Shown here in pieces: positions 1-36,590 of a stretch of DNA of 36,590 bases; within the stretch, counting starts at the first letter, position 1; every line of letters starts with the position of its first letter. The notes beneath the pieces are model-generated. The model was given only the letters and a program-made list of their open reading frames with translations, was not told the origin of the DNA and ran no database searches. A program made the position numbers and the translations under genes. The stretch lies in assembly GCF_000312305.1 (NCBI RefSeq), contig NZ_HE999450.1:113283-149872 (forward strand), in the 5' to 3' direction. The DNA is from Prevotella conceptionensis 9403948. Lineage in GTDB: Bacteria; Bacteroidota; Bacteroidia; Bacteroidales; Bacteroidaceae.

Positions 1-506
1 AATGTTGCCTGTATTTTGCAGGCGAAGAGCACGGGCTGTCGGGTTTTCATCAACTGATGACCGATTTGGTGTGTCGCACTGATAGTCAATATAGCTACCT
101 CAACACGCTTGTGGCTCTCAACGCTCAACGCGATGTGGTTGGCGTTTGCACTGCTTACGATGGCGCTCGCCTGCATCAACTGCGTGTGGCCTTTGTGCAA
201 GGCTGCTTAGCGCGCTTTAATCGCGACTTCGGCGATATGGACGACGAGACGGCAGCAGGCGAATTGTATGTAGACAGTTTGGCTGTAGATGCGCGTTATC
301 GGGGTAAGGGCATTGCCAAGGCTCTGTTAAGGGCTACCATAGAAAAGGCCAAACAACTGCAATTGCCTGCCGTTGGTCTGCTTGTTGACAAAGGGAACCC
401 CAAGGCCGAAAGGCTATACACTAGCGTTGGCTTTCAACATGTGGATGATAACCAATGGGGAGGACATGCCATGAGGCATTTGCAGTATGTTTTAGGGGTA
501 GAGTAG
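1..506 (+). CDS. GNAT family N-acetyltransferase (5' end outside window)
   Basis: This is most of a GNAT-type acetyltransferase, which would transfer an acetyl group from acetyl-CoA to an unidentified amine. The first in-window ATG (position 57) is not the start. The frame is open from position 3 and reads CLYFAGEEHGLSGFHQL before it, which suits the beginning of a GNAT fold, so the gene begins before base 1. The acetyl-CoA-binding region is clear: LYVDSLAVDARYRGKGIAKALL carries the R-x-x-G-x-G/A loop, followed by a conserved NPKAERLYTSVGF segment typical of the C-terminal strand and helix. The frame stops at 504-506 and runs straight into an octamer satellite. The substrate cannot be told from the sequence. 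The family call is firm and the role is unknown. Confidence 0.9.
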   Translation, partial: CCLYFAGEEHGLSGFHQLMTDLVCRTDSQYSYLNTLVALNAQRDVVGVCTAYDGARLHQLRVAFVQGCLARFNRDFGDMDDETAAGELYVDSLAVDARYRGKGIAKALLRATIEKAKQLQLPAVGLLVDKGNPKAERLYTSVGFQHVDDNQWGGHAMRHLQYVLGVE

Positions 507-722
507 TGAGGAGTTCTTTTTAGGAGTTAAGGAGTTATGGAGTTCTTTTTGGGGAGTTAAGGAGTTATGGAGTTAAGGAGTTAAGCCAATAGCTTTGCGG
601 TTAACGGCAGCATTTTATACTTCTTGTTAACTTGTCCCCTTGTCCACTCACCAACTCATTAACTTGTCAACTGGTTAACTTGTCAACTGGTTAACCCGTC
701 AACTTGTCCACTCATTAGCTCG
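507..722. repeat. Octamer satellite between convergent genes
   Basis: The left part (about 508-592) is built from AAGGAGTT/ATGGAGTT octamers reading in the sense of the upstream plus-strand gene. The right part (about 625-722) is built from AACTTGTC/AACTCATT octamers, which read as GACAAGTT in the sense of the minus-strand DUF4435 gene. The two halves form an imperfect inverted arrangement. The words AAGCCAATAGCTTTGCGG join them. The DUF4435 stop codon (715-717) lies inside the satellite. Confidence 0.85.
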
Positions 723-1731
723 TCACCTGTTTTTCACTCTTTTCCAAAAACTCCTCCACGTCTTTCTTTATTTGTAGAAATGGAGCAGCATCCACATACA
801 CCTTACTCTTCTTCAACATTGGAGCCATGTCTGACACACTATGGGCATAAGATGCTAATTCGTTTCGCATTTGTGTGGAATGCACGCTTTGCTGACGGAT
901 TTCCATTTCGCGTTCGCGCACAAGATATTCGCACACGCGCATAAGCATAGGGATTACGAGCGTGTCGGCCAGATGATGACCTTGTATATATAAATAGGTA
1001 GTGTCGGGTGTAACGCCCAACCTAAGCAAGTCGGCTTTCACCTCGTTCCAACTTACCTTGGCGTTGGGATGACGTTGGCGCAGTTGTCGCAGTTTGTGGT
1101 CAACCCTGCTTTGCAGTTTACCCAGCTGTTCTTCGGTACGATGAAACGAAAACCTGCCGAAGTCAATCATTCTGTTAAAGGCGGTGATTGTAAATTCGCC
1201 ATAACGCCCCATGCGATAGTGCCAAATGTTCCAAACGAAGAGCGGAAACACAATACGAGAATAGCGCGCAAAGAAGTCGGGGAAGTCGAAAACAAAATGG
1301 TCGTTCAGTGTGGCGGCCACACACACTTCGTGCAATCCGCCTGCGAAACATTGCAGGTTCTCGATGGAGTAGGCATAGGTGTGGAACACGAAGGGATTGT
1401 TCAGTATGGCTTTCGAAAGTGGCGATGCCCCTTGCAACAAGTAATCGTAGTCGGCATCCACACAGGCAATCATGTCGTTACCCACCTTTTCGCCAATCAA
1501 GCTCATCAATGCAGCTTTCTTTCCCCGTTCCAACTTGTTTTCTTTCGAAGGCAACATCACTTCGAAATATCGGTTAGCGTTTTCAAAACTGCTCAACACC
1601 GTGCGCCAAAAGAATATGTCGTCGTAGCTTTCAACGTATGCCACGATGCGCCTGCGCGCCCTTTTGGGCGTCATCCTGTTGGCCGCCTCGAAGTACGAAG
1701 ACGATAAGTGTTCTTTTAGACCTTTGGGCAT
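715..1731 (-). CDS. DUF4435 (TOPRIM-like) protein
   Basis: This 338-aa protein belongs to the DUF4435 family, whose members are TOPRIM-like and often act with an ATPase in OLD/PARIS-type defence or DNA-maintenance pairs. The visible signature is YVESYDDIFFWR (Glu34, the expected TOPRIM glutamate) followed by ACVDADYDYL (Asp92 and Asp94, the DxD metal site). The rest is a helical region without recognisable motifs, including a basic, Gln-rich stretch around residues 205-225. It lies downstream of the minus-strand ATPase gene, separated by 307 bp of satellite DNA, so co-transcription is plausible but not proven. The last three residues (VTS) and the stop codon come from satellite sequence. Nuclease activity is inferred from the family only. 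Confidence 0.8.
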   Translation of the reverse strand: MPKGLKEHLSSSYFEAANRMTPKRARRRIVAYVESYDDIFFWRTVLSSFENANRYFEVMLPSKENKLERGKKAALMSLIGEKVGNDMIACVDADYDYLLQGASPLSKAILNNPFVFHTYAYSIENLQCFAGGLHEVCVAATLNDHFVFDFPDFFARYSRIVFPLFVWNIWHYRMGRYGEFTITAFNRMIDFGRFSFHRTEEQLGKLQSRVDHKLRQLRQRHPNAKVSWNEVKADLLRLGVTPDTTYLYIQGHHLADTLVIPMLMRVCEYLVREREMEIRQQSVHSTQMRNELASYAHSVSDMAPMLKKSKVYVDAAPFLQIKKDVEEFLEKSEKQVTS

Positions 1732-1737
1732 GGAGAA

Positions 1738-2035
1738 GTATGTTTAAAGGTGAAAGGGCTTTTAAAGGTGAAAAAGCTTTTAAAGGTGAAAAAGTGAAAG
1801 GGTGAAAAGGTGAAAAGATGGCTGCGCCTCTTAGCTTGTTAGCTCGCAACCTTGTTAACTCGTGAACTTGCCAACTCGTGAACTTGCCAACTCGTGAACT
1901 TGTCAACTCGTGAGCTTGTCAACTCGTCAATTTGTCAACTCGTGAACTTGTCAGTTTGTTAACTTGCCAACTTGTCAACTCGTCAACTTGTTAACCCGTC
2001 AACTCGTGAACTCGTGAACTCGTCCATCCACCAGC
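1738..2035. repeat. Octamer satellites between ATPase and DUF4435 genes
   Basis: About 1742-1822 is an AAAGGTGA-type octamer array on the plus strand. It ends in the word GATGGCTGCGCC, which recurs next to the satellites at 17918, 17984 and 18050. About 1840-2030 is a long AACTCGTG/AACTTGTC octamer array, roughly two dozen units, reading CACGAGTT in the sense of the ATPase gene. This fills the whole intercistronic gap. The open frame across the array is a by-product of low complexity. Confidence 0.88.
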
Positions 2036-2038
2036 TTT

Positions 2039-2857
2039 CTATTCCACCGTAATATCGCTTACTTCTGTCACCCTGTCCATCCATCCGTCCATTATAACGG
2101 CTGGACTATGCGTAGTAAGAATTATCTGCACATTGGGGTTAAGCTGCAAAATAAGGTCGATAAGCTGTTTTTGCCATTCGATGTGCATACTCACTTCGGG
2201 CTCGTCCATAAACAGAACAAAGGGCAGACGGTCTTCAACCAACACCGTAAGCAGCACCACCAGCAATTGCTTTTCGCCACTCGACAGTTGGTAAGGTTGC
2301 AGCGTTTCGCCTATCTGCGAGAAACGCACTTCGTTCTCGGTGCGTATGATGGTTTTTCCTGTTTCGGCAAACAAGCGGTCAATCATGTCTTGAAACATGC
2401 GCTTGGGTTCGTTGTGAGCTTGCGCCACACGTGCCGCATCGGGAGCGCCACTTTGCAAGGCTTGTATAATGCGGTTGCCGATGTCTACCTGGTAATCCAA
2501 ATATCGGCGTTGCAACTGATAAAGTTGGAAATCCAATTCCGTCGTGATGCTCAACCCCAACTTGGCGATAATCTCGGCGTTGAGCAGGGGGCGGTCGAAC
2601 GAACGGATGATGTCGTAGCGTATGCACGTAGCGTCTTCGGGCTCCATCGTTATGTGCACGCCCTTTACATGGCATTGGTTGGCGTCTCCTCCCTTGGGCA
2701 AACACTTCACCACTCGGTTTAGAATGGTACTCTTACCCATGCCGTTCACACCGCTCAGCACGTTCACTTGCTTGTGCAGTCGCCACACAATGTGCCGCGT
2801 TCCGCTCCATAGCGAGTCTATCTCTATCTCTTTGATGTAGTCAGCATATTTCTCCAT
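2039..2857 (-). CDS. Compact AAA/ABC-type ATPase partner of DUF4435
   Basis: This 272-aa ATPase has the full ABC/SMC-like nucleotide-binding layout in minimal form. It shows Walker A GVNGMGKST (36-44), an ABC-signature-like QPYQLSSGEKQLLVVLL, Walker B VLFMDEPEVSMH, and a His switch TTHSPAVI near the C-terminus. There is little room between the motifs for a coiled-coil arm, unlike Rad50 or the larger OLD proteins. Families of this type pair with DUF4435 or other TOPRIM nucleases (OLD, PARIS AriA/AriB), and here the ATPase gene comes first and DUF4435 second, as in PARIS. The neighbours are ordinary metabolic genes, so a housekeeping DNA-repair role is also possible. A minus-strand -7 element lies about 150 bp upstream. 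Confidence 0.85.
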   Translation of the reverse strand: MEKYADYIKEIEIDSLWSGTRHIVWRLHKQVNVLSGVNGMGKSTILNRVVKCLPKGGDANQCHVKGVHITMEPEDATCIRYDIIRSFDRPLLNAEIIAKLGLSITTELDFQLYQLQRRYLDYQVDIGNRIIQALQSGAPDAARVAQAHNEPKRMFQDMIDRLFAETGKTIIRTENEVRFSQIGETLQPYQLSSGEKQLLVVLLTVLVEDRLPFVLFMDEPEVSMHIEWQKQLIDLILQLNPNVQIILTTHSPAVIMDGWMDRVTEVSDITVE

Positions 2858-3009
2858 GTGGGCTTGTTGTTATGGCCTTCGTCCGTATCGCTTGTGCGGT
2901 GGCAGACTTGTGGCCTGTTGAACTTTTACGCTTCTCTATCACTGTGCGTTTTGCTAAATGCCCCTATCGCCCGAAAAGGCAACGAAACCATTTGCAAGAA
3001 CCTGCCTTA

Positions 3010-3017
3010 CAAATGTA
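3010..3017 (-). promoter_or_regulatory. -7 element for ATPase gene
   Basis: The minus strand reads TACATTTG, matching the Bacteroidetes TAnnTTTG -7 consensus, and predicts a leader of about 145 nt. No convincing -33 TTTG is seen. It is back to back with the plus-strand promoter at 3040-3047. Confidence 0.5.
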
Positions 3018-3039
3018 CGCATTTTATTCTAAATTTGAG

Positions 3040-3047
3040 TAACTTTG
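3040..3047 (+). promoter_or_regulatory. -7 element for EamA transporter
   Basis: TAACTTTG matches TAnnTTTG and lies 23 bp before the ATG at 3071, leaving a leader of about 17 nt. This supports the first ATG despite the long hydrophilic N-terminus of the protein. Confidence 0.65.
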
Positions 3048-3070
3048 CACCATAAAAACTAAAAGAAGAT

Positions 3071-4093
3071 ATGGATAAAGCGCACATCGGCGAAAGTTCG
3101 TCCACTTCGCCTTGTGAACAAACGCACAACGTGATGCAGGATAACACTCAAAAAGACACTTGCCAAACCCCTAGTTGCAACCGTGGCGCAGCGCCTTTGC
3201 AGGCTCATGCGGCCATGTTTCTTGCCTGTTTGTTTTGGGGATTGATGGCTCCTTTGGGCAAAGATGCCATGAGCCACGGCATCGACGGCATCACAATGGT
3301 GTCGTTTAGGGTGGCAGGTGGCGCGGCATTGTTTTGGCTAACGTCGCTTTTCATGCGTAAAGAGCATGTTCCACGCAAAGATGTGTTGCGCTTTGCAGGT
3401 GCGGCCGTCTTCGGATTGGTGTGCAACCAGTGCTGTTTTACCATCGGACTGAGCCTCACTTCGCCCATCAATGCCAGCATCGTAACCACCTCGATGCCCA
3501 TCTTCGCGATGGTCTTCTCGGCCATCATCCTAAAAGAACCCATCACGGGGAAGAAGGCCACGGGCGTGTTGATGGGTTGTAGTGGTGCATTGATACTTAT
3601 CCTTACTAGCGCGGCGGCCACAAACCGCGTGCAAGGCGACATCCGTGGCGACCTGCTTTGCCTTGGGGCGCAGTTTTCTTACTCCTTTTATCTCTCGCTT
3701 TTCCATCCCCTTGTGCGTCGCTATTCGGTGATAACGGTCAGCAAGTGGATGTTCTTTTGGGCCACGTTGTTGCTTTTGCCTTTTACCGGGGCGCATATCG
3801 CCGCATTGCCTTGGGCACAAATAGGGGGCATTACGTGGCTCGAAACCGCCTACGTGGTGGTTATTTGCACCTTTGTTTGCTATTGCCTCATCATGGTTGG
3901 GCAGAAAACGCTTCGCCCCACGGTGGTTAGCATCTACAATTATGTGCAGCCCATCGTGTCGGTAACGGTTAGTGTGCTGATGGGTATCGGCGTGTTGAAG
4001 TGGGCGCAGGGCCTAGCCATCATCTTGGTGTTTGGTGGTGTTTGGCTTGTAACTAAGTCGAAGAGCAAGCGCGACATGGAGCAAGGAAAATAA
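3071..4093 (+). CDS. DMT-superfamily EamA transporter
   Basis: This 340-aa inner-membrane protein of the drug/metabolite transporter superfamily has two EamA halves. About ten hydrophobic segments run from FLACLFWGLMAPLGKDAM (about residue 50) to the last helix near residue 325. Family hallmarks include the early FWG...GKDAMSHG loop and the internal KEPITGKKATGVLMGCSGALIL segment that closes the first repeat. The first 45 residues are hydrophilic, Cys/Thr-rich and not membrane-spanning. The promoter immediately upstream nevertheless supports this start. The substrate cannot be predicted; relatives export metabolites or amino acids. The gene is probably monocistronic and convergent with the ADP-ribosylglycohydrolase gene. 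Confidence 0.88.
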   Translation: MDKAHIGESSSTSPCEQTHNVMQDNTQKDTCQTPSCNRGAAPLQAHAAMFLACLFWGLMAPLGKDAMSHGIDGITMVSFRVAGGAALFWLTSLFMRKEHVPRKDVLRFAGAAVFGLVCNQCCFTIGLSLTSPINASIVTTSMPIFAMVFSAIILKEPITGKKATGVLMGCSGALILILTSAAATNRVQGDIRGDLLCLGAQFSYSFYLSLFHPLVRRYSVITVSKWMFFWATLLLLPFTGAHIAALPWAQIGGITWLETAYVVVICTFVCYCLIMVGQKTLRPTVVSIYNYVQPIVSVTVSVLMGIGVLKWAQGLAIILVFGGVWLVTKSKSKRDMEQGK

Positions 4094-4101
4094 TGTCCTT
4101 G

Positions 4102-4133
4102 CCCCTCGCTCCTCCCTCTAAGGGGGAGGGGAG
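4102..4133. terminator. GC-rich dyad between convergent genes
   Basis: An imperfect inverted repeat (CTCCTCCCT / AGGGGGAGGGGAG) follows the transporter stop codon by a few bases. It has no clear T-tract. It is a CCTCCCC...GGGGAGG intergenic repeat, and a degenerate relative lies at 14831-14852 after the helicase gene. Confidence 0.4.
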
Positions 4134-4185
4134 TGGTATCTCTGGTGGATTGAGGGCAGATAGACCGTATATTATATTGCCGCCT

Positions 4186-5151
4186 TTAATGCAGCACTAA
4201 CAAGCTTATTCCTTTAACTACGTCGTCAAGCTGGTCTTTATAAACTAGTCCGTCAACATATTCCGTTGGGATAGTGTTATACCCAAACTTAGCACCCAGA
4301 ATCGCACAAGCAACAGCGGCGTTAGTGTCGGCATCGCCGCCTGCCCTTACAACGGCTAAAAGGCCATCTGCAAACGATTTGGCATGCCAATAAGCCCATA
4401 GGCCAGCGGCTAAACAGCGTAAGGTGTACCCAACAGAGTTTTTATCTTGTAGTTCTAACACTCGAATATCGATGTCGAGTGATAGGTCTACGTACTCGAT
4501 AATCCTATTGTCGTATTTCCTGGCCAAGTCTATTATTTGGTGATAAGACAGGTCTTTGCCTTCGTAAACCAAGCTATGTATCAGCAAAGACACGATAACA
4601 CACGAGCCAACGCAGCGCGGGTCGTAGTGTGTTAGCCTGCAAATATTTGCTGCACACACTTCTACTGCCTTGGGAAACAAGCCAACAACCGATGTTCGCA
4701 TCAGTCCTCCGTTGGCTGCCGCTCTGCAATGGCTCATCTCCCAAATTTTCTTAGACACCTCAAAAGGTTTTTCTACGTAGTCTCCAAAGAGTAAAACCTT
4801 ATGTGTGGTTTCGCCAATGCCCATCGGACAGCCATCCGCCCAATGCTTAAAGTTTTGGGCAATAGTTGTCAGATTAACTCCTTCATCCTTGATAACGGCA
4901 TTGGCAATGCACAGCATCATGTCGGTGTCGTCGGTCCAATCGCCCATTTTCCACCTTTTACGATGATGGTCTTGAAAGATGTCACTATAATGGGTAATGC
5001 CATTGGGATATTTCAAGGCCATTTCTTCGTCTGTCATTCCCTCTGTACCCAAGCCTAGTGCGTCGCCAATGGCTTGGCCATAGATGGTTCCTTTTATTCT
5101 ATCAACAAGCGTTTCATTATTGTTGGCTTGTTCAAAACCATGACTTATCAT
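4186..5151 (-). CDS. ADP-ribosylglycohydrolase family protein
   Basis: This 321-aa protein is of the DraG/ADP-ribosylhydrolase (ARH) family, which removes ADP-ribose from modified proteins, nucleic acids or small molecules using two Mg2+ ions. The N-terminal GTIYGQAIGDALGLGTEG, the metal motif WTDDTDMM (72-79; Thr73, Asp74, Asp75), the central CRAAANGGLMRTS and the C-terminal metal motif GGDADTN (271-277) are all present, so the active site looks complete. Length is normal for the family. No DraT-like transferase or phage gene is nearby, so its target is unknown. The gene faces the EamA transporter and has its own upstream -7 element. Confidence 0.93.
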   Translation of the reverse strand: MISHGFEQANNNETLVDRIKGTIYGQAIGDALGLGTEGMTDEEMALKYPNGITHYSDIFQDHHRKRWKMGDWTDDTDMMLCIANAVIKDEGVNLTTIAQNFKHWADGCPMGIGETTHKVLLFGDYVEKPFEVSKKIWEMSHCRAAANGGLMRTSVVGLFPKAVEVCAANICRLTHYDPRCVGSCVIVSLLIHSLVYEGKDLSYHQIIDLARKYDNRIIEYVDLSLDIDIRVLELQDKNSVGYTLRCLAAGLWAYWHAKSFADGLLAVVRAGGDADTNAAVACAILGAKFGYNTIPTEYVDGLVYKDQLDDVVKGISLLVLH

Positions 5152-5287
5152 TATGCTTTTTGAATTTTATAAACTATGAATGTCACTAGTGTCGAATTGT
5201 TTTTCATCACCGACACGTGCTTTTGGTGTTTGAATCTTACTACTTGCATTATCATGCGGAGTGCGGACTTTGTGCAAAAGAACACTG

Positions 5288-5295
5288 CAAATGTA
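5288..5295 (-). promoter_or_regulatory. -7 element for ADP-ribosylglycohydrolase
   Basis: The minus strand reads TACATTTG (TAnnTTTG consensus), about 137 bp upstream of the start codon. The -33 element is not clear. Confidence 0.45.
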
Positions 5296-5328
5296 CGAAA
5301 AGTTAAGGTGATTTGCGAGCTGCATCAC

Positions 5329-5359
5329 GTTTCTGCACGCAAATAAATGCTTATCTTTG
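5329..5359 (+). promoter_or_regulatory. Orphan plus-strand promoter-like site
   Basis: TTTC, 19 bp, then TATCTTTG (5352-5359) fits the Bacteroidetes -33/-7 pattern, but no open frame follows before cysK at 6263. If active, it would transcribe the octamer array and element A as non-coding RNA. Confidence 0.35.
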
Positions 5360-5396
5360 TTAGTTCTTCATCACTTTAAATGACTTAGATATAGCA

Positions 5397-5456
5397 ATCA
5401 TATCAATTAAACTCACAAGCTTATCAACTGACAAACTCACAAACTCATAAACTAAA
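5397..5456 (+). repeat. Short AAACTCAC/AAACTCAT octamer array
   Basis: Degenerate octamers of the AAACTCAC/AAACTCAT type end 14 bp before element A. The same type of array, much longer, directly precedes element B. Confidence 0.7.
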
Positions 5457-5469
5457 AAAATACCACATC

Positions 5470-6102
5470 TTTTACAAATTGCACTCTGCTTGCCACCCCA
5501 TTCTAGCGAAAAAATGGCTTAAAAGTAGGCAAATCAATGCTATTTCTGCCTTTTACGTCTCTTCTTTTTGTCCTTTTTTGCGAACATTACGTGCATTTAG
5601 CACCACTTTGCCTTTCTAGATGGTTGCCTAATTGTTGTTTTTCACTCCCCCAATAACGCACTTTTAGCCCCTAAAACTCCACTTTTTAATGTGTATTTTG
5701 CCCTTTTTAGCTATGTTTTTTATGGTTCGGAATGGTTTTGTCTATACAATTGCGGTGAATATTTATGCTTATCGACTCGCATTTAGAAGCATTTTGCACT
5801 ACTTTTAGCACCAAAATAGCTTGCATTTAGCACCAAAATACACTGCATTTAGCACCAAAACGCACTGCGTTTAGCACCAAAACACACTGCATTTAGCACC
5901 AAAATGCACTACATTTAGCAGCAAATAGCACAAAGTATGGTGCAAACTGCGGTTTTATGCAATGCGTATTCATTTTGTCGGCATCCACAACTACCCCCCT
6001 TTTGCATCCAGACAAACCTTCATGAGAATCGGATTTTTGCGGTCGAGTGGGCGGTTGGTGACTGAAAATGGCACTCATAATGTTAAAAAACGTGCTGAAA
6101 AT
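5470..6102 (+). repeat. Dispersed non-coding element, copy A
   Basis: This element of about 633 bp is homologous to 27379-27989. Landmarks shared at identical relative spacing are TTTTACAAA (5470), TTCTAGCG (5501), the palindrome TTTTAGCCCCTAAAA (5662), the 22-bp array (from 5779), GGTGCAAA (5939), GAGAATCG (6024), ACTCATAATGTTAAAA (6073) and CTGAAAAT (6095). No open frame is shared between the copies, and the one length difference (22 bp) is not a multiple of three, so the element is not a conserved coding region. It occupies the 1.1-kb gap between two divergent genes and ends about 90 bp before the cysK promoter. Confidence 0.88.
5779..5932 (+). repeat. 22-bp tandem array in element A (7 units)
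   Basis: Seven units of exactly 22 bp start at 5779, 5801, 5823, 5845, 5867, 5889 and 5911. The core is GYRTTTAGCACCAAAA followed by six variable bases ending mostly in CACT. The outer units are the most diverged, as expected of an ageing satellite. Confidence 0.95.
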
Positions 6103-6190
6103 TTTACATGGGATGGGAGAATGTACTGCCTTCACGCATAACCGTTACCCTCGTTCGCTTGTATTAGGCAAATATACCACACTTATGCGA

Positions 6191-6221
6191 TTGTGTGCTT
6201 TTGTGTTTCTTCGTAACTTTG
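6191..6221 (+). promoter_or_regulatory. cysK promoter
   Basis: A TTG (6191-6193) -33-like element, 20 bp and TAACTTTG (6214-6221) fit the Bacteroidetes promoter pattern, 41 bp before the cysK ATG. Confidence 0.65.
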
Positions 6222-6262
6222 CACCGTGAAAAGAATATTAATCTCAAAAGAAAATAGAACGT

Positions 6263-7210
6263 ATGGCACGTATTGCAAAACGGCTGACCGAGCTAATCGG
6301 AGGCACCCCGTTGTTGGAACTTGGTAAGTTTTCGGCTTCCAACAACCTTGAAACGCCCATCGTGGCAAAGATAGAGAGTTTTAACCCTGGCGGAAGTGTG
6401 AAAGATCGCATTGCGTTGGCTATGATTGAGGATGCTGAACGCAGCGGCCTGCTGAAACCCGGAGCAACCATTATCGAACCTACTAGCGGCAATACGGGTG
6501 TGGGCTTGGCGCTTGTGGCTGCCGTTAAGGGCTATCAACTCATACTTACCATGCCCGAAACAATGAGCGTTGAGCGACGAAATTTGGTGAAGGCATACGG
6601 CGCGCAGGTGAAACTTACGCCTGGAAAAGACGGCATGAAGGGAGCCATAGAAATAGCACAACAACTTAGGGCGGCCATCCCTGGGGCTGTTATACTGCAA
6701 CAATTTGAGAATCAGGCTAACCCCGAACGGCATTACGAGACTACGGCACGCGAAATTTGGGCCGACACGAGCGGACTAGTAGACATATTTGTGGCTGGTG
6801 TGGGTACAGGTGGAACGGTGTCGGGCGTTGGAAAGTACTTGAAAGAGAAAAACCCCAACGTGCGTATCGTGGCTGTTGAACCTACTGATTCGCCCGTGCT
6901 GAGTGGCGGTAAGCCAGGTCCGCATAAGATACAAGGCATCGGTGCTGGTTTCATTCCCAAGACCTACAATGCAGAAGTGATAGACGAAGTGGTGCAGGTG
7001 AGTAACGACGACGCGATACGTACGGGTAGGCAATTGGCTCAACAAGAGGGTGTGTTGGCTGGTATCTCGTCGGGAGCAGCCGCCTTTGCCGCGGCACAAC
7101 TGGCTAAACGCCCCGAAAACGCGGGCAAACGCATCGTTACTTTGTTGCCCGACACGGGTGAACGCTATCTGTCAACGGTGCTGTACGCCTTTGAAGAGTA
7201 TCCTTTGTAA
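6263..7210 (+). CDS. cysK: Cysteine synthase A (O-acetylserine sulfhydrylase)
   Basis: This 315-aa PLP enzyme makes L-cysteine and acetate from O-acetylserine and sulfide in the cytoplasm. The PLP-binding lysine is Lys47 in NPGGSVKDR, the substrate loop is TSGNTG (74-79), the phosphate-binding loop is VGTGGTVSG, and GISSGAA near residue 270 completes the cofactor site. Length and motif order match CysK type A. The start is fixed by the promoter 41 bp upstream. No serine acetyltransferase or sulfate-assimilation gene lies next to it, so it is probably monocistronic. It is followed by a very long octamer satellite. Confidence is high; CysM is a less likely alternative. Confidence 0.95.
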   Translation: MARIAKRLTELIGGTPLLELGKFSASNNLETPIVAKIESFNPGGSVKDRIALAMIEDAERSGLLKPGATIIEPTSGNTGVGLALVAAVKGYQLILTMPETMSVERRNLVKAYGAQVKLTPGKDGMKGAIEIAQQLRAAIPGAVILQQFENQANPERHYETTAREIWADTSGLVDIFVAGVGTGGTVSGVGKYLKEKNPNVRIVAVEPTDSPVLSGGKPGPHKIQGIGAGFIPKTYNAEVIDEVVQVSNDDAIRTGRQLAQQEGVLAGISSGAAAFAAAQLAKRPENAGKRIVTLLPDTGERYLSTVLYAFEEYPL

Positions 7211-7820
7211 GGAGTCTTCTTTGTAAGGAGTTAAGGAGTTATGGAGTTAAGGAGTTAAGCCAAATGCTTGAAGGAGTTAAGCCATTTGTTGAAGGAGTTA
7301 AGGATTTATGGAGTTAAGGAGTCAAGCCATTTGTTGAAGGAGTTAAGGAGTTAAGGAGTTAAGCCAATTGCTTGAAGGAGTTAAGAAGTTAAGGAGTTAA
7401 GCCAAATGCCTTGCTGTCATGAACAAATACCCTTGGTTAGCTTGTTCCCTTATCGCAAAGCTATTGGCTTAACTCCTTAACTTCATACTCCTTTACTCCA
7501 AAATTGAAAGGGTTAAAAGGATGGAATGGCTAACGCCCAAAGGACATTTGGCTTAACCATAACTCCTAACTCGAATGTGTTAAAAGAGTGAGGAATGGGC
7601 TAATGCCCAAAGGACATTTGGCTTAACTTCTTAACTCCATAACTCCTTAACTCCTAAACCTGAAAGGGTAAGAAAGGTGAAGAATGGCCTAACACCAATA
7701 AGACATCTGGCTTAACTCCTTAACTCCTAAAATTGAAAGAGTAAGAAGGGTGAAGGAATGGTTAGCGCTAAAAAAGCTATCGGCTTAACTCCTTAACTCC
7801 ATAACTCCTTAACTCCTTCA
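7211..7820. repeat. 600-bp inverted octamer satellite
   Basis: The left half (about 7211-7405) is AAGGAGTT/ATGGAGTT octamers broken by AAGCCAAATGCTTG words, in the sense of cysK. The right half (about 7455-7820) is the reverse complement (GGCTTAACTCC, TTAACTCCATAACTCC), in the sense of the C1 peptidase gene. Overall this is a long imperfect inverted repeat between convergent genes. No gene is present. Confidence 0.88.
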
Positions 7821-7825
7821 AGCAA

Positions 7826-9229
7826 TTACAAATCATCCGCAAACACAGGGTCGTCGTACGACAGCATGATTGGCGTTTGTGTGGCCATCTTTAGTATGTC
7901 GGCCGACACATATTGCTTGTCTACCACCAAACGGAAGAAGAAGTCGTTGAACCAATTGTTCGACATGATGAGGTAGCCCTTGTGTCCGTTGTCGTCTCCC
8001 CAGCTGTTTTCAACCTTCCATTTCAAAGCCTTGCCTTGGCTATCTAGGTCGACGGCCGTTAAGGTCATGGCATGCGTAGAGCCGCTGTCGAAGGTGGCAA
8101 TGCGGTCTGCTTTGTTCATGGGGAACGTTGTTCCGAAGAGTGGTCCGTAGTCAAAGTTGTTGACATCTAGATAGCCCTTGCTGCGGTCTAGCTGCTTGCC
8201 CACATCGTAAGAGCTGTACATCTTATGCCCAGCTTTAAGCGATGCGATGGCCATCTTATGTATCTCTTCCATAGGAAGGTTTAGGTAACGCCAGTTATGT
8301 CCGTCGTAGGTGTGGCGGTCGTGCTTCACTTCGTACACCTTATAATAGGCGTTGCGGGGGTCGTTCATCACCATAATGATGTTGTCGTTAAGCGAACGGC
8401 CCACCGTTTTGTCGTAAAATTGTTTCGGCGTATAGGTTTCAACAGGCGTAATGGCCTTACCATCCTTGTTCTTAAAGGCGTATTGGAACGACTTAACGGG
8501 TTCGCCCAAGGTCAAGGCAAGCATTTTATACACCGTGGCAAGCATCTGTGTCTTGCGTTCTTGTATCTGTGTAGGTTTCGCTTTGGCAGCAACCATCTTG
8601 CGAAGTTCAAGCCCAAACTCGCGCAACTTCGACGAAATCAACTTCGACATGCGGCTAGAGTTCTCGCTCGAATAGGTTTCGGGCATCACACTTTTGGGTA
8701 CAAGGCCATATTTTTCGGCCAAGTCGGCCACGCCGCAGAACGTTCCACCATCGTTAAGCGGATGCTTAAAGAAGAATTGCACTTCGGGGTCGTTGATGGG
8801 TTTCTTGGCACAGTCTACCACACTTTGCAGCATGAGGTTTGCTTTTTCTAGCTGGTCGTAGAAAAAGAGGTAAGCGTGCGAATACTCAACCGTTAGCGAA
8901 TCGCTGCGTAAGGCAAAGTCGGCCCTGAGCACATTCAGGCCTGTAAACATCCAGCATCTACCCGAACTCTTTTGGTTGTGAATGTTTTGTTTGGGCGTTT
9001 CCACGCTAAAATACGCGTCAACGTCGGCGCGACTTTGTGGCGTACGTGCCAACTCGTCGATAGAATTGGTGGCAATGGCATTAGCGATGGCTCTTTCGGC
9101 CGTGGTTTGTTTGCCGTTTTGCTGTATCTGTTGCAGCATTTGCAAGGATATTCCACCATCCTTGGTTTGGGCGTTAAGGCTGCCTACTACTGCCAGGCAA
9201 GCCCCCACAATCAGCGTTTTGTTGTTCAT
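7826..9229 (-). CDS. Secreted C1-family cysteine peptidase (bleomycin hydrolase type)
   Basis: This protein of 467 aa belongs to the papain-fold PepC/bleomycin hydrolase family, here exported. The longest frame begins at 9286, but a minus-strand TAACTTTG -7 element at 9256-9263 would place the transcript start inside that extension. The ATG at 9227-9229 is therefore the start, and it gives a clean signal peptide (MNNKTLIVGACLAVVGSLNAQ). Catalytic residues are Gln86 and Cys92 in NQKSSGRCWMF, His in STHAMTLTAVD and Asn in VENSWGDDNG. Substrates are probably peptides in the periplasm or outside the cell. It is convergent with cysK, with the long satellite between them. Confidence 0.92.
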   Translation of the reverse strand: MNNKTLIVGACLAVVGSLNAQTKDGGISLQMLQQIQQNGKQTTAERAIANAIATNSIDELARTPQSRADVDAYFSVETPKQNIHNQKSSGRCWMFTGLNVLRADFALRSDSLTVEYSHAYLFFYDQLEKANLMLQSVVDCAKKPINDPEVQFFFKHPLNDGGTFCGVADLAEKYGLVPKSVMPETYSSENSSRMSKLISSKLREFGLELRKMVAAKAKPTQIQERKTQMLATVYKMLALTLGEPVKSFQYAFKNKDGKAITPVETYTPKQFYDKTVGRSLNDNIIMVMNDPRNAYYKVYEVKHDRHTYDGHNWRYLNLPMEEIHKMAIASLKAGHKMYSSYDVGKQLDRSKGYLDVNNFDYGPLFGTTFPMNKADRIATFDSGSTHAMTLTAVDLDSQGKALKWKVENSWGDDNGHKGYLIMSNNWFNDFFFRLVVDKQYVSADILKMATQTPIMLSYDDPVFADDL

Positions 9230-9255
9230 AAGTTGTTTGGGTTTGTATTTTTGCA

Positions 9256-9263
9256 CAAAGTTA
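9256..9263 (-). promoter_or_regulatory. -7 element deciding the C1 peptidase start
   Basis: The minus strand reads TAACTTTG, 27 bp before the ATG at 9229. Its position rules out the upstream ATG at 9286 for this transcript. Confidence 0.65.
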
Positions 9264-9520
9264 GCAATAAAAACCATCATGAGCAAACAGCTTACGCCCT
9301 ATTTGTTGGTGAAGGGGGGATTATAGGAGGGATGGTTGTTGGCGGAGGAGAGTAGTTCTGCTGGTCTGGCTAGTTCTTCTTGTTTATCTAGTCGTTTTAG
9401 TGGGGCTAGCCCGATAAACCCAACTAAATGCTTACTATGGGCAGGTAAAACCAATCTGGTTGCTATCGTTAATTAGTGTTGTTAGTGAATGTCGCGTTTC
9501 CTTTTTTCTTCTATTTTGAT

Positions 9521-9528
9521 TATATTTG
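9521..9528 (+). promoter_or_regulatory. -7 element for beta-barrel protein
   Basis: TATATTTG lies 56 bp before the start codon, with a TTTC 20 bp further upstream (9497-9500). The remaining 9287-9500 interval shows only degenerate CTAGT/CTGGT-rich sequence and no gene. Confidence 0.6.
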
Positions 9529-9583
9529 CAAAGGCTATGGCTTTGCCCAATAGCCTTATCATTTTTTCATTAATTAGAAAGGC

Positions 9584-11686
9584 ATGATGAAGAATATGGT
9601 CCACAGATTGTTGTTGGGGAGAAAATGTCGGCGTGTATTTTTGCTTTCTCTCCTTTTGGCGTCAGTAAATGTGCGCGCACAAGTGGCTACACCAACAGAG
9701 AACGCAGACAGTGTGGCGAGCGAAAAGACTTTGGCGGAGGTGAACGTAATTGCAAAACACCTTACACGCGAGGCCGATCGCATCGTGGCTATGCCCACAA
9801 CCGAACAACGTAAGCATGCACACACGGGCTACGACCTTGTGCGAAACCTTATGATACCTGGCGTTAGCGTAGACCGGAAAACCTTTAAGGTGAACACACC
9901 CGCAGGTGGAGCTACACTTTATATAGATGGACGCGAGGTGGATGTACGCGAAGTGCGAGCCTTACGGCCGAGAGATGTGGCTAAGGTGGAGTATATCGAC
10001 ATGCCAACGGGTAAGTATGCCAAGGATGTTGCAGCCTTAAACTTCGTTACCAAACGCTTAACGCATGGCGGATACACGCAGATTGATGCGCTGCAAGGCC
10101 TTGGCTTTTTGCAAGGCGACTATAATGCCGTGTCTAAATACTCGGTGAAGAACACCAATTTCAACGCTTGGGCGGGTTACTCCATACAACAACCGCGAAA
10201 CCACATCACGGAGAGTGAACACTTTTCGCTTGCTAGTGGCGATGTTGATAGAATGGGCGTGTTGCCCGAACGCTCTACTTTAAGCATTAACAAGTATGCC
10301 CAATGCAGTGTGAGCAGGATGAAAGAACGGGCCACTTGGATGATAAAGGGCGGGCTGAACTATATGCGAACATTTGAGAATAAGGCGGGCGAATGGTATT
10401 ATACTGGGCCGATAACAGGGCGGTTGGCTACGCTCCAAAGCGGTGGTGAGCGTAGTCTGCGCCCCGAATTGTTTCTCTATGGAACATGGAAAATAGGCGA
10501 AAACCAATCAATAGAAACGGTTTACGATGGTTATTATTCGCGAAACCATTATCTTAATAATAACGTGGAGGGTGGAGATACGTACAAGTCGGACGTTACG
10601 GAGAACTATCTGTACTCGCGATTGGGCGTGTATTACAACCTTAAATTAAAGCATGGCAACAGCTTGTCGTTCAGTTTGTCTGAATATTTAAGGCTTAGCA
10701 AGTCGCACTATCACAGCCTTTTGCCCGCGTGGCAACGCTTGCGCTCGTCTGAAACAATCTTGTTTGTTGACTATACGCAGCGTGTGGGGCGATTGTTTTT
10801 CGACTTCAAGCCTGGCCTTTCGTACCAGAACTATCGGTTAAAGGGTTATGATGGCATAACGCATGTTACGCCTCGCCTGAGCTTTTCGGTGGCTAACCGC
10901 CTGTCGGATGTGCAACTATTGCGCGCCGAACTTAAACTAGGAAACACTTATCCCACTTTAAACACGGTGAATTATGTAACTCAACAAGTGGATAGGGTGA
11001 TGCTTAGGCGCGGCAATCCCGACATGCACAACTCCATTTTATATTCTCCCCGACTAACTTATGGCTTAACTTTCTCGCGTTTGGCCATGAATGTATCGGC
11101 TAGCTATCTGTTTGCCAATCATATTATAACCAACGATTACCATGCCGAGGGCGATAAAATGGTGAATACTTTTAGAAGCGACACGCGCTATCATGTCCCT
11201 TCTTGCTCGTTTTCTACTACTTATCGGCCTTCAAAAATGTTTAATGTAAAGGTGGATGCCAATTGGGAAAGGAATGTGCTGAGGGGCGGAACACAATTGC
11301 AACACACAAAGTGGAGTGCTGCACTTGAAACCAATTGTTACGTAAACGATTTCGCTTTTTCGGCATCAGTCAAAACGCCCGAACGCCAATTGGTAGATAA
11401 TCATAAGCTGGTAAAAACGGGATGGCTCTACGATATTGTTTTGTCTTGGAACCATAATAATATAGGTGTAGAGATGAATTGCTCTAACCTCTTCATCAAA
11501 CGCAATGTAACTACAACCGATTTGCTCGCAGGCGTGTATGCCTATCATGGTGAAAGGCAAAGCGATTGGCATAACCAATACGCCACATTGAAGATGATTT
11601 GGAGTGTGGACTATGGTAAAAAGACACCCAAATCTGTGCGAAATGTCCGCAAAGAGGCCGAAAGTGCCATCATGAAAGCTGAGTGA
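9584..11686 (+). CDS. Outer-membrane beta-barrel protein (TonB-receptor-like)
   Basis: This 700-aa outer-membrane protein has a signal peptide (RRVFLLSLLLASVNVRAQ, cleavage near residue 33). It then has a plug-like domain (about 45-160) ending in TLYIDGREVDVREVRALRPRD and VEYIDMPTGKYAKDVAALNFV, and a long barrel of alternating aromatic strands (SFSLSEYLRL, VNVSASYLF-like segments). The plug resembles the outer membrane beta-barrel family of Bacteroidetes. The usual N-terminal carboxypeptidase-like repeat is missing, and no SusD-like partner is adjacent, so it is not a standard SusC/SusD glycan system. The transported compound is unknown. The gene stands alone, converging on rsmD with only 9 bp between stop codons. 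Confidence 0.85.
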   Translation: MMKNMVHRLLLGRKCRRVFLLSLLLASVNVRAQVATPTENADSVASEKTLAEVNVIAKHLTREADRIVAMPTTEQRKHAHTGYDLVRNLMIPGVSVDRKTFKVNTPAGGATLYIDGREVDVREVRALRPRDVAKVEYIDMPTGKYAKDVAALNFVTKRLTHGGYTQIDALQGLGFLQGDYNAVSKYSVKNTNFNAWAGYSIQQPRNHITESEHFSLASGDVDRMGVLPERSTLSINKYAQCSVSRMKERATWMIKGGLNYMRTFENKAGEWYYTGPITGRLATLQSGGERSLRPELFLYGTWKIGENQSIETVYDGYYSRNHYLNNNVEGGDTYKSDVTENYLYSRLGVYYNLKLKHGNSLSFSLSEYLRLSKSHYHSLLPAWQRLRSSETILFVDYTQRVGRLFFDFKPGLSYQNYRLKGYDGITHVTPRLSFSVANRLSDVQLLRAELKLGNTYPTLNTVNYVTQQVDRVMLRRGNPDMHNSILYSPRLTYGLTFSRLAMNVSASYLFANHIITNDYHAEGDKMVNTFRSDTRYHVPSCSFSTTYRPSKMFNVKVDANWERNVLRGGTQLQHTKWSAALETNCYVNDFAFSASVKTPERQLVDNHKLVKTGWLYDIVLSWNHNNIGVEMNCSNLFIKRNVTTTDLLAGVYAYHGERQSDWHNQYATLKMIWSVDYGKKTPKSVRNVRKEAESAIMKAE

Positions 11687-11695
11687 GGTGGGGGG

Positions 11696-12244
11696 TTACT
11701 TGCTTTCTTCCCCCGCCTTAAACAAGCTAAAATTGACACTGCCGTATGCCCGATGTTCCACGAAATGGGCATGTTGGGAGAAGTCGTTGCCTTTTCCGTG
11801 CTCGAAAACAAACACGCCGTCGGGTTTAAGTAATTGGTGTTGGAAAATCAAATCGGGTATTTTCTCCAATTCGGGTAAGGCGTATGGCGGGTCGGCAAAG
11901 ATAAAATCGAACTGTTGGCGGCAGCTTTTGATGAAGCGAAACACGTCGCCACGGATAAGCAAACTCTTGTCTGTGCCCAATTTTGTGGTGCATTGGCGAA
12001 TGAAATGGGCATGCTCGCGGTCGGTTTCTACGCTCACCACGTTGGCACATCCCCTTGAAAGAAGTTCTAGCGAAATGCTCCCCGTGCCTGCAAAGAGGTC
12101 TAATGCCGTGGCATCCTCGAAATCTACGTATGCGTTGAGCACGTTAAAGATGTTCTCTTTGGCGAAATCGGTGGTGGGTCGGGCCTTAAATGAGCGAGGA
12201 ATGTCGAAGTGCCTACCTTTATATAGTCCGGTAATGATGCGCAT
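11696..12244 (-). CDS. rsmD: 16S rRNA (guanine-966-N2)-methyltransferase
   Basis: This RsmD-family enzyme of 182 aa methylates G966 of 16S rRNA using S-adenosylmethionine. The SAM site DLFAGTGSISLELLSRG and the catalytic FADPPYALPELEKI are intact, and the start MRIITGLYKGRHF is the usual RsmD N-terminus. The open frame extends 16 codons upstream (to 12292), but that extension is Pro/Thr-rich and not family-like, so the ATG at 12242-12244 is preferred. It follows the DUF3822 gene by about 50 bp on the same strand. This pairing is common in Bacteroidales and indicates an operon. Confidence 0.95.
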   Translation of the reverse strand: MRIITGLYKGRHFDIPRSFKARPTTDFAKENIFNVLNAYVDFEDATALDLFAGTGSISLELLSRGCANVVSVETDREHAHFIRQCTTKLGTDKSLLIRGDVFRFIKSCRQQFDFIFADPPYALPELEKIPDLIFQHQLLKPDGVFVFEHGKGNDFSQHAHFVEHRAYGSVNFSLFKAGEESK

Positions 12245-12294
12245 GATGAGTGGGTTGTAAGGGTGATTGGGGCGTGTGGTTGTTGGGGGCAAAC

Positions 12295-13128
12295 TTATCT
12301 TACGCCCTCTTTAACGCCCCTGACGAAGATGGTCATAAGGTCGTAAGGCAGCCCCTCAATGGCGGTGATGGACGCGCGATTGAAGTCGGCTACGGGGTTG
12401 GCCACGTATGTTTTCTTCACAAATTCCAACAAGGCGGTCTTCGTCCACTCCTTGTCGGGTATGTCGCCCGAAAGGTGCAGCTCGTCTTGCATGCTGTCGA
12501 ACCCCAGCTGTTTCCACACATAAAGGATGAAATACACGGCATCGCGCGAGCTGTTGGTGTCGAAAGCGTTGCTAAATTTAAATCTATTCTTGCCAAACGA
12601 GAACACTTCTAGGCGCTTGTCATGGAAGTAAGCGTATAGCTTGCGCCTACTTCCCGTAAAGCTACGGCGGTGTAAATGTGTCCACACACCTTTCATTAGC
12701 GGCGTTATGCGCACGTCGGCAAAGTGGTCGTCAACCACTAATTTAAGGTCTTTGTTCACGGCGAAGGCTGCCACTGCATTGAGATCGGGCAGCACATGGT
12801 GCATCATCGTGTCGGCATCGGCCAAAACCATCGTGCGATGGTATAGTTGTCGCACATCTTCCTCTTGGAATTCGTCGATGGGAACGAGCATAACCGGCGT
12901 GTCTACCAACAGGTTGGCGCGCTTGTAACCACGAAGTAGCAAGGTAGATGTCTTGAAAGCCTCGCGTAAGTTGGCCGCAACAGAGATGCCGCTACGAACG
13001 GTATAGGGTTCGAAAAACAAGTTTGTCTGCACCGTAGGGTCAACTGCGGCGAAGGAAAGCGTGTTGCGTGTGGCGCGTATCACCAGTCGCGTTTGCTGTA
13101 TATGTAGGTCGGGGGCAGTCTCCTGCAT
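12295..13128 (-). CDS. DUF3822 family protein
   Basis: This 277-aa protein is of the DUF3822 family, usually encoded directly upstream of rsmD in Bacteroidetes. No catalytic motif is obvious. The family has been compared with actin-like (type IV pilus assembly PilM-like) folds, but I cannot show that from this sequence. Visible features are an N-terminal strand-rich region (residues 10-40), FFEPYTVRSGISVAANLREAF, a VDDHFADVRITPLMKG segment and a terminal helix YDLMTIFVRGVKEGV. It begins 15 bp after a 29-codon membrane-peptide frame on the same strand, and rsmD follows, so the three form a likely operon. The function is unknown. Confidence 0.85.
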   Translation of the reverse strand: MQETAPDLHIQQTRLVIRATRNTLSFAAVDPTVQTNLFFEPYTVRSGISVAANLREAFKTSTLLLRGYKRANLLVDTPVMLVPIDEFQEEDVRQLYHRTMVLADADTMMHHVLPDLNAVAAFAVNKDLKLVVDDHFADVRITPLMKGVWTHLHRRSFTGSRRKLYAYFHDKRLEVFSFGKNRFKFSNAFDTNSSRDAVYFILYVWKQLGFDSMQDELHLSGDIPDKEWTKTALLEFVKKTYVANPVADFNRASITAIEGLPYDLMTIFVRGVKEGVR

Positions 13129-13143
13129 GGCTTTGGGTGGGGT

Positions 13144-13233
13144 TTAAGCGGCGGCGCGGACGATGCTTAGCACGCATAGGGCCAGCAATACTACTGCGCA
13201 AAACGCCAAGATGTAATTAATGTTTACTTTCAT
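13144..13233 (-). CDS. 29-aa single-pass membrane peptide (or relic)
   Basis: A short frame encodes MKVNINYILA followed by a strongly hydrophobic stretch (AVVLLALCVLSIV) and ends RAAA, stop at 13144-13146. It looks like one transmembrane helix with a positively charged N-terminus. It lies 15 bp upstream of the DUF3822 start, in the same direction. It may be a genuine small membrane protein, or the remaining N-terminus of a longer membrane-anchored protein. No Shine-Dalgarno is seen, which is normal for this lineage. I did not find a minus-strand promoter for it. Confidence 0.45.
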   Translation of the reverse strand: MKVNINYILAFCAVVLLALCVLSIVRAAA

Positions 13234-13255
13234 TCGGTGTTCGGGATACTTTTCC

Positions 13256-13263
13256 TAACTTTG
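13256..13263 (+). promoter_or_regulatory. -7 element for RecD-like helicase
   Basis: TAACTTTG on the plus strand is followed by a leader of about 100 nt to the ATG at 13369. The -33 region is weak. The leader contains the palindrome GTTTGCAAAC. Confidence 0.55.
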
Positions 13264-13368
13264 CATTCCGTTGTGTTGGGTACGCCGTAACAAGGACAAA
13301 CCTTGCACAACGCTCCTGCAAAATTACAAAAATGTTTGCAAACTTGGTGTTTAAGAAATCAAAAAACA

Positions 13369-14766
13369 ATGATTACCGATGAGATAACCCTTCGCCTAAC
13401 GCAATGTTTCGGCCATACGCCAACAGACGAACAGGCGTCGGCCATACGCCTTTTCGCCCATTTTTTGGTGAGCCGCAACCCCCATTCGCTGATGCTGATG
13501 CGAGGGAGTGCGGGCACCGGAAAGAGTTCTTTGGCTGGTGCCTTTGTGCAAGCGTTGGGACTATTGGGACAGAAAACGGTGCTGATGGCACCTACGGGGC
13601 GTGCGGCCAAGGTGTTTTCGCTAAACAGTGGCGGGCATGCGGCCTTTACTATCCATCGTAAAATTTACCGATTGCGTGCCTTTGCTGGCGTTGGGGGCGA
13701 GTATAACCTGAACGATAACCTGCATGCCGACACGCTGTTTATGGTGGACGAGGCCTCGATGGTGGCCAACGGAGGTGGGGCAGAGGCCGCTTTTGGCAGC
13801 GGACGACTGCTCGACGACCTTGTGCGATATGTATATGCTGGGCGCAATTGCCGTCTTGTGCTCATCGGCGACCAAGCTCAGCTGCCGCCAGTGGGCGAAG
13901 AACAGAGTCCTGCACTCGACACACAGTTTATGCAAGGCTATGGCATGGAGGTGTTTGCATGCGACTTAAACGAGGTGGTAAGGCAGCAATCGGCTAGCGG
14001 CATCTTGTTCAATGCCACTTGTTTGCGGCAACTAATGGGGCGCGACGAAGATACGCTGTTGCCACGAATACGCTTGGATGGGTTCGCCGACTTACAAGTT
14101 GTCCCTGGTGACGAACTTATCGAGACGCTCAACACCAGCTATGCTGAGGTGGGGATGGACGAAACCATCGTGGTGACACGCAGCAACAAGCGGGCAAACG
14201 TTTTTAACCAAGGCATCAGAAACACGGTGCTTGGCCGCGAAGAACTGCTTACCACGGGCGATTTGCTTATGGTGGTGAAGAATAACTACCATTGGACGGA
14301 GAAAGAACGTAGTTCTATTGGCTTTCTTGCCAATGGCGACAGGGCGCGCGTGATGCGTGTAAGAAACGAACAAAGGGCTCACGGCTTGCGCTTTGCCGAT
14401 GTGTGGTTGCAGCTTACCGACTACGAGAACGAAGAATTGCAAGTAACGGTTGTGCTAGATAGTTTGCTTTCTGAGTCGCCTGCACTCACGGCTCAGCAAA
14501 ACGAGGCACTATATAATAATGTGTTGAACGATTACGCTGATATTCCTTTGAAAGCCGATAGAATGAAGATGGTAAAAGGTGATGCCTTCTTCAATGCTTT
14601 GCAGGTGAAGTTCGCTTACGCCGTTACTTGCCATAAGGCGCAGGGCGGACAATGGGAACATGTGTTTCTTGATCAAGGCTATGTGCCAGAAGACACGTCG
14701 CGTTCTGATTACTTACATTGGCTGTACACGGCTTTTACGCGAGCCAAAAGCAAATTGTTTTGGTGA
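13369..14766 (+). CDS. RecD-like ATP-dependent DNA helicase
   Basis: This superfamily 1B helicase has 465 aa from the ATG at 13369. The longer frame from 13303 adds 22 residues of unlikely sequence, whereas MITDEITLRL begins the fold cleanly. Motifs in order are Walker A GSAGTGKSS (46-54), MAPTGRAAKVF (motif Ia), VDEASM (motif II, 127-131), LIGDQAQLPPVGE (motif III), VTRSNKRANVFNQ (motif IV), and the C-terminal UvrD-type VTCHKAQGGQWEHVFLD and YTAFTRAKSKLFW (motifs V and VI). It is short compared with RecD2 (no N-terminal OB/pin extension), and no RecB or RecC is near, so it acts alone in DNA repair or replication. It is annotated in related genomes as an AAA or ATP-dependent RecD-like helicase. 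Confidence 0.92.
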   Translation: MITDEITLRLTQCFGHTPTDEQASAIRLFAHFLVSRNPHSLMLMRGSAGTGKSSLAGAFVQALGLLGQKTVLMAPTGRAAKVFSLNSGGHAAFTIHRKIYRLRAFAGVGGEYNLNDNLHADTLFMVDEASMVANGGGAEAAFGSGRLLDDLVRYVYAGRNCRLVLIGDQAQLPPVGEEQSPALDTQFMQGYGMEVFACDLNEVVRQQSASGILFNATCLRQLMGRDEDTLLPRIRLDGFADLQVVPGDELIETLNTSYAEVGMDETIVVTRSNKRANVFNQGIRNTVLGREELLTTGDLLMVVKNNYHWTEKERSSIGFLANGDRARVMRVRNEQRAHGLRFADVWLQLTDYENEELQVTVVLDSLLSESPALTAQQNEALYNNVLNDYADIPLKADRMKMVKGDAFFNALQVKFAYAVTCHKAQGGQWEHVFLDQGYVPEDTSRSDYLHWLYTAFTRAKSKLFW

Positions 14767-15017
14767 ATTGGCCGAAGAATCAGGTGGAATAAAGAGCCTC
14801 TACGCAGTTCATAACAGGCTTTATACCCAACCTCTCTCCAAAGGGAAAGGGGAATGATGTGCTTTCCCAATTGCGTTGTAAGGCACAGTTTAAAGGATGT
14901 TTTGAGGGTTTCGAGACCATGTTTGACAAGTGTGTTGGCTGTTGTAATTATGCTTGTTCAATACGTTTTTTTGCAACCAATGCAGTACAAGCTATCTTGT
15001 ACAGCGAGTACAAGTGG
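14767..15017. other. Non-coding gap after helicase
   Basis: It contains a degenerate GC-rich dyad (14831-14852, CTCTCC AAAGGGAAAGG) of the same kind as at 4102-4133, which may act as a terminator. The short open frames here have no recognisable protein character. Confidence 0.4.
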
Positions 15018-15105
15018 CTTGTAGTCACACTACAAACTACTTGTAGCCACGCTACAAGCTGCTTGTAGTCGCACTACAAGCTGCTTGTAGTGTCAGTCTT
15101 TGTAG
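15018..15105. repeat. 22-bp tandem array with internal dyads
   Basis: Four units of exactly 22 bp start at 15018, 15040, 15062 and 15084. Each begins CTTGTAG, and the first three carry the complementary CTACAA(G), for example CTTGTAGTCGCACTACAAG. Every full unit is therefore itself a hairpin or a two-fold symmetric binding site. Outlying half-motifs (ACAAGCTATCTTGT, GTACAAGTGG) lie just upstream. Confidence 0.88.
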
Positions 15106-15159
15106 CTAGTAGCCTCACAAACAGAGTTGGTAGTGACGCAAGTTGATGCTGACTGGTTA

Positions 15160-15300
15160 ATAATTTAAGGAGTTCATTTTAGGAGTTATGGAGTTAAGGA
15201 GTTATGGAGTTAAGGAGTTATGGAGTTAAGGAGTTAAGCCAAATGCCTTGATGGCGTTAGCCATTTTTTCACCTTTTCACCCTTTCACCCTTTCACCTTT
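15160..15300. repeat. Octamer satellites between convergent genes
   Basis: About 15165-15240 is AAGGAGTT/ATGGAGTT in the sense of the helicase gene. About 15266-15300 is TCACCTTT/TCACCCTT, which reads AAAGGTGA in the sense of the phosphatase gene. The second tract encodes the last residues and the stop codon of the phosphatase. Confidence 0.85.
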
Positions 15301-15797
15301 AACACCCTCACTTCCGCATTCCCCATCTTCTCCACTTCGTGCATTTCCTTGTTGTAGAACACGCTTTGTATAGCCTTATTGATGATGCCGTGGCCCACGG
15401 CTAGCACCGTTTGGTTGGGGTAGCGTTGGACAATCATGTCGAGAAAGAGGCGGGCGCGATGCTTGATGTCCGTTAGCGACTCCACATCTTCGGGCCAAAC
15501 CTTGCCTTTTAAGCTAGGAATAAACTCGCCAGTGAAACCGCCCCAATCGCGTTCGCGCAAGAGTGGAGTGGTGCAGAAAGGCTTATTGTGTGGCGCAGCA
15601 ATGATACTACAGGTGTGTTCGGCGCGTTGTAAGTCGCTACTTACAAAGGCGTCGATGGGCGTATCGCTAAGTTCGCGAGCCAACTTTTCGGCTTGTGCCA
15701 CGCCCGTTTCGTTCAGTTCGCCTTGCGTTTGACCTTGAAGTATTTGGTTAGCGTTGGCCACAGTCTCGCCGTGGCGCACCAATAAAAGTGTTGTCAT
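15285..15797 (-). CDS. Histidine phosphatase family protein
   Basis: This 170-aa enzyme of the phosphoglycerate mutase-like branch of histidine phosphatases has the phosphohistidine motif VRHGET (Arg8, His9). It also has the second arginine region SSDLQRAEHT, Glu82 in LRERDWGGF, and the second catalytic histidine His136 in AVGHG. These enzymes dephosphorylate small phosphate esters; cobalamin phosphatase CobC and broad-specificity phosphatases look alike, and no cobalamin genes are nearby. The final LKVKG and the TGA stop come from an AAAGGTGA satellite, so the C-terminus could vary between strains by unit gain or loss. Its promoter overlaps that of the divergent DUF308 gene. Confidence 0.92.
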   Translation of the reverse strand: MTTLLLVRHGETVANANQILQGQTQGELNETGVAQAEKLARELSDTPIDAFVSSDLQRAEHTCSIIAAPHNKPFCTTPLLRERDWGGFTGEFIPSLKGKVWPEDVESLTDIKHRARLFLDMIVQRYPNQTVLAVGHGIINKAIQSVFYNKEMHEVEKMGNAEVRVLKVKG

Positions 15798-15988
15798 CTA
15801 TTTTGTTTGTGAAGTTTTGAGTTTATGGGCATGTAAGTTTTGGGGCGTGAGTTTAGGAGTTTATGCCCAATATGCGCTTTATCCGTTTATGAGTTCGGGC
15901 GAAAAAAGGGTTGCTTAGCACTTTTCGTTGGACGTGTTCGGTCTGCCTAAGTGCTGGCCTTTGGATGCCCTTTGCCATAAACACCGCA

Positions 15989-16019
15989 CAAAAGTAACCA
16001 AAAATATTGCACCGACAAA
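15989..16019 (-). promoter_or_regulatory. Promoter of histidine phosphatase
   Basis: The minus strand reads TTTTG, 19 bp, TACTTTTG. The leader of about 185 nt contains AGCACTT...AAGTGCT half-sites and degenerate GTGAGTTT octamers (15826-15890). Confidence 0.55.
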
Positions 16020-16037
16020 AGATAGTTTGTATTTTTG
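16007..16037 (+). promoter_or_regulatory. Promoter of DUF308 gene
   Basis: TTG (16007-16009), 20 bp, TATTTTTG (16030-16037) on the plus strand. It overlaps the minus-strand promoter at 15989-16019, so the two genes compete for RNA polymerase. The leader is about 125 nt. Confidence 0.6.
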
Positions 16038-16167
16038 TAGTCGGGTAATGGAGAGTTCTAAGACTTTTTGAGCAACGAGAAAACAACAGCAATACATGCT
16101 TACACTTAATCTCCGAGTTGACAGAACCTGCCATCTGTAATCCTGTTGTAAATATAATCAATGAGAT

Positions 16168-16941
16168 ATGAAGACAGTTCAAACATCTTTCATCCGTGCC
16201 ATCATCGCCGTTGTGGTGGGACTATTGTTAATTAAATACCGCGAAGACACGGTGACGTGGATAACCATTATCATCGGCGTGTTATTCTTTATATCGGGTT
16301 TGATTTCGTGTATCGTCTACTTAGTGAACCGAAATGCCAAGCCTGCTGCCGTTGTCGATGTGGAGGGGAAACCCATTTCGCTAAACAAGCCCACGTTCCC
16401 CGTGGTTGGTATTGGCAGTCTTGTGTTGGGCGTTGTATTGGCTGCGTTCCCCACCATTGTTGTTAATTGGATGGTTTACATCTTCGGCGCCATTCTTATC
16501 TTAGGTGCCGTAGGGCAATATGTAACCTTGGCCAGTGTGGTTAAGCTTTCTAAGCTGAGTCTTTATTTTTGGCTCATGCCCTCGTTTGTGTTTGTTGTTG
16601 GACTCATAGCCCTCTTCAAACCCTCGTGGATAGCCTCAGCTCCCTTGCTTTTCCTAGGTTGGGCTATGGTGTTTTATGGCGTAGTGGAATGTGCCAACGC
16701 CTTTAAGATAATGAACATACACCGACAAGTGGCACGAATTGAGGCGCAACAGCAGGCCGAATGCGAGGCGATGGAGGCCGATGCGGTGGAGGTTGGCACG
16801 CAAGATGAAACGGAAACGTCATCAGACTTGTCTGGCTTGTCTAAACAGTCTGACTTGTCTGACCAGTCCACAACGCCCACAACGCCCACCAACAACACGC
16901 CCGAAGAGCAGGATAATCCTAACTTAGGCGCAGGAATTTAA
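16168..16941 (+). CDS. DUF308 (HdeD-like) membrane protein
   Basis: This 257-aa inner-membrane protein has six hydrophobic segments in the first 180 residues, starting IIAVVVGLLLI, ITIIIGVLFFISGLISCIVYLV and VVGIGSLVLGVVLAAFPTIVV. The pattern of paired helices with Gly-rich turns fits the DUF308/HdeD family, which includes the E. coli acid-resistance protein HdeD, though its function here is unknown. The C-terminal 70 residues are cytoplasmic, acidic and low-complexity (SDLSGLSKQSDLSDQS, TTPTTPTNN), and the underlying DNA has short internal repeats (GACTTGTCTG), suggesting slippage-driven growth. An NAD(P)-binding protein gene follows 20 bp downstream, probably in the same transcript. Confidence 0.82.
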   Translation: MKTVQTSFIRAIIAVVVGLLLIKYREDTVTWITIIIGVLFFISGLISCIVYLVNRNAKPAAVVDVEGKPISLNKPTFPVVGIGSLVLGVVLAAFPTIVVNWMVYIFGAILILGAVGQYVTLASVVKLSKLSLYFWLMPSFVFVVGLIALFKPSWIASAPLLFLGWAMVFYGVVECANAFKIMNIHRQVARIEAQQQAECEAMEADAVEVGTQDETETSSDLSGLSKQSDLSDQSTTPTTPTNNTPEEQDNPNLGAGI

Positions 16942-16961
16942 GTCCTGTCGAAATTCTTTAA

Positions 16962-17870
16962 GTGATGGTTGAGCAAGCAGACAACACACCATTGCAGGCT
17001 GCGGAAGGCTGTCGCATCCTGTTGGCTGGTGCAACGGGCTATTTGGGAAGTTTCGTTTTGCGCGAATTGCAACGGCGAAACTACTCAACGCGCGTGATTG
17101 TGCGCAATCCGTTGCGCATGCAATCGGTTTCGCCGAATGTTGATGTAAGGGTGGGCGAGGTTACGCAGCCCGACACTTTAAAGGGCGTTTGCGAAGACAT
17201 AGACGTGGTGATAAGTACGGTAGGCATCACTCGACAGAAGGACGGCATGACCTATATGGATGTTGATTTCCAGGCCAATGCCAACCTCGTTGACGAGGCA
17301 AAACACAGCGGAGTGAAACGTTTTATCTACGTTTCGGTGTTTAATGGTGAAAACATGCGGCACTTGAAGATTTGCGAGGCTAAGGAACGATTGGGCGACT
17401 ACCTGAAAAACTCTGCGCTAGATTATTGTATTGTTCGCCCAACGGGGTTCTTTTCTGACATGCGCGACTTTCTAAAAATGGCAAAAGGGGGTAGTGTTTG
17501 GCTTTTTGGCGATGGCATGTTGCGCATGAATCCCATTCATGGGGCCGATTTGGCGCGGGCTGTTGTAGATGCTTTGCATAGCCAGCAACACGAACTTAAC
17601 ATAGGTGGACCCGACGTGTTGACGCATAATGCGATTGCCGAATTGGCATTACGCGCCTATGGGCATCAGCCTCGCGTTCGTCATTTGCCCGACTTCGTGC
17701 GCCGTTCCACGCTCTTTCTCCTTCGTTTGTTCACTCCTGCCAAGACGTATGGCCCACTAGAATTCTTCCTTACGGCAATGGCTATGAATATGCAAGCACC
17801 AACTTATGGGGAAGAAAGGTTGGAAGATTTCTTTAAACGGGAGGTAGAAAGCGAGCGGAAGACAAAGTGA
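16962..17870 (+). CDS. NAD(P)-binding Rossmann-fold (NmrA/atypical SDR) protein
   Basis: This 302-aa atypical short-chain dehydrogenase-like protein has its dinucleotide-binding loop in ILLAGATGYLGSFVLREL (Gly23, Gly26, Gly29), then RVIVRNPLRM, DVVISTVGITRQKDG and RFIYVSVFNGENM. The usual catalytic YxxxK is not present in standard form (CEAKERLGDYL occupies the place), so it may bind cofactor as a sensor or chaperone like NmrA/NDUFA9 relatives. The C-terminal half has VRPTGFFSDMRDFL and NIGGPDVLTHNAIAELAL, as in that group. The start may be GTG at 16962 or ATG at 16965. It is likely co-transcribed with the DUF308 gene. Confidence 0.85.
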   Translation: MMVEQADNTPLQAAEGCRILLAGATGYLGSFVLRELQRRNYSTRVIVRNPLRMQSVSPNVDVRVGEVTQPDTLKGVCEDIDVVISTVGITRQKDGMTYMDVDFQANANLVDEAKHSGVKRFIYVSVFNGENMRHLKICEAKERLGDYLKNSALDYCIVRPTGFFSDMRDFLKMAKGGSVWLFGDGMLRMNPIHGADLARAVVDALHSQQHELNIGGPDVLTHNAIAELALRAYGHQPRVRHLPDFVRRSTLFLLRLFTPAKTYGPLEFFLTAMAMNMQAPTYGEERLEDFFKREVESERKTK

Positions 17871-17875
17871 GAAGA

Positions 17876-18140
17876 CTTTGTAAAGGTGAAAAGGTGAAAG
17901 AGTGAAAAGGTGAAAAAATGGCTGCGCGTATGAACTTGTTCTCTTGTTAACTCGTAAACTTGCTAGCTAATAATGTTGAAAAGGTGGCTGCGCGCATGAA
18001 CTTGTTCTCTCGTTAACTCGTAAACTTCTCAGCTAATAATGTTGAAAAGATGGCTGCACCTATTAGCGTGTTCTCTCGTTAATAGGCGCAGCCATCTTTT
18101 CACCCTTTCACTTTTTCACCTTTCCACCTTTCCAACTTTT
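17876..18140. repeat. 66-bp direct repeats flanked by AAAGGTGA octamers
   Basis: AAAGGTGA octamers (17882-17915) in the sense of the upstream gene lead into units that start with TGGCTGCGC/TGGCTGCAC at 17919, 17985 and 18051, a 66-bp period. Each unit contains AACTTGTTCTC and GTTAACTCGTAAAC words. On the right, TCACCTTT octamers (about 18098-18140) read AAAGGTGA in the sense of the sulfatase gene. The two satellites thus mirror each other between convergent genes. Confidence 0.85.
18045..18100. terminator. Strong bidirectional hairpin built from satellite sequence
   Basis: Two 21-nt arms (18045-18065, beginning AAAAGATGGCTGC; 18080-18100, ending GCAGCCATCTTTT) are complementary except for one position, with a 14-nt loop. 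The A-rich and T-rich outer ends give a terminator-like structure on both strands between convergent genes. Confidence 0.7.
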
Positions 18141-18192
18141 CCTTGTGATTGATGGGGGTTATAACCACCAACAAAGCGATGTGTTGCTCCCT

Positions 18193-20034
18193 TTACTTAT
18201 AAAATTTGTTGAGTTTATCCATTGCCTTATTAAATGCCCGCGTATCTAATCGGTAGTTAGATACGGGATTCATGCGGGCATCGTAAACATCCAGACCGCC
18301 TTCTGCATTCTTTTCTAAGATAGAGTCGCCGCCAATGATAAAGGCATAGTTGAGGTTACTGCCCACGATGTGCCACTTACGCGAACTGTTATCACTGAGA
18401 AGATGCCCCATGCTATAATCGGAAACAGGGTTTTTAACGCCCAAATAGTTGTGCATCAGCGTAGGAACAATGTCGTAATGTGTAGTGCGGTGGCTATATT
18501 TCTGCGGTTTTGCACCTGGGAAGTGGCAAATTAGCGGCACCCCAATCTGCCATACCGAGAAGTTGCCGTTGTGTCCCCAATAGTTCTTCTTGTTTTCGTT
18601 GAACTCTTGTCCGTGGTCGCCAGAGAGAATCACGATGGTATTATCAAGCATGCCGCGTTGCTCTAACGTGTGGAAAATCTTCCCCAACAAAATATCGTCT
18701 TGATGGCAAGTGTTAAGGTAGAGGTTAAAAAAGGGCGTCGGGTCCATATCGTTATTTAGCTTGGTGTAATCGGCATAAGGCCACGCAGGTGCAAAGGGGA
18801 CATTGTGTTTGGCGTCGAGTTCGAAACTGTGTGGCAGGTCGAAAAACACAAACGAGAACAGCGGACGTTTGCTTTTAAGGCGTTCTGGCAACTCGCCAAT
18901 GAAGTCGGCACAGATACGTTGGTCGCGTTCAAGCGCCGTGTTACCTGCCGTTTCGGTTCTAACACCCTTCACTTTGCCAAACACCACCTTGGCAAAGTTT
19001 GGATTGTAAAATTGCGCTGAGGGATAGACACGTATGTCGTAACCCAGCTGTTGTAAGCGGTCGATGAACACCGGACTGACCCTTGCGGCCTCGAAATCTT
19101 CCCAATAATAGCATGTAAGACCGAAGAACAAACCGAAAACAGCACTGCGTGTGCCGTTGCTGGCACTGAGATGATTGTCGAACCATTGCTGTTGTTGGGC
19201 CCATCGATAGGTGTTGGGCATACATTGGGGCGTTAGCGAACGTTTGTTCCACGAGTCGAGCAACACCAATACGATGTTGGGCAGGCTGTCGGGACGTTCG
19301 GTTTGTAGGGCATGTATGGGGTAAGCAAGGGTTCCGTTGCCGCCCTTTTGCAGCATACGCGTGTCTACGGGAGCTTTAAAGCCTAGGTTCGTCATGAACG
19401 AATAGGCCGTGGTGGGGAAATAATAAGGTAAGAGTTTGGCGCTATGCACCACTGATGCCTGCGACATGAACGCGCCGTAGATATGTGTGAGGTGGGCAAA
19501 GAGGGTGCTACCTACCAATGTACACACGATGGCCGCCACGTAGGCCTTGCCGCGTTTGCGCCAAACCCAACCCGAAAGCCAATAGGCACCATACACCACA
19601 CCAAGGAGTAAGAGGAATAGGCTCACTTCTTTGAGGTAGAGCCATGTGTCGAAGGTGAATATTTCGCCCGCACCAGGACCGAAAACCATGTTCAGCACAA
19701 AGCCGTTGATGTGGAAACGATAGATGGCATACACCTGTGCGTCGAGAAAAACGAGCAATACCAGCAAGGCAACTAGCACAAAATGCACCACGCGGGCTAT
19801 GCGCACACAGCCCGTACAGGCAATGAGCACATATATAAGGTATGGCGGAAGGGCCAAACAAGCGGCATGCGATAGGCATGACGCAAAGAAAAAGAGATAT
19901 CCTAAGGGCGACATGATGTCGAGCGTGTTGCTGGTAAACAACACAAAGAGAAACTGCAAGGTTAGCAATAGTACCGTGGCCGAAAAGAAAAGAAAGCCAC
20001 GTTTCAAGGCTGTGCGCAAGGTTTGGTTTTGCAT
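18193..20034 (-). CDS. Membrane-anchored sulfatase-family protein (YejM/LtaS-like)
   Basis: This 613-aa alkaline-phosphatase-superfamily enzyme or regulator has five hydrophobic segments in the first 190 residues (FFSATVLLLTLQFLFVLF onward) and a periplasmic sulfatase domain from about 250. The probable nucleophile is Thr295 in SNGTRSAVFGLFFGL. Metal-site residues are Asp260 in VLVLLDSW and the SGDHGQEF...YWGHNG segment. This layout resembles YejM/PbgA and phosphoglycerol or phosphoethanolamine transferases that act on envelope lipids. The longer frame from 20136 adds 34 Pro-rich residues overlapping a structured repeat, so the ATG at 20032-20034 is preferred. Whether it is catalytic or a lipid sensor like YejM is not decided by sequence. 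Confidence 0.85.
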   Translation of the reverse strand: MQNQTLRTALKRGFLFFSATVLLLTLQFLFVLFTSNTLDIMSPLGYLFFFASCLSHAACLALPPYLIYVLIACTGCVRIARVVHFVLVALLVLLVFLDAQVYAIYRFHINGFVLNMVFGPGAGEIFTFDTWLYLKEVSLFLLLLGVVYGAYWLSGWVWRKRGKAYVAAIVCTLVGSTLFAHLTHIYGAFMSQASVVHSAKLLPYYFPTTAYSFMTNLGFKAPVDTRMLQKGGNGTLAYPIHALQTERPDSLPNIVLVLLDSWNKRSLTPQCMPNTYRWAQQQQWFDNHLSASNGTRSAVFGLFFGLTCYYWEDFEAARVSPVFIDRLQQLGYDIRVYPSAQFYNPNFAKVVFGKVKGVRTETAGNTALERDQRICADFIGELPERLKSKRPLFSFVFFDLPHSFELDAKHNVPFAPAWPYADYTKLNNDMDPTPFFNLYLNTCHQDDILLGKIFHTLEQRGMLDNTIVILSGDHGQEFNENKKNYWGHNGNFSVWQIGVPLICHFPGAKPQKYSHRTTHYDIVPTLMHNYLGVKNPVSDYSMGHLLSDNSSRKWHIVGSNLNYAFIIGGDSILEKNAEGGLDVYDARMNPVSNYRLDTRAFNKAMDKLNKFYK

Positions 20035-20112
20035 TATCGTTTTGTTTGATGGCCCTTTGGGGCAGATATGTGCTGCCGTGGGGCGAGGGGTGTTGCGTTT
20101 TTGGTAAGGATA

Positions 20113-20197
20113 TAAGGCTGGTTCTAAAAGTTCCACACTAACTTTTCAATGGTGTTTACCGAGGTAATGCCTTGGTGGATATTTAGAACCAGCCTTA
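20113..20197. repeat. Three-hairpin (cruciform) element after alaS
   Basis: A perfect 16-bp inverted repeat (TAAGGCTGGTTCTAAA at 20113-20128; its complement at 20182-20197) encloses two smaller hairpins: AAAAGTT/AACTTTT around CCACACT, and CCGAGG/CCTTGG around TAATG. The predicted shape is a three-way junction. It lies between the alaS stop and the sulfatase start on the minus strand and could end alaS transcripts, but no T-tract follows. No transposase is present, so a small mobile repeat is also possible. Confidence 0.75.
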
Positions 20198-20266
20198 AAT
20201 CTGTATAGTATAGTAAAGCTAATCATTTCCCTTTCCCTTGAAGTGGGGTAGGGAAATGCGGCCATT

Positions 20267-22888
20267 TTATTGGCAAGCCAGTTCAACGGCCTTGTCTACG
20301 GCCACAGAAATACCGTCGAGGTTTTTGCCACCTGCCGACGCATAATGGGGCTGACCGCCACCGCCACCTTGGATAAGCTTGGCGGCCTCGCGGATAATTT
20401 GGCCTGCGTTCAGTCCGTGTTCGCTCACCACATCGTCGCTGAACATGATGCTAAGCAAAGGTTTGTCGTTGGCTGTTGAGCCGACAACGCACACCAAGTG
20501 TTGAGGAATGGCCTCGCGAACCTTAAACACCAGGTTCTTGGCTTGCTCGGCATTGATGGGCAAAACAGCCTTAACCACTTTCAGTCCGTTTACATCTTTG
20601 GCATTTGCAACAAGGCTATCTTTAAGTCTTTCTACGGCTTGTGCCGAAAATTTTTCTATCTCTTTGCGCATGGCATCGTGTTCTTCCATGTACTTAGCGA
20701 TAACTCCTTGCAGGTCTTTGGCATTGTTAAAGAGGTTGCGAATGCCGCGAAGAGTGTCTTCCAACACGTACATAGCCTCCTCACAACGCTTTCCTGTGAG
20801 GGCCTCTACACGGCGTATGCCGGCTGCCACGCTGCTTTCGCTAACGATTTTGAACATACCGATACGGCCCGTGCTACGGGCGTGGATGCCGCCGCAGAAC
20901 TCGCAGCTGGGTCCGAAACGCACAACGCGCACCGTATCGCCGTATTTCTCGCCGAACAAGGCTACTGCACCCATCGCCTTAGCCTCTTCTAAGGGTGTAT
21001 TGCGGTGCTCGTCGAGTGGCAGATCTTGTCGAATAAGGTCGTTTACAAGGCGTTCCACCTCGCGAAGTTCTTCGTCTGTAACCTTTTGGAAGTGCGAAAA
21101 GTCGAAACGCAACGTGTCGGGAGCTACCAACGAACCCTTTTGTTCAACGAGTTCGCCTAGCACGGCCTTCAAGGCATAATCAAGTAGGTGGGTTGCCGTG
21201 TGGTTGGCAGCACTTGCTTCGCGCTTATCCGTATCCACACATGCCATAAAGTCGGCCTTGGGGTCTTTGGGTAGGGCCTTCACGATGTGTATGCTTTGGT
21301 TGTTTTCGCGCTTTGTATCGATGATGTCAACCGTTTCTTCGCCGTTTACCAGCACGCCGCAGTCGCCTACTTGTCCGCCCATCTCGCCATAAAATGGCGT
21401 GTTGTCGAGCACCAACTCAAAGTAAGTGTTTTTCTTTTGCGTAACTTGACGATAGCGAAGTATGCGACACTCGTACTCGGTATAGTCGTAACCCACGAAG
21501 TTTTGTTCGCCTTCGCGCAGCACAACCCAATCGGAGTTCTCCACGGCAGCGGCGTTTCGTGCCCGTTCCTTTTGCTTTTGCATCTCCACATCAAACTGGG
21601 CCGCATCTACTTGTAGCCCGTTTTCGCGGCAAATAAGCTCTGTAAGGTCGAGCGGAAAGCCGTACGTGTCGAACAGGCGGAAGGCTTGCGTGCCGTCGAG
21701 TGTGGTTTTCCCCTCGGCTTTCAAGCGGTCCATTTCATCGTTAAGCATCGAGATCCCCTTTTCTAGCGTGCGGAGGAAAGCGTCTTCTTCTTCTTTCATC
21801 ACGCGGCCAATGAGTTCGCGTTGCGCTTTTAGTTCGGGGTAGGCCTCGCCCATCTCGTGGATGAAGGTGGGCAATAGCTTAAACATGAAGGCCGAACGTT
21901 GCCCCAAGAACGTGTAGGCGCAGCGAACAGCGCGGCGAAGGATGCGGCGAATAACGTATCCTGCCTTGGCATTGCCTGGCAATTGGCCGTCGGCAATGGA
22001 GAAAGCCACGGCTCTAAGATGGTCGGCAATCACACGCATGGCCACGTCCACCTTCTCGTCTTCGCCGTATTTCAGGCCCGACAGGCGTGAAATCTCTTGT
22101 ATAACGGGTTGGAAAACATCGGTATCGTAGTTGGATGTCTTGCCTTGCAGCGAGCGAACAAGGCGCTCGAATCCCATACCCGTATCAATAACGTGCATGG
22201 GCAGGGGCTGCAACGAGCCGTCGGACTTGCGATTAAACTGCATAAACACGATGTTCCATATCTCGATAACCTGCGGATTATCCTTGTTTACAAGGCTTGC
22301 GCCAGGCACTTCGGCCTTTTCTTTGGCCGAACGAGAATCGAGATGTATCTCCGAACAGGGGCCGCATGGACCTGTTTCGCCCATCTCCCAGAAGTTGTCG
22401 TGCTTGTTTCCGTTGATGATATGGTCGGCAGGTAGGTGCTTTGCCCAATACTCTGCGGCCTCGTCGTCGCGTGCAATGCCCTCTTCTTCGCTGCCTTCAA
22501 ACACCGTTACGTATAGGTCTTGCGGATTAAGGTGCAGCACATCTACCAGGTATTCCCACGCATAGTCTATGGCCTCGCGCTTAAAATAGTCGCCAAAGCT
22601 CCAATTACCCAACATCTCGAACATAGTGTGGTGGTAGGTGTCGTGGCCCACTTCTTCCAAGTCGTTATGCTTTCCGCTTACGCGAAGACACTTTTGCGAG
22701 TCGGCCCTGCGGCGTGGTTCGGGGTCGCGTGTACCCAAAATGATGTCCTTCCATTGGTTCATGCCCGCGTTTGTGAACATCAATGTGGGGTCGTCTTTAA
22801 TCACCATGGGGGCCGAGGCCACTATTTTGTGTCCTTTCCCTTCAAAAAAATGTTTGAAGGAGTCGCGTATTTCGTTCGCTGTCATCAT
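20267..22888 (-). CDS. alaS: Alanyl-tRNA synthetase
   Basis: This full-length 873-aa AlaRS charges tRNA-Ala in the cytoplasm. In order are the class II catalytic core (residues 1-245, with [11 protein letters not shown] and the [10 protein letters not shown] segment), the tRNA-recognition helices, and the editing domain with its zinc site HTATH (563-567) plus Cys662/His669 in CEFCGGIH. The C-terminal C-Ala domain ends in [14 protein letters not shown]. All functional motifs are intact. The start may be either of two adjacent ATG codons (22888 or 22885). A hairpin lies in the leader. The gene is probably monocistronic, divergent from the MerR regulator. Confidence 0.98.
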
Positions 22889-22957
22889 CGTTTATTATCT
22901 TGAATTTTATTGTTTACCTCATATTTTATGAAACCCGAATAAGAACGCTAAACAAGG

Positions 22958-22976
22958 CTTACAACAGGGTTGTAAG
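22958..22976 (-). promoter_or_regulatory. Hairpin in alaS leader
   Basis: CTTACAAC, three bases, GTTGTAAG form a perfect 8-bp stem about 70-88 nt before the alaS start and just after the predicted transcript start. It is possibly a 5' stabilising stem or a regulatory site. Confidence 0.4.
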
Positions 22977-22998
22977 GGCCATTCTTTGGTTTAAGTTG

Positions 22999-23006
22999 CA
23001 AAATTA
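22999..23006 (-). promoter_or_regulatory. -7 element for alaS
   Basis: The minus strand reads TAATTTTG, predicting a leader of about 105 nt. The -33 element is not clear. Confidence 0.5.
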
Positions 23007-23097
23007 CAACATTTTTTTCAAATGCACGTTGTTCAAGTAGTTATATTATGCTGTTTGTTAATGTTGGTTTACGCCTTCATTTTATTTTTTCCAAAGA

Positions 23098-23128
23098 TTG
23101 GAAAAACCAAAGATTTGTCGTAATTTTG
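23098..23128 (+). promoter_or_regulatory. Promoter of MerR-family gene
   Basis: TTG (23098-23100), 20 bp, TAATTTTG (23121-23128) fits the consensus well. The leader to 23302 is about 167 nt, long for a small regulator gene, and contains the hairpin CACAAG-TTTAAG-CTTGTG (23198-23215). Confidence 0.65.
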
Positions 23129-23301
23129 CATCATGAGAGAGAGCTAAATGTAACTTCGTCCAGGATAACTTGGTTACCATTACAGGTTTTAAGCGTGCAC
23201 AAGTTTAAGCTTGTGGCATGTTGTTCAGACACGAAACGATGTATAACGAACGAAGGACTATTCCCAAATTCCCCCCACAAAGGGCCAAAAGCTAACCCAT
23301 C

Positions 23302-23652
23302 ATGGTATTGAAGACTGATAGAAACCTAAAATTGTACTACTCGATTAAGGAGGTGAGCGACATCATCGGCGTTAACGAGAGTACGTTGCGGTATTGGGAA
23401 ACCGAACTTCCGCAGCTAAAACCGCGCACGGCTATGGGGTCGAAGGTGCGCCAATACACAGAAAGAGACATCGACCTATTAAGGAACATCTACACGTTGG
23501 TTAAGGTGAGAGGTTTTAAAATTGCCGCCGCACGTAAGATGATAAACGAAAATCGTGAAGGGGCAAACAAGAGTACGCACGTACTTAGCACACTTCTCGC
23601 GGTTAGGGACGACCTGCGCGCCCTAAAAAAAGAACTAGACGGACTGGTGTAA
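23302..23652 (+). CDS. MerR-family transcriptional regulator
   Basis: This 116-aa protein has a MerR-type winged helix-turn-helix: YYSIKEVSDIIGVNESTLRYWETELPQL is the recognition region and KVRQYTERDIDLLRNIY the wing. Then comes a short dimerisation helix (LLAVRDDLRALKKELDGL). There is no effector-binding domain and no cysteine for metal sensing, so it is a minimal MerR regulator of the kind found in many Bacteroidetes near housekeeping genes. The target genes are unknown. The redox genes trxB and gpx lie downstream on the other strand, but that is only proximity. Transcription ends at a clear terminator shared with trxB. Confidence 0.92.
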   Translation: MVLKTDRNLKLYYSIKEVSDIIGVNESTLRYWETELPQLKPRTAMGSKVRQYTERDIDLLRNIYTLVKVRGFKIAAARKMINENREGANKSTHVLSTLLAVRDDLRALKKELDGLV

Positions 23653-23730
23653 AAAGACAAAAACATAGACATGCCCATAAATTAAGGCCATACAACGGAC
23701 TTAAAATGAGGGCATCTACCCTAAAAAAGC

Positions 23731-23766
23731 AAAAAGGCTTCCTGCAAATAGCAAGAAGCCTTTTTT
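23731..23766. terminator. Bidirectional rho-independent terminator
   Basis: AAAAAGGCTTC, a loop with an inner TGC/GCA pair, and GAAGCCTTTTTT. Runs of A on the left and T on the right make it work on both strands, between the convergent MerR and trxB genes. Confidence 0.88.
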
Positions 23767-23832
23767 CTATGTCTATGCCAAACTAGGCTGCTTTCTTTGC
23801 CAAGCTGGTCTACGGCTTAGCATATCCAAGCC

Positions 23833-24786
23833 TTACTTTTGGGTTTCCAATTCGCCCAAATAGCGTTCGGCCTCCAAAGCGGCCATGCAGCCCGAACCCG
23901 CAGCAACAACTGCCTGACGATAAACGGGGTCGGCACAATCGCCAGCCGCAAACACGCCTGCAACATTGGTTTTAGGTGTTCCTGCAACGGTTTTGATGTA
24001 GCCTATCTCGTCGAGGTCGAGCCAATCTTTAAACACATCGGTGTTGGGTTTGTGCCCAATGGCCAGGAAAAAACCGTCAATAGGCAAGTCGTAGCGTTGT
24101 TCGTCGCTTTCGCCCTTGCGCTTTACGAGGTGTGCGCCCTGCAAGCCGTCTTCGCCATAAAGGCCTAACGTGTTGTGTTCGTATAGGATTTCGATTTTGG
24201 GATTGCTCTCAACGCGTTTCTTCATCACGTCTGATGCGCGCAAGAACGGCTTACGTACAATCATATATACCTTCGAGCAGAGCCCTGCAAGGTAGCTGGC
24301 CTCTTCGCAAGCAGTGTCGCCACCGCCCACAACAGCCACCGTTTTGTTGCGATAGAAAAAACCGTCGCAAGTGGCACATGCGCTAACGCCTTGTCCAGAA
24401 TACTTCTCTTCGTCGGGCAAACCAAGGTATTTGGCCGATGCACCCGTGGCGATAATCACCGTTTCGGCCTCTATCTCCACACCGCGATCGGTGGTAACTA
24501 CGTATGGTTTGTTGCTGAAATCAACCTTAACAATCTCTCCGTCGCGAATGTCTGTACCAAAGCGGGCAGCCTGTTCGCGCAGTTCCACCATCATTTGGTT
24601 GCCGTCCACTCCCTTGGGATAGCCAGGGAAGTTCTCGATTTCGGTTGTTTGGGTGAGTTGTCCGCCCGTTTGCATTCCACAATATTGCACTGGGCTTAGG
24701 TTGGCTCTTCCTGCATAGATGGCAGCTGTGTAGCCAGCAGGACCGCTACCCACGATAAGGCAGCGCGTATATTCTCTTTTTTCCAT
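23833..24786 (-). CDS. trxB: Thioredoxin reductase
   Basis: This NADPH-dependent FAD enzyme of 317 aa reduces thioredoxin. It shows the FAD-binding GSGPAG (13-18), the redox-active CATC (137-140), the NADPH-binding GGGDTA (154-159) and the C-terminal FAD motif VFAAGDCAD. The longer frame from 24849 would add 21 residues made from a DNA dyad, while MEKREYTRCLIVGSG begins the fold, so the ATG at 24784-24786 is chosen. A nested inverted repeat lies 28-69 bp upstream and is a candidate control site. It neighbours glutathione peroxidase on the same strand; the two may belong to the same stress response but have a 460-bp gap. Confidence 0.96.
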   Translation of the reverse strand: MEKREYTRCLIVGSGPAGYTAAIYAGRANLSPVQYCGMQTGGQLTQTTEIENFPGYPKGVDGNQMMVELREQAARFGTDIRDGEIVKVDFSNKPYVVTTDRGVEIEAETVIIATGASAKYLGLPDEEKYSGQGVSACATCDGFFYRNKTVAVVGGGDTACEEASYLAGLCSKVYMIVRKPFLRASDVMKKRVESNPKIEILYEHNTLGLYGEDGLQGAHLVKRKGESDEQRYDLPIDGFFLAIGHKPNTDVFKDWLDLDEIGYIKTVAGTPKTNVAGVFAAGDCADPVYRQAVVAAGSGCMAALEAERYLGELETQK

Positions 24787-24813
24787 AAATGATTTGTTTT
24801 TAAATTGGGGTGT

Positions 24814-24855
24814 ACCCATTATGTAAACATTGTGCAAACAATGTGCCAAATGGGT
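24814..24855 (-). promoter_or_regulatory. Nested inverted repeat upstream of trxB
   Basis: Outer arms ACCCATT (24814-24820) and AATGGGT (24849-24855) enclose ACATTG-TGCAAA-CAATGT (24827-24844). All four arms are perfect within pairs. It may be a regulator operator or a leader hairpin. No -7 element was recognised nearby on the minus strand. Confidence 0.55.
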
Positions 24856-25246
24856 GTTTCGTGGGGTTTGCCGATGGTTTAAGATGCGAAAAAGGAGTTA
24901 AAGAGCGCGCCCAACGTGCCACTATACTTGCTGTACCGCGGCTGTTGAAAACCTGCATCATGGCCCTTACCTTTATCTATATAAAAAAGTGGTGTGGCCG
25001 CATGTTTAAGTATCTCTCTTTAACTCCCCTCGTGCTCAGTGCTTACGCATTAAAGGCATGTTCTAGAAATTCCCCGCAAAGGTTCATTTGTTGTTCTTTG
25101 TATTGCTCTTCACTGTCTTTTTGCTTTTATCTGGCATCTTTGGCTTACTCTTTCAGTCGCATAGGTATCTATGCTCCTTCAAGAAGTAAGCAAAACCTGC
25201 TCAGCTAAAAGCTAAAAATACAGCAAAGGCAATTTTTAGAACCTGC
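24856..25246. other. Non-coding gap between gpx and trxB
   Basis: No supported gene. The open frame spanning it lacks protein character. It ends with TTTTTAGAACCTGCCTA next to the gpx stop, a word that recurs (GAACCTGCC at 2998, 16127 and 35419) in other intergenic dyads. Confidence 0.4.
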
Positions 25247-25801
25247 CTAGAGCAGTTCTTCAATCTTCTTGCTCACGTTTTCAAGGCTTTCGGTGGGTTC
25301 GAAACGAGCCACCACAAGTCCTTGCTTGTTAACGAGGAACTTGGTAAAGTTCCATTTGATGTCGGCCTTTTCCTTATAGTTGGGGTCCTCCTTAGAGAGC
25401 ATCTCTTCGAGTACGGGTGTTAGCTTGTGGTTAGGGTCCCAACCGGCAAAGCCTTTTTGCTCTTTAAGGTACTTGTACAGCGGGTCGGCATCGTCGCCGT
25501 TAACCTTTATCTTCTTGAAACGTGGAAATTCGGTGCCATAAGTCAGCTTGCAGAACTCGTGAATGCTCTCGTCTGTGCCGGGAGCTTGCTGTCCAAACTG
25601 ATTGCAAGGGAAGTCTAGGATGGTGAAACCCTTGGCATGGTATTTTTCGTAGATAGCCTCCAATTCTTCGTATTGTGGTGTAAAGCCACACTTTGTTGCC
25701 GTGTTAACGATGAGGATAACCTCGTTGGCATACTCTCTCAAAGACACTTCGCCACCTTTCCTGTCTTTAACGGCGAAATCGTATACTGTTTTCATTTCCA
25801 A
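25247..25801 (-). CDS. Glutathione peroxidase family protein (Cys type)
   Basis: This 184-aa thioredoxin-fold peroxidase reduces hydrogen peroxide or lipid peroxides. The peroxidatic Cys38 is in NTATKCGFTPQY, a possible resolving cysteine and catalytic Asn/Gln region is DFPCNQFGQQAPG (63-75), and the conserved tryptophan is in WNFTKFLV. As is common in bacteria, it has cysteine rather than selenocysteine and probably uses thioredoxin, which fits the nearby trxB. The start may be Met1 or Met3. There is no signal peptide. A -7 element lies 47 bp upstream. Confidence 0.93.
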   Translation of the reverse strand: MEMKTVYDFAVKDRKGGEVSLREYANEVILIVNTATKCGFTPQYEELEAIYEKYHAKGFTILDFPCNQFGQQAPGTDESIHEFCKLTYGTEFPRFKKIKVNGDDADPLYKYLKEQKGFAGWDPNHKLTPVLEEMLSKEDPNYKEKADIKWNFTKFLVNKQGLVVARFEPTESLENVSKKIEELL

Positions 25802-25847
25802 ATAATGTGTTTAATGTTATTCAATTTAGCGCCTTTTAGCGCGTCTA

Positions 25848-25855
25848 CAAAGATA
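25848..25855 (-). promoter_or_regulatory. -7 element for glutathione peroxidase
   Basis: The minus strand reads TATCTTTG (TAnnTTTG), with a leader of about 40 nt. Confidence 0.55.
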
Positions 25856-25984
25856 ACAATTATTATTGAAACGACACTTTGAAAACACCTACATTAACAT
25901 TATTAGGGGAAATTCCCCCGAACGATAGGCAAAGCCCTACGCCAAAATAGACGAACCACCCATGCACGCCGCAACATGATTGTG

Positions 25985-25992
25985 TACCTTTG
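25985..25992 (+). promoter_or_regulatory. -7 element deciding the lipoprotein start
   Basis: TACCTTTG lies over the upstream ATG at 25990, so translation must begin at the ATG at 26020, which starts an ideal lipoprotein signal. Confidence 0.6.
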
Positions 25993-26019
25993 CAACAGAA
26001 ACAAAAAACGAATAGGATT

Positions 26020-26598
26020 ATGAAGAGCTTAAAGAACATCGGCATGATGGCCGCTCTTGCCATTGCCACTATATTTGTTACGGGTTGTGAAATAGACAAC
26101 TACTATGATGATAACTCTTACCGACGTTATAGTTGGTGGGACGACAGCTACGAATATCCTTCTAACGACTTGCTTGCAATGGCTCAAACGTTGCGCGGAC
26201 ACTGGGACGGACGGCTTGTTGCTCGCGGAGTGGATGCCCTTGGCTATGCAGGAACAAAAGTTTGTTACACAGATATTGAGTTCGACCAATACAACTCGAA
26301 TGCCATATACGGACGCGGAAGGCAGGTTGACTATGAAGGACGAAATGACCCAAACCCATTTAGGCGCAGCTTTTCGTGGCGTATCGACACCCGTACACGG
26401 GCGATCATCATCACATACGACGGAACTGGTTATACGATGACCATCGCTTATAGCGAACTAAGTCTCAACGATAATGCCTTTGAGGGTGTGATGCGCGGCG
26501 CCAACGAAACAGACGAATTTGATTTCAGAAGGTACACGCTAGCCAAAAAAGGTTCAGTAGATTTGTCGGAGCTAACCGACACCACAAGTACAAAATAA
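26020..26598 (+). CDS. Small lipoprotein of unknown function
   Basis: This protein of 192 aa has a lipoprotein signal peptide (MKSLKNIGMMAALAIATIFVTGC, lipid-modified Cys23). After it comes a Tyr/Asp/Trp-rich linker (DNYYDDNSYRRYSWWDDSYE) and a mostly beta domain of about 110 residues (LRGHWDGRLV to EFDFRRYTLAK). The beta domain has the look of a small lipocalin-like or immunoglobulin-like sandwich found in many Bacteroidetes lipoproteins, but I cannot name the family. The residues after Cys23 (EIDN) are acidic, which weakly suggests export to the cell surface. It is divergent from gpx and ends at a strong terminator. Confidence 0.85.
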   Translation: MKSLKNIGMMAALAIATIFVTGCEIDNYYDDNSYRRYSWWDDSYEYPSNDLLAMAQTLRGHWDGRLVARGVDALGYAGTKVCYTDIEFDQYNSNAIYGRGRQVDYEGRNDPNPFRRSFSWRIDTRTRAIIITYDGTGYTMTIAYSELSLNDNAFEGVMRGANETDEFDFRRYTLAKKGSVDLSELTDTTSTK

Positions 26599-26723
26599 CC
26601 CTCCACCAAAAGCAGTAAAAACAAAAACAAGCCAACACATAAAGTGGCTTACGCGGCCGAATGACCCAAACAAGAAACAAGTTTCATGCCATATAGTTTG
26701 TAAATAAGTTGTGAAAATGCGCG

Positions 26724-26752
26724 CGGACGAGCTTATAAGCTCGTCCGTTTTT
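26724..26752 (+). terminator. Rho-independent terminator (perfect palindrome)
   Basis: A perfect 24-bp palindrome (26724-26747, arms CGGACGAGCTT) is followed by a T-tract (GTTTTTG), 125 bp after the lipoprotein stop. Confidence 0.88.
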
Positions 26753-26769
26753 GTTGTGTGCCTTATAAC

Positions 26770-27365
26770 CTTGCAAACTCATAAACTCAACAACTTATAA
26801 ACGCACCTTCTTATGAACTTACAAGCTTGGAATTCATAAACTTATTGACTCACGAACTCAACATCTAGAAAGCGCAACAACGTATAACCTTGTAGCCCCA
26901 TAAGCTCAACAACGCACAGCCTTTGCAGCTTACAAATTCACGAGCTTAATAACTTGCAAACGCAACAACGTATAACCTTGTAGCCCCATAAACTCAACAA
27001 CTCATAGTTTTAGCAGCTTACAAATTCACGAGCTTAACAACTTGCAAACGCAACAACGTATAACCTTGTAGCCCCATAAACTCAACAACTCACAGCCTTT
27101 GCAGCTTACAAACTTACGAGCTTAACAACTTGCAAACTCAACAACATATAACTTTGTAACCCCATAAACTCAACAACTCACAGTTTTAGCAGCTCACAAA
27201 CCCACAAACTCAACAACTCGAAAACGCCAAAACTTATAACCTTAATTGCTCAACAACTCACAAACAAATAACCTCAACAACTCGCCAATATAATAACTGA
27301 ACAACTCGCCAACTCAACAACTCGTAAACTTATTGCGTTACACGCTCATAAACTCAACACCTTAT
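26770..27365 (+). repeat. Long AAACTCAT/CAACAACT octamer satellite
   Basis: About 600 bp of octamers of the form AAACTCAT, TCAACAAC, TTACAAAT and similar. It leads directly into element B, just as a shorter array of the same type leads into element A. No open frame of coding character is present. Confidence 0.88.
26874..27225 (+). repeat. 88-bp higher-order repeat (4 units)
   Basis: Units start at 26874, 26962, 27050 and 27138, each beginning with CAACAACGTATAACCTTGTA or a close variant. Each 88-bp unit divides into eleven octamers, so a block of eleven octamers was duplicated repeatedly. The first three units are nearly identical; the fourth is diverged. Confidence 0.92.
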
Positions 27366-27378
27366 TTATGTACAAATA

Positions 27379-27989
27379 TTTTACAAAACATACCTAATCC
27401 ACCACACCCTTCTAGCGAAAATATAGGTGTTTTATCGGGCTTTTTACCATATTTTGCAAGCTTGCAGGCTTCGTTTTTAGTCCATTTTTGAGAAAAATAG
27501 CCGCATTTTGTACCATTTCGCCTTTCTAGTTTGGTCGTCAACTCATTATTTTTTGCGCCCAATTACTCGCTTTTAGCCCCTAAAAACCCACTTTTTAACG
27601 ACTATTTTGCCCTTTTCAGCCATATTCTTAGTGGCTCGAAGGGGTTGTATTTATACCATTGCAATGTATTTTTATGCTTTTCGCCCTACATTTAGCACCA
27701 TTTTGCCTTGCGTTTAGCACCAAAACACACTGCGTTTAGCACCAAAACGCACTGCGTTTAGCATCAAAACGCACTGCATTTAGCAGCAAATCGCACTGAG
27801 TTTAGCACCAAAACACCCCAAAACTGGTGCAAATGGTGGTCTTTTGAAATAAATATTCATTTTGCTGCATGCACAAACTAGACCCTTTTTGCATCAAAAC
27901 AAACCTCCGCGAGAATCGATTTTTTGCGGCAAGGTGAGCGGTTGGTTGACGAAAAGGGTACTCATAATGTTAAAATTTTTACTGAAAAT
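27379..27989 (+). repeat. Dispersed non-coding element, copy B
   Basis: This element of about 611 bp is homologous to 5470-6102 in the same orientation. Landmarks are TTTTACAAA (27379), TTCTAGCG (27410), TTTTAGCCCCTAAAA (27571), the 22-bp array (27688), GGTGCAAA (27826), GAGAATCG (27911), ACTCATAATGTTAAAA (27960) and CTGAAAAT (27982). All spacings equal those in copy A except across the array, which is 22 bp shorter. The surrounding genes differ from those of copy A. Confidence 0.88.
27688..27819 (+). repeat. 22-bp tandem array in element B (6 units)
   Basis: Six units of exactly 22 bp start at 27688, 27710, 27732, 27754, 27776 and 27798, with the core GCGTTTAGCACCAAAA. The array lies 117 bp after the palindrome and 6 bp before GGTGCAAA, as in copy A. 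Confidence 0.95.
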
Positions 27990-28562
27990 CGGACAAAAGT
28001 AAACGTGCAGCCCAGCGTTTACTTGTTTGCCACAATGTGTTTTCTCGTTTGTAGGTTCTGCCTAAGATGCTGTCATGCTTATAGCAAGGTATATATACGC
28101 TTGGTTCAAGGTGCTGATACACGCTGCTTTTCTGTTTGTAGTGGCACTGTCTGCAACGGAGAATGAACAACTCTCTTATAGGTGATGATGAATTTTGTTT
28201 GTGATTGGAACTATGGGAATACGGCAGTTTGGTGATTAAGGCTTTGTAAGTAGATACAAAGCAGGCATTAACGCCCAAGTTCTGGGTGGGTTTGGGGTTG
28301 CTTATAACGCTGGCTTAATAGAAGGACAAGGGCTTTTGGCGTGGGTTGTGCACGGGAAGGCAACATGCTTTTGTGCATGCACAACGATAAAAACGGCCGT
28401 TGTGTCTTTTAGAAACTGCCTAACTAACGTAGAACGTGGAAGTTAATGGGGCATAAACAGGCGAGGGCACGAACTGAAAATGCCTTTGGGGTAAAAGTAA
28501 AATTGCACTGTATGATCAAGGGCTAACGCCTTTCGGATAACGTGCTAAGCCAGTTTTTTACC
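27990..28562. other. Non-coding gap before nuclease gene
   Basis: About 570 bp without a supported gene. The short frames have no protein character. It contains TAGGTTCTGCCTAAG and TAGAAACTGCCTAA words related to the dyads elsewhere, but no clear hairpin and no octamer array. Confidence 0.4.
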
Positions 28563-29459
28563 TCAATCCAAACCCCAAAAGGTATTGTTAACCGCGGCAT
28601 TTTCGACGGCATACTCAATGTTGTCGGGCAGGTTGCAGAAGAAGTCGATACCCGTTTTTGCCTCCAACTCCTTGATGGAAACGGCATACTTGGCCAATTT
28701 TTTGTCGCTGCTGGCCTTGTGCTCTATCCAAAAGCCCATAGCATTGTACACGCCGTTCTTTACTCGGAGCACGGCCATAAAGAAATATTTGGGCACAAGT
28801 AGGCCTTTGCCTGTGGTTTCTAGCACATGTTCGGGCTTGTCGATGGTGCCGCCCTTGCAAACATAGAGGGTGTCGCAGAACGTGTAGTTGTAGCGGCTGG
28901 CAATGTCGCGCACCTTGGTTTCCATGTTCTGCCAAACGCCTGCATTGAAACCGTGCGCCTGTGGCTGCATATTGGTGAGGTAAAAGGTTTGGTAATTGGC
29001 TTCGGCTGAGTTGAGTCTGTCGGCCGAAGGGCAGATGTGGCCATGGTCGTAGCCCGTTCTCCAATACGGATCAGAGGTAAACCAGAGGTTTGGGGGCAAC
29101 AATGGGTCGCGTGGATATTGGTTGGTGTCAGACTTATAGCGGTCTGTTTTCTTCACCATGTTGCTCTTAAAGAGCTGGTAGCACGTCCATCTTTGCGCCT
29201 TTTTCGTGTCGTTCCATTCTATGGCGAAGTTCAAACCGTCTTTGGGTGTTTCGTGTAACAACACCCTGTTAGCACCCGATTTAAGTCGTGGAAACTCCAA
29301 GCGGGCATATTCTTTATGTGTACTGGCATTGTTGGCGTTACGGTTCTCGCCAGCAGGGGTGTTGCTGCCGCCACTTGGCTTGCTCACTTTGCTGAGGTCT
29401 TCGCCCTCGCACGCCACCAAGGCAAACGCAACGGCTAACATCATTAACTTCTTTATCAT
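28563..29459 (-). CDS. Secreted DNA/RNA non-specific endonuclease lipoprotein
   Basis: This 298-aa NUC-family (Serratia nuclease type, beta-beta-alpha metal) endonuclease has a lipoprotein signal peptide (MIKKLMMLAVAFALVAC, lipidated Cys17) followed by the acidic EGED, consistent with an outer-membrane and possibly surface location. The catalytic motif is DHGH (138-141) in GYDHGHICPSADR, with His as general base, and the metal-binding Asn is in FYLTNMQPQAHGFNAGVWQNME. It would degrade extracellular DNA or RNA. A Ser/Asn-rich linker (residues 25-48) separates the anchor from the enzyme. It lies downstream of rpmE2 on the same strand and close to the TonB-receptor cluster, suggesting a shared role in nucleic-acid acquisition. 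Confidence 0.93.
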   Translation of the reverse strand: MIKKLMMLAVAFALVACEGEDLSKVSKPSGGSNTPAGENRNANNASTHKEYARLEFPRLKSGANRVLLHETPKDGLNFAIEWNDTKKAQRWTCYQLFKSNMVKKTDRYKSDTNQYPRDPLLPPNLWFTSDPYWRTGYDHGHICPSADRLNSAEANYQTFYLTNMQPQAHGFNAGVWQNMETKVRDIASRYNYTFCDTLYVCKGGTIDKPEHVLETTGKGLLVPKYFFMAVLRVKNGVYNAMGFWIEHKASSDKKLAKYAVSIKELEAKTGIDFFCNLPDNIEYAVENAAVNNTFWGLD

Positions 29460-29545
29460 CTTGCCAAGAAAAAGGATTACGGGTTATGAAACAAATTGAT
29501 GCGCTGGTGAAAGCTCATACTGCAAACGGCATACGCCAAATTGCA

Positions 29546-29589
29546 AAATGCGCCCTTAACGTATATGCAACTACGTTGAGGGCGCATTT
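29546..29589 (-). terminator. Terminator hairpin after rpmE2
   Basis: Two 18-nt arms (29546-29563, starting AAATGCGCCC; 29572-29589, ending GGGCGCATTT) pair fully with one G-U, and the minus strand continues in TTTTG. It lies 37 bp after the rpmE2 stop and would separate rpmE2 from the nuclease gene. Confidence 0.78.
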
Positions 29590-29625
29590 CAGAAGTTTTA
29601 AATATATGCTTGTAAAAAAGATATA

Positions 29626-29877
29626 TTATTTTTTGATCTTACCGTAGCGGTTCATGAAACGGTCTACGCGACCTGCCGTGTCGACAAGCTTGCTCTTACC
29701 CGTATAGAAGGGGTGCGAGGTGCTTGAGATTTCAATCTTTACCACGGGGTAAGTTTCGCCTTCAAACTCTACTGTGTCGTTTGTTTTGCAAGTAGACTGT
29801 GAAAGGAACATATCGCCGTTGGACATATCTTTGAATACGACGGGGCGATAGTTTTCGGGGTGAATACCTTTTTTCAT
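29626..29877 (-). CDS. rpmE2: 50S ribosomal protein L31 type B
   Basis: This 83-aa ribosomal protein L31 is of the zinc-free type. It shows the N-terminal [19 protein letters not shown], the central [24 protein letters not shown] and a basic C-terminus. The four cysteines of the zinc-binding type A are missing (one Cys only), so it is type B. In many bacteria type B genes are repressed by Zur when zinc is present, and a symmetric site overlaps the promoter here. A terminator follows the gene. Confidence 0.96.
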
Positions 29878-29919
29878 TTTACTATTTAATATAAATGTTA
29901 TGTTATACGTACACTATAC

Positions 29920-29957
29920 GGGCTGCAAATTTACGAATAAATTCGCAGCCCGCCAAA
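29920..29957 (-). promoter_or_regulatory. rpmE2 promoter with overlapping dyad
   Basis: The minus strand reads TTTG (29954-29957), 20 bp, TAAATTTG (29926-29933), an excellent Bacteroidetes promoter. A dyad with arms GGGCTGC (29920-29926) and GCAGCCC (29945-29951) and inner AATT half-sites covers the -7 element and spacer, as an operator would. It is mostly upstream of the transcript start and so unlikely to be an RNA hairpin. Confidence 0.65.
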
Positions 29958-29989
29958 GCTTTGGATGTTTTTTTAGTGAAAGAACAGCA

Positions 29990-30085
29990 GACCTGTTAAC
30001 TAGGAACGATGCCAGCAGGCCAGTTAACAAGTTAACGAGTTGACAAGAATTTTCGCCTGATGACAAGTTAACAAGCTGGCTAAGA
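29990..30085. repeat. Short degenerate octamer tract
   Basis: AGTTAACAAG, GTTAACGAGTTGACAAG and GACAAGTTAACAAGC are octamer-like words of the GACAAGTT type. Unlike most other tracts, they read opposite to the sense of the gene that ends nearby (30171, minus strand). The rest of 29958-30170 holds nothing recognised. Confidence 0.6.
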
Positions 30086-30170
30086 TGTATCGCCTGTTTC
30101 TCATTCTGCCGTTATCTAACGAAACCCTTGTGTGTTACTGTTCGACAGTTGTCGGTAAAACAAGGCCGCG

Positions 30171-31550
30171 TTACTTTGCGTATACAACAGTAACTTTAAG
30201 TATGCGCATTTGTACGCCACCGCCCTTGGGCTCTGAGAACACGTTCTTGTAAGTTACCGAGTTACCTGAGAAAGAAACAGTAGCCGTGGTATTGCCTACA
30301 TATATGTCTTCCTTGAACTTGTCGCAGTTAAGGACAACCTTGGCAATCTTCTTGTTCCCAGTTATGGTGAAGCTGTTATTCTTATACACACGCACTTGAT
30401 GATACTGTTTAAAATGAGTTGGCACATTCTGTTCACCATTTCCATCAAAGGTCATCTTCAACCCTTGGCCCAGCTCTATTGATTTAATTGGTTTTTTATC
30501 TGGTTCTTCCAACTTGCTCATTTCATAGACTACCGATTCTGTTCCTGCCTCTGCGTTGGCATTAGCTAATGTTACAACTGTCCCGTCAATAGAAAGTTCT
30601 TTACCCGTTTGGGGCGTTTCAGGCTTTTCTGGAGTAGTTCCGCCTGCCTCTTTCTGGCCGTTAAGCATATAGATATACGACTTGTTGGCCTCGGTTTCGG
30701 GCGTATTGCCTTTGAAATTAATGAACGTACCATAGATAACAACCTCGTCACCCACCTTAATTTGGTTGTCTGCGGTGAACTTGGCGTTACCTAAATACAT
30801 GCTACGGAAGATCTGCAAGCTATCCATCTTCTTGGTATTGTCGTCCGAAATATAGTAAGTGGCATTACCATATTGGCCTTTATCAACCGATTTGATAAAC
30901 CTTATTTTACCCTTTACATAAATATTTTCAAGTTTACCATCGGCAGCCAACGCCCTAATCTTAGCCAAGGCCGCCGTTACGTTGTAAGGCTCGGTCTCTG
31001 TTCCTGCGCCCTTAGGTTCGCCAGGAACTAGCGTTTCGGCCTCAACGGTCTTACCATTAAGCGAGTGAATCCACGAATTGTTGGGTTCGCTTTCGGGCGT
31101 ATTGCCCTTGAAGTTGACGAAAGTTCCACGGATAACAACCTCGTCGCCTGCTTTAATTTGATCTTTCGCAGTGAACTTGGCCTTGCCTAAATACTTGCTA
31201 CGGTATATCTGCAAGCTATCCATCTTTTTGGTAATGTCGTCGGAAATAAAGTAAGTGGCGTTGTAGAACTTATCTGTATCCACTTCCTTAACACTTCTAA
31301 TCTTTCCTTTCACAAAGATTTCGCCTGTATTCTCTCCGTCTTTCAGGGTCTTAATCTTCGCCAAGGCGGCAGTAACGTTATAAGGCTCGGCTTCTGTTCC
31401 TTTGCCGGTAGGCGTGCCAGGTTCAGGCACTTCTTGGTTTCCACCCTTGTTTTCGTTCGGGTTGGTGTATGGTTCGGGGACGTCTTGACATCCCCCAAGC
31501 ATGGCGGTAGCAAGGGCCGCTATCAATATTGCATAGATTACTTTTTTCAT
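30171..31550 (-). CDS. Lipoprotein with two tandem OB-fold-like domains
   Basis: This 459-aa lipoprotein (signal MKKVIYAILIAALATAMLGGC, Cys21) has a Pro/Glu/Asn-rich linker (25-50) and two very similar domains at about 51-166 and 183-298. Each begins G(T/A)EtEPYNVTAALAKI and continues through (F/Y)VKGKIR, NATY(F/Y)ISDD, DSLQI(Y/F)RS and GDEVVI.GTF.NFKGNTPE. The pattern of short strands resembles OB-fold domains (DUF6359-like) in Bacteroidetes surface nucleases and adhesins. A third, different C-terminal domain (about 318-459, beta-rich, ILKVTVVY) follows. The two copies are also similar at DNA level, with a period of about 390 bp, which indicates a fairly recent tandem duplication. It is last in a run with the DUF5689 and TonB-receptor genes. 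Confidence 0.82.
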   Translation of the reverse strand: MKKVIYAILIAALATAMLGGCQDVPEPYTNPNENKGGNQEVPEPGTPTGKGTEAEPYNVTAALAKIKTLKDGENTGEIFVKGKIRSVKEVDTDKFYNATYFISDDITKKMDSLQIYRSKYLGKAKFTAKDQIKAGDEVVIRGTFVNFKGNTPESEPNNSWIHSLNGKTVEAETLVPGEPKGAGTETEPYNVTAALAKIRALAADGKLENIYVKGKIRFIKSVDKGQYGNATYYISDDNTKKMDSLQIFRSMYLGNAKFTADNQIKVGDEVVIYGTFINFKGNTPETEANKSYIYMLNGQKEAGGTTPEKPETPQTGKELSIDGTVVTLANANAEAGTESVVYEMSKLEEPDKKPIKSIELGQGLKMTFDGNGEQNVPTHFKQYHQVRVYKNNSFTITGNKKIAKVVLNCDKFKEDIYVGNTTATVSFSGNSVTYKNVFSEPKGGGVQMRILKVTVVYAK

Positions 31551-31685
31551 AATGACTGGTTGTTATATGTGTTAATGTTTCTTTTATCAAGTTTCTACCC
31601 GGCTCTTCGTTGTTTCATCCGCATAAGTCTGGCTGTGTAGACCAACAAACGCGAATGGAGAGAGCGGCCGAAAACTCTTCGTGTT

Positions 31686-32528
31686 TCACTTCTTTACATC
31701 GCTTTCTGTACGCAACAATATTTGCCACGTGTTACGAAAGCGAGTGAAGATGCCTGTTATGTCTACCGCTCCTTGTGGAAGTGGCTGGGCGGCAAAGTCG
31801 GCATAAGTGCTGGTGCGCACCACTATTTGTCGGTTGGTAAAACCTTCCAACTCGCGGTTTACGCTGTTGGCCGCATCTTTTTCGGCAGCCGTTGCAAACA
31901 CCTTTTTACCATCAGCATCCTTAAACTTGACGCCTTTGATGGTCATCAGTCGGCCACTGTGGGTGCGAAGATATTCTGCATCGGATATTTTCGACACGTC
32001 GAACACTTCGGGTTGCACTTTCGACACATCAACAGAACCCGCATAATTGAAATGCTCGTTCCACAGATAGCGGTTCATCCTGCTAACCGAAGTCTGTCCC
32101 TTGCCATTGGTAAAGGGTGTGCCGATGGCCGCTTGCTGTCCGTAACTGCCCACAAAGAGGTCTTTGAGGTTAACGATGATTTCTTGTCCAACGGGCAAAT
32201 AACCGAAAAGACCGCCTTGTGCGATGTTGATAAGTATGCCGCCTGTTGCGTCTTCTAGGCATACGCTGTTGTAAATGTTGCCTTGAATGTCGTTGCCTGT
32301 TATGCGACCTTTTATCTGTATGTTATTTTCTACCTGCTTATAAGGGTCTGTTTGCGAGGCGATGACATTGGCGTAGTTGTTCTTCAACTCGCTAATGGTA
32401 ATCACGTTTGTTTCTTTTATGCTCGGATTGCCGTACGCCTCACTGTTGTTGGGGTCGTTCCAATCCTTGTCCATACAGCCAACAAGGGCCGCACAAGCTA
32501 TGGCAATGAGCGAATATCTTATTTTCAT
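31686..32528 (-). CDS. DUF5689-family lipoprotein
   Basis: This protein of 280 aa starts at the ATG at 32526-32528, where a lipoprotein signal begins (MKIRYSLIAIACAALVGC, Cys18); the longer frame from 32633 lacks any such signal. The body matches the DUF5689 pattern: ISELKNNYANV, IQIKGRITGNDIQGNIYNSVCLEDATGGILI, then VGQEIIVNLKDLFVGSYG, an OB-like strand order. A second beta region ends DITGIFTRFRNTWQILLRTESDV. DUF5689 proteins accompany TonB receptors and secreted nucleases in Bacteroidetes. It is 132 bp downstream of the receptor gene and 135 bp upstream of the OB-fold-like lipoprotein gene, so one transcript is likely. Confidence 0.88.
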   Translation of the reverse strand: MKIRYSLIAIACAALVGCMDKDWNDPNNSEAYGNPSIKETNVITISELKNNYANVIASQTDPYKQVENNIQIKGRITGNDIQGNIYNSVCLEDATGGILINIAQGGLFGYLPVGQEIIVNLKDLFVGSYGQQAAIGTPFTNGKGQTSVSRMNRYLWNEHFNYAGSVDVSKVQPEVFDVSKISDAEYLRTHSGRLMTIKGVKFKDADGKKVFATAAEKDAANSVNRELEGFTNRQIVVRTSTYADFAAQPLPQGAVDITGIFTRFRNTWQILLRTESDVKK

Positions 32529-32660
32529 GTCGCTGTTGATATTTTGTTTACGCACCCCGGTTCGTGACTTTCGCCAGCCGAACTGCGGGGGAGTGCGCAT
32601 TTGATTTATGAACTTATCAATGATAGATAACATGCTTGGAGACGTTAAAGTCTCGTGGCA

Positions 32661-35202
32661 TTAAAAACGATAGGTTACGTTGAGCATCGCATTGGTGCCC
32701 CAAGCGTAGAACTTTTTGGGGTTACGCGAGAACTTATAGGCACGTGCATTACCCGATGCAGTATAGTCTGAGCGACTTTGTTCGTAGCCACCTGTGACGA
32801 TACGGCTGTTGTTCAGCAGGTTGGTGAACATCAAGTTGATAGACAACTGTCCGTGTTTGAGGTAGAGGCTCTTGCCAATAGAACCATCAAGCATAAAGCC
32901 GCCATTCCCTTTATCTTGCGGAGTGCGCATCACATTGCCTTCGGCGTCTACGTTTCCGCGCTTTTCGCCCACGCTCTTATAGCGATGATAGAGAGAGTAA
33001 CCCAGGTAAATGCGGTCGTAGTAGTTGCCACACAAGTCTACAAACCAGCCTCCCTTGTGGTAGCTAAGTATCAAGCTGCCTGCCGTAAGGGGCGTTCCAG
33101 ACTCGCGCATGTCCTTGTTAAGCAAGATATCGGTTTCGTAAGTGCCTTGTGTAGAGTTCACATAGTTTACGTAAGCATCGTTAATGGTTTTGGCCTCGCT
33201 CATCGTGCCGAGCAGTTTCACGTCGAATGCAGAGTTGATTTTATATTTGAAGGCCGCCTCGACACCATAAAATACTTTCTTTTGGCCTGTTATCGACACG
33301 TATGAGAACGAGTTGATGTCGTCGAAATAAAAGCATTGCCAATCAGAAACGTTGCTCAGATGACTGAAGTAGCCGTTTAGGTTGAGGTGAATACGGCCAG
33401 ATTGGTGCTGAAATCCTAGTTCGGCACTGTAAACGCGCTCGTTTTTAAGGTCTCGCACAAAGTCGTTGTTCAGCTCGGGAGCAACAAACGACACGTAAGG
33501 TGTGGGTGCATTATACTGATAACCTTGGCCCAACTGTAACGTATTGCCGCCGCCCATGCTCCAAATTAGGCTTGCTTTGCCGCCACCTTCAAGAAAACGT
33601 GCCGTTCCGCTTTTGCCATAGGAGCTTTCGGAGAATAGTCCGTTGCGCATTTTGCCGTCGCGTTGCATGCTGACGCCGCCAACTTTACCGGCCAACATCA
33701 GGTTAACACGACCCAACAGCACGTTGTAGCTGGTCCAAGCCATGGCTTTGTTCACCAGCAAATGGTAGTCGTAGCCGAACACATCGCCCTTTCCAACAAG
33801 TGCGTTGGGGTTATTCAGGTCGTATTGTACCTGCGAAGAGTTGGGTGCATACGTACCGATGGCGTAGGTGTTAACGTTGTGATAGGTGGTTGCGCCCAGC
33901 AGATCTTCCATCGTTTGGTAGTGGCGGGCGTTATTGGTGCTGGCGATATAGCCCAAGTTCCAATTTGAAGTCTTGGTAACTTGCATGTTCAGCGTAGATG
34001 CCAGCGAAAGGTTGAGTGCGTCGTTGCGACGAGCTTGGATGAAGTACATGGCATCCACTCCTTGCGCAGCAACGCCTCGGTTGGCTGCATAAAGTCTATC
34101 CCAGTTTACTTGGCGGTTCTCTTTCCTTGCTGTTAGATAGTTGTACGCAGTGTTCCAATCGGCCAACGCTTGGTCGGTTCTTGCCACCTTATTGGTCTCA
34201 TCCCACACATCGTAATAGCTACTGGGCAACATCTTCCAGTAATCGGGTTGTGGATTGTCGCTGTTGTTATAGTTCAGCTTTGTGCTTTTGTACATGCTGT
34301 ATCGCCCGAACAGCGAAGTGGATAGTTTTAAGCCGTCGTCTATCTTCCAGTCCCACGTCATTACGGCCGACGGAGAGAAGTCGTTTACCACGCGCGAGTT
34401 TCTAACTTTCCCGTTTTGATAGCCCCAATAGGGGTTATATTGGTTGTTGTTTGCAATCCAATAGCTTTCGTCGGTGGCCGCTCCTTGCGTTCCACGCTCG
34501 GTGGGATTGCCCCAAGTGCTAAGTGCAAGCGAGTGTTGTGTGCGCGTTCCAAACACTTTTTGCACGCCAAAGAAGTAGGATAGGGCGTTGTAGAAGGTGC
34601 CTTCTACATATCCGCGGTTGGCCCAGCGATAGGTTAGGTTGGCCGAAAAGGCCCAACCACGCTCGCTTAGCCCGCTATTATAGGTGTACATGCCGCGCAA
34701 AGTGTAGTTTCGGTTAGCTCCTCCAAGGGTTAAACGGTGTCCCGCAGGCTGGTTTGCAGGCCGAAAATCGTAGTTGTTAGAGCCACCCATAGCGGGCATG
34801 GCAAACAAATTCGTTTCGAAAGGCAGCGCAAAGTCGGCGTTACGAGTCTGTTGGTTCAGTCCTCCCACGTTCGAGAAACGGAATTGTCCACTCACAACAT
34901 CGTTAATTGGCACACCGTTTACATGAACTTCGTTGTACTTTTTGGTTAAAAGCACGGTATCTGAACCTTACTGGCGAGAAAAGATAACCCACCTGTGAGG
35001 CATAGAGGTTGGATGCCGAATTGATGATAGTTACGTTTTGCGACATGTTATCGTTTTCTCCTAGCTGTGCTTCGGTAAAAGTAAATGCCGACTCGTCTAC
35101 CGTCGTTGGTTGTTGCTGTTTGTCGTCTTTGGGTGTTTGTGCAAAGGCCGCAGGGGCGCAGCACAAGGCAACCAATGCTAATTTCAGCTTTGCTTGCATC
35201 AT
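32661..35202 (-). pseudogene. TonB-dependent receptor broken by a one-base frameshift
   Basis: This is a TonB-dependent outer-membrane receptor of about 846 aa if restored. The first part (from the ATG at 35200-35202) has a signal peptide (MMQAKLKLALVALCCAPAAFAQ) and a plug start ending SPVRFRYRAFNQK. In another frame the protein continues YNEVHVNGVPINDVVSGQFRFSN and runs through a complete barrel to the C-terminal YRF. The frames join exactly at a run of five A on the coding strand (34939-34943). Removing one A restores NQKYNEVHVNG, the expected family sequence. So the gene carries a single inserted A: a real null or phase-variable allele, transcriptional slippage, or a sequencing error. The barrel shows no further damage, which argues for a recent event. 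Confidence 0.88.
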
Positions 35203-35411
35203 AGTCTTGTTCTTTTTGGGTAATGAATATATTCGTTTGCAAAGTAACAAAAATAAATTGAAAAAAAGTTGTTTTTACCCAAAAGATTATGTTCGTTTTA
35301 TCCTTATTCTTGTCCAGCTTACCTTAATCCTGTTGGTAAACATTCTTTACATGTCCGCCTTCTTGCGCTATAACACCGCCGACAACCTTGTTTTAGTGAC
35401 ATAAAAAACAG
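35203..35411. other. Region upstream of TonB receptor
   Basis: The minus strand reads TTACTTTG at 35240-35247, one base from the -7 consensus, a possible promoter for the receptor gene. No open frame in this interval has protein character. Confidence 0.35.
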
Positions 35412-35490
35412 CAATCCCGAACCTGCCGGCAACACAAGGAAAGCCCATTTTGCATGGGGCAACCTTGCGTTGTCGGCAGGTTTGGAATTG
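35412..35490 (-). terminator. Long palindromic terminator after creatininase-family gene
   Basis: Two 28-nt arms (35412-35439 and 35463-35490) pair with four imperfect positions, and an inner CCCAT-TTTGC-ATGGG hairpin caps the stem. On the minus strand the stem is followed by CTGTTTTTTATG, a good T-tract. It lies 85 bp after the creatininase stop. The core GAACCTGCC is shared with other intergenic dyads. Confidence 0.78.
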
Positions 35491-35574
35491 AAAATAAAGC
35501 GACGTGCAGAGGGATGTGCACGTTTTGCACATGACATAAAAGCCTGTTACCAAACTAAGTGGCTAGCTAACTGC

Positions 35575-36357
35575 TCACCAAGCGCCCTTTGTATAGAGGT
35601 CGTCTTCGCCTTTAACGGCAATAAAGTCGGCAAAGAAGTTAACGTAGGCATCGCATACGGCGTTGGCAAAGCGTTTCCCCTTTTCGGCCGTAGACTGTTT
35701 GGGCGAACCGATGCCCGTATCTTTCGACACTTTTCCCCAATTGCGCGGCATCCATACACGACCCTCTTGCAAGGCGTCGATGGCGAAAGTGTTGCTCTTA
35801 CCCTCGCCTGCATCCGCCAGATTCACCAGTTCGGGATGGTAATACATCATCACCGAGGTTTCAATCTCGTCGGCATGGTCGCCCGGATTGTCGAAGAACT
35901 CCTTGGCATTGCGCATCTTAAACCATTCGCTGGCAGCGATAAGGAAGTCGGGATAGCTGGTAAGCAAATCGCGAATCATACTCTTAAAGCTGTTGCCGCC
36001 ATGTCCGTTAACGATAACGAGTTTGCGAAAGCCTTGATGATAGAGCGAGTCTACCATGTCGGTAAGTATGGCTTTCTGCGTTTCGTAACGCGCATGCACG
36101 CAAAAAGGCAACTCCCTTTGACCTGGATTTTGCGAACCCATGCCAACGGGCGGCATCACCATAGCGTGCAACCCGTGCTTGGTAAGCAGGCGTTGGGCGG
36201 CATCAACGGCGATGTCGTGCGACAAGATGCAGTCCGTTAGGTACGGCAAGTGGTAGTTATGCGGCTCGGTTGCTCCCCAAGGCAGCACCACCAGTTGGTA
36301 GTTAATCTGCCTCGTGGTGCCGTAATTGCTCACCGAGAGGTCGACAAGCTTATTCAT
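35575..36357 (-). CDS. Creatininase family amidohydrolase
   Basis: This 260-aa metal-dependent hydrolase of the creatininase family has visible metal-site motifs WGATEPHNYHLPYLTD (Glu31, His36, Asp42), VNGHGGN (117-122) and DHADEIETSVMMYY. Relatives act on creatinine, formamide compounds (MftE, ArfB-like) or other cyclic amides, so the substrate is open. It begins 9 bp after the stop of the AGE-family epimerase gene, so the two are co-transcribed, and a sugar-related substrate is possible. There is no signal peptide. A strong terminator follows. Confidence 0.9.
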   Translation of the reverse strand: MNKLVDLSVSNYGTTRQINYQLVVLPWGATEPHNYHLPYLTDCILSHDIAVDAAQRLLTKHGLHAMVMPPVGMGSQNPGQRELPFCVHARYETQKAILTDMVDSLYHQGFRKLVIVNGHGGNSFKSMIRDLLTSYPDFLIAASEWFKMRNAKEFFDNPGDHADEIETSVMMYYHPELVNLADAGEGKSNTFAIDALQEGRVWMPRNWGKVSKDTGIGSPKQSTAEKGKRFANAVCDAYVNFFADFIAVKGEDDLYTKGAW

Positions 36358-36366
36358 TTGTTGGCG

Positions 36367-36590
36367 TTAGAATTTCGTTTTGAGAATTTCGTTGCACAGC
36401 ATGAACGAGTTGATGAGCATGCGCGGAATGTGGAACGGACCTTTAAACAGATTGCCTTTGGCGGGTTGAGCCACCGTGCCATCGCGATGCAGGTAGCCAT
36501 ACCACTCGCCAAACTCTGGGTCGGGCAAGTGTTTGTAGATCCAATCGTTAATTCGTTTGTGGCGTTCCAAGTACTTTTCGTCGCCCGTAG
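36367..36590 (-). CDS. AGE-family epimerase/isomerase (C-terminal end; start outside window)
   Basis: About 74 residues of the C-terminus of an N-acylglucosamine 2-epimerase-type protein remain. The characteristic WYGYLHRDGTVAQPAKGNLFKGPFHIPRMLI, which forms part of the active site of this alpha-barrel family, is intact. The frame is open through the window edge (TGDEKYLERHKRI), so the TTG at 36570 is not the true start. Family members epimerise or isomerise sugars such as N-acetylglucosamine/mannosamine or cellobiose. The creatininase-family gene follows by 9 bp. Confidence 0.85.
   Translation of the reverse strand, partial: TGDEKYLERHKRINDWIYKHLPDPEFGEWYGYLHRDGTVAQPAKGNLFKGPFHIPRMLINSFMLCNEILKTKF

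What the first reader, a model, noticed from the sequence alone, without database searches (positions are those of the whole stretch)
507..722. Octamer satellites follow gene 3' ends with strand matched to the gene
Nine gene ends (GNAT, DUF4435, ATPase, cysK, C1 peptidase, helicase, phosphatase, NAD(P)-binding protein, sulfatase) are followed by octamers that read NNNNAGTT (AAGGAGTT, GACAAGTT, CACGAGTT) or AAAGGTGA in the gene's own sense direction. Exceptions are the tract at 1742-1822 and the one near 30000-30085. Random satellites would show no strand rule. They may act in transcription termination, mRNA 3' protection, or arise from a transcription-linked mechanism.
Basis: seen in the sequence. 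Interest (0 to 1): 0.72.

Follow-up and report, generated by a model that had tools for sequence, protein, structure and literature searches.

The report
Facing octamer arrays between bacterial genes
In a Prevotella-like bacterium, many gaps between genes hold two runs of an eight-letter DNA repeat that point at each other, which makes the repeats look matched to gene direction at gene ends although they mainly follow the geometry of a head-to-head repeat element of unproven function.

Summary
The nine gene ends are as described, but the list of exceptions is incomplete (26750-27330 also reads antisense to the gene before it). The interpretation mostly fails for this genome. In 1.6 Mb of it I found 328 octamer arrays (4 in reversed controls, 1 inside a gene). 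Within 60 bp of a 3' end 49 of 52 read sense; within 60 bp of a 5' end 31 of 33 read antisense, so both point into the gap. The unit is a head-to-head element: polar array, short centre, opposed array, often of another octamer. Eight of the nine window ends lie in convergent gaps, where facing geometry and gene strand cannot be told apart. Elements are rare in divergent gaps of 100-1000 bp (2 of 68 against 75 of 403), as REPs are, but not in divergent gaps over 1 kb (15 of 31). Terminator signals are not enriched behind abutting arrays; same-family pairs fold, mixed pairs do not. In two sister species with another octamer, arrays often start at the stop codon and do follow gene strand (19 of 24 tandem).

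The parts
507..587 (+). AAGGAGTT array, reads inward from the GNAT 3' end
588..632 (.). centre of element 1; 42 of 45 bases identical in the syntenic species G178
633..714 (-). GACAAGTT-type array, reads inward from the DUF4435 3' end (seen, below the threshold)
1743..1820 (+).
1817..1856 (.). centre of element 2 (GATGGCTGCGCC half-site onward); 39 of 40 bases identical in G178
1851..2026 (-). CACGAGTT/GACAAGTT-type array, 17 detected units, reads inward from the ATPase 3' end
7222..7405 (+). AAGGAGTT arrays behind the cysK-type gene; the gap is 615 bp here and 272 bp in G178
7409..7470 (.). centre of element 3; 54 of 62 bases identical in G178
7463..7821 (-). AAGGAGTT arrays in longer repeated blocks, read inward from the C1 peptidase 3' end
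15161..15240 (+). AAGGAGTT array downstream of the helicase
15236..15262 (.). short centre AAGCCAAATGCC...GGCGTTAGCC; 24 of 27 bases identical in G178
15262..15308 (-). AAAGGTGA array, reads inward from the phosphatase 3' end (seen, below the threshold)
17882..17916 (+). AAAGGTGA array behind the NAD(P)-binding gene
17917..18091 (.). centre of element 5 with a 66-bp tandem block; 17871-18150 folds with z -10.6
18092..18141 (-). AAAGGTGA array, reads inward from the sulfatase 3' end
30020..30076 (+). degenerate NNNNAGTT fragment in mid-gap (second exception): inward from the 5' side of the ORF 29626-29877 (about 145 bp away), outward from the nearer 3' end of 30171-31550 (about 95 bp); no partner detected
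   Evidence: below the threshold

Best explanation
Most of these octamers are arms of a composite intergenic repeat element. Each arm is a polar array (AAGGAGTT, NACRAGTT or AAAGGTGA); the AAGGAGTT and AAAGGTGA arrays run into their own inner half-site (AAGCC and ATGGC/T), and two such half-elements are joined head to head. Seen from either edge of the gap one therefore reads the 'sense' octamer going in, and at a gene 3' end this looks like matching to the gene. Shown: the facing geometry, the inner half-sites, recurring centre lengths, centres kept and arms changed in length between two species, rarity in divergent gaps of 100-1000 bp. Inferred: the elements are transcribed as 3'-UTR or intercistronic RNA and behave like REP/BIME elements, tolerated or useful behind stop codons and kept away from promoters; arms grow and shrink by slippage and unequal exchange until they meet a gene; half-elements are swapped by recombination. 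Whether they act on mRNA ends or are mainly passengers is not shown.
For: Among neighbouring arrays within 250 bp: facing 39, back-to-back 3, same direction 97; by subtype, different-subtype pairs face 32 to 3 and same-subtype pairs 11 to 0. Arrays within 60 bp of a boundary point inward in 49 of 52 at 3' ends and 31 of 33 at 5' ends (Fisher against a gene-strand rule p = 2e-17). Inner half-site at 93 of 120 AAAGGTGA and 45 of 50 AAGGAGTT arrays (of 344 arrays, the window's 16 included); the mirrored motif at the outer end at 1 of 120 and 0 of 50. Centre lengths recur: 32-33 bases in 5 of 11 AAAGGTGA/AAGGAGTT pairs, 20 in 6 of 13 AAAGGTGA/NACRAGTT pairs. Four window centres are 159 of 174 identical at the orthologous place in G178 while fourfold sites are 70% identical; arms differ in copy number. 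Array-free 3' edges show no like skew (G-C skew -0.004). Divergent gaps of 100-1000 bp 2 of 68 against 75 of 403 (p = 6e-4). Same geometry within 60 bp in G178 (3' ends 7 to 0, 5' ends 2 to 0, facing 4 to 0) and, with 12 arrays in all, in four further species (3' ends 7 to 0, 5' ends 3 to 0, facing 1 to 0).
Against: In two sister species with TTGAAGAA octamers most arrays counted stand alone and follow gene strand, so head-to-head joining is not universal for such satellites. In this genome 35 gaps of 60-600 bp hold arrays of one orientation only, and 8 of them show an opposed remnant ahead, so many arrays lack a recognisable partner. At 60-400 bp from a 3' end the nearest array points outward more often (40 of 56), which I read as the far arm but did not prove; in the window, 26750-27330, 5409-5453 and 30020-30076 point outward from the nearer edge. 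Divergent gaps over 1 kb carry arrays in 15 of 31; missed genes may lie in them, which I did not test. Array-free aligned gaps are about as conserved (89%, 26 gaps) as the centres, and two longer element spans are less so (165 of 192 and 143 of 181), so conservation does not single the centres out. No linked transposase was found and no expression data were at hand.
Confidence: 0.65

Rival explanations
1. Bidirectional RNA hairpins: the two arms pair in the transcript and the structure terminates transcription or protects mRNA 3' ends.
For: 17 of 18 same-family facing pairs fold better than shuffles (z below -2, median -6.3); window 17871-18150 has z -10.6. The AAAGGTGA half-site carries a GGC-loop-GCC-AT-TTTT mini-hairpin with a 3- or 4-base loop in 82 of 95 places. 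Terminator signals occur at 33 of 98 3' ends whose gap holds arrays that do not abut inward, against 99 of 432 without arrays.
Against: 24 of 42 elements folded join different families and do not fold (1 of 24 with z below -2, median -0.2), yet different-subtype pairs face 32 to 3. Behind abutting arrays terminator signals are 10 of 58. Mixed elements in tandem gaps show no direction (10 to 7, p = 0.63). Where an array lies within 60 bp of a start, 0 of 30 have a TAnnTTTG word between array and start, though that space is short (84 of 478 array-free cases have one in the last 60 bases), so the downstream gene may need read-through.
Confidence: 0.17
2. A strand rule set by transcription or by the gene end itself.
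For: 49 of 52 sense within 60 bp of 3' ends. In G201 and G234, 19 of 24 tandem arrays are sense (p = 0.007), and all 16 arrays that start within 4 bases of a stop codon (13 tandem, 3 convergent) are sense.
Against: Own genome: 31 of 33 antisense within 60 bp of 5' ends, 103 of 223 sense over all tandem arrays.
Confidence: 0.08
3. Miniature transposable elements with internal satellites, like BrickBuilt of Porphyromonas gingivalis.
For: Multicopy, intergenic, lineage-limited: the exact AAGGAGTT/AAGCC and AAAGGTGA/ATGGCT words occur in 2 of 201 family genomes, this one and G178. Copy number of the units varies between species.
Against: Of 12 syntenic gaps with arrays in either species, 7 have them in both, so they are mostly inherited in place; in the 11 gaps that I aligned I saw no clean empty site with target duplication for an octamer element.
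Confidence: 0.15

Closest known systems
REP / BIME elements (repetitive extragenic palindromes and their head-to-head or tail-to-tail pairs)
   Same: Many copies, intergenic, mainly between convergent and co-directional genes (PMC3733652, passages seen; here), opposed pairs around a short centre. That BIMEs combine different REP subtypes is recalled.
   Different: Units here are arrays of a non-palindromic octamer, not a 20-40 bp palindrome with a GTAG or CGTC tag; no Y1 transposase match in this genome or G178, though three other array-bearing species (G227, G228, G209) have one or two.
BrickBuilt minisatellite MITE of Porphyromonas gingivalis (PMC4596501; abstract and section 9 seen)
   Same: Tandem repeat bricks between leader and tail, intergenic, copy number changes between strains.
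   Different: 23-nt bricks in one run with small terminal inverted repeats and, for one element, a GAAA target duplication; here 8-nt units in two opposed arms and no target duplication shown.
Intrinsic (Rho-independent) terminators
   Same: Some elements form strong hairpins, and the ATGGC half-site is followed by T's in one direction.
   Different: No enrichment of hairpin-plus-T signals behind abutting arrays; most mixed elements do not fold.

Membership tests
REP/BIME | Located between convergent or co-directional genes, rare between divergent genes | tested here: met
   gaps of 100-1000 bp: divergent 2 of 68, tandem 61 of 339, convergent 14 of 64; not seen in gaps over 1 kb (15 of 31, 45 of 99, 16 of 34)
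REP/BIME | Pairs of units in opposite orientation | tested here: met
   facing 39, back-to-back 3 (same direction 97)
REP/BIME | 20-40 bp imperfect palindrome with a GTAG or CGTC tag | tested here: not met
   the unit is an octamer array with a short half-site; only a GGC-loop-GCC mini-hairpin. The tags themselves were not searched for
REP/BIME | Associated RAYT (Y1) transposase in the genome | tested here: not met
   PF01797 0 matches in G000 (92% complete) and in G178; 7 of the 14 genomes searched have matches
BrickBuilt-like MITE | Tandem repeat core, intergenic | tested here: met
   (1 of 328 arrays inside a called gene)
BrickBuilt-like MITE | Terminal inverted repeats and target-site duplication shown by filled and empty sites | tested here: inconclusive
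   7 of 12 loci shared with G178; no clean empty site seen for an octamer element
Intrinsic terminator | Stable hairpin followed by a T-run on the gene's sense strand, enriched at gene 3' ends | tested here: inconclusive
   10 of 58 with abutting array, 33 of 98 with arrays placed otherwise, 99 of 432 without; the test also did not separate array-free 3' ends from array-free 5' ends (109 of 464), so its power is low
Known RNA families (Rfam 15) | Covariance-model match at gathering score | tested here: not met
   0 matches in the window

The most novel reading that the evidence does not exclude
The arrays are frame-independent stop-codon arrays at gene ends. Eight is not a multiple of three, and most sense octamers carry a stop (TAA in AAGGAGTTAA, TGA in AAAGGTGA, GTTGAC and TTGAAGAA; CACGAGTT is an exception), so a run of three puts a stop in all frames. 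In this genome 206 of 328 arrays have stops in all three frames in the first 32 sense bases against 36 of 912 array-free intergenic 32-mers; antisense, AAAGGTGA arrays have no stop in any frame in 109 of 116, NNNNAGTT arrays have all three frames stopped in 38 of 212. In sister species 9 of 32 placed arrays begin inside the gene's own TGA stop codon. Bacteria of this genus would thus guard gene ends against read-through and frameshift with lineage-specific octamers. Against it: in this genome many abutting arrays (31 of 33 at 5' ends) lie antisense.
Probability: 0.1. Interest if true: 0.75.

Novelty: new variant of a known kind. Interest (0 to 1): 0.5.

Why it matters
Satellite arrays with strict polarity are, to my knowledge, unusual in bacteria. 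A facing rule that holds for arms that do not pair cannot be explained by hairpins alone, so it gives a handle on how bacterial intergenic repeats are assembled and why species of one genus carry different octamers in the same kind of place. It also shows how a window rich in convergent gaps can mimic a gene-strand rule. If the sister-species pattern holds genome-wide, gene ends themselves seed satellites there.

Tried and rejected
A gene-strand rule (rejected for the part of this genome examined). Intrinsic terminators (weak test, mixed result). Pairing of arms as the cause of facing (rejected for mixed pairs). REP with RAYT transposase (none in G000 or G178). General GC skew of gap edges (3' edge -0.004, 5' edge 0.081 read inward; too small). 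Known RNA families. A preferred direction of mixed elements relative to genes. Rows left out: 7 of 207 tracts could not be assigned to a family; gaps with runs of 20 or more N were left out; gaps without two flanking genes were left out of the gene-end counts; each array-bearing gap gives its first and its last array, so a lone array is counted at both edges (292 entries from 146 gaps); only pairs spanning at most 420 bases without N were folded (42, three of them from the window). In G234 5 of 16 arrays and in G201 4 of 25 had no usable gap and were dropped. C1 served for exploration and is in the pooled counts. Stretches of G201 and G234 were chosen around known pattern hits, so their counts say nothing about abundance. 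Literature: judged by titles and abstract starts, the listed rows (1 of 1, 4 of 4, 12 of 24 and 10 of 81 papers) held no description of octamer satellites in Prevotella; the library holds open-licence papers only.

Full report
What the window shows. The nine ends lie in only five gaps. Four are convergent, where both ends see a 'sense' octamer whenever two arrays face each other. The second exception (about 30020-30076) lies in mid-gap, inward from the 5' side of the ORF 29626-29877 (about 145 bp away; it looks like ribosomal protein L31, recalled) and outward from the nearer 3' end of 30171-31550 (about 95 bp). So all five elements behind the nine ends face inward, and three further array groups in the window do not help either rule.

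Genome-wide test. The window is contig C8:113283-149872 of a 4.08 Mb genome in 102 contigs, 92% complete. The best match of the 873-aa protein at 20267-22888 is 81% identical, in a contig titled uncultured Prevotella. I took the first 400 kb of C1-C4 and called genes with my own hexamer caller, which is not benchmarked; coding density came out at 59-68%. Arrays of at least three units were 328, with 4 in the reversed sequence and 1 inside a gene. Nearest arrays within 60 bp: 3' ends 49 inward and 3 outward; 5' ends 31 inward and 2 outward. Inward at a 3' end is sense to the gene, inward at a 5' end is antisense, so a gene-strand rule is rejected (Fisher p = 2e-17). Neighbouring arrays within 250 bp face 39 times, stand back to back 3 times and run the same way 97 times. 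Over all tandem gaps 103 arrays are sense and 120 antisense (p = 0.28). At 60-400 bp from a 3' end the nearest array is mostly outward (40 of 56); I read these as far arms whose near arm is too short to be detected. Of 35 gaps of 60-600 bp with arrays of one orientation, 31 have the array nearer the edge it points away from, and 8 show an opposed remnant ahead, none behind.

Anatomy. Two array types have polarity toward an inner half-site: AAAGGTGA arrays run into ATGGC/T (93 of 120), AAGGAGTT arrays into AAGCC (45 of 50), while the mirrored motif at the outer end occurs in 1 of 120 and 0 of 50 (344 arrays with the window's 16). In 37 of 120 cases the AAAGGTGA half-site also lies at the outer end in the same orientation, because whole array-plus-half-site blocks are repeated in tandem. 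Facing pairs are mostly of different subtypes: 32 different and 11 same, against 3 and 0 back to back. Centre lengths recur at 32-33 and 20 bases. The AAAGGTGA half-site is a GGC-loop-GCC mini-hairpin followed by AT and T's in 82 of 95 places, with loops of 3 (44) or 4 (38) bases.

Why facing is not base pairing. Same-family pairs fold strongly (17 of 18 with z below -2), different-family pairs do not (1 of 24), and array-free gaps lie between (12 of 33). Facing is as strict in mixed pairs, so the hairpin is not its cause. A search for hairpin-plus-T signals in C1-C4 and the window gives 10 of 58 behind 3' ends with an abutting inward array, 33 of 98 where the gap holds arrays placed otherwise, and 99 of 432 without arrays; array-free 5' ends give 109 of 464, so the test has little power. 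Mixed elements in tandem gaps have no preferred direction (10 to 7).

Place in the genome. Gaps of 100-1000 bp carry arrays in 61 of 339 tandem, 14 of 64 convergent and 2 of 68 divergent cases (C1-C4 and C8); in five other species 11 of 104, 9 of 28 and 2 of 40. In gaps over 1 kb of C1-C4 the numbers are 45 of 99, 16 of 34 and 15 of 31, so the rarity in divergent gaps is shown only below 1 kb; missed genes in the long gaps are a possible reason, not tested. Where an array lies within 60 bp of a start codon, a TAnnTTTG word lies between in 0 of 30 cases; array-free gaps have one in the last 60 bases in 84 of 478, but the space compared is shorter in the first group. These genes may be read through the element. 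The promoter word is recalled for Bacteroidales. The distribution resembles that reported for REP elements (PMC3733652, passages).

Evolution. The exact words occur in 2 of 201 family genomes, this one and G178. A generic (RAGTTNNN)x4 word occurs in 38 of 80 genus genomes, this one included, at very different counts, from none to 564 overlapping matches here. G178 is syntenic with a median gene identity of 88.8% over 67 genes; of 43 syntenic gaps compared, arrays are in both species in 7, only here in 4, only there in 1 (my count of its rows). Four window centres are 159 of 174 identical, two longer spans with arm sequence 165 of 192 and 143 of 181; fourfold sites are 70% and 26 array-free gaps 89% identical. 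Arms differ by whole units. The facing rule recurs within 60 bp in G178 and, with 12 arrays in all, in four other species.

A different rule in sister species. G201 and G234 have TTGAAGAA/TTGAAGGA octamers instead. Most arrays counted there stand alone, although one search lists a facing pair in each genome (G234 C2 near 24,750-24,830; G201 C14 near 43,710-43,790) that my gap counts do not include. Of 24 in tandem gaps 19 are sense (p = 0.007), and all 16 that begin within 4 bases of a stop codon are sense (13 tandem, 3 convergent).

Stop codons. In the sense direction 206 of 328 arrays hold stops in all three frames within 32 bases and 310 of 328 in at least two, against 36 and 228 of 912 array-free pieces; the antisense direction of AAAGGTGA arrays has none in 109 of 116, that of NNNNAGTT arrays none in 44 of 212 and all three frames in 38 of 212. 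With about five octamer families this is suggestive, not proof.

Judgement. Shown: polarity, facing, half-sites, rarity in divergent gaps below 1 kb, retention in place between two species. Inferred: a REP/BIME-like role or tolerance in transcribed non-coding DNA. Not shown: any effect on RNA.

Noticed in passing
window 5400-6100 and 26750-27990: Two copies of a longer repeat with 22-bp TTTAGCACCAAAA.. arrays and a neighbouring AACTCA octamer array. The gap with the first copy is 1111 bp here and 421 bp in G178, the second 1964 and 779 bp; G178 holds relatives elsewhere.
   Followed up: partly
arrays of the 'other AGTT' subtype in C1-C4 and window: 30 of 117 have TTGTAAAA in the outer flank (22 with TGTAAAAT), so some probably belong to another composite element.
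   Followed up: no
window about 25050-25240: About 170-190 bp present here and absent from the orthologous gap of G178 (427 against 260 bp), ending in TTTTTAGAACCTGCCT, a word with several similar copies in window gaps.
   Followed up: no
window 15009-15091: 22-bp tandem repeat with an internal palindrome (TACAAGC..GCTTGTA) beside the octamer element, shared with G178.
   Followed up: no
L021-L100: Tandem repeats in 80 loci, most of them titled Prevotella or other Bacteroidales, have favoured periods: 7 (45 tracts), 22 (15), 21 (10), 9 (7), 8 (5).
   Followed up: partly
G000 C1-C4: Coding density by my caller is only 59-68%, low for a bacterium, with many gaps over 1 kb.
   Followed up: no
G201, G234 stretches (L215-L234): TTGAAGAA arrays begin inside the gene's own TGA stop codon in 9 of 32 placed arrays.
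   Followed up: partly
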